The position numbers and the translations under genes are program-made. Positions 1 through 64,000 of a DNA stretch of 64,000 bases are shown here, piece by piece; positions within the stretch are counted from its first letter, which is position 1, and each line of letters starts with the position of its first letter. This DNA is from Astropecten irregularis (taxonomy: Eukaryota > Echinodermata > Asteroidea > Paxillosida > Astropectinidae), in NCBI GenBank assembly GCA_963971285.1, contig OZ020257.1:16692602-16756601 (forward strand), given 5' to 3'. The notes beneath the pieces were generated by a model. That model was not told the DNA's origin and made no database searches. It worked only from the letters and a program-made list of their open reading frames with translations.

Positions 1-174
1 GCTGTGAAGTGTTACTTTGTGCTTCTATTGTCATGGCAACAGGTAAGTTGCCCTTGACAACGGCTAACTCGGCATAAGGTCCAAAATGCTCCTCTTTTGT
101 TTGCTTTTTTTTTATAATAATGTTAACGCTAATACAAACAATAAATATTACTATCTACAAGACTTCAGCTAACG

Positions 175-1797
175 TTATCTATTCTTGCCGTTGTCGTTGA
201 CATCTTCCTTGGAGTCTGGTTGCTTGTCCAAGTTCTCCAGCATCTTTGCCAGATGCCGACTGTTGCTGTACTGGTTGACTTTGGAGCCAATGCACATCTG
301 GTATTGCTTGGCTTCTAGGTTGGGATCACACACGACTGGGTGGTAGATGTGTATAAGCCCTGGATCCGGGGAGCGTAAGATCGTCACGTTGCTGGCCGCA
401 AATTTTTGGTAAAGGTCCACGTCCTCCATGCCCCAGCCGATGATGGAGGCATCCAGGCCGCCCGCGGCCACCAGATCGCCGTTGTAGAGGCAGACCAATC
501 CGTAGCCGTAGTGACGGAAGAAGCCATTTTCCTTGGAGATGGACAGCCTGGTCTCGGGCTTGGTGCCGGGACCGTACGTGATTTCGGGGTTGTACTGGCC
601 GAACACCACGGGGTAATAGACCTGTTTCTCCCGTTGCGTGTTTAACCGGCAGCGTGTCAGGAAGCCTGGCGTGATATACATGTCCACATCTACAAAGAAC
701 ATCAGAGCGTCGTGGGGCAGCTGGGAGGCGCCTAGTTCCAACGCCAGCCCGCGGGAGAACTCTCCATCAGCATGCAGCACAGATATCTTAGTCCTCGGGT
801 ATTTGCCGGAGTACTTGGCCACCAACTTCTCGATCTCCATAGAAGGGTCGTTTTCCGGCAGCTTGAAAAGGACGATGATTATTCTGATGTTATCACCAGA
901 GGTAAAACAGACCCTGTCCATGTTTTCCATGAAGCGCTTGAAGATATCTAGTCTCCCAGCCAGGGGAAGGATCAAATTGATGGTCTCTTTAAGTTTCCTA
1001 TTCTCCTGATAAGGATTCCGAGTGACAGCGGTGTCCTTGCGTCGCTGCGTACCGAACAAGGTTTCTGAAATCCCATTTTTCAGTTTCTCCACGCCGCTGG
1101 TATCCTCAGATTTACTTTCTACGTGCATCGGTTTGGAATCACCGTTTTCTACTTGCATTTCTAGCCTACCGAATGATTGCTGTAAATACGCATGGCGCCG
1201 CACGGGGAAACGTTTACTTTTGCTGTGCTTGTGATACATGAGAAGCAAGTCTAGCACGTAGTCGGCCCCAAACGGCGGCACTACACGCGAGTAACCATAC
1301 AAGATCTCCTTGAAGTCAATCGTCCTGCCCACCTTGACAGAGTTGACATTGATGATGCCCATGACCTCGCTAGCAATGTGGTTCAGGGCGTCCGTCTGGT
1401 ACCGCATCATGCCCCGCATGGGCACGTCAGCGTCCGCAGTGTACCAGTACTTGCCGAAAAAGTTCCAGGGTATGAGATCCTCGTGGCCGTCCGGGACGTA
1501 CTTCCTGAGGCTGGGCGGGAGTCCCAGACTCTGCAGCTGAGGGCCGCGGTCCTTGCCTCCCTGCTCCTCCTCCACATGCAGCAACTGCTTCATCTCCAGG
1601 ATGCTCCGATGGAGGTGCATGGTCTTCATCTGTAAATCCATGATCTTGGTGGACTGGAGGTAGTTGTGCAGCCGGTACATGTAGGGCGTTTTCTTGATGG
1701 GGTGTAAGGTGATGGCTTTGTGGACGTCTGAGGAGTCAAGACTACCCGTGAAGGCAGTGTCCGACTTGCTGTAGTTGTTGTAGAACAGCGTCTGCAT
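175..1797 (-). CDS. CHSY1: Chondroitin sulfate synthase 1, coding exon 2 (C-terminal half, stop included)
   Basis: This exon encodes residues 261-800. It starts after a pyrimidine-rich acceptor ending TGTGCAG, with ATGCAGACG in phase 0, matching the human MQQLFYENY junction. The first part is the linker of the family (HKAITLHP, YRLHNYL, GRTIDFKEILYGYSRV, PVRRHAYLQQSF). The C-terminal part is the beta-1,4-GalNAc transferase domain with NLILPLAGR, GEFSRGLALE, the DxD motif DVD at about residues 630-632, and GWGMEDVDLY at about 714-723, followed by HPVVCDPNL and MCIGSK. Both catalytic DxD motifs of the bifunctional enzyme are therefore intact. The stop is TAA at 175-177. The 174 bases beyond it are 3' UTR or flank and hold no canonical polyadenylation signal on the minus strand. 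Confidence 0.97.
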   Translation of the reverse strand: MQTLFYNNYSKSDTAFTGSLDSSDVHKAITLHPIKKTPYMYRLHNYLQSTKIMDLQMKTMHLHRSILEMKQLLHVEEEQGGKDRGPQLQSLGLPPSLRKYVPDGHEDLIPWNFFGKYWYTADADVPMRGMMRYQTDALNHIASEVMGIINVNSVKVGRTIDFKEILYGYSRVVPPFGADYVLDLLLMYHKHSKSKRFPVRRHAYLQQSFGRLEMQVENGDSKPMHVESKSEDTSGVEKLKNGISETLFGTQRRKDTAVTRNPYQENRKLKETINLILPLAGRLDIFKRFMENMDRVCFTSGDNIRIIIVLFKLPENDPSMEIEKLVAKYSGKYPRTKISVLHADGEFSRGLALELGASQLPHDALMFFVDVDMYITPGFLTRCRLNTQREKQVYYPVVFGQYNPEITYGPGTKPETRLSISKENGFFRHYGYGLVCLYNGDLVAAGGLDASIIGWGMEDVDLYQKFAASNVTILRSPDPGLIHIYHPVVCDPNLEAKQYQMCIGSKVNQYSNSRHLAKMLENLDKQPDSKEDVNDNGKNR

Positions 1798-3298
1798 CTG
1801 CACAGAAAATAAAACAGAAAAACAACCATGTCAGATCTTCAATGACTTACTCATCGGACATCAATCTCAAACCCATCTGGTTTCACAGACACCCTTTAAT
1901 CGTTAAAATTCTTACACCCAGTAATAAGAGTTTCCTGGATTTTTTGCTTTCTGGGGTGGCATCTTTCCAGAGCTGCCTGGGGATGAGCCAGAGAAGGGAT
2001 GAGCCAGAGGGTTTGAGAGTTTTTTCACACCTTGGCAGTGAAAGTGACATGGGGGAGGGCTTCAAATGCTCTCTCCATGACTGAGAGTGCAATTCAACTT
2101 GGGATCTGAGATTTGACAGTAAGACTTCCAATATTGGCCTTTAGGCTAGACTGGCTTTCAAGTTTTAGATTGCAGTTTTTTTTTGGGCCCTATGAAATAT
2201 GAATTTCTGTTAACTCCCCTGCACCAGGAGTCAGCCTCAGCCAGGTAACAAAAAGGCTCTAGCCATCCAGGGTGGCAGAATTGGATGACCTTCAGGAAGG
2301 TCTGTTTAACAGCTCAGAGGGTGAAATATTGTACTGCTACTTGTAGACATTTATGATCAACCATGGTACAAATTTGAGGTCGACCTCGAGCCACTGAGTT
2401 GGACAATAGGGAGCTTTAGATTTTCACGTTGACTACGTCGACTCATACGTGATTGCGTCATGCCGAGTCTTTGCGCATGCATCAAGTCGTCACCAACGTT
2501 GTCTGTCCCAGTGAGTCGAGGACGCACAAAGTATGATTTCGACATTCAGCAAGACGTTGTGGTTGACGTGAGCGATGTCCATGTTAACACTAATCTAAAG
2601 CTCCCTAATGGTGGATTGAGGTGGACTCTATACACCCCCTAACCAAAACTAATAGCTGGACCATAGACAGTGTTTGGGGAGGGACTCCTTATATTACTTT
2701 CTGAGCACTGCATAGAAAACACAGAAGGTAAAACCCCCAGCATAGGAATGTAATGCACATCGTCTGACCTTGAAGTTGTTACTGCTCTAAGCCATGCCTG
2801 AGTCATACAGGTACATTACACATGTTGTAAGGCTCAAATGTGAATATTCATTTCCCATACACTTGAACAGTACACAGTTCCATACACGTGCATTGTAGCC
2901 TCTAAGTGCACCTTGGTACTGATTGTATGAGTAAAGTAAAAACTCTTGAGATCCTGCGGCAGTATAACTCAATTACAATGCCATTGCCAATGATAAAATC
3001 ACGGTGTATTGATTGTAACAGGAATCTAGGACTGCTACATGTACATGGACTGTAGTTTGTATCTTGCTAGCGGTAATTTACAGCCAACTGCCCCTCGGTG
3101 AATTTAACTGAATTTCAGTGCAAGGGAGTTTCTTGTGACTGGAGTCACTGGACAGTCGCCAAATTTCAAACTGTCATAATTGTTTTCGTCTATTTTTTTT
3201 TTTTTAAGGGCTGTACATAGTACATGTACAGAGTATTCAAATCACTAAACAATGAGTCCGGAATAAGTCAAAGTCATTATTAATGAGTAATGACAATA

Positions 3299-3413
3299 CA
3301 AGTAATAAACTGCTGCAAACTGCTCATCGGCCAAAATGACCTGAAATATATCAAATGCTTGGAGCTAGGAGGGCCTGATGCGTTTCGATCCTAGCAGGAT
3401 CTAACTCCAAGAA
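3299..3413 (+). repeat. Interspersed repeat family I
   Basis: TAATAAACTGCTGCAAACTG, then AAATGCTTGGAG..., then GTTTCGATCCTAGCAGGATC. The same blocks recur at 6753-6909, 7571-7681, 16599-16716 and, weakly, 35860-35903. Confidence 0.7.
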
Positions 3414-3438
3414 TTTCATTATTAATGAGTTTGAGGAC

Positions 3439-3570
3439 GTGTCCCAAATCTCTGGCTGCGACCGCAAATAACACACAAGTCAATGGAAACGGCTGCAGTC
3501 ACTGGCTATAAGTGGCTGCCATAGGTGCGTGTGTAATTTGCGGCCACAGCCAGAGACTAATTGGGACACA
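3439..3570 (+). mobile_element. Foldback MITE family E
   Basis: About 130 bp. Arms are TGTCCCAAATCTCTGGCTGC and its inverse ending TTGGGACACAGC. Inside are CAAATAACACACAAG and a central GGCTGCAGTCACTGGC. Confidence 0.8.
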
Positions 3571-4057
3571 GCCTGAGCCACAAATCACGAGTCCATTCCG
3601 AGTCCTGAGGGTCGTGTCCAAGTCCCAATCATGAATCATAAGTCATAGATCCCTGGCTGCACGTACACGTATACAAATCTCGGACTAACAAGAAGAGATA
3701 GGGCCTCACGGTTAGTGTGATCCAGCTTGCCCTCGACATCTTATGTTACACATTTCATAGGGCATCACCAATCATTAATGTATCCAGGGTTTGATTGAAA
3801 TAAACCAGAGCGCTAAACATTACCTCGCCACCACCCCACAAAGATCCAGGAAATCTTGAGCCCAATCGACTTCGGCGACAGATTCATCAACCGAATGGGG
3901 AGGGAAGGTTTTATGGCATGTTTACTGCTGGGCACAGAGCCAAGCATGATCCTGCATACATGTATTATAAAGCCCTACATTCTGCCACCGTCATTTTGTT
4001 TTTGTAGTAAAATGCTAATTTTTCGGAAGCTAAAGGATGTCTTTCTGTGCGTGTGTA

Positions 4058-4872
4058 GATGGCTATCAGGATGGACATTGCAAGTGAAAGCAAGGATTCA
4101 GGAATGGGTGCACTTCTGGTCACATTTGATGAAGAAACACAGGCCAAGACAAGGTACAGAGCAGTACATGAGGCTATATGTTAGACTTAGGTAAAGGCAG
4201 CGTACAGGATTTGCAAGGCCTCTAAAAAAGTTGAGTTTGAGACAGAAAATGGACCCAACAGTTCGTAAACAGTGCAAACAGTCACCATGGGAAATCTTGG
4301 TTCATTGGGTTTTTCAAGGAAATCAAGATGAAGTGTCTTTTCCAAAGATCGTTAAGAACATTGCGTACATCATGACATTGTACTGTAGTAGGTCTATCAG
4401 ATGATGTGCTCAGAAGGAAGGGCAAGAACTTGGTTCTCAAAGGGAACCAAGAAGATTTTCCTCTTGGCAAATGACATCCTTAAGAGAAGAACTGATTACC
4501 GTGTCTACCAAATCATTCGACATGACACCGAGAGGATATTCCACCCATTAGATTCCCTGAAAGCCTCTGACATTAAGGATCTTGTTCCTGAATCCTCCGA
4601 AAGGCTGACATCTTTCAGACCGGATCCTCATGTATACATGAGTGCTTAGAAAATCTCAGTCTTAATTTGGAAACTGACGAGGGCCGAAGCTCCAGCTGGA
4701 AAGATGGGCACTTAGTGGATCAAGGAGATACTTTTGATGCTTATGGTTTTTCCCGATGGACAATTAAGAGGCAGCTGTTTGCCAAGTTGCCAGGGAAGGC
4801 CCAGTTCCTCATGTACCCCCAACCCTCCAAACATAGACCTACACATGTACTACACATTAAAAAAAAAGAATA
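4058..4872 (+). pseudogene. Possible decayed coding sequence, unidentified
   Basis: Several open frames in two phases line up on the plus strand: a frame from the ATG at 4058, then 4401-4646 (FLLANDILKRRTDYRVYQII and further charged residues), then 4640-4872 (SWKDGHLVDQGDTFDAYGFS). Together they read like one protein broken by frameshifts and stops. I do not recognise the family. It lies inside the CHSY1 intron on the opposite strand. It could also be chance open sequence. Confidence 0.2.
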
Positions 4873-6649
4873 ATCTCCACTTATCCCAAAACTCAAGGAG
4901 TGCCTGGTGGTTTCATGGAGGGATTACAGAGGTCTAAGCCACAGGGCAGGATTCCACTGATCCCCAAATATTGAATTAGGCCGGCCCACGTTTGTCGCCG
5001 CCTGTCGGTGGCTTTAACTCAATGGCCGTGCCAGATACATTATAGGCCTACACCATGAAATAGAAAATGTTGTTGCATGAGACTTACACGCAGAATTGTG
5101 GCTTCATTATCGCTAACATCCTCCGTGACCTTTGCAGGCGGCCTAGAAACTTATAGTCTGGCGACTGGCAGCGAGTAACTCAAGTACCTATACCCCGACG
5201 CCCGGAGAGAGGCACACTGCTGAGAGCCCGCTGGCCGAGCCTTCGCAAATTTCTGCTTAGGTGTCAGTCCCAAACAGAGACACGCAACGCCAAATGAATT
5301 ACGTGGCTGAAGTTGGCATACCAGCATGTTGCTGGGCTCATGTTACTCTTATGCCCGGTGTAAATTATTATATCATTTTAAATTTTTTTGAAGGGGAGGG
5401 GGAGGGGGTTAAGGATTGTATTTAATCTGATTTTCCTCGGGAACCCCGCTGTATCCATTTTGTCAATAATTGTCTCTTATCATGGATGTGTACATGTATG
5501 TACATGAGTCTTTAGAAGCAGCCATGCAACAATTTCATGGGGTAGGCCTATAGCTGTTTGTATGCAACTGTATGAAGCTGTTCCCCTCTTTGTGCAAATC
5601 AGCAAAAAATTGAGTCTTTTTAAGGTATCTGAGAATCTGGCGAATAATCATACATGTATTAAGCTAGCACTGACCATCATAAGCTACATATTATGTGCAT
5701 TAATCAACTCAAGCCCATTAGGGGCATAGTTTACATGGTGTTCGTTTGCACAAATGTAGCATCATTAGACACATTTGTACCACCCTATACAAAAAAGGGC
5801 ATTCATTTACTTTTTTTCCTCAAATGTACAACGATAAAATCATTCAAATAATCTTAAAGTGACCAAAATTCTTCCTTTATCATACATCATCTTTCAAATT
5901 CTGTAGATAAAAATTGCCAACATTTGCCTTGGTTAGAGATGGCAATGTTCAGCACCCTCTTCAAAACATGATCTTGGAAAAAGAAATCTAGAAGTTTTTC
6001 TTGTAAGAACGAATGTCAAACTGACACAACTAAAAACAACTATCCCTAACCTGCGTTAGGACTGCATGATCCCTCATTTCAGAGGTAAAAAAAGGTTTGT
6101 GAATCTACGATTCACCAACTATAAATATCCATGCCCTTTATATAGAGGAACTAGCAGGAAATATCCGTACATTAACTGCGGAGGGGGAATCCCACGCCTA
6201 ATTAATAATTTGCCTCAAAACACAACTTGGACCAGAAGCAGGGACAGGAGGTCGGCCTGCAACTTTTTCCAGAAAAAAAAACTGGGTGACCCAGGACGGC
6301 GAATAACATTAAGCTTCCCTGCATCCTGATATAAAACTCGCCCTTGAACCGAGACGCCGGAGAGCCCCTTAGCCGGGGACTGAGAACATCCTCAGTTAAA
6401 AGGAATTCAAGCAAGAGAGGATCAATCAGGCGAGCCATCACTTCACTGCTAATTACTGGCAGGTCCCGGCCCAACAAACGTCCCAGCCCGACAAACATCC
6501 CAGCCGAAAAATACCCCGTAAACATATAATGACTCATTACAACTTTATTCCAATCCAAGGCCCTTAGGCCTAAGGCTTGCTTTTTGCCCCATCAAATCAA
6601 TTTTCTTTAAAGGGGAGTGTTCAGGAATGGCACTCAAACTGAATTTAAA

Positions 6650-6755
6650 ATGGGCTGGATAGCTCAGTTGGTAGAGCACCTGTGCAGTGTTCAGGAGGTC
6701 GCTGGTTCAAATCACGCTTCAGTCCATTTTTCTTTGGTCACATTTCAATAAATTT
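6650..6755 (+). mobile_element. tRNA-derived SINE, 5' half
   Basis: tRNA-like head with pol III A box TAGCTCAGTTGG (6660-6671) and B box GGTTCAAATC (6704-6713), then the family tail TTTTTCTTTGGTCAC. The anticodon arm does not form, so it is not a functional tRNA. Confidence 0.78.
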
Positions 6756-6909
6756 AAAATGCTTGGAGTTAGAAAGGCCTGACATTTCAATCCTTACAGA
6801 TCTTTTTTCAAAGGCTAAACACACCTCAATTACACAAATTGATATTTAGCATCTGAGAAAGAACCTGCTAGGATCGAAACATCAGGCCCTCCTAACTCCA
6901 AGCATCTTG
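6753..6909. repeat. Family I repeat as foldback
   Basis: AAATGCTTGGAGTTAGAAAG at the left and CCTAACTCCAAGCATCTT at the right form inverted arms around a TTCAAAGGCTAAACAC middle. It directly follows the SINE at 6650. Confidence 0.7.
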
Positions 6910-7414
6910 TGAAAGAAAAAAAGGGGGAAAAAGAAAGGAATTGTCATTGGGTTTGAAGCACACATGCAGGAATCTCTTTTGCAGTGCACTAAAAATTCCT
7001 GAAAATTCATAATAGCCCTGATAAGCCCATTAATATTATTATAAATTCGCATAGTAAAACTGCAATTAATTTTAACTGCATACCAATAATCAAACCGACC
7101 TTCCGGAATGTAAAAAATTCCACAAGATGTATCGGTGCATTCTTTAGTGGCATAAGTCCACTATTAAATTATGATGTCTGAACTCAACTATAAACAAACT
7201 GATCCCAGACTCCAGTTTAATAATATGAGACAATATCAGAGATGGAATTTTGAAGGAGACTTTGGGGATAGTTTGGGTTAAAGATGCCTGTGTTAAATGT
7301 GTACTCTCTTTGGTTTTAAACCTTGATAATTTTCCAGAATTACTAATTCTGAGTGTATGATGTATGACACACACAGACCCCTAAAATAAAGATGAACTAA
7401 TGGGAAATTTTGTA

Positions 7415-7562
7415 ATTTCATATCTTTGTTTTTTGTCCAAGAAATGCAGATTCATGGTCAGAAATGTCACAAAGATACAGTAACAGTCATCTGTGAAATT
7501 TCCAGTCCCATACGGTGCCCGCTTTTTGATAAAGAAAAAAAAAAACCCCAAAACCGGCCATG
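7415..7562 (+). mobile_element. MITE family A, partial copy
   Basis: Retains GAAATGCAGATTCATGG, ACAGTAACAGTCATCTGTG and CCCATACGGTGCCCGC. The right half is absent; family I sequence follows. Confidence 0.65.
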
Positions 7563-7570
7563 GTATTTTA

Positions 7571-7681
7571 TATAAAGATCCAGCTCGGATCGAAACGCGT
7601 CAGGCCCTCCATACTCCAAGCATCTTATAAATTTCAGGTCATTATTTTGGATGATGAGCAGTTTACAGCAGTTTATTACAC
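7571..7681 (-). repeat. Family I repeat, inverted
   Basis: GGATCGAAACGCGTCAGGCC, then CTCCAAGCATCTTA, then GATGAGCAGTTTACAGCAG. This is the reverse complement of the 3299-3413 copy. Confidence 0.65.
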
Positions 7682-8177
7682 ATGTATGTGTATTCACAGT
7701 ATTTTTAAATCGTTTTACCTACACAGCAAGGTGAATACTGAATAAGCCTATACAATGACAAGACCCATGTATCAATTTAATGAAGATACCAACAAAAAAT
7801 AAAAAAATAAAAAAAATATGTACATGTAGGTCTAATCAAAAATTCAAATCACTCAGACTTTCCAGAAAAACGAAATTGCAAATTTAAAAAGCAAAATGAA
7901 ATGGAAGCTTTAATCCGGCAATTTCCCAGCCTTCATCTTTTTCTAATGGAGCAATTACTCAATAATGAGCAAAGGGCTTTAAAGATTAATTTTTCAATCG
8001 GGCAAGCAGAAAATCGGTTGATAGGTAAGTGCATTGTGAGGTGAATAGGATTCCAGGCTTGGTGCATGTTATTGAGTACACTGTACAACTACAAGGAGAT
8101 CCTTTTTGACTTCACTATGCTTTGGCATATTTGACATGTAGGGTTGACATCTCCTCATGTTGCTACACTTGTAGACT

Positions 8178-8615
8178 TGGGCCCAATTTCATGGAATCTG
8201 TTACCATTAGCAAACATTTTTCGCTAAAAGTTAACAGAGGTCGATTTCACAAAGCCATGCGATCGATCATAACTCGAGTTACGAAGGATAACCTATCGTA
8301 GGGGGCCTATCCCACATAGGGCTTCAATGCATCAAAAGTCCTATGATTCATAGTACAGGTTACGAAGACTTTGATGAAATTGACCCCAGACTTTTTTTGG
8401 TTAGCGTATTTCATGGGAGAGTTTTCTTTTCGGTAACAGTAAGCAAGGTTTTTCTGCAGAATGCATAAACAGCGCGTTAGCAGGAAATAATTACGGTTAC
8501 CCTAGAAATTCTTTGCTAACCGAAAATCTTGCTTACGGATTCCATGAAATATATTTCATGAAAAGCAGTGCCCGTAAGCACAAAAATAGGCTGTATCGGA
8601 TTTCATGAAATAGCG
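8178..8615 (+). mobile_element. MITE family C, interrupted by a family B copy
   Basis: Starts GGGCCCAATTTCATGGAATC and ends ATCGGATTTCATGAAATAG. The interior contains paired blocks CGGTAACAGTAAGCAAGG / CCGAAAATCTTGCTTACGG. The 12290-12524 copy lacks the family B insertion, which supports nesting. Confidence 0.72.
8239..8387 (+). mobile_element. Foldback MITE family B, nested inside family C
   Basis: Family B is a 135-150 bp element with termini GGGTCGATTTCAC and GTGAAATCGACCC and inner arms that pair (CCCATCGTAGGGCTGCAATG near the centre). This copy interrupts the family C element at 8178-8615. Confidence 0.75.
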
Positions 8616-9161
8616 CTCCGCACTTGCGCTTAAAATAGCACCGGATCTCATACAAACTTTGCAACCATGCAAACGTGTGTGCGCGTCCATGTACAGTACG
8701 TGTGTAAGACAATGTTTGTCTGACATCCAGGGATTTGTGACGTCATTAGTGCAGAGCGCTATTGCGCCATGTACATGTATACATGCTAAGCCAATGATAT
8801 ATCTCTGAAAGTTGTCACGGAGCAGATCTGTTCAGTCAACTTCATGCCCCCTACTAACGCTGCTGAACAAGACGCCGCTGCCGCAGACAGAAAACAAAAA
8901 CCCACTGGACGAGGGGAGTAGCACTCATTATCATAAGTCAGAAATGGACAGGGACTCCATTAAATCCATAAAAGTCATGTAAATGTAAAAACACTGATGG
9001 ATGGCGCTCCCTCTATGACAAGATTAGTATTAAATCAGGGGGATAATCAAGCCCCCCCCCCCCCTCCTAAAACAACTAATGTTCGCCGGAGCGTGAAATC
9101 AGCATGGCGGCAGGCATTGCATTTCATGCATGGCTGAATGCCTCAGGGCAACTAGAGATGA

Positions 9162-9209
9162 GGGGACAGGGGAGAGGGGTGGGGGGATAGGTTGGTGGGG
9201 GTGGGGATT
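9162..9209 (+). other. G-run cluster with G-quadruplex potential
   Basis: Four runs of four or more G with 1-3 base loops (GGGGACAGGGGAGAGGGG, T, GGGGGG), then GGTTGG and two further G runs. This satisfies the usual quadruplex pattern. It lies on the antisense strand of the CHSY1 intron. Confidence 0.7.
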
Positions 9210-10204
9210 GCATCTTATAATAAAGCCACATAATTGCATTACACTGTGAAAGGGGAGGATGTGTATGGTAATATCACGGAGCTTTATTCTTGAGCTGGGA
9301 AGACCGCTATTTAAATCATGTCATGTACGTCTTGTACATATATACAGTTCTACGGGCTCACTTAATTAGCACTGCGACTGAATCATAGGTATAACCGTAT
9401 GTTGGACATGAAAATAGACATTCTAATTCCTTTTTTTTTAGTCTCTGAACACCCTACAAAAAATATACCTTTAGGGCATATAATGTTTCTAATCGTTTAA
9501 TAGAGAACTGTTTTCTGAAGTTTACTATGTACATGTAGGCCTAGATAGTCATTCTAGTTGTGTTTTCTTCAGATGAAGAAAATAAAATGTCTATAACAAC
9601 ATGCTCCTCGTGATTCCATGCACGTACAGTCCTCTCTACATGTATTACTTCAGACGTGTAGCTATTTTCCAGCTCAAGATTCATATGGAAGGAGAAATAT
9701 GGGAATCGAGTTTTACAATACAGATAATTATAATACTCCATATTTTAGCAGGTTATTGAAATATTGTTTCATCCTGCAACACAGCATTTTAACTGCATTA
9801 TAAGGCTGGCAGTAACTGTACAGTCAGCTTTGGGGGAAATATCAGCATGGGGTTATGGAAACATGGTGTGAATGTGAAATCATGAACATAACAATTGTAC
9901 ATATTGCACACACATGGGACCGACTGTGGAGCTAGGTAGCTAGACACTCCTTGACCGCGAGTACTGGCTATTAAATGTTCGACACTGTAAGCTTTTAAAC
10001 ATTACGCTGAGTCTGGGTACCATGTGGGAGGTAACGACCTCAGAGTAGGAAACATGGAAACAAAACAAAAACCACATTATTTATTATTATCATTTTATAT
10101 GTAAACCACAATAAACAACATTCAAAGTGCTATAGTTCATGGTTTGCTGCAAATTTTGCAAGCTCAGGAGAAGTTCTAACCGCGGTGGATGACAAGAAGA
10201 GGGC

Positions 10205-10575
10205 TTAAAGGTAGTATCATACTTTGGTAATTAGAAACCAAAACAAGAAATGTTCACAGATTTACGTATAACTTACAGGGTATAAAGATGGTGGTGGTAG
10301 AAACATACCGTTAAAATTGTTCCGCCTGAAATGGTGTATTTGTCCAGAAATTAGTAACACAACGACCGAAAATCTTTCTGATCTTTTAAAAGATCAAAAA
10401 TAAAAGACTTAAGAAATACTGATGGCTGTTTTTCACAGTTTTCTCAAAAAGTGGGCACCGTATGGGACTGAAATTTTCACAGATGACTGTTGCTGTATCT
10501 GTCTTGATATTTTTGCCCATGAATTTGTATTTCTTTGATAAAAACCAAAGTATGATACTATGATATTACCTTTAA
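10205..10575 (-). mobile_element. MITE family A, full-length copy
   Basis: Family A is a roughly 370 bp element with terminal inverted repeats TTAAAGGTAGTATCATAC and GTATGATA-CTACCTTTAA plus an internal palindrome TCTTTTAAAAGATC. The plus orientation reads AAATGCAGATTCATGGGCA near its left end. This copy is inverted and almost complete, with a small internal duplication next to its right terminus. No transposase is encoded, so it is non-autonomous. Confidence 0.85.
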
Positions 10576-11510
10576 AGCAGTCCCCACCCCAGGGGCGGCC
10601 ACTACCAGAAAACGCAGTCTAGGCAATTTGAGGGCTGAAAGTTCAGCCACAGGGCAAGTGCTAGCCTACATGCACGGTAACAAAAGCTAAATCTAAGGCT
10701 TTTAGAGGATCCAATTTTAAGGCAATTTGCAGCCAAACCACATATCTCTAAAAGAGAACACCGGTAATTCCACTGGGAAAAAATGACTCAGCTGGTAGTC
10801 GGCGTGACAATAATAAATAAATCAGAAATCAATCGGTAACCATCCAATTAAAGATTTATGTTTTTTTAATGCCAAGCCCTGTAGGTTACGTTATACACTT
10901 GGGAATAAAGGCCTACATCATTAATCAGGAGCCTATTCTATAAATAGAATTCCTCCAAAGGTAACAAATTATATATGCATTCACGTACATCAGACTTTCC
11001 ATCCTGTACAAGATGTTATGATGTTTTAAGCAATTTGGTGAAATGGGATAATCCGGATTACTAAATCACGTCGCTAATTCGGATAATTGGATCAGGCTCA
11101 CTAATCCTATACTCCCCTAATTCCCTGATATGAGCAATTATAAATTATGATCGTCCCTTTTGAAAGATGATTCAAGCTATCAATCAATAAAAATTACAGT
11201 TCCTTGACCTGACGACTAGCTAGTGTGCTGGGTTAATATTCCAGTCCCAAGGATGGCGGGCCTAAGCCGTAGACTTGTCCGATAAAATGAATACTGTGAT
11301 TAGGCTACGCTCTGGATGTACAGCAATTTAGTGCAGGCAGGTGCCTGAACTAGATGCCCTAAGAAGGCTCAATACCGGCCAGATCAACAAGATAAGAACT
11401 GAATGAAAAATAGGCCAAGAGTTTGGATTCAAAACACAAAACGAAAGGAGAACACTGACCATCGTTCAGTGACAGGCTTTTTAATAGAAGAAGTGAGGCT
11501 TGCTGGTCCA

Positions 11511-11658
11511 GGGGTCGGTTTAACGAAGCCCTACGATCGATCAGAACTTGAGTTTACGAAGGATAACCCATCGTACATGTATCTGACATGCGTAGGTCTG
11601 CAATGCATTACAAGTCCTAGGGTTGATAGTAAGTTACGATGCATTTGGTGAAATGGAC
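11511..11658 (+). mobile_element. Foldback MITE family B
   Basis: Starts GGGGTCGGTTTAACGAAG and ends GGTGAAATGGAC. The inner CTGCAATGCATTACAAGTCC is conserved. Confidence 0.75.
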
Positions 11659-11712
11659 AGCAGCCAGCCTAAGGGGAAAACTTGATAATCATATGGGACA
11701 GAAACAGGCCAG

Positions 11713-11767
11713 CTACATGTAGGTCATTTGACCTACATGTAGGTCATTTGACCTACATGTAGGTCAT
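11713..11767. repeat. 20-bp tandem repeat, 2.7 units
   Basis: Unit CTACATGTAGGTCATTTGAC at 11713, 11733 and 11753 (last incomplete). Each unit contains the palindrome CTACATGTAG. Confidence 0.95.
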
Positions 11768-12289
11768 AAATGCGAAATACAGATAGTCTGGCTGTCCAAG
11801 ATGAACTTAGGGTGTACTACTACCTATTAAGATAAATGTACCAAATCTATAGGAGCCTATTGGATGCATATGACAGCCGGATGAATGTAACCCAATTATT
11901 TTCTCCCTTTTGTTTTTGTCTACCCATTATGTAAATAACTGGGTTAAAAGCTAAACTCCTGCCTTCTTTCCCCTCTGTCAACTCTGCATGACCTCCTGTC
12001 GGAGGCAGACAAGCTGGGTTGAGTGCACTTTGTGGTTCCCAGCCACAAAATCACAAAGGGATGTATGTTCATGGCAACACACGATAGCCGGCTGAGACAA
12101 GGAAAGAATGTGGTTTGGGGGATGACTATCTTTTTTATTTCAGTCTACAAACCTGTTTATGTGTATTAATAGACAAGGATTGGATTTTTCAAGGAAAACG
12201 TCACCACTGTGGGTTTTTATGCTGACCCCACAAGCAAAAAAAACATATTGCTGGCTCGCAGACGAACTTCGCTTATGGTAGCAGAATTT

Positions 12290-12524
12290 TTTTGGTTATG
12301 GTAATTAGCTGATTTCACGGGAGAGTGTTCTTTTTGGTAACAGTAAGCAAGGGCATTCTGCAGATTGCATATGACAGCGCGTTAGCAGAAAATAATCACG
12401 GTTACCCTAGAAATTCTTCGCTAACCGAAAGTCTTGCTTACGGTTTCCATGAAATAGATTTCACGAGTAGCAGTGCCTGTAAGCACAAAAATAGGCCTGA
12501 CAGATTCCATAAAATTGGGCCCAG
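12290..12524 (+). mobile_element. MITE family C
   Basis: Matches the right part of the 8178-8615 copy: TTTCACGGGAGAG, GGTAACAGTAAGCAAGG, CAGCGCGTTAGCAG, CTTGCTTACGGTTTCCATG. It ends AAAATTGGGCCC, the inverse of the left end of the other copy. Confidence 0.75.
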
Positions 12525-12830
12525 AGCAATTTGGGACATCAAGATGGATAGAAATTGTGAACAGTGATGGGTACTTTGGGTAGATTGGGTTTGACTGGAA
12601 ATAGCCAGTGGGTATAAGGCTCTACCAGAGCAAGTGCCTCATACAGTGAGTCATACGAACATGTAGGCTCCTTGATTGTGGGCCAGCAATCCCAAGATCA
12701 TTGGTGAGTTTTTAGCAATAAGTGAAAGTGCAATCTGCTAAGTAATACTTCCCCTGTGCAAACAGTTCAAATGGTTCTCACACACTGCTTTCATTCACTG
12801 AACTGAATGTATTGAAATTAAACTTACAGT

Positions 12831-13051
12831 AATCATCAAATAACCACAAGGGAAACTGACTGAATTTTAAGTCACTGAAAAGTAAACAAAGAAAAATTGA
12901 CTGGAGTGGGATTCGAACTGCCGACCTCCTGAATACCGTACAGGCTCTCTACCAACTGAGCTATCCAGCCCTACATGTATGTTGGTGGTGTCCCTAATAC
13001 TATAGTCAATTACATGTATCTTTGTTCGTTTGGCAGTCAGAAGACATGAAA
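12831..13051 (-). mobile_element. tRNA-derived SINE, near full length
   Basis: On the minus strand: a leader with TTCTGACTGCCAAACGAAC, a tRNA-like region with A box TAGCTCAGTTGG and B box GTTCGAATCC, then the tail TCAATTTTTCTTTGT to CCTTGTGGTTATTTGATGAT. About 221 bp. It shares leader, head and tail with the copy at 59945-60160. Confidence 0.82.
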
Positions 13052-13942
13052 ATATACTTTAAGTTACCATGCACACGACCAATGGAAGTACTACATGAAC
13101 ATACACATCCAGAAAAAAAAACCCAGAAAAATACTCATTACAACCAAAGCCCACGATTCGTGGGCGTAGCCTGATGATTTGTGGGCGTTGGGCATGTTGT
13201 TTGGTTACCACAGAGATAGGGGGCATGCATGACCTAAGACACGGTTCACATGCTACATACCAGATACTGAATGCCTACCCAACACAACCACACAATCACT
13301 ACCATTGTCAAACAACTTCTATTTTTATCGCTTTTTTACATGGGACACTCAAAAAAAGAGGGGAAAAAACACAACAAAAACATGTTCCGTGGGTTTAGCT
13401 ATATGGTACGCATTTTGGAATTCTGATGATTGAAATGCATGCTCTCTTCCAAAAATACCGACATGACAAATACTTCCTTTCAAATTCTGTATGGCAACTT
13501 GTGCAATGCGTGTACTTTGCCAAGTTGGCATACAAGTTCATGTAGTACAGTGCTCCATATTAACACTGCATGTATGTGCACCAATGCAAAGTGACTGGAG
13601 GAAAACCGTCATTAATATGAGATTCATAAAGTACAAGTGTAGGCCTACACTATGGATGCATTTCACTGTCCCAATTACCTCTTGTAAATTAATGACTGAC
13701 AAATTGACATGAATCTCGTACTACCCAGGCCATCACAGATGATGTATCGAGGACATCATGTGCAGAGACAGGGAAAGCAAGTCAGCCTGATGACGGATTG
13801 TAGCTAATATTTTTAACATCAGGGTGATGGGTATCACTCATGCTGGGGTTAGGCCTATCTGTGTGGGTTGTCAAGAGTGGCGCACGTAGCCGCCAAACCC
13901 CAAATTCCTGCCATACTTATAATTAAACACTACTTGAAAGTA

Positions 13943-14206
13943 GTCAGAATGACAAAAGAACTGTATATTCATCGGCATTTAACTTTTTGAAAGGCAATGT
14001 AAATGTGGGCGTTGGAGACTAAAAAAAGGAAAAAGAACTGCGAATGATGGATTTGATTTTGAATTCTATCAAAGTCAGAATGACAAAAAAACTGTATATT
14101 CATCAGCATTTAACTTTTTGAAAAGCTACATGTAAATGTGGGCGTTGGAGAATAAAAAAAGGAAAAAGAACCATGAGTGATGGATTGGATTTTGAATTCT
14201 GTCAAT
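13943..14206 (+). repeat. Tandem duplication, 131-bp unit, two copies
   Basis: GTCAGAATGACAAAA...CTGTATATTCATC at 13943 recurs at 14074 with the same order of blocks (TTTAACTTTTTGAAA, GTGGGCGTTGGAGA, GGAAAAAGAA, TTTTGAATTCT). A few substitutions and a small insertion separate the copies. Confidence 0.9.
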
Positions 14207-15667
14207 GCAACTTTCAAGGACTTTCTCTCTATTTAAAAACACTTTTTAAAACAGTAACATTATACACACAGTATACATGTCACGTTTCAGTACACATGTG
14301 GATGCTTGTAGGCAGAATGCGTGGGAGAAATAACATATTTCCTGTTTGTAGAGCTACATGTGTACATGTACATCGTGTTCATGTTCATGTAATGTATGTG
14401 ATTGATGACAGATCAATCTTTGAAGTTTCCAAAAAGAACGCTTAAAGATTTGAGAATCATACAATCCTTTCAGAGGCGTTGTACCACAATGGTCGAGTAG
14501 ACACTCATAGCAATTGATTCAATGATTGCCATGTTACATGGTTACATATATAATGTCCTGTAACAATAAAAAACTTATCATAATTTTGGCCAATTTCTAG
14601 GTGTAGCTGCTCAATCGCCCATGAACTTGAAAGTCAGCATTTTTCGTGAGGACCAAATTAAATAGCACGAGATGAGATTCAAAATCTACAGACGACCAGC
14701 TTGACTTCTGGTGACCCAAACTGAAATATTATTGGCAACCCAATTCCAAGGCTGGTCAGAAAGTGGTCATAGCTTTCCATAAAAGGCTAAACATTGCAAC
14801 CCTTGACCTACATTGTGGCTCTGTATCAGAGCCATCAACAGCTGAAATGATATTTCAGTTTTTGGTGTGGTTCTGAAAAGAATCATTATGAAGTTCTTGG
14901 TTCTAATGAGAATCACACATCCAACCAAGAAGGACCTACTTACTATCTCAGAATCCGATCACCTTTACAATTACATTCAGTGTAGTAATACCACCATACA
15001 AAGGCAGTTGTGTATATTTGCGCACTACAGCTTTAAATCTCATTTCCATACATTTCAACTACACTGATAAGATAAGAAACAAAACAAAACAAACAAACAA
15101 AGAGGAAACTATTTAATCTGCTAGAAGGTTATATAACTGAAGGTCCATTGTACAATCTGACAACAAATATTCAGAATTCACACACAAACATGCATCCAAT
15201 GTTATGTGCATTGGCATTGACATACTTGTGATTAGCGTATTTTAAAGAATGATTTCCTACTAAACATTCCTAGTCAATGAAAGGCAACCAATAAGCCTTG
15301 ACCCGCTGAACTTTTGCCAAGACAAGAGGGAGAAACAAACCAATAATGACTGAAGACACATTGGCATATAATATGCTAGTTTTTTTCGCTTCAGGAACAA
15401 AAGTTTACGGCAGCATTTTTCAGAAGATGGCCAGAGCATACTGGCCAGAAAATCAAATTAACCTGCTCTTTTCAGAGCCACCCCATACTCACAAGAGAGA
15501 TAAATACAAGTCACATGGTGTTACAGCTCAAAACCTGTTGCAGTATGTATTTCCATTATGCATAGCCTCAAATATTAATTAGCAACAGTTTTCATTAAAA
15601 CTTTAGTTATGCAATGTAAAAATGTGTTTTCTGTCAAAGAATGGGATGCAAAAAATTGATACTAAGC

Positions 15668-15795
15668 TGTGTCCCAAAACACTGGCTGCGGCTGCAAATG
15701 ACACACACACCTATGGCAGCCACTAGCCAGTGACTGCAGCCATTTCCATAGACTTGTGTGTTATTTGCTGCCTCAGCCAGAGGTTTGGGACACAG
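15668..15795 (-). mobile_element. Foldback MITE family E, opposite orientation
   Basis: Bounded by CTGTGTCCCAAAACACTGGC and GGTTTGGGACACAG. The interior is the reverse complement of the copy at 3439-3570. Confidence 0.8.
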
Positions 15796-16598
15796 CTAGT
15801 GGGCCATAAGAACACTTCCCCGGGGCCTTCATTATTGCACATTATGGGTATGTTCCAAGTACCAGAGAACAAAAGATTTGTTGGTTCTAGTATTCTAGTT
15901 GCAGTAAATCGAACATTCATTGCTCTCATAAAAATAAAGATATAGGCCATCTACAAATGTACTGATTGGGAACTGAATAGGCCTACATATACAACAAGAT
16001 TGAGTTACATTACGTGTGGGTCAACAAAGGTACCCAGAGGTGATACACACAAGGTTATATGCGCTGGCAAAATGCATGTATTACAGTATTATATGAACAA
16101 AATTTATGGTAAATCCATCAATTATTACACAATCCCACCACAAGACCGTGAGGAGGATGGTACCAAGAAACACCCATCACTTGTGACTTGGCTTGTGTCT
16201 GACCTTGCATGTACCCAGACATCCCTGCAGGGACCATGGACCACGTGTCAGGTGCCTGGGTCAGCTATAAAGAGGGACTTCCTCCAGTTTGGGAGGGACA
16301 CCAGGTCAGGGGTCATAACTTTTTTCAGAGGGGATGTTATGAAAAGATCCAGCTGGGTGATTTTTTTTTATTTCTTGGAAGATTATGGGTTAGGGTTGTT
16401 CCGCATATTGTCAGACATGATTACAATTGTTTTCAAGCCTTCCCCATCTGGACCATGTCTTGTCTCATTCCTCCTTCTTCAATTTTTTCTCAGAAATCTC
16501 TCCCAAATTAGGCCAAAATCTTGCCAACTTGTGCAATCTACACAACATTTTACTTGCTGGAAATTTCAGAGTGTAAACTGTAATAAGAAGATCTGCTC

Positions 16599-16716
16599 AA
16601 TACAAGTAATAAACTGCTGCAAACTGCTCATCAGCCAAAATGAAATATATCAAATGCTTAGAGTTAGGAGGGCTTGACACGTTTCGATCCTAGCAGGATC
16701 TTTCTCAAAGGCTAAA
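16599..16716 (+). repeat. Family I repeat
   Basis: TAATAAACTGCTGCAAACTG, AAATGCTTAGAGTTAGGAGG and GTTTCGATCCTAGCAGGATC, ending TTCTCAAAGGCTAAA. It supplies the 3' end of a 225-codon open frame that I do not regard as a gene. Confidence 0.7.
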
Positions 16717-17386
16717 AAGATCTGCTCTGAAAATTGAAGAAATAACATGTTCCTCTTTCTTTTCTTTTGACGAATGTCACTTTTACTAGGTTTTTCAGGA
16801 CCCAGGGCGAGTTGGCACGCTTTTAAGGTGACAAACAACAGTGACAGACTGTATAAGGGAGGGTTAGCGGCAGAGATGTCAGTACTGTTTGCATGATAAC
16901 AATTTCCCTACAATATGACAAGCCTTTGGGCAGATACATGAAGCGGCCAGCCCATAGTAGATAGATAGAGTACTGCTCACAGCAAATACCGAGTCTCGAT
17001 CTAATATGGTCTGATCCTATTATCAGTTCCCTACTGATGATGGCAACATGATCATCTTCGAGGGACTCTGAATTCTGTTGACTCCATGATGTGAGCATTT
17101 GTACAAAGGATCAAGTGCAAGGAGGATTGCAAGTTCTTAATGATGCAAGAGCACAACACCTGTGCAGCTTTTGGTTCTGAAGTGTCGTCACTTACACGTA
17201 CAAGGATGGACGGACGTGACTGGAGTAGGCTTGCTATACACACTCTTGGCCAATTGCAACAAAAATTGGAATATGATGACATTGCAAACTGGTGGCCTAC
17301 AAATTGTGCATATAATTATGTTTGACCATTGCAGAATCCCGGGGGTCAAGTTCAAATTTTTCTTTGTTAACCTTTGGATTTAAAAT

Positions 17387-17428
17387 TACTCCAGTCAGTT
17401 TCCCCTTGTGGTTATTTGATGATTGTAC
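17387..17428 (+). mobile_element. SINE tail fragment
   Basis: CCAGTCAGTTTCCCC followed by TTGTGGTTATTTGATGATT is the 3' tail of the SINE family without its head. Confidence 0.6.
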
Positions 17429-17884
17429 AATTCTTGGTCAACTTAAATGAGGGTGAGCTTGGTAACCGTACAATTTGTTCAAGTGTAGTAGAAGGTCAGC
17501 TACATTCTTCAATTGATTCAAAGTATGGCATCAACCGATGTTAGAATAACTCTAGCTATCAAAGCAAGTAAACTACATGTAAAGGGCTCAAAATATCTAC
17601 TTGACCTTGGACCATGTCTTGTGATTTTAGTGTCGGTCTAGTAAAGTGTGTACTGCACTAGTCCGGCTGGCCAGTGATATTGTTTTCCTTGCACAATTAA
17701 AATGTAAAATGGCGCCTCAATTAAAAAATTTTGACACAATATTGCATGTAATTATAGTTTTCCAATATAGGGCCCTACATGAATGCCACAAGTCTAGTGG
17801 AAAAAGGTTTCAGGTCTGGTAAAATGCTTAAATTACTAGACCTGCTGTCCAGTGGTTTTTTTTTCACCAAATTTGAGCCCTGAT

Positions 17885-17966
17885 CGAAACTGCAAGTGAG
17901 CTACATGTATGCCTACGTAAGTGTACATCATTACGTAGGCATACATGTAGCTCACTTGCAGTTTCG
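17885..17966. repeat. Perfect 36-bp inverted repeat with 10-base loop
   Basis: The arms 17885-17920 and 17931-17966 are exact reverse complements (left arm starts CGAAACTGCAAGTGAG and ends GCCTACGTAA) around GTGTACATCA. The transcript would form a mismatch-free hairpin. Confidence 0.95.
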
Positions 17967-18374
17967 GGCATCTCTCTGCTAGTGCTATACACGTAGGCCT
18001 ATGTCCATGAACTTCAAACAGCTAGAAAGCCTAGTTGCTTGAACAAGTCCATGTATTTTCATGTGTGTGTTTTCCTGGTGTCCTGTCTGTCATTCAATTC
18101 AACGACCCCTCCAGCTCAAACTTAAAGGGAGGTTATTTTTGACACAGTTGAGGCTGAGGACTAATGATACGTCCGTTGCATGTGTCACGGTCATTCATCA
18201 AGCTTGTCCCCAGTGAATCAAACAAGATTTTGCAGAACAGCATACACTGTACATAATATGCACACTGGCAATGAACATATAATGCCAAGATTAAATCAGT
18301 TTAATCAGCTGAATCTAGTCAGGCATGCAACTTCGATTTAACAAAAAAACGAGGAAATTTCAATCTTTACAAGA

Positions 18375-18473
18375 ATTTGTACAGTGTTTTTCACTTTTCA
18401 ATGGCATAAGAGTGAAGTGAAAAAGAGGAAATCAGCTGATCCGAGGAAAAGTTGCATGCCTATCGGTTAACCT
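18375..18473 (+). repeat. Two-copy interspersed repeat, copy 1
   Basis: TTTGTACAGTGTTTTTCACT, then GGAAATCAGCTGATCCGAGG, matches 31465-31567 at moderate identity. Confidence 0.55.
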
Positions 18474-19070
18474 ATACCCGGATAAAAACTCCCAGCACTA
18501 GCTGAATCTACTTATAATACAAATGAAAAAAAAACTCAACATTTTTCTGAAATCGGAAGTTGGGCAATTGGAATAGTTTCCGTCAAGGCGACTCTGCATG
18601 AAATGAATCAACTACGCCAAGTACCCACACTTTGACTATCGGGATAGCTTTAAAACCCGGCTGACGGTGATAACATGCAACGGACGGACGGGGACGTGTG
18701 CCATGGAGACAAGCAAGGAATGATACCCCTGCACAGCTCCTACACCCTTTCAACTTCAATCATACATTCACTTGGTAACATTGATTCCTCCCGACCCCCC
18801 AGCCCCGTGGCAGGCCGGCAGGTGTATGTTTCAAAGCCTGAAATATCAATCTTGGCATACAAGTCCCAGACTCCCTCGGTACCGAATTAGTCGTCATATC
18901 CGATATCTCTACTAGGCCAAACATCCTTGAATCTAGAAAAAATAAAATTAACACAACAACAACAAAAACAAGGGAGGAGGCGTTCTCCAATTGACAAAAA
19001 AAAGGGGAAGGCTCGTAAACAGCCAGACCAAAAACAAGGACATAATTGGTCAATATCAACGATTGCCTGG

Positions 19071-19312
19071 GGCCAATTTCACAGCCCTGCTAAGCACAAA
19101 AATGTGCGAACGATCAAATTTATGTCTTAATAAAAACAGGATTAACAACCAAATTTCAAGTGTTGTGTATCGCTTGTGATTCTTCTTTAGCTGTTGTTTC
19201 CTGACCACGAATATCAAATAGAATATTTTAATCTGGTTTGGTTTTATTGAGCAAGACGTTTTTATGCTAAGCAATTTTTTTGGTGCTTAACAGCTCCAAG
19301 ATGAAATTGGCC
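19071..19312 (-). mobile_element. Foldback MITE family D
   Basis: Family D is about 240 bp with termini GGCCAATTTCAYAGAGCTGC and subterminal TTAGCACAAAAAT blocks in inverted orientation. This copy is inverted relative to the other two and more diverged. Confidence 0.78.
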
Positions 19313-20346
19313 CTTGGCCACACAAGATGACATTATTGAGTCAATGTTATGAAGGCCACATTCTTCAAGAACCTTATAGTCAACTCTATGGAATTACTGT
19401 AATAATAAGCATAGGCCTATGGATTTAAAGACAAGAGAGAAATAAAAATCCCAGACTGGTATGCAAGGCAGGCTCTTTGATTCCATGTGTCATAACAAAC
19501 ACCATGAGATGAGCAAGAGGTCAAAGGTCAACTGACATATTGGATTAAGAGCCTTATCATCGGGGAAATATTCCTTTTTTGTAGAGCCTGCAGGCAAATA
19601 TGTATACAAGTCCTGCATGGACTACATGGTACATAGACTTGTACTGTATTGCATTTTTAATGCACCTCTGTGCATGACATGCATATGAATGTACACGTGG
19701 AGCATTCATTTATCAGTATTTCTTCTTTCTTTAAATTTAATTGATTTTAATGAGTCCTGAATCAAACCAAGAGCATTCAACCTCCGCGAGTAATTTTGAC
19801 TTCAATTAAATGCATGCACACATATGGCCTACATGGTTTATATGTTAGGTAGAGAAATTCAGATAGCAGGGAGGACCAACATAGATTTATAAAACATTTT
19901 TAAAGCATTTTCTGAATTATCACAATGATGATTAAAACAAACAAACAATTAAATTAGCAAACAAATAAACAAATTAAAACACCCAAACAAACAATCCAAG
20001 TATCCAACAGCAAAAACAAACAAACAGACAAAACAATTCCCTCAATTAATTTGTGAACTGTCGCGTCTATCTGCTGACTGCTCAACTCACCCAGATTCAA
20101 GTTTCAAATCAACCTTGGGAACTCTAGGAAACAGGCAATAAATCGTTCACGTGTAAATCGACCTTTTCCTGAAAAGCGGAAGAGACTAGACACATGAACA
20201 GGAAACTTTTAATGTAAGTTTATCGTCTTTTACTGGCCCAAGGTCCACAATGCGCCCGGGTTTCATTAATTACTTTGCTTCATCAGGGCGAGATCTAGAT
20301 AGACCATAGACCAATGCCAATGGATGCATACAAACAGTACAAGTAC

Positions 20347-20692
20347 TTAAAGGTATAGTACATGATTGGTAACATACCCAAACAGAAATGTTTACAGATT
20401 TACGTGTAACTTTCAGGATATGAAGATGGTGCTGGTATCAACATACCGTTAAAATATTTCCACCTGAAATGCTGTATTTATCCAGAAATTAGTCAAACAA
20501 AGACTGAAAACAGTTTTGATCTCGGGGTAAGATCAAAACCATTCTTTATGTTTTATTGGAAAACATTGAGTTGGGTTTTCGGTATTTTCTCGTGACTCAG
20601 ATGTCCGATTGAGCTCAAATTTTCACATGTTTGATCAGACAAAGTGTGAGTGCTGTTCTGTGACCTTTATCAATCATGTATCATACCTTTAA
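20347..20692 (-). mobile_element. MITE family A, divergent subfamily
   Basis: About 346 bp. Termini are TTAAAGGTATAGTACATGAT and ATCATGTATCATACCTTTAA. The middle shares the CCGTTAAAATATTTCCACCTG segment type with family A but reads GATCTCGGGGTAAGATC at the centre. It belongs with the fragment at 24278-24522. Confidence 0.75.
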
Positions 20693-20694
20693 GG

Positions 20695-20926
20695 CCTTTT
20701 CACACTATCTCCTTTACGATCAGTGTTTAAACCAACCCGGATCCGCCCAAATTCATTCCAGCAAGTTTGTAAACCGAATCGCAATGTTGACACTACGTTT
20801 TTGGTGAACCTGCTCATATTACACGGATCACGGCGACAAATTTATTTATCAACTGACAGTCACTGGCTCCAAGTTGAAGACTCTGTAACAAACTGCCGCA
20901 CATTTCATGGAGCGCCTTCCTGTTCG
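20695..20926 (+). mobile_element. Family F element (TTTTCACAC termini), truncated
   Basis: Starts CCTTTTCACACTATC and shares AACCGAATCGCAATGTTGAC, ACTACGTTTTTGGTGAACC and GATCACGGCGA with the copy at 35909-36174. It is cut off by the family A copy that starts at 20927. Confidence 0.65.
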
Positions 20927-21089
20927 TTAAAGGTAGTATCATACTTTGGTAGCATTGTGAAATAATGTGGCCGTTTTTCACTGTTTTTTTAAAAGGTGGA
21001 CACTGTATGGGACTGAAATTTTCATAGATGACTGTTACTGCATCTTCCTTGATATTTTTGCCCATGACCAAAGTATGAATTATCTTTAA
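20927..21089 (-). mobile_element. MITE family A, internally deleted copy nested in family F element
   Basis: Only 163 bp. Both family A termini are present (TTAAAGGTAGTATCATAC and ACCAAAGTATGAATTATCTT) but half of the interior is missing. It follows directly on the truncated family F copy at 20695-20926, so it may have inserted into it. Confidence 0.75.
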
Positions 21090-22683
21090 GTTAAGTTCTT
21101 AAGTAAATGTTCCGGGTGATGTGGTTGGCTCAGCTAGGGTAACACAGACCCAGACAGGTGTACACTTCATACTTCATGACCTGGGGGCTCGGTAAATGAG
21201 TCTATTTTGGAAATTAATGTGCAACGACCTTGACATTAAGTCTAGGAGCATTAGAGAATGATTCAAATGCGCTGTGCAGTGTGCACACATACAGCAACGT
21301 CCTGTAGAATGTATCAAAAGGTTTGCGTTACATGTGGTATAATTGCTGCAAATTGGTCCTAAACTTATTGTGCATGTGTTCGTGCAACAAGAGGCAGGCT
21401 GAGGTGTACAGTAGGTAAAACCAATTCTAAAAAGAAAATGTGAACCAGACTATTTTGAATCCAAGCCTCGGTTTTACAGCACTGCTTCGAATGCAGGATG
21501 ATGCACCGTGAATAAAGCAGATAGGCTTTTCTTTTTACCTTGGCGGGTTAGAAACAGTGTAGATTCACCTGAACAAAAGCAACCTTTGGCAGGGGGATAA
21601 TGCTTAAGAACTAGGGAAATTAGGGTAACATTTTGTTAAAATAGCTTTTGTCGCAACTTCCATGTTGCGAGCCACATGTTCCTGGAGGTTTTTTTTTTCA
21701 AAATTGATGACAAGGTCAGCCTGTACCTCTCCAAATGGTCCTCCACTCCCTCTTGCCATCCCTCCAAAGTACTCAGAATGAGTCATCAAATATCAAGAAG
21801 AAAGGAATGCATCTGGAGAAGTAATAGAACCTTCAGGTGTGAGCCAGCTCCCTCTCCCCCTCCTTTCTGTCAACATGTCTGACTTCCAATATTTGAGGAC
21901 AACAGTAGCCTGGACAACAGGAGGAGTGTGTTTCGGGGTCACAGGAAAACCCTGCATGGAGCACTATGCATGCACTCAAGGGTTTCATTTGTAGCATGTC
22001 AAACAAAAAGGTCTAATAGCAGTCCCTTTTGCAGGACAAGTGCAGTTCCAAAATGGGCTATCTGTTGAAGACATAACCTTCCCACGCACAACCAGTCCAG
22101 TTCCCCTAAGGTTTAACAGATTGTTTCTAAACCTCACAAGCCCCCAGTCCTCCTCCCCTCCCCCTCAATAACTATTTTCCTGAAACTGTTTGGATAGACA
22201 GGAAGTTCTGTTATCTGCGGACCTTTAGGGGTTGAACTATTCTTGGCTCTTGTGTATCTGAACAAAAACCTTCTAGGTTTACGGTTGAAATTCGCAATTC
22301 TTGGCCTTAAGGTAAAATTGCGGCTGACTTTCAATTACTAACTGCCCAAGATCAGAAGTGGATTGTGCATCGTTCTGTCTTTGCTTCTGACTATAGGCCT
22401 AATATTAATAGCCTTCTGACATGAAGACCTTCACAAGTACTATGTAGGTCACTTTATGAACTTACCGGTAAGTAGCATCTGCAGTTCTGCACATGTGTAT
22501 CCCCTTGTCAACAAAAACAAATCCGTTCAGATTTAAGGACATTTAGTGCTCAATCCACGTAAGGGAGGGGAGCGGTGCATTTTAAGAACAGTTCATTTTG
22601 AAATGACTGAACCAATAGTCCACTACAACGTTATACTGAAAACAATGGCCTTGGCCTTAATTGAAGGCTTAATTGTGTGCTGG

Positions 22684-22911
22684 GTCCTTTTCAAAACCCC
22701 GGCTCCAGTTCAGGCTCTGGCTCAGGCTCATTTTGTGAATCCATTCTAAAAAAAAAAACCCGGGCATCAGAATAGAAGCTTTTGGCTGTAAGTCGGACGT
22801 AGATTATCTGGTTTGAACAAGAAAACAAGAGTTTCAGCTTCAATAAAAAAAACACAACATATGACGGAGCCAGAGCTGGAGCTGGAGCTGAGTTTTTGGA
22901 AAAGGGGCCCC
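22684..22911. mobile_element. Imperfect foldback element N
   Basis: Left CCTTTTCAAAACCCCGGCTC with CAGGCTCTGGCTC pairs with right GAGCCAGAGCTGGAGC and TTTTTGGAAAAGGGG at roughly 80% identity. The core is unremarkable. Confidence 0.55.
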
Positions 22912-23556
22912 GCCTGGTGTCCCCTTTATTGTTTTACTTTGAGAAGATTTGTAGAATGAGAAGTCTTTCCCAGTTTCTTTTTAAAATGGTTGAAAGTTGC
23001 TCCCTGACAATGTGTGTTTGTGGTGTGTGCCATTGAATGGGCAGGATACAGCCAACCATTACTCCTACATGCATCATTGCAATTACTTTACTTTCATTTT
23101 CTATCCTATAAAAAAAAAAATTTGCACTGTACAGAAAGAAATGTAATATTGCCGAGTACGAGAAATAAAATTACAATTTTTTTTTTTAAAAGCACATAAT
23201 TGGCAAACTTTACTACATCCAATTCAAACAGAATAAACAGTACACATGCTATCATTTGACAGACATGTCATAAGCTGCAACAGTATAAAGATGTAAATTG
23301 TGGTGAAAATGACAAACAAAAGTCAATTTTAAGAGTTAACAAAACATAACAAAGAGTCTCTTTGATAACGTCCTTAGAACGAAAGTGTTCATCATGCTTA
23401 TAGTGACATTCAGAGAAATACTGTACAGAGCCAGGAGCCACCTGTTTTTCACTCACGCAAACAGCTGGGAGGAAAAATGAAAGATAAAGTATTACATCGT
23501 TTGCAACTTGGAAACTGAAAATTCAAATGTCATGACCTTCAGTTCCTACAACCTGG

Positions 23557-23803
23557 GTCCAATTTTTATTTATAGAGCTGCTTAGCACACAAAAAAAATT
23601 ATCTTAGCACAAAAATAGCTTGCCCAATAAAACAAACCACCATTGAAAACTCCATTTGATATTCATGGTCAGCGAACAACAGCCAAATAACAATTGAAAG
23701 TGATACACAACACACAGACATTTTGTTGTTAATGCTATTTTTACTAAAGACAAAAATGTCATGCTTAGCGAATTTTTGTGCTAAGCAGCTCTATGAAATT
23801 GGC
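23557..23803 (+). mobile_element. Foldback MITE family D
   Basis: Ends TAGAGCTGCTTAGCACA and TGTGCTAAGCAGCTCTATG. The interior keeps GGTCAGCGAACAACAGCC and AGTGATACACAACACA. Confidence 0.82.
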
Positions 23804-24277
23804 TCCTGGCTATGAACTGATGCACATGCATGTAAGCAAACTCATTACCGTGGGGATTTTGCCAGCAAAATGGCCCCAAAATAGCCTCTGTTAATTCAAT
23901 ATCTACACCACACATGTACAGTACCTCAACCATATACATGTGTAGCTCCATGCTCAACGGTTATGAAAAATTTGATGATATTTTGAAGTCGGATTTTGAA
24001 ATCATTTGCTCCAATTATAGTTGTTTACATGAATCATGTGATGTGACATTGTTGACCAAATGTATTTTCTGTCATTGTTTAGTCAGAGGGGAGTGGCGAT
24101 ATTTTAGACGGCCTGTTAAATCTGCGATTTAATCCTTTGGAAACTTTTCTTCCTCGTGATAATCCAGATTTAATTACTGTACCTCATTCTCAACGTGGCT
24201 AAAATTTAGAGACTTCTAATGACTAATGTGCATAGTACTTAAATAACTGTACATAATGTTCAACGTGTTCACGTGGT

Positions 24278-24522
24278 GAAGGTCACAGAACAGCACTCAC
24301 AATTTGTCTAATCTTGTAATCCACCATGTGCATGAAATAATAAAGCTGTGAAAATTTGAGCTAAGCCGCAAGCCAGACATCTGAGTCACGAGAAAATAGC
24401 GAAAACCCGACTCAATTTTTCTTATATTTAACAAAAAAGAATGGTTTTGATCTTACCCCGCGATCAAAACTGTTTTCGGTCTTTGTTTTACTAATTTCTG
24501 GATAAATACACCATTTCAGGAA
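24278..24522 (+). mobile_element. MITE family A, divergent subfamily, partial
   Basis: Matches the reverse complement of the 20347-20692 copy from GGTCACAGAACAGCACTCAC through GATCTTACCCCG to ACACCATTTCAGG. It lacks recognisable ends. Confidence 0.65.
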
Positions 24523-24712
24523 AATAAGGGGAAAAAAAACAAATAACTCCATCCTTTCATTTTATTTCCGTTTTGTCTTTCTTTATTGTCTCAGGTCTTA
24601 AGAGGGATGTAAACAATAAACGAACACAAACCACACAAAACTGGGATGGACATTACATTTGACTCACGTTTTTACTCAACCTTATTAATTCAATGGGATC
24701 TTGTGGCTTCAA

Positions 24713-25181
24713 CTAAGGTTGTCGTCGGCACGATTTTTTCCTGTCGACAGGTCGGTACATTGGAGTTACCGACGTCGACATGTGTCGACAGAAAGCTGTA
24801 TGAAAATACAATGTTGCATGTTGTTGCGTAGCGAACTTGGATTTCACGTGTACAAATGTCAAAACTTCGATACAATGTATGTAAACCACTTGACTGCGGG
24901 ACTTCCCGCTGGATTTATATGCTTATTATTGTTTTCAAACACATAAGGACTACTTTCTGGAATATATATTACGGCCATAAAACCGCATGGGGAACTGAAT
25001 ATCGTTATAACTGGTAAGCTTTTGTAGGCTTTTGAAGGGGCTGCTGTGCCTTTTTTCTGCTTCGTATTTTTTTTCTCATTTCTGTCGCCATGACGGCAGC
25101 TATGTCGACAAACTCGACAGGCTGAGAAATTCACTTTGTCGACAGAGCTGTCGACAGAAGCCCTGTCGACGACAACCTTAG
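24713..25181. mobile_element. Inverted-repeat element G with repeated TGTCGACA boxes
   Basis: Bounded by CTAAGGTTGTCGTCGG and GTCGACGACAACCTTAG, flanked by the direct repeat CTTCAA. At least six TGTCGAC/GTCGACA motifs are clustered in its subterminal parts. It is 469 bp, non-coding and single copy in this window. Confidence 0.78.
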
Positions 25182-25549
25182 CTTCAACCAAGGCTGAAAT
25201 CAAGTCTAGACCACTGGCCTACTGTGGTCATATACACAAGCACATGGTGGCTCATATTTTTTTTTTTTTTGGACAATCGTGAATATGAATCAATCAGGAA
25301 GTATAGGGTCCCTAGACAGCACCTGCCTGGCTTTCCTGAGAGCATGGCTTCCCATTGTCAACAATGTTGGTTTAGAATCTACCCCCAATAATACTGAAGA
25401 TTAAAATTTGGAGGCAGTGCCAGAGGCAAACACACAATTCAAATGCACATTATGTACAGATGTAGATCTCGGACTAGGACTAGACCATTTAATGGGGATA
25501 GGCGGACGTGTGCACTGAGGGTATGAGAACTGTGCAAACGTGAAATTTA

Positions 25550-25791
25550 TGCTATTTTTATCCAGAAAAAAAGTAAAACCAGTGAGGCAGTGACTAAAAT
25601 TATTTTTGATCTTTTAAAGAACAAAAATAAAAGAGAAAAGACTTAAAAATACTTTGACCGTTTTTCACTATTTCTCAAAAAGTGGGCACCGTATGGGACT
25701 GAAATTTTCACACATGTATCTTCCCTGATATTTGTGCCCATGAATCTGTATTTTTTTTTGGACAAAAACCAAAGTATGATATTACTTTTAA
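25550..25791 (-). mobile_element. MITE family A, truncated at one end
   Basis: Begins inside the element at a TTTTTATCCAGAAA segment and runs through AGTGGGCACCGTATGGGACT to the terminus ACCAAAGTATGATATTAC. Confidence 0.7.
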
Positions 25792-26545
25792 TGTGGACTT
25801 GTAACTTGTAGTGACATTTTAAAAGAATTCAAAAGGCCACGCAGCACACGTGCACAATAAAATGTAATATGCAGTAGGTGCAAATAAGCTGCTTGAAAAA
25901 AAAAAGAGGGGAAAATACAAGCACGAGGCCAGCACATGGTCTTGCTTCCAATATGCTGACTGAGTATTTACCAGCTCAATGTCCTTACATACATGTACAT
26001 GCCTATGCATACAACCCCTAGGCACCTACCTGTAAGAACTGTTATAACCTGTTCACTAAACTCAATGGCAAACATAGGCATTCCAAAGACATGCAGATTT
26101 TTACACTAGGCTTAGCTGTACTGATATGAGAAGATCTTCTTAAATTCCCAATTTTTTTAATCACATGTAAATCATATATCCAAACAGCCACACCAATAAA
26201 CCACAAATTATACAAAATCTGTATTCTGTATTATTTAGTGTTCATCCAGATAAGCTCAATATTCAGACTCTATGCATTTTCAATGAAGCAGTCCAGTGTG
26301 TGGAAGATGACAAGGCAGAAGACTTGAAATTTGTCCATCCAATGTTATGGCAGACATGTTTACCAGTAGCCAAGAAACCATACAAATGTTGCATTCCAAA
26401 GAGAAACGACAAACATACAACGACTGACCAACGCCCCTTCCTCAATCATCCTTAGTAAAATATGGCTATAAATAAGTTGCTTAAAATGATGCATGCATGC
26501 TTAAATATGTTTTGTACACGTACAGACTATAGAACGTGTGTAGAA

Positions 26546-26933
26546 TAAGGTGACCAGACGTCCCCGATTTTCGGGGACAGTCCCCGATTTGACAGTGCCG
26601 TCCCTGATGAAAAATTTTCCCCGAAAATGTCCCTGATTAGACGAAATGCCCCCGAAAATTATAATTGTCCTAAATAACAAAAAATGAACGAAGTGTATGG
26701 TCACCTTAAGTGCTGAAGAAGATCCATTCTTCAGAGAATTAGTATGCGAAGACAACCGTCTAAGACATGTAAGTATATGTAACCCACTCATGTCAACTGG
26801 ATAAGATGTCCATAGATGCCACCATTTTGCATGTAGGCACCATCTGGATTCCAATTTTTTTTCAAAATCATACCCCTCCCCCAGGACACGGATCACTGTC
26901 CCCGGATCATCTCAACAAAATATGGTCACCTTA
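26546..26933. mobile_element. Inverted-repeat element H (AAGGTGACCA termini)
   Basis: Starts TAAGGTGACCAGACGTCCCC. Two possible right ends read TATGGTCACCTTA, at 26696-26708 and 26921-26933. The inner CCCCGATTTTCGGGGAC is itself palindromic. The inner boundary may mark a shorter element beside or inside a second copy. Confidence 0.65.
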
Positions 26934-27386
26934 GTGTAGAAGTACATGCAGACTTTTACACCAAAAACAAGGGTACACCCTACACCCAAACAGAGAAACC
27001 TCCACAAAGTAATATGTAACATGACAAACCTCTACGACACAACACGTACAATTTAATCTCTTAATGCCTGGATGCAGTATTCGGGAAATTACCAGGCCTG
27101 GCTGTATTGAGGGTATAAAACTGAAAGCCTATTTGAGTCGTTGGATACAATCTGTGCAGAAGGGAATCTTACTGGCCTAATTCTTCTTAATTGAATGAAA
27201 CGATGAGTAATGACTGCCCAAAGAGAACCCCTGGAATTTTATTTTAGTCCCAAATGTCTTGAAAGTTAAAGGGAAAATGCCCATTAAATATGTCACTTAC
27301 AGTAAACCTTACACTATTGCAGATGTAGGCCTATAGTTTTTTGTATGCCAATACAAGTGTGCTGTCTGGTGTACATCTCTAGAGCC

Positions 27387-27690
27387 CTTTTCACACTGCA
27401 GAACCAATCCCTGGGAAATAAATCCCTAGGAAATCTTTACTCCACCAACACCCCAGCAACCATTCACACTAGACCCACTACTAGGTGGTAACTCCCAGGC
27501 ACTAAATTTCATAAGTTGCTTTTCCCCTGGTGATTTTGGCTTTTAGTTTACATGTAACCCTACTCCCAAGCAGGGGTAAATTAACATTCCCCGGGGAATA
27601 TGTACATACGTACATGTATTCTCCAGGGATTTCTTTGGTTGTAACCATGCCGCACCAATTCCCCGGGAATTTGTTTAGTATGAAAGCCCC
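27387..27690. mobile_element. Family F-like element with CCCGGGGAA blocks
   Basis: Begins GCCCTTTTCACACTGCAG, has an inner CATTCACACTAG, and ends at GGGAATTTGTTTAGTATGAAAG, where the far terminus reads TATGAAAGCCCC. Paired CCCTGGGAAATAAATC / TTCCCCGGGAAT blocks suggest a foldback of the same general type as family F. Confidence 0.55.
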
Positions 27691-28014
27691 ATATGTCTAC
27701 ATGTAGGTTTCAACATTGCAGTTTTCACAAGGTTCGTCTCTCAAGAAAATGCTATCCATTATATAACTTCAGCATATTGTTGCAACATGTACACATACAT
27801 GTCTTCAGTGTGCGTAGTGTACGGTATGTAAATAGTTACAGCTCATAACAATTAACATTGTAAATAAACCGGCCTACACTGTACATGTATTGTAGTATGG
27901 TTAGTACTCTACATGCTGTACTGTACACATGTATGGTTTTTAGATGTGGAACCCACGTGGTGGAAATTAAATATATTCTGAATTGAACATATTTCTCACA
28001 CTGCATAACATTTG

Positions 28015-28385
28015 TTAAAAGGTAATATCATACTTTGGTTGTCAAAGAAATGCAGACATGTGCAAAAATACAGTAGATACAGGAAGATACAGTAATGAGG
28101 AAAAATAATCATTTCCAGTCCCATACTGTGCCGACTTTTTGAGAAAAAAAAAACCTCCCACGGAATCTTTTCACCATTTTTTTAGATCTTATAAATATAG
28201 ATCAAAAATATGTTCACTCATTGCTTTTAAATACTTATTTCTTGATAAATACAACATTTCAGGCGGAACAATTTGAAAGGTTCACTATGTTTCTACCATC
28301 AGCATTTTTATACCCTGTAAGTTATAGGTAAATCTGTAAAAATTTCCCTTTTGGTTTTGTTACCAAAGTATGAAACTACCTTTAA
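28015..28385 (+). mobile_element. MITE family A, full-length copy
   Basis: Both termini are present (TTAAAAGGTAATATCATAC and GTATGAAACTACCTTTAA), about 371 bp, with AAATGCAGACATG near the left end and GGCGGAACAATTT in the right half. Confidence 0.82.
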
Positions 28386-28849
28386 TCTCCGCTTTAAAAT
28401 GAAACTTAGGACACCCCTCCCCCAAAACAAACAAAAAAACAAACAAACAACAACCAAAATAACTCTATTCACGAGTAAATTGAATTCACGTGAATTCAAC
28501 ATACAACTTTCTAAGTATTCGAAAAAGATCAACACAACAAAATTATGGGCATAAAAAACAAATTGTGATTACTATAAGTACATGACATGCACTATGAGAA
28601 CACAGGGAAAATGTAATTCCTTCAGGAAATTACACAGTTTGCCTTGGCTTGAACAGGCCTACTGTACTATGTGTAGTCGTTTGGCAAATGAATTGAAATT
28701 GTTTTGTAAGAAAAACAAAATAAAGGGACAAAATTGCTGTCATGTGCTGCAGATGGTTTCTACCACTTAGGAGATCATAATTGAATCTTCTTCACACCCA
28801 GACACATCGCAGACAGATTGCGCATCAAATGGAGACACCTCTCTGATCG

Positions 28850-28902
28850 TTCTTCTTCTTCTTCTTCTTCTTCTTCTTCTTCTTCTTCTTCTTCTTCTTC
28901 TT
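28850..28902. repeat. (TTC)n microsatellite
   Basis: About 17 perfect TTC units followed by a short T run. Confidence 0.97.
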
Positions 28903-29620
28903 TTTTTTCCTAACACATTTGCACAGCATATGTTCTCACTCGGAGAACTGCTAGAAACCAGCGTGCTGAATTTAACAGTTACCGTTCAGGAACATCAATC
29001 TTTAGTGTTCAATGGTCCAGCTATTTTTTTCAGAGGTTGTTTTTTTTAAGGGCATCAATCAATTTTGTCTTCTCGTCTCTTCATTGAAAAGTGAAGTACC
29101 GACTTCTCACAATTACATGTAGATGTAAACACTTGTGTACATGTACGTATGTAGCATTAAATACAAGACTAGGTATGACGAGACTTGGGGGTCATTCAGA
29201 AGCTAACAGCCACCATCAGAGTATCAGACCCATAAATAATTCAAAAAGAGAAAGCTACAATTTGCACTCTCAAAGTGACCTACATACTTGCTTGTAGGAG
29301 AGCTGATCCCTCTCCAGAAATAATAAACACCAGCCAGAAAAGTTGGCTGTAAGGTCTAAAGTTTCAAGTTCCAAGAGTGGCTGTACAACATGTCAACATG
29401 TATGTAGTCATGTACATGTTGGGACCAACAAAAAGGGACCAAATGGTCTTTTCTTTTTGGCATCCCTGTAAAAGAACTTTGAAGGAATGCCAGATAAAAC
29501 TGAAGTGGCAGTCTTTCCAAAAAATGTCCTTCAAACTTCCTTGACTGTGCCAGACAGTAGCACAGAAAGTGAAATTTGATCTGGAATTTATAAAATTAAT
29601 GCACAATACATATGTGTACA

Positions 29621-29755
29621 GGGGTCGATTTTCACGAAGCCCTGTGATCGTTCGTAAATCGAGGAGTTACAAAGGATAACCCATCGTAGGGCTGCAATGC
29701 ATCACAAGTTCTACGATTGATAGAAAGTTTGGATGAGTTTGGTGAAATCGACCCC
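29621..29755 (+). mobile_element. Foldback MITE family B, best preserved copy
   Basis: 135 bp bounded by GGGGTCGATTTTCACGAAG and GGTGAAATCGACCCC. The terminal arms are near-perfect inverted repeats. Confidence 0.82.
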
Positions 29756-31464
29756 AGGCCCTACACTTACATGTACATTATACACTGACATCAAGGTTGT
29801 ATTCAAAAACAAGAGAAGCAGACGTCATTACAGATGGTGAATTGGTTCAAATATCAGAGGCGCTTGTTTTATGGAGCAAGCTATCCAAATCAGTTTCAGA
29901 CATCCTGCATGTGCGCCTGAACAACAAAATGAATCAGATCCCTTTTCATAAATTTGCATCGTGTAACCGAGACTGCCCAAGGCTGTAGTAACTTCTAGTT
30001 CTACAAACATTTGGATAATCATCAGAAACTTTACACCAGAGCAGGTCCTAATCTGTTCATTCCACAGCCACCTTACTTCCCTCGAGTTTATAATATAAAC
30101 TTCCATAGATTCTATCCCATCAATAACCGGCCTCAGGAAAGAAAAGAAGAAAAACAACCACAAGCGGCAAACAACCATCAGAATTAAGTCAGGGAAACAG
30201 ATGTCGAATCAAAAAATTACACTATTAATAATATACACTTGATCAAATTCCAACTGAAGCAGTTTGCATATAAATCTACTTAAGAGCCACTCAAAGGAGA
30301 GAAATGAACAAATTGAGAAAAAGAAGGAAAGGTCGACTTGACATTAGTTGACCTTTCTGGAAATTCATTAGGGCATGTCCCCCCCCCCCCATGCAGTAGC
30401 AGAGGGATTTATTGTTTGTAGTGATTCCAATTTTCCAATTTGTATTTGCATCCCAGTGTAACTAATGTGCTTCTCATATGTAGATAACTTCAACTTCCAT
30501 ACTGGCAGGACTCTTAACAGAAGCAACTTGATAACTGCGTTGCTGTGGGTCCGGAATGTCAACCGTCTCAGGAAGGATATATCTAAAGCCGTTCAGGGGC
30601 TAACACGATTTTTGATAGCCAGCCAAAACAATTTTGCCATTTTGGGAAAAGTAGGCCTACAACTTGTAACAGCAACAACGATTACAGACAAACTGTTATT
30701 CCTTTTGGGGTTAGGGAGCAAGGGAGGAATTAGAACCTAACCCCTTTCTGTAGTTGTAGTGATCCACGTACGCATCAAAGTAAGTGAAAAGACGCACCAT
30801 CTGGTTGTTTCTTTTCTCTTTGAAGTTCTTATCTCATTTCGCCCCAGCTGGCTAATGCCCAAACTAGATGAAAAATAATGTAGCAGAACTTGTGAGAAAC
30901 GTACATCATCACATTAGTCGTATACAATGTATAATCTCAATATCACAAACTTGTGATTTCTATTTCTATGCCTATTTCTACTAGACAAAGCTGGTATTTC
31001 AGTAAAGAATCAGTTTACGTCTGTCATTAACCCCGAGATAACCCACAAACAGGGCTGATATTTACCAGGGGTTAAGTGGGGCTTTTCCTGGCATGTAATC
31101 AGAGAATTAGTTTCGCCCACTAGCAAAGTTTGGTGAGAAGGCTCCATTTTTTTAAGGGGGAGGGGAGGGGTTAACATTCTGTTAACCTTGAGATTACTCA
31201 GGTTACCTGGGTAACATTTGAAGCACAATGAGTTAAATGTAAGCTTATCCCCCAGACTTGCCTCTGAGGCCCTAGCCTGATAAAATGGTCTGTGTTTCTG
31301 CAAGTATTGTTGGAAGAGAATTTACAGATTAGAAAACAGAAAAATGAAGAAGAATTTATACATTGTAGGGCCTACATGTACTGTACAATAAGGGTACCAA
31401 CTTCCCTTGCCTCAATCAGGCAAGAAACTTGGACTTTGAAATTCCTATCTTTGAGTTTGGAATA

Positions 31465-31567
31465 CTTTGTACAGTGTTTTCCACTTCTCAATGGAATAAA
31501 TAAGAGAGAAGTGGTAAAAAGAGAAAATCAGGTGATCAGAGGAAAAAAGTTGCCTGCCTGTTCATTG
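31465..31567 (+). repeat. Two-copy interspersed repeat, copy 2
   Basis: TTTGTACAGTGTTTTCCACT, then GAAAATCAGGTGATCAGAGG; the partner of 18375-18473. Confidence 0.55.
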
Positions 31568-34500
31568 CCCCTGGTCATCCCTCATCCAGTGCCCCTTGCT
31601 TGCCCCTTGGTCACTTGCCTGTGTGCCCCTTCCAACTGTTACAGTTTCCAGTACACGTTTCAATTCATCCTCAATCATGGGTAGAAGTACCCTTCTTAAT
31701 AGGTTAGGGGAAAACAGTCTTTACCCTTCAAATTCAGCAAATTTCCTGACCTCTTTTTCATATTCCGCTTGCACTGAAACTAGAGCAGTTCCTTTATGGC
31801 CGCCGGAAAATAAAATGTCACCTTGGAGCACGGAGGAAAAAAACATTTGTGGTTTGACTATTTTGAATCTTTCTGTATTAACCATGTGTGCAGCAGACAG
31901 TATGGTTTGTCTACATGACACATAACAGCACTGGTCACTCAGTCAATGGGAAATAAGTGCTAAAGGTTCCTTTGTTTTCCTATTAACTGACTCGAGATTG
32001 TTCATGTGGCCGAATGCAAATAAAAAACCTGAGAGGGCTTTCTGGGTTGTCAATTTCCTGTTTCCGAGTGCGCTTCGCAGCCGTGGTGCAGCCTGCAATT
32101 TTAGAAAGCTAATGGTGTCCGAACGGCAACAGCAGACCGCAACAGCGCATGATTGGAACACAGTAGAGGGTCCGATGCCAGACTGGCAAAGGGCCAGACA
32201 TTACATATGGGGCGCACAGTTGGAGGGCTAGTTTCAACAGCTTATGGCGAGGCAAAAACCTGTGCAAGGGCTGTTGAGAAATGGTGTTGATTTTAACAGC
32301 TTGCTCTTTTCTTTTTTCCCAATTTTTCTTCGTTTTTTTTTTTTTAACCACACTTGGACTTTCTCCTTGACCTATCAATCAGTACAAAATTGTTCATACT
32401 GCTGCTCAATTACAGATCTTAAGTTGTTTTTAATTCGTTAAAATTTGAACAAAATTAGGATGGTCCAATGGCGTGTCCGCCTCTGGGATTCTGAATGAAA
32501 CTGAATAGGGGATGTTTTCCTTGCCCTGTCCAGGGGTCACCCGGCCTGGCATGGTGTCACGGTACCTCCCTGCTGTAAGTCAGCATTCTTCTGTAACCAG
32601 TTCATTCTTCAACGTCGAGTGTCGACTCTGTCCACTTTTGTCAATTCAGTCAATATGCCTGATGTTCTTCTCGGCCTCTCATATATAATGCATGCAATGT
32701 TGGCCTATGTAAGCTGTAACACTAGTAACAGTGTTTTAGGGTCAATACACTATGGAATAGGCCTAACGTCATTCATTCATGAGATAATTGATGCGTTCTT
32801 TTCAGTAAATTCACCGGATATACAGGAACAGTGGTATTAACTTCAATTTAACTCACACACCTACATACATATATGTAGCATTCTCAAACCATATATGTAG
32901 TAAGTGTATGAATTCCCCTTCCCTACTACAACTTGTACAAGCCTTGAATTTAGCAGAGCCCACAGAGTCCATAGCCTTCGTTGCCCTGGTTCTTGGCCTT
33001 GGTTTCCATAGACATTATTATTTCCCAATGGAAGTGCCCCTTGCAATGGAAAAAGTGTCCTTGCCCCTTTCAGAACCAAATTCAAGGCCTGGTACTACAT
33101 TATAAAATCTCTATGAAATGTGGAATTGACAAGAAAAAAGCTTGAATGACTATTAAAATTAAGTCCAGTGCAAACTAAGTTGGACTCCATTCAAGATCCT
33201 AAAATACATAGCCAAGATAACTTGTGTTTGTTAAACCATAGGCCTATATATAGCTAAAAAAGTTTTACTGAAAATGTTGTGGGATCAATGTAGTAAAAAT
33301 AAAGATAAGCTGATGGAAATAAAACAACACAGTGGCATTATCTTGACTGGTAGAACAAAACATTTTATGTATTAAGACCGAAGTGCAAAATGGCAGAGAC
33401 ATTGTATTGTTAATTGGACATATTGTAGTTTGCAACAAATATTAGCTGAAAGGCTTAACACCCTACACTGACTGTTTGACTATGGCACGGCAAGCCTAAA
33501 AAACTGTTTGCCCTACGTATTTGACTATGGCACGTTATAATGTGCAGCGCCCTAATTTGAAATTTGGAAAGCAAACCAAATCTTCAACCCAATAAAAATA
33601 TGAAAACACAATTTCTGGGGCACTATCGGTCAACAATTCACAGAAAAAACTGGTTTTAAGTGTGTGAACATCAAACGATGGCTTCACAATGGCTGAACTA
33701 TACCATCAAGGTAAATTGTCACTCAGTTTCTGGTAAAAGGAGTGTGCAGAGTTTTGACTTGTTTATCAAGCGCTAGGGAACACGCGTACATTATTCAATC
33801 AGTTGACTTCCTTCCCTGCATGGGATGTGCATGATTTATCAGCGTGATCTGAGGGGAAGCCCTTGGTCGGTCAGTCGCCAGCCTATGCTAGCACATAAAA
33901 CCTTATACCTAGCGTGTGTGGTACCCAGGAGACAAAATGCCCAATAAATCAGTCTACACAGGACACCCATTGGATGGAAAAAGGATGTATGTTTTCAACA
34001 TGTTTTGAGCTTTGGGAAGTCTGAATGGGTTATATGCCTAACTTGCCCCACATGTATGTTGAATGTTACTGAGTTTAAGCAGGTGAGGAGTTGAGTCCCA
34101 GATGGTGTTATGCACACAGTAGGGCCCACATAGATGCACAAAATACAAAAACAACAGGGACTTAGTGCCCAATGATAACTTGCTCAAAGTGCAGTTTTTC
34201 CACTAGGAAACTTCCAGAAACCATCAAAATTCATTGCACTGTGCATAGCATATTCTTCGCAAGCACCATTTCGCCTAGCTGCTCAAAGAAACCTTATCCT
34301 GCCAAGATCAAAATGAATTTGAATGGAATAGCTTTGAATAAATTTGCTGCACATTAGACTATGAAAAGTGGAATGCAAAAATAATCCTGTGTCCATATTG
34401 GCAGTATGATAAATGTACACATTTTATACACGTAAGCATGGAATGCAAGTTCCGGTATGTTTTTGTGGAGATGGGTGTGCATAGATGTGTCCATTCACCG

Positions 34501-34582
34501 GAAACTCATGAGCTTTATAAACATTTTGTAAAATCACATTATAAACTCCTCAGTCCACCCTGTACCACTGTGGTGTAATCGT

Positions 34583-34706
34583 AGAGCCTGTTTGTTACGC
34601 GCACGAGATCCGTGATCCTGCTGATCCGGATCCGGTTTTAGCATATCCTGCACGAGATGTGGATCTTGCAGATCGCAGATCCCGTGCACGAAACAAACAG
34701 GCCCTA
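34583..34706. mobile_element. Small foldback element J
   Basis: Arms GAGCCTGTTTGTTACGCG and GTGCACGAAACAAACAGGCC pair over about 45 bases with mismatches. The interior is rich in GATCC/GATCT boxes. Confidence 0.65.
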
Positions 34707-35127
34707 CAGAACTTGAAGCCCAAGCCAGCAAAGCCCCATACAGAATGGTACACTATCGTACCCCTCCACTGGTCCACACTGATAAGTCACAGCTCATAAT
34801 TGGGGAGCTTCCAGGACAAGTCATAAAGGTCATGTACCAGCACAGTGCATGACTTTATCATGAGCAGAGCCCTTCTGACGAGACATGTGTGACAGCAGGT
34901 GATAGAGAGCTACCCCTTCAACCTCCAAAGTAAAATAGGTGGTGGGTGGGGGGTTCCACTTCCCCTTTTCAGCTAATAATTTCCTGGAGATTTCCTCGGA
35001 TTTAGCCTGTTTTCCTCATCTTTTTTAGAACCACCTTAAAAGTGTACTGCCAAATGCAATATTGTGGAATAAAACACTGTGCATGATGTCTTCTTTCTGT
35101 TAATCTTTATCTGTATGTCTTTCTATT

Positions 35128-35493
35128 TTAAAGGTAGTAACATACATTGGTTTTTGTCAAATACAGATTCATGGGCAAAAATATCAAGGACGATACAGTG
35201 ACAGTCGTCTGTGAAAATTTCAGTCCCATACAGAGCCCACTTAAATACTAGAGAAAATCATGAAAAACTGCCACAGTATTTCTTAAGTCTTTTCTCTTTT
35301 ATTTTTGACCTTTTAAAAGATCAAAAAGATTTTTGGTCATTGTTTTACTAATTTCAGGATAAATACACCATTTCAGATGGAACAATTTTAACGGTATATT
35401 TCTACCACCACCATCTTCATACCCTGTAAGTTATAGGTAAATCTGTGAACATTTCTGTTTTGGTGTCTTACCAAAGTATGATACTACCTTTAA
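35128..35493 (+). mobile_element. MITE family A, full-length copy
   Basis: About 366 bp with termini TTAAAGGTAGTAACATAC and GTATGATACTACCTTTAA and the central palindrome CTTTTAAAAGATC. It is one of the best preserved copies in the window. Confidence 0.87.
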
Positions 35494-35908
35494 AGTACAT
35501 ACGTGTACACGTATACATGTATTTTAAAGTAGGCTTAGGTCTAATACATACATGTAGGCCTACATGTAGCCCTACTGTATTGCAGAAAACTACCGAACTG
35601 ACATTCACGAGTCTGCATATAGATGTCAAAGAGCAAGCTCATTCACCCATTCCTTGATCTTGCAAGTCTCTTGAGGTAATACAGGGCAGGCAATGCACAC
35701 GGCACATGGCACAAGATCATTGCTTGACTTGCAGTGGTTCTCATGAATGTCATCGACTACATCAATCTCTGCTGGATCTTTCAAGTTACTAACTTCAAAC
35801 AGGTATGCTGGATTGAGCTGTAATAATGAGATGTATACCAGCAATGTTTTAGACAGTACTTGGGAGTGCCTGGCATTTTGATCCTAGTAGCAAGATCTTT
35901 CTCAAGAC

Positions 35909-36174
35909 GTTTTCACACGGATTCGCCCCGGTTCACCCCGGCAAGTTTTTGAACCGGATCGAAGAGATGCAATGTTCACACTACGTTTATGGTGAACCGG
36001 CTCATACGACGCAGATCACGGCGAAATATGCAATTTGGAATTTCGATCCAGCTAGGCCCTCCTACCTGGGTCAGCTCGGGGTGAAAACTTTTCAAGTGTG
36101 AAAAGGGTTGAACAAATTCTCGGGGTTCGATCCGGTTCCATCCCTTAGATTTTGGATAGTGTGAAAAACCCTTT
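35909..36174 (+). mobile_element. Family F element, full length
   Basis: About 265 bp. Termini GTTTTCACACGG and AGTGTGAAAAACCCTTT are inverted. The interior is GC-richer (CCGGTTCACCCCGGCAAG) with two or three internal TTCACAC/GTGTGAA boxes. Confidence 0.75.
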
Positions 36175-39084
36175 AGCATAAATGACAAGAGGACAAGAAC
36201 ATACTGTACAAGTAAAGATAAATGGACAAGAGGATCACACGCGTACGTACGTACCAGACAGCATCATTATGCACGCACTTCAGCGTCTGCGTACATGTCC
36301 GGTTGATTTGCAAGCTACGCGAACACATGTTGGTTACATACCCTGTACGTACGTGCATTATACATGTGTACAGCGTTGCCGTCCAAAATGGCGTCCTAAT
36401 CACATGACTGCACACCCTCCATAGGGAACATGGTGACCAGGGAAACAGGGAAAGCATGCAATAAGGCTAGAAAACTACAAAGAGAGGATAGAGGTGGGCA
36501 GGTGTGGTCAGAGGAAGGGGATAAAGGGGGCTTAGGGTAGGCAAGATCAGTTCAGTGTGGTTGAAGGTGTTGGATTCAGTGCGCATGCCTACATGTACAT
36601 GTAATGCATGGTATAGTAACACATCATGCAATGGGACTACATGTAAGCATAGCACTGTAGGGACCTTTTACGAGTTCACCTCATGTGCTTCAGACTGTGG
36701 TGCTGGAAGGAAAGAGGTCACTTCAAATGTGCGACGAATTCTGGCCCCAGGCTGACCCGACTCAGCATTTTTCGCAGCAAACCAATCTACAGGCATTCCA
36801 GGGATAACCTCAAAATTATTCACAGGCCAAGGGAAAATAACAAATATCAAATTGAATTCGTCCTTCAGAAATTTCAGGCAGGGGGTCCGACTTTAGGGTC
36901 CAGTCCAAGGCACACACACAGTATACACACCCACAGACGGTGTGCTGCAGCACCACAGGTGAGCAACGGGTCTGGCCAAAGTTGCCAATTTGCAGATTTC
37001 AGACCCTGGAGGCTTCTGTGACAATTCCTTTTCTCTTTGTGCTACAAATGCTCCCCGTCGTTTTGAGGTCAAGACGGAGGGGGGAGGGGATCTAAAACTA
37101 GACCTACAACTGCCCCTGTGCCAGGCCGAGAGAGTACCCTGTGCTGCAGGACAAGTGCCCCGGTGCAAGTATAGACTCATTAAACTGCAGTGACTGATGA
37201 ATTTGAGAAATTGATGGACGGCAGAGATCAAAGAGGTCTTGTTGCGTCTACCCTCAGCCGATGAACTTCAAAACACAGACAAACTGAGCTCCCCCACCTC
37301 TCCTTGGGGCACATAGAAAGAGCTCAGCAAACTACATCATGATCTCCAACATCAGACCAGAGTAGAACGAATTCCCTCCGGGAAACGCAAAACATTCTGA
37401 CATTATTCAGGACACAGACATGAAACACTGTGCAGTTATAAACATGAATGTTCAGACAGAGTCTGATCGCAGACGGACTAAACACCCACAGGACTGCAAA
37501 ACAGTCTGCTACCTTCTACCTTTTCTTGAGGTCACAGCAGGCGTTAATTTCCTAAACTGTAAAACTCATCAGTCATGCCAAGTGGGGGCTAAGTCAACAA
37601 CTCGATATATGCCAATGTCAGAAGGTAAGAGGACTTGAAGGAATTGGGACTGGATCTGCCAACAAGAGGCACCTAGGGACTCCTAGAATCTTGCAAAAAT
37701 ATACAGTCTACTTCTGCTCAATCCAAAGGACCCAGAGACTATTTACACAAACAAATTGAATCATACTTCATTGTTTGCATTAGATTTTTTTGTTTTTCTT
37801 ATTCCGGGACAAAAATCAAATGAAGTGCCGTACCGACAGTTCCAACAAGTGGCAGTTGCCGATTGTTTGCTTTACTCGCAGCTGTGGAAAGTTTTACACG
37901 TTTGGGGTGGAATGGGTCATAAGGAAACTACTCCTGATCCAGAAGCAAGGGCAGTAAAAGCTATAGGTCTAGAGAATGACTTTCCAAGGGCTGAACTTAC
38001 ATGTAATCCAAATGTGCATGCATACACTGTAGGCCCTAAACATTGAGCATGTACAAATAATGCTTTAGGAAATGTTTTTTACAATGCAAACAAGGCAATG
38101 GCTTAAAGTTACTAGGGCAACTAAAAGCCAAAGTAGAATACTTTGTGTAAATTGTGCTGTTTATTGCAGCCTTGCAAGAATGTGGTTGGGGTTCTGGACC
38201 TCAAACACTGACAGAAGGCAACAAAAGCTACATGTACATGTAGTAAGCAGGATCTCACCCTATCCTCATTGTTAAGAGGAGAGAAAAGGACTCCATCCAG
38301 GACAGAATAAGGAATGAGAAGTGGGTGTGTGATCGTGGAGCTATTAAACAGATAGCTGTTTTAATAGCACCATGGTGTGATCTAGGCCTCAGAAAATTCA
38401 AGTGCTGCATGCTGCCAGGTATGACAACAGTATCTTAGATGTTATTTGTGTCAACAAGTTACAGTGCCAAACCCTGCATTACATGAAGTTGGTTTGGGCA
38501 GTTAGGCCTAAAAAAAGCACATGTAAGCAATCTAAGATTTACAGACCAATCATTTGGCAATCAATGACACCACATGACCTTTGACCTGCCCTTCCTTCCT
38601 CCACGGTCCATACATGTGCCATTCCAGGCGTATGGCTCAAGGATTGTATCGGGCCAATGGGCCACGATGGTTAACCTAAAAAGGTCCAGTTTGCAGACCC
38701 ATGCCTAAGTACACATATCCTGGGAGGTTCTTTTTACATTATACACGTATAGGCCCTGGCCTGTAACTTTTTCATGAACAACCCAAAACTTTTTAATGAA
38801 ATTTGAAGAGCTACATGTAAAGGAAAATTGCTTAACTTCTTTCTTTCTAGAACGATTTGAGGCTTTGCATGGTGACAATTGGTTTGTGGATCGGTTTGCG
38901 GAAACACCATGTAACTTGATCTTTCATACTTTCACACTTCTATTTCGTTCGCACTTCTCGTAAGGTCTCAACGTTTCGACTAGCCTGCTCTAGTCCTCCT
39001 CATCTTTCTTTCTGTAGATCGCTCCTTGCAACATATATGAACTTTACACTAATACAGTATGAGTACACAATTATAAGCAGGAAG

Positions 39085-39105
39085 CTGTTGGTTCGAATCC
39101 CACCT
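39085..39105 (+). mobile_element. Isolated tRNA-like B box fragment
   Basis: GGTTCGAATCC at 39090-39100 followed by CACCTGAGCC resembles the T arm of a tRNA-derived repeat. No A box lies at the right distance, so it is only a fragment of a second SINE type. Confidence 0.35.
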
Positions 39106-40666
39106 GAGCCAACACCTGATTTTTATTCAAGCAAGAGCAAAAAATCCTAAACTTGACGCCTACATGTAACCATACCATCTCTAAATACTCCAATCATAAA
39201 GCAGGCAACAGACCCAACTACCGCTAGATCTAGTTTATAAACCATGGACCCTTGAAGTTGAAAGTCCCTTGATATTTTGGAGTCCCTGACCCTCCATCCT
39301 CCATTTATTCCAGCTTTTGTCTGACTTGAATAGCCGAGAGAGATCTGTGTGTAGTAGGAAATCTACCCCATAATTGTCAGCATTGTTGGGTAAGGACACC
39401 CAGTGGTTATGTTTACAAAATAACAATGTTCAGTGCAATGAAGCTGGCCTTTTTAAAACAAAATCAGCCCACCAAATTTATAACAATACTGACTCCACAA
39501 GTTTGTTTATTTTATAGGGACATAACCCACTACTGCATGTGTGATGGCCTGTAAGATATTGGTTCTATGAAAGGGGAGGTTGTGTTGAATACACCTGTAG
39601 GGCCTATCTTTTTGGAATTTGAATGCCCTTGATGTTGATTCAGACAGCCTGCTTCATCTGCATTTAAAGAGTGAACTGCAAGCAGAATGCCTCGGACACA
39701 GGACAGACAGTCTATTTTCCCAGAACAAATCACAATGGTGGCTCTTATACCATGTCTAATGTATGGTGTAATTCGTTGGAAAACACCAACAACAAATATC
39801 AAATTTTGCTGAATTGTGTTGAAGGGAGGTATCAGGACTTTGGGAGCCTGTCTGTCCACGGTTCATCAAAAGTAGGCAGATCTCACACTCACAGCAGAAC
39901 AATAAACACCACATCCTGTCTAGGACAATAGGGAAGAGCCTCTACATGTATGTAATCCGCACACAAACAGGAAAATGTAAGCAATTATGTGGGAACAAGA
40001 GAGGCTGGATCTGGGCTGGAAATCCTGGAATTCATCAAAATGCTCAAAATAGACTCCACAAAATTTCTGTACATGAGATGAATTGTCACGAGTAAATGAT
40101 CACGGTCACCTAAAACGATTTGTCCTACAACATCACACTGCTTTGAGGAATAAACACCCAGTCTAACAATTTTTACCATTTGACCAATATAATGTTTACA
40201 TTCGAAAGATTTTAACAAAGCGACTTACAATCTTTTCATTCACTTTTCACACTTTTCATTTTGTCTTACATGTACATGTATGTAAATTATGTGCAGACCA
40301 CATTTTTATACTTATCCCATGTCTCACATTTAAGTCATGCACAGTGTAGGCCTACAATGTACCTGTGCTTTGTGCACATTACGCCAGGTTTCAATGTGGG
40401 GAAAGGATACAGTCAATTAGACAACAAGGTTACTGGGTAACAGCAGTGAGTATTTTTTCACTTCACAAGTTCACACTTCACAGCGATTCCTTTGGATGTA
40501 TCCTACCCTAAGGTGTCAATGAAATCCCTAAGTAACACATTACTAGCAGGTTCATCCACAGACAAGCACAAGACCAGTGAATGCATACCCTCTACAAAGT
40601 GTACAACAAGTCTCGGCGACAAAGCTGTCACGTCAGCTTACAAACTTGTCTTTATTTGCAAGTCCT

Positions 40667-40762
40667 GGGGTCGAAATCACGAAACTCGTCGCAAGGTACT
40701 ATCAATCGCAGGATTTATGATGCATTGCAGTCCTACGTAGGATAAAACATCTACGATGTCCC
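40667..40762 (-). mobile_element. Foldback MITE family B, truncated inverted copy
   Basis: Begins GGGGTCGAAATCACGAAAC and keeps ATGATGCATTGCAGTCCTAC. The far terminus is lost. Confidence 0.65.
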
Positions 40763-42176
40763 AAAAATAGCAACTTGAGTCCGAGTAGGTGTCAACAAGA
40801 CTCTAATAAAAAACTCTTGCTATTAGGGTTTAGCTATTTATTGACCTTGAACTGTGACCTACTTCCTACTCAATCCAATGGGCTATTGGTTAATCAGATG
40901 AAAGTTGCAAATCACCATGGGGCTGCACTGTAATGTAGTGTGTTACATCATGTAAGGATCAAGATATTTACTGACAGGGAACACATGCTGCTGTCAATCT
41001 TTCATCTCATCTACATACACGTATGAAAGCGCTGTCCGGTGCAGTGTCCCCAATTATGAAGCGTGAAGAGTTATTAAAGTGATGAATTGTTAGGATTCCT
41101 GAGAAGGATCCGGTGATTTCAAATGAGACTGTCCCTTTTTGCATCCAATACTAGGTCCAAATATCTCAGTGACTACGTGTACACAGTTCTTCCCCTCTGT
41201 TAAGTGCAAAGGAAAATCACTGATCCATTGCAATTTCTTGTTTAAACCAATTTTTATGTACTCACAATATTGTGAATTTAAACAGACCTAAAATTTTATT
41301 TTTATCAATTTCATTGTTAATGCACCCTTTGATTATTACAGTGCACATTTTCTTGAAATGAATGAAAATAAAAAAAATAAGGTTGTTTATTTTCATCAAT
41401 TACAAACAAAACTTGAAACAAAAAAATAAAGATCTGTTCATTCAAGGCCTATGAAACAAAGCAAAATTCAGTAATTCAGTGTAAAACTGTTCAATAAAAC
41501 TTAATACAATTAGTTCCTATAGGCCAAGTTATTACGTTCAACATTTTGAAATTCATGTTTTACTTGAAAACAATTTTACACACAGTTTGTGTGATAGGCC
41601 TATGTCTGTGATTAGTAATTTTAAGAAAAAGATTATAATTCAGTTAAAAACAGCAAAGAGGAAACAGGAAAGAGCGATGAAATCTGTATCCATTTATGGG
41701 CATCAATTAATTATTGTCTATTTTTTTTCTTTTTTTAAGGGGGAGGGTTCTAAAGGGAAATTTATGTAGGACTACACGTACATTTTATGTCTTCATACAA
41801 AATCAACGAATTTAATTTCTGTTTTTTCCACAATTTGACATTTCAATGTCGCTTTGCCAAGGGAAACAGGAAACTTCTCTTCGGAATTAGGATTGTCCTG
41901 TGATTGTAGTTTGTACCTAGCCAGACTGTAAAATGTCTGAACCCCTGTGGTTTGGCTATAGGCACAGGGGTCACTACCCAACTGGTCAATATAGTATTTA
42001 TAACCTATCACATTAACTGTGGTCAAATGCAGGATCAAGGAACTTTTGACGCCTTTGTTCCCAGCTACAGCCTAGTATGGTACAGGCCCTCTGAATAGTG
42101 TGCCACAAGATGTAAACAGATTTTATACAAGTGTGACATCTTCAGAGGCTCATTCTGTAGCTACGTGGTTTTCATC

Positions 42177-42385
42177 AATAGACCGATGCATTATTAAGCC
42201 CCGCCCCATTTGTTTCTGACCAATCACAGTCGTGGTTAATTTCCGACACGAGTTCACTAAAGTCAGACAAATGCACGCACGCACGCATACGTACCCGCGA
42301 CAGGAAAGTGCAGTGAAGCATTGGAGAGGAACGCATGTTCATTGCCCACGTTTGCAGTGGGAGGGGCTTACTGGATCGGTCTATT
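42177..42385. mobile_element. Inverted-repeat element O near CHSY1 exon 1
   Basis: Termini AATAGACCGATGCATT-type and its inverse ending GATCGGTCTATT, followed inward by AAGCCCCGCCCC / GAGGGGCTTA. 209 bp with a GC-rich core containing ACCAATCACAG and a short CGCA repeat. Confidence 0.72.
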
Positions 42386-42714
42386 AGGCCCCTACAACTA
42401 CAAGTGAGTTGTATGACTAGTCTGATATTTTTTCTATTTGGGCATTACTTTTACAGCAAAATATTTATTTACAAAGGTACATCTTGAAAAAAAAACCTGA
42501 AAAGGAATCTAGAATTTAGTAGAAAGAAGGAATCTAGAAGGAAAAATCAAATTAAATGTTGTTTTAAAATACTTTGCACCCTAGTACACAGGCAAGATTT
42601 CCTGAACTTTTTTGTATGCACATTGCCACAAGCAGTAAGAGAAGGTCATCCTTAAAACTCTTTCCAATTAGGGAGTTTCGTAGAATTTTGAGAAAGTGAT
42701 GAATATATACAAAC

Positions 42715-43494
42715 CTCGTAAGCCCAGGTACAGTCAACCTCAGCAAACTTCTTGATGCATCGGCCGACCTCCACATCCTCATGGATGCTCCACATGTTCT
42801 TCAGACAGTAGCTGATATGAGGAATCAGCTTGCGCAGGGTCTCGCGGCTGAAGATCATGCCTGTACCTCCCATGCAGAAGTTGTCGCCCGCGTCCAAGTT
42901 CAGGAGGCCCAGTTCCTCCTGTTTTCCCAGGCCAGCCTGCCCGATGTACAGGCGCTTGCTGCTGTTGATGGACCGCAGGAAGGGCTCCAACCGATCTCCG
43001 CGGACGTAGACATCGTCGTCGGCGCGCATGAACCACTCGTACTTGTCGATGAAGTTGTCGTGCATGTGTTTGAGAAGTAAAAAGGACTTTTTCTGCGGAG
43101 GATAGGAATCGTCCACGCCCTGTAGTCTTATAACCGGGAGATAGAGTTCGGGATCCACTATAGAGGAAGCGGCCGAGTAGAAGGCCACCTTTCCCGGAAT
43201 TGTACGGGCCCAGGTCCGATTGACAGCAATCACACGGGAGTTCAGGTACTTCTGAGCCGTCATGACTCCGATATAAATTAAATTCTTTGGTGGTGAAGGG
43301 ATAGCTGTCGGATTCGGCTGCTGATCTGGTGCGTCAGCGGCTTCGTTACACCGTTTATCGAGTATCGACAAATTTCCGCTGGAGCCCGGGTGAGCACGGA
43401 GCCATGTTGCTAGCATGAAGCCGAAGGAAAGACTCAGTAGCACAGTACAAAATTCACATCTGGCTGTGCGTCGTATCTTACGCAGAAGGCTCAT
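42715..43494 (-). CDS. CHSY1: Chondroitin sulfate synthase 1, coding exon 1 (N-terminal half)
   Basis: CHSY1 polymerises chondroitin chains in the Golgi by adding GlcA and GalNAc alternately. This exon encodes residues 1-260. A short basic cytoplasmic tail is followed by a hydrophobic signal-anchor at about residues 13-31 (type II membrane protein), then the beta-1,3-glucuronosyltransferase-like domain. That domain carries the family motifs GVMTAQKYL (about 76-84), GVDDSYPPQKKSF (126-138), the metal-binding triple Asp in RADDDVY (159-161) and HEDVEVGRC (239-247). I start at the ATG at 43494; an in-frame TGA lies upstream at 43516-43518 and the intervening TTG is not a likely start. The exon ends TAC GAG before donor GTTTGT, the same place (after WxYE) as the human protein breaks. 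Joined to 175-1797 it gives 800 residues against 802 in human CHSY1. CHSY3 is the alternative name, since the vertebrate paralogues diverged later. Confidence 0.96.
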
Positions 43495-44921
43495 GGCTGG
43501 TTCACCCAACCACCCTCAATCTCAAATTTCCACCTCCCTCACAGCAGTTCCCCCCTAGACTCGAAGTCCAGGCCTACCACCACCACCAGTCCTTAGCCCT
43601 TCACGCACCCGTGCCCACATTCAATTTCTTGTCAACTGGCCCACGTCCAATGCATGCTGAGGTGAGAACACAATCACTAGACCGATTCAAAGACAGAAAT
43701 CGCTCGAGATGTAACAAATTATGGCACATCGGGGTTACAATGTCAGTCCTGCCATGTGGGATCTACATGTCTGCACCTTAATATCCGACAAGAAAAAAAA
43801 CAATCGCACTTACGACAAACAAACTAGCGTCCCTGCAATGCGTGATGAATATGCAGCCTACCCCTTGCAGCAACTAGCAACGGGTAACATAACACGACAA
43901 ACTCCAGCCAAAGTCACGAACAAGTTGATCCGTCGTTTTCCTGATCGCCGACCAAAACGGTAAATCCCTGCCAGCCAAAGTCAGCATAAAGATATCAGTT
44001 GATCACACGTCTTTTCATTGTCATCCAACATGAAAAAAGACGTCTCGATCTATCCGTAAAAAGAGTGTTAAATCCGTTGTAAAATGGAGAGTAGTCCATT
44101 ACCAGTTGGTGTCAGGCACAGTGTGTGGTGTACACGTACACACCATGCAATACATGCAGAGCAACCGGACGTTTATGTGCACCGTTAGCAAGTTGTGTAG
44201 AATCACGACAAGTGCACTGCCAAGATTTTACGTTGCAGTGTACGCAAAAGTTTATTCCGTCTGGTATCCACGTCACATGCAACCAATTCACGTCATCAAT
44301 ATCCTTGATTCAAGGGAACCCGACTAAATACTTCTTCTTTTTTTCTTTTCTATTAATTTTCTTACTCGTTGCGGTCTTTAGAAGTCTACCGCCCTCAGTC
44401 CACCTGTTTTCCAAGAATTTCTGTTCAGGTTCCCTTGTGTATACGGAATATTCAGAGAACCACTAAAATATCGTTAGTTTCCTCCAAGATTTTTCATTAA
44501 AAATATTACTTTTCATGTCCATGTATTATTGTTAGAGGAAAGAGAGATATAGAGTTCATGTCTACCCCATTATACAAAATAAAGCAAATTGAATTCTCTC
44601 GCAGTACACCATGTAAAAGAAACACAATTTAACGTGGATTGAACATAAAATACACTTAACTGAAATACTATTCCCCATTCAGTGAAGTTTTTCTTTTTAT
44701 TTGGGACAAATTTAATTTGTGTTGAATCAAAATGTTCTGTCCAAAACACGCTGATGAAGGAAAAAACGTGCTCAAATGAAAACATTTATCAAAATATTCA
44801 TAAAAATTTATTAAAAACTGCTTTTAATTATATAAAAGATTTCCTTAATGCAGAGACAATTAAAACTACGAATTGATTAACATAACTCTGTCGCATTTTG
44901 GTGTGACTATGGAGGTAGCAC

Positions 44922-44945
44922 AAACAAATAAATAAATAAATAAAT
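44922..44945. repeat. (AAAT)n microsatellite
   Basis: Five to six AAAT units. A similar short array lies at 61498-61522. Confidence 0.85.
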
Positions 44946-45341
44946 GAAACTCGGCAAAATGAAAAAACAAAATGCCTATACGAAAACACAAGTAAAATAA
45001 GCCTTACATTTTGTCTTCTATAAAATAGCGTGATATAAGCAAGACCGTACGCAAATTATCTTTTCTATGCTCAACTGCGATGTTTTTAAAATGGACCCTA
45101 TAAGAAAACTTGAATAGGTAAACCACATTATAATTTGACGTCAGTCATATCAGACTTAATGTCAAAATATTGCGGTTATGTTTGATAAATTCCTCTGTCT
45201 GTAGTTTAAAGAGTGCCATCGGCGCCCGAGGCTGAATTTCCATTCCATTCCAGCGACTCAAGTCATCCGCATGGCGCTGATAATTTCAAGTCAAAAGGGA
45301 GCAGCTAGACTGAACATAACGTCTTCAACTTAAGTGCTTAC

Positions 45342-46058
45342 TTAAAGGTAATATCATACTTTGGTTTTTGTCGGAGAAATGCAGATTCATGGGCAAAAAT
45401 ATCAATGAAGATATACAATAACTAGTCATCTGTGAAAATTTCAGCCCCATACGGTGCCCACTTTTTGAGAAAACAGTGAAAACGGCCACAGTTATGGAGA
45501 ATAATAATATGCAACTTATTCGTACCGGATGGGTACGAAATTGTTATGTCTCACACTACAACGTGCACTGTGTCCATCAGTCTAATCATTAGCTTCGCTC
45601 TGTTGAGCTGCCAAAATCATTTCCATGTACACACAAGGCAAAAGCAAGGGAATTTATCCTATGGTAACCTAAAAAGTACAATACACACTGGCATAAGAAC
45701 AGCTTAAAACGACGTCACATTCATTAGCCAATCAGAGTAGGGAAAGTTAGAAATATATTTTACCACAGACTATAATGGCCAATCACGTTTATTTATTTCC
45801 AGGCTCTTCCAACGCCAGCAGGGTTGTAATGTTTCTGGATTAAGGTTAAACTTTCTGTTCATCAGTATAATAATTAGCTTCGCTCTCTCGAGCAAAACAA
45901 AGTTTAGTTTTCAATTTTACATTGCAATACACGAACATCGTTTGAGGTAAAACTTGGGGGAAAAAAGCCTGAAATTGTGTTCAGTGCTGTGAGGTAAATC
46001 TGTGAAAATTTCTGTTTCGGTATGCTACCAAAGTATGATATAGTACAGGTACCTTTAA
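45342..46058 (+). mobile_element. MITE family A, copy split by about 480 bp of unrelated sequence
   Basis: The left half (45342-45497) ends at CGGCCACAG and the right terminus (about 45988-46058) resumes at GAGGTAAATCTGTG. The intervening sequence is unrelated to the family and carries two similar segments with TTAGCTTCGCTCT at about 45592 and 45871. Part of the original middle of the element is missing. Confidence 0.65.
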
Positions 46059-46483
46059 CTCTCGCCAAGATAATTAACTTACACAGAGGAAGTGTGCTGA
46101 ATGCACTCACTGCATGCTCATGATGTTATAAGGTGGATAAAGCTTTCCGCTGTTCTAATTTGGATTTACAAATGAATGCGATTTTCAAATCTATTTTTTC
46201 ATGCCGAATAGACCGGGGGGAATCTAATTTCAGCTTCCGCTCAGTGGAGTTTCATAGAAGCCGAAATACAAGGCGATGTCGTGAGATGTACCAAATGTAC
46301 TATGAAGAAAATAATAAGATTATTATTTCTCCATAGATGTACTGAGCGACAACTGTGTGGTAGACAGTATCTCTCTACCAAATCAATTCTTGAGCCTTAG
46401 GGGATTTTGCTCTTCTTTCTTGCAAATTAATTGATGTACGGTCTCCTTATTTAACCTGCAGCTCTAGCTGCAGCCAAAGTGTT

Positions 46484-46865
46484 TCAAAGGTAATATCATA
46501 CTTTGGCATGAGTTTGGCTTTTGTCAAAGAAATGCAGATTCATAGGTAACTAAAAAATATCAACAAAGATATATACACTAAAACTCATCTGTGAAATTCC
46601 CAGTCGGTGCCGACTTATAGAAAATAGTGAAAAACGCCAATGGAATTCCTTTAATATTTTCACCGATTTTTTTTTTTTCTTTTAAAGATCAAAATTATTT
46701 TCGGTAGTTGCTTTTACTAATTTCTTGATAAGTACAGCATTTCAGGCGGAACAATTTTAACGGTATGTTTCTATCAGCACTATCTTTATACCCTGTGAGT
46801 TATAATTATGTGAATCTGTGAACATTTCTGTTTTGGTTTCCTATACCAAAGTATGATATAATACT
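46484..46865 (+). mobile_element. MITE family A, full-length copy with degraded ends
   Basis: Starts CAAAGGTAATATCATACT and ends ACCAAAGTATGATATAATAC. The interior retains AAATGCAGATTCATAGG, a T-rich middle and CAGGCGGAACAATTTTAACG. Confidence 0.8.
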
Positions 46866-49088
46866 TGCCATGCTCTTGCTACAAATTTCACAGAAAAAGA
46901 GGGAAGCTTTGATAAAAATTTAGAAATGATCATCACGGATGAGGGATGCAATTGACAATGTTCTGCAACTCAACGAAAATAAAATTAACAATTCAGTGAA
47001 CATTACCTTAAACAAAAGACTTCATAATTATGCATAGTCCACACAGGTTCGTAACTCTTGTTCATAAAAATGGCCTCCGTGCATTTAATGGAAACTTCTA
47101 TACAATGTACATGTATACTGCATTTCTTTGCAAAATACGTTCTGGCATTACTGACAATGTTTCCATTATTTAATTATCATTTGGTGCCCTAATCTTCTCA
47201 AATTTAAAGGGATGCGTAGACCATCTGTGGGCTCGGGAATTAATTATCCTGGCTAAATGTGGATTTAAGGGATAAATTGCTAAGATTTTTCTTTTTAAGA
47301 AAAAATTATCAAATTTCAATTGAGATAATCACAGGGAAAAAATAAAACAATTATTGTTCCCGTCAGTCGTTCAGGCGAAAACAACTCTTTAACGATGATT
47401 AAATAGATTTGCTTTTGCTTGTGATGGTAGTTGCGGGGGATGGAGGGGGTGGGACCAATTTCGAAAAATAAATCGTTGGTAAGGTTTTAGTAATCATTTC
47501 CAAAGTTAAATAACTGAAGTTAAATACATGTATTCAGTTTTCTTTTCTATATTTATTTGGGGAAAGCACAGGCGGTCCCCGGTATACAGAAAGAGGACTC
47601 CCTCGGCGCTGGAATATCAAATGTTTAATGTACACAATGGTTCGTGAAATTCATGAGCGATTTGGGATTTTAAAAGTTTTATTAGTTCCACCCCATGGGT
47701 TTTTATTTTGATTCACAACCCTGATAACAACACTGCAGAACAATGTCTTTTGTTTACGACCCTCAAGATGCCACGAAAGTAGTGTGAGCTAGTAAGCTCC
47801 TCATCCCCAAGCAGGGAAATTAGGGTAAACTCTGTAAAAAGGTGAAAGAAATAGACCTAGTCTGTTCTAAAAAATCATGTCTGATTTTGAGGTTTCATGG
47901 TGCTCGTAAACATGTGGTTATCTGGATATCAAAGTTGGATGGCACTCGCGGGACTCCGTACATTAATGGGTATGGTCCTGTTCCATTCTACTTCAATTTC
48001 TGGGTGTGGGGTGCAGGTTGTCTAACCTGCTCTAAATTCCTAATATTCTTCATACTGCATGCAAGTTTGTAGACGAATCCATACAGGGTTTAAAGGCGGC
48101 CATTGGCAGGGGGTCACCCCACGGACCCATTCCATAACTTGTCCCAAGTGATTGAATACAAGCCAAAATCATACACCTATGGGATGGCCCCCAATCGTGG
48201 TGGCTCCCATTAAAGTCTGGTCGGATTTGCCTGCAGATTTGAAGAATCACAGTTTTGTTAACAGTGTCCATCATTAATTTGATCCAATCTCAAAATTTCC
48301 AAAAACAATAGACACCAGATCTTCTCTCATCAATTTTAATCCATTTTGAACAATCTGTGGCTCAAGACAAAGTAAAGCTTTCAGTTACAAGTTAACAAAC
48401 ACTGCTGTGTAAAATTTACGCCTATAGATACAAGTTTGATTTTATTTTCTTACATATCCTAAATTTGCAAATTTTAGAATATTTCAGGAAAACCGAAAGA
48501 GAATGTTATAGTGAACTTGCATACACCAAATAAAGAAGCACTAAATAAAAAACATGTCTCATGTTCACATGCTGTTTGCAGAAATTCATTTTGTAAAATG
48601 CAGGTATGCCAAAAAAAAAAAAAAATGAAGAAAACAAATTGGCTTCTAATTTCCTTTGCAAAAAATATACATCTTCTGTTCTGGAGTATCCTCCATTTTC
48701 ACCAATTAGACCAGTGTTAGCGTGAAGAAATTCTCATTCACTTCGTTATACTTGTATAAGCTTATGTGAACTAAAAATGAACTGCCACAATAGTGTTTAT
48801 CAAATTTCGATGCAAGATTTGCCATCGAGGGATAAATATAAAAACAATGTAAAATTTGTTAGCAAGTGATAACTTTTGAAAAGAATAAACAATTACTGAG
48901 GTTTATCTCTTATGTATATAATAAGGTTTTGCTTCTACAGTTGGACCTGGTTTTAAAAGAGAGCACTTTGCTATATTTTAACATAATTAGTAGGACTGAA
49001 AAATATCCCAAACCCTCAGCACTTTCATCAGTGGTTATTAGTGAATCTACCAGTATTCAATATGTAGTAGACACGGTAAGCAAACAGC

Positions 49089-49324
49089 GGCCAATTTCAC
49101 AGAGCTGCTTAGCACAATAAATTGCTTAGCACAAAAATAGCTTGCCCAATAAAACAAAACACAATTGAAAATTCCATTTGGTATTCATGGTCAGCGAACA
49201 ACAGCCAAAGAACAATTGCAAGTGATATACAACACATGGAAATTTGGATGTTAATCCTGTTTTTACTAAGACAGAAATGTCATGCTTAGCAAATTTTTGT
49301 GCTAAGCAGCTCTATGAAATTGGC
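49089..49324 (+). mobile_element. Foldback MITE family D, best preserved copy
   Basis: Bounded by GGCCAATTTCACAGAGCTGC and GCAGCTCTATGAAATTGGCC, 236 bp, lying 0.8 kb downstream of the RPRD2 stop. Confidence 0.85.
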
Positions 49325-50148
49325 CTCAGCTTTGGCAAAAATTAATACTGAACTTTTTACTGAAGGTAGATGTTGATGAATACTAAATCAAAGTGGGAGA
49401 GCTTGTACTAAGCTAAAAATGATCAACACCTCCCTGCAATCCCAGACAAAGGATCCCTTAAGGATTCAAATGTAAGGAGGAAGTTGAGGAACACGCATGA
49501 GTTGTTATTACATTATTAACTATGGGTACAACCTTCTCCCTCCAATTACAAAGCTATACATACATGTACATTGTTTCCCTTCAAATATAAGCTCAACATT
49601 TTTGAAGTGTCATTTGGTATTCAAATCAAAATAGCCAGACATTTTGTTCGTTTCTTAACGAACCACAATCTTGGGTCAGTCCAGAAGGTAGGTCCATTTG
49701 AGTGGGCCTGTCATCATATAAAGCACGAACATGTAAATAGAGTCAACAATTACTCAACTGTTCAACTCCCTTTGCAGTAAACAAAAAGTACCTCAGACAC
49801 ATATCAACTTGTTTGAGGGACAGAAAAAAATTAGGAATTTATGGTAACAGTTTACTTTTTTTGTCAGCCAGTGTTCTAAAAACTAAACAAAAAGTAGTTC
49901 CTTAGAACTGTTTTCTTTTTCCTGTAAGGACATCATAATGGTTTCGTTACTGTTTTCAAAACTAGCCAATCAACTCCAAAACCATGCTGGCCGTGCGTGT
50001 TTGGATTTGTCAATTTGTAAAAATAAAATCGAAATAAATGTAAATATGTACCAGAATCTGACGGTACAATGTCAGAAAACAAAATGATAAAGAAAAACAA
50101 AATTGCATCATATTATACCGAAAAAGAAACAGGTTGCTTGAGTTATAT

Positions 50149-53100
50149 CTAATATCTGTAAGGGGGTCGATGACCCCATGCCGGTGGCCCAGGACGCTTG
50201 TGTGTTGGTCCTTCCCAGTATTGTGATGCCTCCCTCCTAGGTGGCATGTAATCACCGGCACTGGCACGTCGACCCGTTTCCATCTGACCACCCACGGTGG
50301 AGATGGGCACCCCTCGGGGCTGCAAATCACCCGTCAGCGCACTGAGTTCCTTCTCGATGAGCTGCTGGGTGCTCCTGAAGTCTGCCCGGTCGTACGCCGG
50401 GCCTCGGTCCAGTTCCTGTTGGCGGGCTTGGCCGACCTCTTGGCGATGGTTCCGACTGAAGTCCGGCAGGTGAGTACGTTCGAGGTGGGCGCGTTCTAGG
50501 TCGTAGTTTCGTTGTGGCTTGTTGTATCCCCTGCCCCTGCCGATGTCGTAGTCTCTAACTACGCTGGCATTACCTCGGGGAAAGGTGTGGGCATAGCGCT
50601 CCCTCCCTGTGTCGTAATGCTCCTCGGGACTCATGTACACATCCCTTTTGGGGAGGTCCAAGTGAAACCTTTCTTGAGGTAAGGGACGTTTCCTTTCCAG
50701 TGTCTCAATGGGCCTGCTATCTGTATAGTCAAATGTGGGACGTACGGGTGGTTCGCTGTACCTGACTGATGCTCCTAGTGTCCTGGATCCATAGTCTGGC
50801 TGCTCCCGCTCCCACATATTCTGAGCAGCATTTAATTGACCGACGACGGGAATACTTCTTTCCCTTATCATACCAGGGCTTGTGCTCAGGACGGGTATTG
50901 GTGAAGGGGGCTGGGAGGCTTCTGCTGGTGGTCTTGACCGAGGTTCTAAGGGAGAGGCAGGGGGTGAAGGCCGAGGACCTGTCGGTGCAGCATCTGATGC
51001 CAGCTCAACATGAGCAGCCAGATCGTTGATGTCCTTATCATCTGCTGGTGATCCAGCGGCCAATTGCTGTCCTGAACCTGCTTGACTGAACGCTCCTCCA
51101 GCACGTCTGGCATTTGGGGGTGGAGGCCCTGGGGGAGGGGGTGGTACACGGACGGGCATTCTAGAGCCAAGATTTCCAGATTGATGTGGGGGAATAGCAT
51201 CCTGGGGAGAGCCTACAGGTAGGCGAGCTCTGCTAGGAGGCGGAGGACCACTAGGAGGTGGAGTGATTGGCGGACCAATTTGGGGTGAAGATGGCTCAGT
51301 CTGCATAGGGATAGGACCACTTAGAGCTTGTGAAGGACCACTTAGTGAAGGACCACTAGGTGGGGGGCCACTTGGGGGTGGGGGTGGACCACTTGGGGGT
51401 GGGGGAGGACCACTTTGGGGTAGGGGAGGACCACTTGGGGGTGGGGGAGGACCACTTGGTGGTAGGGGAGGACCACTTGGGGGAGGGGGAGGACCACTTG
51501 GGGGTAGAGGAGGACCACTTGGAGGTGGGGGAGGACCACTCGGGGGAGGGGGAGGAACATTTGGAGGAGGACCACTTGGAGGATGGGGCAGACCGCTCGT
51601 TGGTGGTGGTCCAGCAGGTGGCATTGGTCTATGAATTTCTGTGCCAGCAACTTGCACTTCGGGGAGAGGTGGGAGTGCCATACTTGCACCGTCCATTAAT
51701 TCACCAGGTGGCAGGGGTGGAGGAGGAGGTGGCTCCAAAATGATGGAGGTGAGATTTGAAGGTTGCGGTCCAGGAGAGATATTGGGAGGGACTGATGACG
51801 GCGTTAACACCTGACGGACTTTTGTCTTGTTGTGCATCAGCCGAGCCATGAGAGAATTGGCTTGACCAGCATCTGAATTACCACCAGTTGCATCCGGTGG
51901 AGTATCAGGCGGTTCCGATGGAACTGAAGCAGCTGTCGTGGCAGAAGGGGTTACGGGGGGTGTCGTGTTCATTATTTGACACAAGGGAATCTTGCTGGGT
52001 TTGTGGTAAATGCCCGAGCCCTTGCTGAATGGAGGAGACGTTGAAGCGGGAACAGGATCAGAGTTTGAATCATCTTTGAAGCTGCTGACGAGAGCGCCGA
52101 CAGAAAAGGGCATTGCGGCTCGACCACTTGCATTGGCATGGTTCAACTTCTTGCTGCCCGGGGCATCCTGAGGCCCTGTTGGACTTGTCTTGGCATGAAC
52201 CTCAGTTGCTCCTGAATGCGTACCTTTCTTGAGGGCTGGTGTGGCATGAGGGACAGGATTTGAATTGGGCTCTTCCTTGAAACTACTCATGAGAGCACTG
52301 ACAGAAAACGGTACATCAGTTGGGCTGCCGGCACGGTTTGGCTTTTTGGGCAAATGTTGCTCATCCATGCTCCTGGTATCGGAATCTTCTACAGGTTTTA
52401 GAAACTTTGGTGAGAGGACAGAGTCAGCTGCTTTATCTCCATGATCGGTGTCCTTCGAGGGTTGTTCAGGCTCCTTTTGAGAAGCACTTTGGGTGAGCAA
52501 AGTCAGACTGCTTAGGAATGAAGAGGAAGGAGCTTTGCTGCCAGAGGACTGCCTGGAGCTTGTGATGATCTTCGTGAGAAACTCAATTGGGTTACTTGTG
52601 GCTTCCTTCAGAATAGAACTCTCTTCCTGGGAAGGTGGCGTGCTGCACTCATCTCGGAGAGGTGTGCCACCAGGCTTAGTGTTGTCAATCTTTTTTCGTT
52701 TGACTGATGGGAAATTTGACGTCTCCTTATCAAGAGTGCCTATTTGCTTGTTCTTTCCATACTGGACTGAAGCCTTGGGTTCAACCGGCTTTTGGATAGT
52801 AGCACTTGGTGTTGGGGACTGGAAACCTCCCGCCAAGGGGATGATGCACGAAGATTGGGGTTTCTTCTTCTTCTCCAACGGCATCTCCAGAAGATAGTCT
52901 ACCATTTCCGGGTCATATACGTCATCGTCATCGGGCGGCGACGGGGCCTGCTGGGATGGGGGCATGGGCGGAGCAGACATGTCAACAGGGGTGTAAAAAC
53001 CCGGAGCCTCGGAGGGATACGCATTCTCAAAGGGGTCATATTCATCTGGTGCACTCGAATTTTGAGGAGTAACCGGTGCTGGAACAGCTGGTGGAACAGT

Positions 53101-53462
53101 TATAATTGGGCTCACCTGCTGATCATAGGCCTTAGGAGAGGGTGTATAAGACGGTATGGACACTGGGGGTAGGTTGGAGGAACCTTTGGACCTGGCGTTC
53201 TTCGGAGAGTCAAAGAGTTTCACTGATGAGGGAAGTTTCGGGGCGTCATGCATCACTTGGAGCAGACGGTCCTTAATGGAGCCATAGCTTTCGTCCTTAG
53301 GTTCCTTGGAAACAGAGTTCAATGAGTCGCTCTGGGCTGCTGTACCAGATTCTGGTATCGGTTGGTAGTCCCTCATGGGGGAGTAATCGGTAGAGGGAGA
53401 CTGACTGGAGAAGGGCGAGTAATTTGGTCGAGCCTGGTTGAAAGCACTGCGAGACCCTGCCC
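50149..53462 (-). CDS. RPRD2: RPRD2 coding exon 10, large disordered C-terminal region
   Basis: A single 3.3 kb exon encoding residues about 361-1464, starting after acceptor TGTCAACAG with phase closing on exon 9 and ending at TAG 50149-50151. The open frame continues about 50 bases upstream into the intron, but that leader is not coding. The region is low complexity: rich in Ser, Pro and Lys, with two internal copies of a PFSVSALMSSFKEE/PFSVGALVSSFKDD motif about 95 residues apart, and a GTPLRDECSTPPSQEE stretch resembling human RPRD2 GTPVRDERSGTPTQDE. A proline tract of SGPPPPP-type units follows, then an Arg/Tyr/Asp-rich tail ending PPYRY (human PPRY). Such a tail is expected to be disordered and to mediate protein contacts; that part is inference. 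No polyadenylation signal is obvious in the 500 bases beyond the stop. Confidence 0.95.
51350..51600 (-). repeat. In-frame proline minisatellite in RPRD2 exon 10
   Basis: Roughly ten imperfect units of about 21 bases (plus-strand core GGACCACTTGGGGGTGGGGG) encode SGPPPPP / SGPPLPP heptapeptides. Because the unit is a multiple of three, length change would not shift the frame. The antisense strand is correspondingly open (Gly-rich) but this is a composition effect. Confidence 0.9.
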
Positions 53463-53750
53463 CTGTTGACAGCAAAAGAGAAACACACCAAGAGAAACGA
53501 AATGTTACCACATGCTACCCTTCAAGAAAGTTAAAACTAGCAGCACTCCTCAACTGCTACAGTACCCATCCAACACCACACCAAGGTTTAACGGTACTCA
53601 ACCCAGCAAATCTCTTTAAAAAAAAGGAGTTTAAACAGATCATGCATAAACTTTACCCAATAGTAATAGCTGATGCTAAGCCCAAATCAAACTTTATAAG
53701 AATTTATGTTCCAATCAAGTTCGCAAAAATGTTTGTAGATGATGTGTTAC

Positions 53751-53864
53751 CTGTAATAGTGCTGATATGGCTAATCCCGGATGTTGCAGAAGTTGTGTTA
53801 GGTGCCGTCTTGCTTCTTAAGGCTGCCAGACGAGACACCCGCCTCGTGGAGACTGAGGGCGCGG
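53751..53864 (-). CDS. RPRD2: RPRD2 coding exon 9 (Ser/Thr-rich linker)
   Basis: Acceptor CTTTGCAG and donor GTAACA. Encodes APSVSTRRVSRLAALRSKTA, then a Ser/Thr-rich stretch. It is symmetrical (phase 1 in, phase 1 out, 114 bases) and could therefore be skipped without a frameshift. No similarity is recognised; the call rests on splice sites, phase and position. Confidence 0.8.
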
Positions 53865-54189
53865 CTGCAAAGTGGACAAAGACACAGTCTGGTTAAACAG
53901 CTGAACGCTGTCAGTGCTATGTCAAACAAACACACTCATCATGCTACAGGTTAGTGCCAACAATCTTCAGATTCAAAAGTGAATATTTCACGTTTGTGAG
54001 AGCCATCAATCACATGTACCTGTCCCACATCACACCAGCTTTGACATTAAATTCAACATTGAATTCAAAATCGAAATCATTTTTATTTAATAGATAAATA
54101 AATCACCCTTCAAACCAGTTGTTGAAACACATTGCCACGGCTATCGACCTCTGACCCCTGAAAATGTAACCTCTGACCTATGAACTGAC

Positions 54190-54288
54190 CTATGATCGTC
54201 CCTTGCTTCCTGTCTTCCTCTTCGTCAGACAACTCCATGTCCTCCACCTCGATGGTGTCTGAGTTGGGATCTCTGGGAGGGGTAGCTC
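54190..54288 (-). CDS. RPRD2: RPRD2 coding exon 8 (acidic VEDMELSD motif)
   Basis: Acceptor CTACACAG and donor GTCAGT. Encodes GATPPRDPNSDTIEVEDMEL, then SDEEEDRKQGTII. Human RPRD2 carries DVEDMELSDVEDD at the equivalent position, so the acidic motif is an ancient feature of this orthologue group. Residues about 290-322; phase 1 in, phase 1 out. Confidence 0.94.
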   Translation of the reverse strand, partial: ELPLPEIPTQTPSRWRTWSCLTKRKTGSKGRS

Positions 54289-54775
54289 CTGTGTAGTAGG
54301 ACAAAACATTGATATATCAGATGGTGGTATCCTGAATACCACAATACACCGTGGTGTGGTTTGTGTGGTTTACGATCCAGTGCCCCCTTGTGGAGACTGT
54401 TGTCTTGTGTGGTAGGAGCAGAGGGTTAGGGTTATTCTCTCTATCCAATATGCGTACAAGACATCCTCTGGTGACGAAGTGTTAAACGACACAGCACCGT
54501 ACACCACAGGGCCATTTCACTAGGAAAACTGAGGATGGGGTTGGGATTTGGCATAAAAGTCTACATCACATCTGTAAACTTATTTATTATGCTTTATTGC
54601 GCACACAAGTTCATCTACAAACTAAAATAAAATTTTCCGTTTAGCATTGGATTTGGGCTATAGCGATGCTCGCAAAACGTTAGTGAAATCGGCCCCTGAT
54701 CTCTCGTTCGAGAAATTTTAACGGGCAATGTCCGAGCGATTCAACTTTCAGGAAACATGGGCAAAAGTGACTTAC

Positions 54776-54896
54776 CAGGCGAGGGGGCGTCCATAGTCGG
54801 TGACGGAATGGGGCTGAAGGAATCAGGTAGCAGTGCCTTGTGCTCCTCAAGTCTCTTCTTCAGGGTTGCCACTCTCATGCCAAAGTTCTTGTATGC
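54776..54896 (-). CDS. RPRD2: RPRD2 coding exon 7 (end of coiled coil, SPxPSPxMDAPSP motif)
   Basis: Acceptor AAAAAACAG and donor GTAAGT. Encodes AYKNFGMRVATLKKRLEEHK followed by ALLPDSFSPIPSPTMDAPSP. Human RPRD2 has ESPVPSPSMDAPSP at the same place, so this short conserved motif also separates RPRD2 from RPRD1A/B. Residues about 250-289. Confidence 0.96.
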
Positions 54897-55446
54897 CTGT
54901 TTTTTTAATGCAAAACAGAGAGAGTTTTGGTCAAGATAACCCATACACAGTCTAGGCAGATTCCTGAAATCGTGCCCAGCCTAGCCTAATTGTTCAAGCC
55001 TGAATTTACAGGTCATGAGTGCAATAAATAGCTTAAAGGTTGAGACAAGAAAACTTGCATTGCCAAGAATATGCACATGGTCAAAATCGATATAATGGGG
55101 GGCACTAAGGATATACGGAGATTTCAGGTTTTTCAGAAATGAACACAAATTTATCAACTATTGGGCTTGCCAGTCATAAAAACTCCTACCCCGGTACCGA
55201 GGCTAGTAGACTTGGCCTTGCACACCTTTCCTGATTTTCTTGACTGGGAACCACGACCAAGGAGCAATTTAAATTTTTGGTTCTATTCTTGTCCGAGCAT
55301 GAAGCCAAGCCAGATTGTGGCACTGCCTGGGTTCAACAGCACAATTTACAGAGAGTCACAGCAGAGGCAAGAGATACAGTTAACAAGTTTGCTGGGCTCT
55401 CTGATACAATTAAGAGGATGCAGTCGGATCCAACTGGCAAACTTAC

Positions 55447-55622
55447 ATTTGCGACTATCTTTGCCTCTCCAAACTGCGCCTCGTAAAAGACCTCGCTCTT
55501 CTGTAGCAGGTCAAAGAGCTTCCTCCGGAGTTCTACTTCCTTGGTGAGGGAGGTCACGTAGTCTTCCAGCTTGATGGCAGAGTCCTCAAACTGTTGAGAG
55601 AAACGCTTGCCCCCAGCCCTGT
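55447..55622 (-). CDS. RPRD2: RPRD2 coding exon 6 (CREPT coiled coil, middle)
   Basis: Acceptor GTTCACAG and donor GTAAGT. Encodes RAGGKRFSQQFEDSAIKLED, then a heptad-rich helix, then EVFYEAQFGEAKIVAN, matching human IFYEAQYKEVKVVAN at the same exon boundary. Residues about 191-249; ends in phase 0. Confidence 0.96.
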
Positions 55623-56255
55623 CTGTGAACACAAGAAATTCAAGAAAGTGTGAGGTATGCCTCTGGCCTCTTTGAAAGGACATCCCCCTCTAAACTGAGC
55701 GGCACACTGTTCTGCTGCAATGGAGAAAGGCATCAGTATGGGTTTACGGTAACAACAAGTGCTGCCAGTCTTGGCATTCGTTCCCTTATTGCTCTGCGCA
55801 CATCCAGCGCCACTTGCAATGAAAAATACCTCTAGATCCATAGGCACACTTAAACCTCATTGAATAATGAACACAGCTTTTGACACACCAGGCATGCTAT
55901 CAGGCACAATACTAAGCTGCTATGTAGTAAATATGGCATAACACTAGCATTTTGTGACATCATTTATAATACCAAACTGGCTTGGTTGAAGACGACATTG
56001 GGGCTTGATTAACAAGATCAATCCAGGCAAGTCAGACATGCTTCAAGGGAAGCCTGGACTTAGCTTTGCCGGTCAAAAAGTAAGCAACTTCCCTTTTTTT
56101 AATATGAAATTCAGATGCAACAAGTGAAATATTTCAATGAACAAATGATTGGGCCGGTGAAAACTAGGACATGGCTACATGGAATTACACCTGACTAATC
56201 TGGTCGGCCATGCAAGGTAAAAGTCGCTGCCCTATGTCATGTTGCCTTGACTCAC

Positions 56256-56382
56256 CTTTAAGCTGCATAATGGTCTCCGTGCTGGCAACATCGACGTTCA
56301 GCATGCCGAGTTGTCTGTATTTGAGCTCCACCTCTCCCTCGAACCTGGCCAGTTCCTCGATCACCTCTGGCACTTCGTCATG
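56256..56382 (-). CDS. RPRD2: RPRD2 coding exon 5 (CREPT coiled coil, first part)
   Basis: Acceptor TATCCTCAG and donor GTGAGT. Encodes EVPEVIEELARFEGEVELKY, then RQLGMLNVDVASTETIMQLK. This aligns with human LIEELLLYKRSEDQIELKEKQLS and RVDVCSTETL. Residues about 149-190; phase 0 in, phase 1 out. Confidence 0.96.
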
Positions 56383-56773
56383 CTGAGGATAAAACATGTC
56401 ACAACCCAACAAGAACGAATAATGTAAACAAAGCTTGCAATGGAGTGGATCATGGAGCCTATGGCTACAGACATGAATACATAACATCATCAGTTTGGTT
56501 TATGAGGTGCACAATTGCACATAAAGAGTACATACAGAGGACAAATACATGGGAGATAACAAGTAGAGTTACTACATTTGTCATCAACTGCTCCGAAGGG
56601 CTCCCTCTTGGGGTGTTGTAGGGAAAAGGTTAAACAAAGCCTACTACAAGATAAGTGGAAGAAAATATTTCATACTTATATAAGCTAGACTACAGACGAA
56701 CAAGTATCATCCCTTACTGCACTGGCCTACACTGCCAGGTTTTAGCCAAAGAACAACCAAATATTATACTTAC

Positions 56774-56835
56774 GTTAAAGTCTGCAAGCAGCTTTGGGTC
56801 TGGTCTGGGCTTAGGCTTGGCTGGCTTCTGAGAAA
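56774..56835 (-). CDS. RPRD2: RPRD2 coding exon 4 (Lys/Pro linker)
   Basis: A 62-base exon with acceptor ACTTTGCAG and donor GTAAGT, encoding SQKPAKPKPRPDPKLLADFN. It keeps frame exactly between exons 3 and 5 (phase 1 in, phase 0 out) and corresponds to the basic linker between CID and coiled coil. It is low complexity, so the call rests on splice sites and phase rather than similarity. Confidence 0.85.
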
Positions 56836-57054
56836 CTGCAAAGTTAATAATTGAGGACGGTTTTAAACCAAACACCAACTTAATTTGTGGGGGTAGCAGT
56901 GATAGTACAAGCAATTTAAGCAAAAAAACGAGCTAGAATTTGAAGTAATCTCCCTGCAGACCTTATAAATGCTTATTTTGAGCAACTCGTCATCTGCTAG
57001 AAATCAAAAGAAGAGTGCTTAATATTGGCCAATCCTGTGGGCCATATTGAACTT

Positions 57055-57290
57055 AGTTATGCAATTTATTCGTCGATTCAACATCAACTTTGTCTTTGAG
57101 GACCTTTCCAGAACCCTTAATAGCTTTGTAACAAGTTTCAGCTTCCTTTCCATCGTCCAAGAGCTGACAAATATAGGTTCCTGGTCTTTCACTGAAGACA
57201 AACGGGACTTCCTGGGTTGGATCCTTCCGCAAACCATAGCCCAAATCCTTTATTTTGACACCTGCTACTTTATTAAATGGATGGAAAACA
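57055..57290 (-). other. Unexplained open frame in RPRD2 intron 3
   Basis: The minus strand is open for about 80 codons and reads naturally as protein (GVKIKDLGYGLRKDPTQEVP, then FVFSERPGTYICQLLDDGKE). A CAG acceptor just upstream is in phase 1, which would join to exon 3, and the frame ends in TAA near 57055. No strong phase-1 donor is seen, so if used it would be an alternative last exon giving a short CID-only protein. It has no counterpart that I can recall in vertebrate RPRD2, and the main gene keeps frame without it. A processed fragment of another gene is an alternative. Confidence 0.3.
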
Positions 57291-57373
57291 TGAAGCTGAA
57301 GTCAAAGCCGATGTTTCGAACTGAGACAGTGGTGTGATAGCAACAGTGGACAGTGTCTTAATCTCAGACTAAC

Positions 57374-57474
57374 CTGTTGCCTTCTGCAACTTGTCGCAGA
57401 ACTCCACAGTGTAGATGCTTCTCTCGCCCCAAATCTTGAAGATTCTTTGCACTTTCACCCGAATCGCCTCTTCC
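57374..57474 (-). CDS. RPRD2: RPRD2 coding exon 3 (end of CID domain)
   Basis: Acceptor ATATCAG and donor GTTAGT. Encodes EEAIRVKVQRIFKIWGERSI and YTVEFCDKLQKAT. It matches the last CID helices (human VERIFKIWEDRNVY). Residues about 94-127. Confidence 0.95.
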
Positions 57475-57672
57475 CTGATATAAGGGAAAAGATTATGGTT
57501 CCTATTATCGATCAAAATGTTCAAACCTCACTGCAATTTGGATGTGAACTGGTCCCCGGCTGGTCTTCGCTCAGCATACAAATTTGTTAAGTAAAATACC
57601 CTGCTAATGCAATCACTCTGAAAATGGGCCCGGATTGAGAAAACTGAGAAAAAGACCCTGATGAAACCTTAC

Positions 57673-57802
57673 TTGGCAAATGTCGCTGCTTCTTCAAGTA
57701 CCTCAGCGAAGCTGTCAAGGAACACGGTGGCTCCTTTCCTCTTGCTGTTTTGTATGATGTCATTGGCCAGGTAGAAGAAAGTCAGACGCATGGGGGGTTT
57801 AG
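57673..57802 (-). CDS. RPRD2: RPRD2 coding exon 2 (CID core)
   Basis: Acceptor TTTTCTACAG and donor GTAAGG. Encodes [20 protein letters not shown] followed by KRKG and an acidic helix. The [15 protein letters not shown] string is the signature of RPRD-type CID domains and contacts the polymerase CTD. Exon phase 1 in, phase 2 out; residues about 51-93. Confidence 0.96.
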
Positions 57803-57863
57803 CTGTAGAAAATAAATGGACCATTTATCAACCAAAAGTAAAGGATTTATACTATTCCCTGAT

Positions 57864-57964
57864 TCCGGTCTTAAAGTCAACAGCGCACGCACAACAGCGC
57901 AGGCGCAAAACAATGCGCGCATGCTTACATTTGCGTGCGCATGCGCTGTTGACTTGAAGACCGG
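57864..57964. mobile_element. GC-rich foldback K in RPRD2 intron 1
   Basis: Left arm CCGGTCTTAAAGTCAACAGC and right arm GCTGTTGACTTGAAGACCGG pair nearly perfectly. They enclose an alternating GCGC/CGCA-rich core. It lies 62 bases upstream of the exon 2 acceptor, close enough to form a hairpin in the pre-mRNA. Confidence 0.72.
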
Positions 57965-58407
57965 TTCTCCAAAGTCTCCCATTAAACCCTTTTCCATGCT
58001 AAATGCAAAATCGCATCTTCTTTTTAAGAATGTCACTTTTTGTTTGTTTATAATTATAAACTACATTTAAGGAAACTAAACTACCTTGTGTTGTGGGATT
58101 TTGTATACAGAACAGTTTTTCACAATTTCACTATGAATTGCAAATGTCAAAACAACTTCAAAGTTACTGTTTTATGATTGTTTTTTCTTTTTTACAGTAG
58201 GCCTAGGCCCCTATATTGGCTTCCTAAACATTTCAGCGAGAAAAAAAGAATAAGCAATGCAAAGTTAAATTGTTGCAGGGCCGAACATGATTCAATGCCA
58301 AATAAATAGAACAATGCCAATGAGATTATTTATGAATGATGCTGCAGAACAAAACATGATAAAATCCAAATGATGCTGCAGAAATGGCCGAATTTGTGCC
58401 ACCTTAC

Positions 58408-58558
58408 CTTCTCTCAAATGCTCCATCCATAATTCAATGATTTGCCTGTAGTGGTTCTTGTGGTGGATAATCCACAGAGATAGTGTCTGGATGCTGTCCT
58501 GGGTGTTGTTCAGCGCCTGAAATTTGCGCCTCAAACTCTCCACGTTCAGGCTAGCCAT
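58408..58558 (-). CDS. RPRD2: RPRD2 coding exon 1 (start of CID domain)
   Basis: RPRD2 belongs to the RPRD/CREPT family. These are nuclear proteins that bind the phosphorylated C-terminal domain of RNA polymerase II through an N-terminal CID and dimerise through a coiled coil. This exon encodes MASLNVESLRRKFQALNNTQ and the following helix with SIQTLSLWIIHHKNH, which aligns with human RPRD2 (RKFQSVTNTMESIQGLSSW). I chose the ATG at 58558. An in-frame codon 17 positions upstream is also open but would add a non-conserved leader. Donor GTAAGG follows GAAG (phase 1). The ten exons together give 1464 residues, against about 1461 in human RPRD2, and every junction keeps frame. The gene is divergent from UTP15 on the other strand. 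Confidence 0.95.
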
Positions 58559-58819
58559 GTTGGTTTTGCACAGGGCGCCCTGACTAAGTCCTGCAGTCAA
58601 ATTGCACACGCGCTACTGCACGACGTGAGGTCCAAATCCGACACACTCAACGAGTCCCTGTCCAATATTTCAAGGCCTCTTTACGATTAATTTGTTTTCT
58701 CACGATTGTCCGCGATGATACCTTCAAGATTTCAACTGACTGAAACCAATATCTGAATGCATTTTCAAAGGAAATGTAAAATTACTCGTCAACACGACAG
58801 CAAGGTACACTGACTTGGT

Positions 58820-58858
58820 CGCCATTTTGAGTGATTGGGACGAGTAATGCGCATGCGT
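58820..58858. promoter_or_regulatory. Probable RPRD2 core promoter motifs (YY1-like, CCAAT, NRF1-like)
   Basis: Within 40 bases, about 260-300 bases upstream of the RPRD2 ATG, lie three motifs. AAAATGGCGACC on the minus strand (58819-58830) resembles the YY1 site. ATTGG at 58834-58838 reads CCAAT on the minus strand. TGCGCATGCG at 58848-58857 is the near-palindromic NRF1 core. These are typical of TATA-less housekeeping promoters. UTP15 starts 1.7 kb further on and may have a separate promoter, because repeats lie between them. Confidence 0.55.
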
Positions 58859-59320
58859 GAAAATTCTTACCTCCGCCTTGCCGTCTAGTCTTTATTCAAA
58901 AGAAAATGTCGCTCCCTCGGCATGTCGTTCAAAAAATTAAGAAGGGGCCAAGAAAAAGGTGGAACGCTGGCTTGTTCTGCAATGAATTATACAGAAACTC
59001 TCCCATTTACAAGCGTTGTGGGTCTCAATGTGACAAAAAAACAAAACAAACAAACAAACTTCTGAGTCACATAGCAAATAGATTAACTTATTACAATTTC
59101 GTCGGCATCCTTCCGTCTTAACTTTACATACACCAATTAAACACCCAAAAAGTTTAAACTTCGGTGAAAAGATTTGAAAAACCATGAGAGTTTTGACTGT
59201 TTCTCAAAAAGTTAATGGGCACAATATGGGACTCACTGTAACTGTATCTTTCTTTAAATGTTTGGTTAAAAAGTGAAGTGAATTTCGTTGGCAAACACCT
59301 TTTGAACTTACCCTTTTAGT

Positions 59321-59674
59321 CAGTATCATACTTTTGTATAAATGTTCACAGATTTATCAACCTACAGGGTATAAAGATGGTGCTGATTGAAATATGCCCT
59401 TTAAATTTTCCCGCCTGAAAAGCTGTTTTTATCAAGAAATTGGTCAGAGTAACGACCGAAAATCTTTTTGATCTTTTAAAACGGATCAAATATAAACTTT
59501 AGAGAAAAGACTTAAGAAATACTGTGGCTGTTTTTCACTGTTTTCTCAAAAAGTGGGCCCCGTATGGGAAGAAATTTTCACAGATGACTGTTACTATATC
59601 TGTCTTGATATTTTTGCCCATGAATCATATCTGTGATGATTACTTTCATAAAAACCAAAGTATGATACTTTTAC
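59321..59674 (-). mobile_element. MITE family A copy between RPRD2 and UTP15
   Basis: Inverted copy from CAGTATCATACTTTTG to ACCAAAGTATGATACTTTTA with the middle GATCTTTTAAAACGGATC. A second small fragment of the same family (TCTCAAAAAGTTAATGGGCA) lies at 59190-59260. Confidence 0.75.
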
Positions 59675-59682
59675 CAAATTTA

Positions 59683-59829
59683 TATTCATGAAATAACCAC
59701 AAGGGAAACTGACTGAGTTATTTTAAGTCATTGAAAAGTGAACAAAGAAAAATTGTCAATTTTTCTTTGTTCACTTTTCAATGACTTAAAATAACTCAGT
59801 CAGTTTCCCTTGTGGTTATTTCACGAATA
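59683..59829. repeat. Head-to-head SINE tails forming a 73-bp-arm palindrome
   Basis: Arms 59683-59755 and 59757-59829 are reverse complements with a single central base and one mismatch (CATG versus CACG). Each arm is the SINE tail from TTTTTCTTTGTTCAC to TGTGGTTATTTCA. There is essentially no loop. Confidence 0.93.
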
Positions 59830-59944
59830 TATTAATTAAAAAGCCGTATCCTCTTTGAGTGATCCCCCATGTGCCGTTCCCAGGTTGCAGCATTGTTGCG
59901 TGTATCATTGAAACGATCCCTGGGGTGTGGCGGTGTGTGCGTGG

Positions 59945-60160
59945 TTTCATGGCTTCTGACTGCCAAACGAACAAAGATAGTTGACTATTGGGGTCACCAC
60001 CAACATAGGGATGGATGGCTCAGTTGGTACAGCGCCAGCCCTGTACGGTATTCAGGAGGTCGCCGGTTCGAATCCCGCTACAGTCAATTTTTCTTTGTTC
60101 ACTTTTCAAAATTTATATTCAGTCAGTTTCCTTTGTAGTGGTTATTATTTTGATGATTCT
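59945..60160 (+). mobile_element. tRNA-derived SINE upstream of UTP15
   Basis: Leader TTCTGACTGCCAAACGAAC, A box TGGCTCAGTTGG (60016-60027), B box GGTTCGAATCC (60065-60075), tail TTTTTCTTTGTTCACTTTTC to TGATGATTCTT. It ends about 355 bases before the UTP15 start codon. Confidence 0.82.
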
Positions 60161-60515
60161 TAATTTTCACATTTTGATTGTTTTGTGATGGAAATGCTGC
60201 CTCAAGTTCCAGCAAGTTTGATATTTTACCCAAGGATGGTCATTGTGACATTTAATAATAATTAGTAATAAAGTATGCTACCATCCCTGAATCCCGTCAG
60301 GCAAAATAATTTACCGAAAATCCGACGGGGTTGGAATCCCCAATCCCCACCCCCGGCCGAAACCCCATTCTTTTGCCTGATGCGATTAAAAGTAACATAC
60401 TCATATTACTCCATGTGTTCTACGATTTTTTATCAACCTCGTTTCTCGATCTCATTCTCTGTGTGTGTTGCCTTTGCACCTTTTAAACGATTGAGAAAAG
60501 GGTTGTCACTTCAAC

Positions 60516-60608
60516 ATGGCGTCCGATTACAAGAAGGCAGTAATCAAAACTTTCCCACGTGGGGACACAGAAGTTTCCAAAGAAACAGAGTATTGGAAGA
60601 ATTTTGAG
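60516..60608 (+). CDS. UTP15: UTP15 coding exon 1
   Basis: UTP15 is a WD40 protein of the t-UTP (UTP-A) subcomplex of the small-subunit processome. It acts in the nucleolus in pre-18S rRNA processing and in rRNA transcription. This exon encodes MASDYKKAVIKTFPRGDTEV and SKETEYWKNFE, aligning with human [30 protein letters not shown]. The ATG sits in a good context (CAACATGG) and is the first in frame. Donor is GTTGGT, phase 0. Four complete exons and the first two bases of a fifth lie in the window, covering about 183 residues of a protein that is about 520 residues in human. Confidence 0.93.
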
Positions 60609-62221
60609 GTTGGTAATATAATGTGCTTTTAGGTGTGAAACTGTTGGTGCAGCCATAACAAAATATGGGAATTCTATGAATAAATAGTCATGCTAAGCTT
60701 GAGCTTCACGAACGCGATCCACGATCGACCATCGGAACACGTAACGTTACACTCGGTCGGTAACTTGTACGTACGTAGGCATGGGGTGCCAGTCAACTCG
60801 GTCCGTAACCAACTCGGTCCGAGTCAACTCGGTCCGTGACCAACTCGGTCCGAGACCAACTCGGTCCGAAGCCAACTCGGTCCGTGACTAACTCGGTCCG
60901 TGGCCAACTCGGTCCGAGGCCAACTCGGTCCGTGACCAACTCGGTCCGTATCCAACTCGGTCCGTGACCAACTCGGTCCCTATGGGAAAACGTACACAAA
61001 CAAGAATCCATGCAGTTTGCAGCAGCCGTGTACATGTACAACATGTAGGCTACTTGCATTAATGTTTTTTAATGTCATCATAACATAATATGTTTTGCTT
61101 GTGGCTGAAACCGTGAGGAAATAAATTATGCCTTATTATGTTGATACCATAATTATTTGATAAAATGGCACAATACAATTTTAATAAAAATATCAATTAA
61201 ATTATACACGAAGTCAAATTGCCTTGTGAAAACATGCTTTTTATGTTTAAATTAATAAATCAATTAATGAATAATAATGATGATTGTTTTGTGTTTTTGT
61301 TATTGATTTTTTAGCTTTGTTTTAATTAATCTGTGTATATACATAACATAATTTAATATAAGATTTATAAATGGCAGGTTGGCAAGGCACGACTTTTGAT
61401 GACAGAGTTTTTTGTTTGTTTTTTTTTTACTTTTTTTTCAGGCCCTATGGGCAGCACCTGCCAATGTATTTTTCATTCTTTTAAATGTTTTTTAGATAAT
61501 AAATGAATAAATAAATAAATAGGCCTAAATAAATAGTTAAATTCACGCAATTTGCAAGACTACGTACTCGTTTTCCTGCAACAAAATTACCAGACGTTTT
61601 TGCGTGCATTTTCCCATAGGGACCGAGTTGGTCACGGACCGAGTTGGTTACGGACCGAGTTGGCCTCGGACCGAGTTGGTTACGGACCGAGTTGGTCATG
61701 GACCGAGTTGGTTACGGACCGAGTTGGTCACGGACCGAGTTGACTCGGACCGAGTTGGTTACGGACCGAGTTGACCTGAAACCTAGGCATGGGGGTATGG
61801 CCTATGTGATTTTTGTGTGGTGTGTAATACTAGGTATTTTAGCCCTACTACTAGTACTACTACAATACTAGGCGATTGTGTAGTTTAAGCCTCATCGATT
61901 GTTTCAGTTTTTAAATAGCTTTTTCTGTTCTTAACACTTAACAGAACAGAAATTTAACTTTGCTTAGTTATTCAAAGTTAAGAATAAGAGGACACCACCA
62001 GCACCACAAATTTTGTTGAGTTAGACCTACTTAGAAGTGTTTTAAAAAATTTTTATTTCCTTGTATGAATAATTATCATGTGGCCTAAACTACACAATTG
62101 CCACTATAATGATGAGCTGGTAAATGTTAAATTTGTTTTACTTTAATACCTGGGCTGTTTGTATGTATTTTTCTCTGAATAACTTTTTTCTGTACTGCTT
62201 TCCTCCCTTTGTTATTACTAG
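60609..62221 (+). other. UTP15 intron 1, carrying a foldback transposon
   Basis: Between donor GTTGGT and acceptor TATTACTAG. It holds the 1 kb foldback element at 60787-61783. The remainder, 60609-60775 and 61795-62221, shows nothing recognisable. Confidence 0.85.
60787..61783. mobile_element. Foldback (TU-like) transposon with tandem-repeat inverted arms
   Basis: Two inverted arms (about 60792-60995 and 61605-61775) are each built from 15-16 bp tandem units with core CCAACTCGGTCCGT. There are eleven or twelve units on the left and about nine on the right, and both end internally in CCCTATGGGAAAA. They enclose an AT-rich core of about 600 bp without a protein-coding frame. The 11-base direct repeat TAGGCATGGGG at 60776-60786 and 61784-61794 flanks the element and looks like a target-site duplication. 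This architecture is that of Drosophila FB and sea urchin TU elements. Insertion is in UTP15 intron 1. The arms appear open for translation, but only as a result of the repeat. Confidence 0.85.
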
Positions 62222-62314
62222 TTTCCAGTGACAGTTAAGGAGTTTGGTGCTGTAACCTGCGTAGACTTCAACCCACAGAAACCTCACCAATTTGCCGTCA
62301 CAAGCTCGACAAGG
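62222..62314 (+). CDS. UTP15: UTP15 coding exon 2
   Basis: Acceptor TTATTACTAG, donor GTAAGC, phase 0 on both sides. Encodes FPVTVKEFGAVTCVDFNPQK and PHQFAVTSSTR, matching human TPVQIKEFGAVSKVDFSPQ and YAVTASSR. This is the start of the beta propeller. Confidence 0.95.
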
Positions 62315-62420
62315 GTAAGCCTGGACCATCTTCAGTCTTTGCTTGCCTCCGGTTGAAGGAGAATCTCCCACGAAGCTTAATATAGAAAGATTCTTTGCCT
62401 GCTTGTGGGGTAATGCAAAA

Positions 62421-62443
62421 TGGAAAAAAAAAAAAAAAAAAAA
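62421..62443. repeat. Poly-A run in UTP15 intron 2
   Basis: An uninterrupted A tract of about 22 bases. No retroposed sequence is recognisable next to it. Confidence 0.85.
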
Positions 62444-62851
62444 GGAAAAGCATAATAATATATTATATGTATGAAGATCTGGTAGACATTAAGGAAGAGT
62501 AAATTTTGCCTGCACAGTCATTCATATCTGATTGGCCAATCCTCAATATGTCATGCTGGCCCTCTTCCTCTCAACGTTGTTTTGTTGGAGGTTTGTGCTT
62601 GACGGCATGACACACTGCACATTGGAAAATCTGAGTAAGGGAACAGCAAAATAGTGTTTGCAGGAAGAAAGCTGGTGCTGGCAAAATATAACACTTCCCG
62701 ATTTCATTGTGGCATTTAAGATTTAGGAACAGAAGTAGATACTGTGCAGTGCTTCACAAAAATGTCATCAATCTGATACATTTTGAAGGAAAAAAAATAA
62801 GAAACTTTTTGTTGAGCTCCATTTCCTTTTCCCCTTCTTCCCCTACCTCAG

Positions 62852-63036
62852 GTGCAAATCTTTGATCCCCAAACCAACCAAGTTGAGAAGACCATCTCCA
62901 GGTTCCAAGATGTGGCTTACAGCGGCAGGTACCGAGGGGATGGGAAACTGCTGGTGGCCGGGGGAGAGGAACGATCCATCCGACTGTTTGACGTGAATGG
63001 GAGGGCTGTGCTGAGAATATTCAAGGGGCACAGCGG
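62852..63036 (+). CDS. UTP15: UTP15 coding exon 3 (WD repeats)
   Basis: Acceptor CTACCTCAG, donor GTAGGT. Encodes VQIFDPQTNQVEKTISRFQD, then RGDGKLLVAGGEERSIRLFD and GRAVLRIFKGHSG. Human UTP15 has [34 protein letters not shown] here. Ends in phase 2. Confidence 0.96.
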
Positions 63037-63506
63037 GTAGGTGCTCTACACAAAAGTTCTATTTCTAAATGCTTAGCTGACTCCGACCCTCAATTTATCA
63101 CTCAATGAAGGAAATGTTGTTCATGGTTTTTTCTTCCTTTTTTTTTCAAACATTTTAGAGATTGATAATGATAGACTGTTAGTGACAAAGTTTGAATATA
63201 TTTCCATGAAATTCCATCGCAAAAAGCCAACAGACACGGCAGACTTTTTCTATCATTAACCGATAGAATACTCCAAACTCCTTTCACTAGTATTGGATTG
63301 GATTGGGCACAGCTCTGTGAAGGGCCAAGTACATTAACTTTGTACATGTAGTCTGGTAGTATAGAACTTGATCAAAATGTGGAATAAGCCAAGTGCACAG
63401 TGTGATCTTTTGAAAAGATTCTAAGAGATTCTAAGCATGAAAAAATGCTGGTGTCGGGTGTACCGCTATGCCATTTACTTTCTCCCCTATCTCACTGTTT
63501 GTCCAG

Positions 63507-63685
63507 TGCCGTGCACGTGACCAGGTTTAGCACAGATAATCTTCACATCATGTCGTGCTCCGATGACAAGACGGTCCGCTGCTGGGACATACCGAGCGAG
63601 TCGGAGACGAGGCGGTACGAGGAGCACTCAGATTACGTCCGATGCGGAGTGGTTAGCCCAGCCAGCAAGGACATCTGGCTAACAG
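63507..63685 (+). CDS. UTP15: UTP15 coding exon 4 (WD repeats)
   Basis: Acceptor TTGTCCAG, donor GTCAGA. Encodes AVHVTRFSTDNLHIMSCSDD, KTVRCWDIP and YEEHSDYVRCGV, ending DIWLTG. The EHSDYVRCG string is identical to human UTP15. Ends in phase 1. Confidence 0.96.
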
Positions 63686-63998
63686 GTCAGAGACAATTTG
63701 CATTTGATAAATCACAGGCAGTCAACTGTGTAATTGTTAACAAGTGCACCACAGCATTAATGAACTTTCGAAATCTTGAAATATCTGATACGATTAGGAT
63801 ATCTAATGCTTAATGCAAACAAGGTGCAACCTTTTCACAACGCTGTGGGACCTTATAATTTAGCATAATAAATTAGTGCCCGGAATAAATTAGCATCTGT
63901 GATCATTTTTTATCGATGACTCATCCTGACAAGGCCACCAGCAAGGTGGCTGGCCGTATTCTGCCGACTGAATAAACCACTTGCATCTCCTGACACAG

Positions 63999-64000
63999 GT
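63999..64000 (+). CDS. UTP15: UTP15 coding exon 5, first two bases only
   Basis: The window ends ...CCTGACACAG|GT. The acceptor is good, and GT completes the split glycine codon left by exon 4 (human ITGSYDHTVK), so the next exon very probably starts at 63999. Confidence 0.6.

Follow-up and report, generated by a model that had tools for sequence, protein, structure and literature searches.

The window (the whole 64-kb stretch of DNA that we analyzed) contains the first exons of UTP15, a ribosome-assembly gene, and a long inverted repeat of about 1 kb lies wholly within the first intron of this gene (Table 1). Among entries of the Protein Data Bank, those that best match the peptide encoded by exons 1 to 3 are UTP15 (7ruo, E = 1.5e-36; 7mq8, E = 5.8e-36), which agrees with the location in UTP15 intron 1 that was given in a preliminary description of this DNA. 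Depending on how its left end is read, the element extends from 60785 or 60787 to 61783.

Table 1. Features of the element and of its host gene (positions within the window)
Feature	Positions	Strand	Remarks
UTP15 exon 1, coding part	60516-60612		
UTP15 intron 1, host of the element	60613-62228	+	exon structure and peptide match
Left direct repeat TAGGCATGGGG, read as target site duplication	60776-60786 (60776-60784 in the 9-bp reading)	+	
Left terminal motif	60785-60791	+	not part of the perfect inverted repeat; GGTGCCA if the duplication is 9 bp, TGCCA (from 60787) if it is 11 bp
Left arm	60792-60990	+	12 units of CAACTCGGTCCG plus linker, then box CCCTATGGGAAAA (60978-60990)
AT-rich middle domain, about 0.6 kb	60991-61608	.	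no credible Pfam family
Right arm	61609-61775	-	box CCCTATGGGAAAA at 61609-61621, then 10 units; all inverted relative to the left arm
Right terminal motif	61776-61783	-	GGTTTCAG read from outside
Right direct repeat TAGGCATGGGG	61784-61794	+	
UTP15 exon 2	62229-62314		

The window also contains other genes and repeats. A minus-strand frame at 175-1830 matches chondroitin N-acetylgalactosaminyltransferase (CHGN, E = 2.8e-150), and another at 42652-43515 matches Fringe (E = 4.2e-20) and the start of CHGN (E = 1.5e-12); judging from these matches, both frames probably belong to a single chondroitin synthase gene, as separate exons. The minus strand also has an open frame of 1121 codons at 50149-53514, which is without a Pfam match at E = 0.001 and includes a 21-bp tandem repeat (51368-51564). 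One dispersed repeat, about 360 bp long, occurs at 10205-10560, 35135-35493, 59340-59669, 46480-46858, and 28015-28385, with aligned pieces that are about 69-87% alike, and shorter pieces of it lie at 25588-25791, 45342-45492, 20343-20522, 24347-24520, 7412-7533, and 20959-21067. This repeat looks like a MITE, given that inverted ends (formed by AAAGGTAGTATCATACTTTGGT and a near complement of it) stand next to TTAA in the copy near 10205-10580. Another dispersed repeat, of about 240 bp, occurs at 19062-19312, 23574-23813, and 49089-49329 (78-90% alike); it has inverted ends around TGCTTAGCA in the copy at 49082-49332 and is likely to be another MITE. Finally, there is a near-perfect palindrome at 59681-59831 (arms of 75 nt that are 99% complementary and separated by 1 nt), whose arm has relatives at 12830-12901 and 17355-17432 and which could be either a MITE of the snap-back type or the product of an inverted duplication, and a perfect inverted repeat at 17885-17966 (36-nt arms and a 10-nt loop).

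The two arms of the element in UTP15 match each other over 173 nt without gaps (89% complementary), or over 178 nt at 89% and 160 nt at 92% if gaps are allowed. Both are tandem arrays: there are 12 units in the left arm (60794-60980) and 10 in the right arm (61619-61773, minus strand). Each unit consists of the core CAACTCGGTCCG followed by a linker of 4 bases, except that the linker of the second unit of each arm has 3. If the innermost unit of each arm is left out, then 18 of 20 units are 16 bp long and the other two are 15 bp; the 15-bp units are second from the outside in left and right arm alike. The arrays of 15-16 bp units that had been described earlier are thus real, and most of their units are 16 bp. 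The core is largely confined to the arms: with up to 2 mismatches, the arms contain 22 of its 24 matches in the window, while 100 shuffles contained a mean of 1.6 and a maximum of 5.

The innermost unit of either arm merges into a common box, CCCTATGGGAAAA, and further inward the two sides soon diverge. The box has just two exact copies in the window, one for each arm, at its inner end, as had been noticed before. (With up to 2 mismatches there are 4 copies, where 2.54 are expected and 25 of 100 shuffles reach that number, which is not significant.) The first bases of the box, CCCTATGGG, also occur a third time, within the middle domain (61443-61451). This makes three exact occurrences in the window as compared to 0.36 expected, and 1 of 100 shuffles reaches three.

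If the element is folded as RNA, it forms a long hairpin which is far more stable than its own shuffles (z = -39.7, 20 shuffles). This stability might suggest that the element is a regulatory RNA hairpin of the host, acting in the UTP15 pre-mRNA. However, this result is what any inverted repeat of such length would give; since the flanking duplication (see below) points to insertion instead, we consider a regulatory hairpin to be extremely unlikely.

The units vary in a structured way. Leaving aside both 15-bp units and the innermost unit of each arm, we counted departures from the commonest base at each position in the 18 whole 16-bp units: there are 2 among 216 core bases, versus 16 among 72 linker bases (Fisher p = 6e-9, which is descriptive only, as we chose the split between core and linker after seeing the units). 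The last base of the linker is C in 18 of 18 of these units, so a split of 13 + 3 fits as well as 12 + 4. A near-fixed core with a free linker is the pattern that would be expected of a row of protein-binding sites. Because the core is nearly fixed and the linker is variable, we regard the core as a candidate binding site for a transposase.

The order of the units also links the arms. Counted from the outside, the first three units of one arm match those of the other arm one by one, the single 15-bp unit among them, and just 21 of 20,000 permutations did as well. This ties the arms to each other beyond their merely having a unit in common. Across the whole arms, the order of the units is not significantly similar (the longest common subsequence is 5, which was reached by 2,262 of 20,000 permutations).

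An 11-base direct repeat flanks the element, as the preliminary description had reported. The repeat is exact. When we compared pairs of 20-base sequences, a shared word of at least 11 bases was found in 3 of 60,000 random draws from the window (draws less than 500 bases apart were skipped, yet counted within the 60,000) and equally in 3 of 60,000 cases when the real flanks were shuffled. For a shared word of at least 9 bases, the corresponding numbers were 51 and 61 of 60,000. The existence of such a repeat somewhere in 64 kb is unremarkable (if 1 mismatch is allowed, there are 3 matches, and 5 of 100 shuffles reach that), so the direct repeat is noteworthy because it is close to both arms. 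It does not abut them, however: the inverted repeat ends at 60792 and 61775, which is 5 bases short of the 11-bp repeat on the left and 8 bases short on the right.

Because of these intervening bases, the ends of the element can be placed in more than one way, and the duplication could be 9, 10, or 11 bp. If it is 9 bp, then the ends of the element are GGTGCCA-GTCAAC and GGTTTCAGGTCAAC, which have GGT and CA in common. If it is 11 bp, then the element starts with TGCCA on the left, which bears little resemblance to its other end. From this single copy, we favor the 9-bp duplication with GGT ends. A duplication of 14 bp (60773-60786 and 61781-61794, with a mismatch at the third base) would leave ends of 5 bases on both sides; we set it aside as less likely, since it lies outside of the 8-11 bp range of Mutator-like elements (MULEs).

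Could these features have arisen without a transposon, by the inverted duplication of a minisatellite, with the flanking repeat being due to chance or the footprint of a repair event? The arms do resemble minisatellite arrays, and we found no second copy of the element or of its middle domain elsewhere in the 64-kb window. On the other hand, an exact 11-bp repeat this near to both arms is unlikely to arise by chance (the 3 of 60,000 draws above), and a common 13-bp box terminates both arms, so we view this scenario as highly improbable.

The interior of the element does not appear to encode any protein. Its G+C content is 23.5-30% in five 200-bp windows within it. We compared all 24 stop-to-stop frames of at least 20 amino acids that overlap 60992-61608 to Pfam, with E values of up to 1, and found no credible family; in particular, none of the 24 frames matched a transposase family, so the element itself is without a recognizable MULE-type DDE transposase. 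(The four longest of these frames, with 91, 77, 76, and 68 amino acids, extend into the arrays. A match to UBA_RNF31 with E = 0.009 covers 9 residues of translated array and is below the curated cut-off, and we took it to be a chance hit.) The earlier view of the interior as about 600 bp of AT-rich, non-coding sequence is therefore upheld, and if the element is a transposon, then it follows that it would have been mobilized in trans. We also scanned viral contigs and contigs from prokaryotic genomes for exact patterns and found 0 matches; a transposon of animals is not expected in either.

The preliminary description also took the near-identity of the flanks as a sign of a fairly recent insertion, which our analysis does not support. 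With 0 differences in 11 bp, the divergence between the two copies is bounded only at about 24% (95% bound), or at 28% for 9 bp.

Inverted arms that are long and composed of short tandem repeats, an exact 11-bp direct repeat on either side, and a non-coding interior are the anatomy of a foldback transposon, as originally described. This is a real and well-formed foldback element, and an ordinary example of an already known kind. We propose, with a probability of roughly 0.75, that it is a non-autonomous foldback transposon that was most likely moved by a transposase of the Mutator superfamily, much like Muta1/Phantom and Tm1. MULEs have target site duplications of 8-11 bp, according to a study which groups Muta elements with Phantom and mentions MULEs from echinoderms (PMC6446971), and the duplication here is 9 to 11 bp, according to how the ends are drawn. 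We infer the superfamily from the length of the duplication and from the anatomy. What we claim is a "MULE-like" element rather than a proven MULE; the missing transposase is as expected for a non-autonomous copy.

The preliminary description instead suggested that the element may be a relative of the TU elements of sea urchins, whose outer arms are arrays of 15-bp tandem repeats. TU elements make 8-bp duplications. Their inverted arms are likewise long and contain short tandem repeats, and the two 15-bp units here have the TU unit length. Most units of this element are 16 bp, however, and its longest exact direct repeat is 11 bp, or 9 bp with GGT ends. Both differences would speak against the TU family, and we consider membership in it to be very unlikely.

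Another possibility is a foldback from a different superfamily, of the P/Galileo, KDZ/Zisupton, or hAT type, which would likewise be mobilized in trans. These groups make duplications of 7-8 bp (7 bp for Galileo, which belongs to the P superfamily), as opposed to 11 bp exactly or 9 bp here. Such an origin seems unlikely. In its favor, Galileo is described as also having long, internally repetitive arms (PMC3573991), and another study states that the repeats in Galileo arms hold additional transposase binding sites and that the foldback structure may arise independently in separate lineages (PMC4079207).

If the element is indeed a MULE-like foldback, then an autonomous relative elsewhere would provide the transposase, which would bind to the repeated core in both arms and would cut near the GGT termini. 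The element would have been inserted via a staggered cut of 9-11 bp. The number of units in each arm would drift through slippage or unequal exchange, and exchange between the arms could keep the outermost units alike.

We can also suggest, more tentatively and as something that is unlikely, that the element represents an undescribed family of MULE foldbacks in its host, with the quasi-palindromic core (CGG-T-CCG) as the binding site of the transposase. If so, and if the host is an echinoderm, then an autonomous copy could place TU-like elements in the Phantom/Muta group. The element adds one more well-formed case of the architecture of Muta1 and Tm1, inside an animal gene. Since the core is near-fixed while the linker varies, the core is a candidate transposase binding site that can be tested; apart from this candidate, our result amounts to routine repeat annotation.

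How similar is this element to the known foldbacks? One study states that foldback elements seem for the most part to belong to Mutator, although there are exceptions (PMC4079207). Another (PMC5225508) describes Muta1 of Aedes aegypti, a member of the Mutator superfamily that is termed a type2 Foldback, as having a subterminal tandem repeat of 12 bp in 9 copies, with spacers of 3-4 bp, a short terminal motif, and duplications of 8-9 bp; in yeast, its transposase mobilized the natural non-autonomous copies that were tested, despite their unequal arm lengths. There are also reports of subterminal repeats of 9-15 bp in 10 of the 12 long-arm MULE families considered there, and non-autonomous derivatives of Muta1 with variable numbers of repeats and varied interiors. 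We compared Muta1 to our element by anatomy and not by the letters of the sequence, and the likeness of a 12-bp core with a linker of 3-4 bp depends in part on the split that we chose. As described there, Muta1 differs in that it encodes a transposase, while we found none here; in that its 145-bp arm has 9 repeats, as compared to 12 and 10 units; and in that its terminal motif is an imperfect palindrome of 10 bp.

Tm1, a Mutator/Foldback element from Meloidogyne, shares the order of its parts with our element (PMC3169594): a duplication (mostly of 9 bp), an asymmetric 7-bp end, an array of units of about 14 bp, and an inner purine-rich box. As in our element, short terminal motifs lie outside of the inverted repeat, and the number of units varies and differs between the ends. 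The inner box is GGGAAAAGGGGA in Tm1 and CCCTATGGGAAAA here. The unit of Tm1 is different (CGATTCAGTATCCGC, versus CAACTCGGTCCG plus linker), and Tm1 has one further unit after the inner box, which we did not see here. Tetris from Drosophila virilis (PMC4079207) is an apparently non-autonomous foldback whose arms include tandem repeats and whose middle is non-coding; unlike our element, it has arms of up to 1,735 bp with internal TIR-220 repeats, and its duplications are 8-10 bp. Judging from anatomy, the Mutator-superfamily foldbacks Muta1 and Tm1 appear to be closer to the element in UTP15 than the TU elements are.
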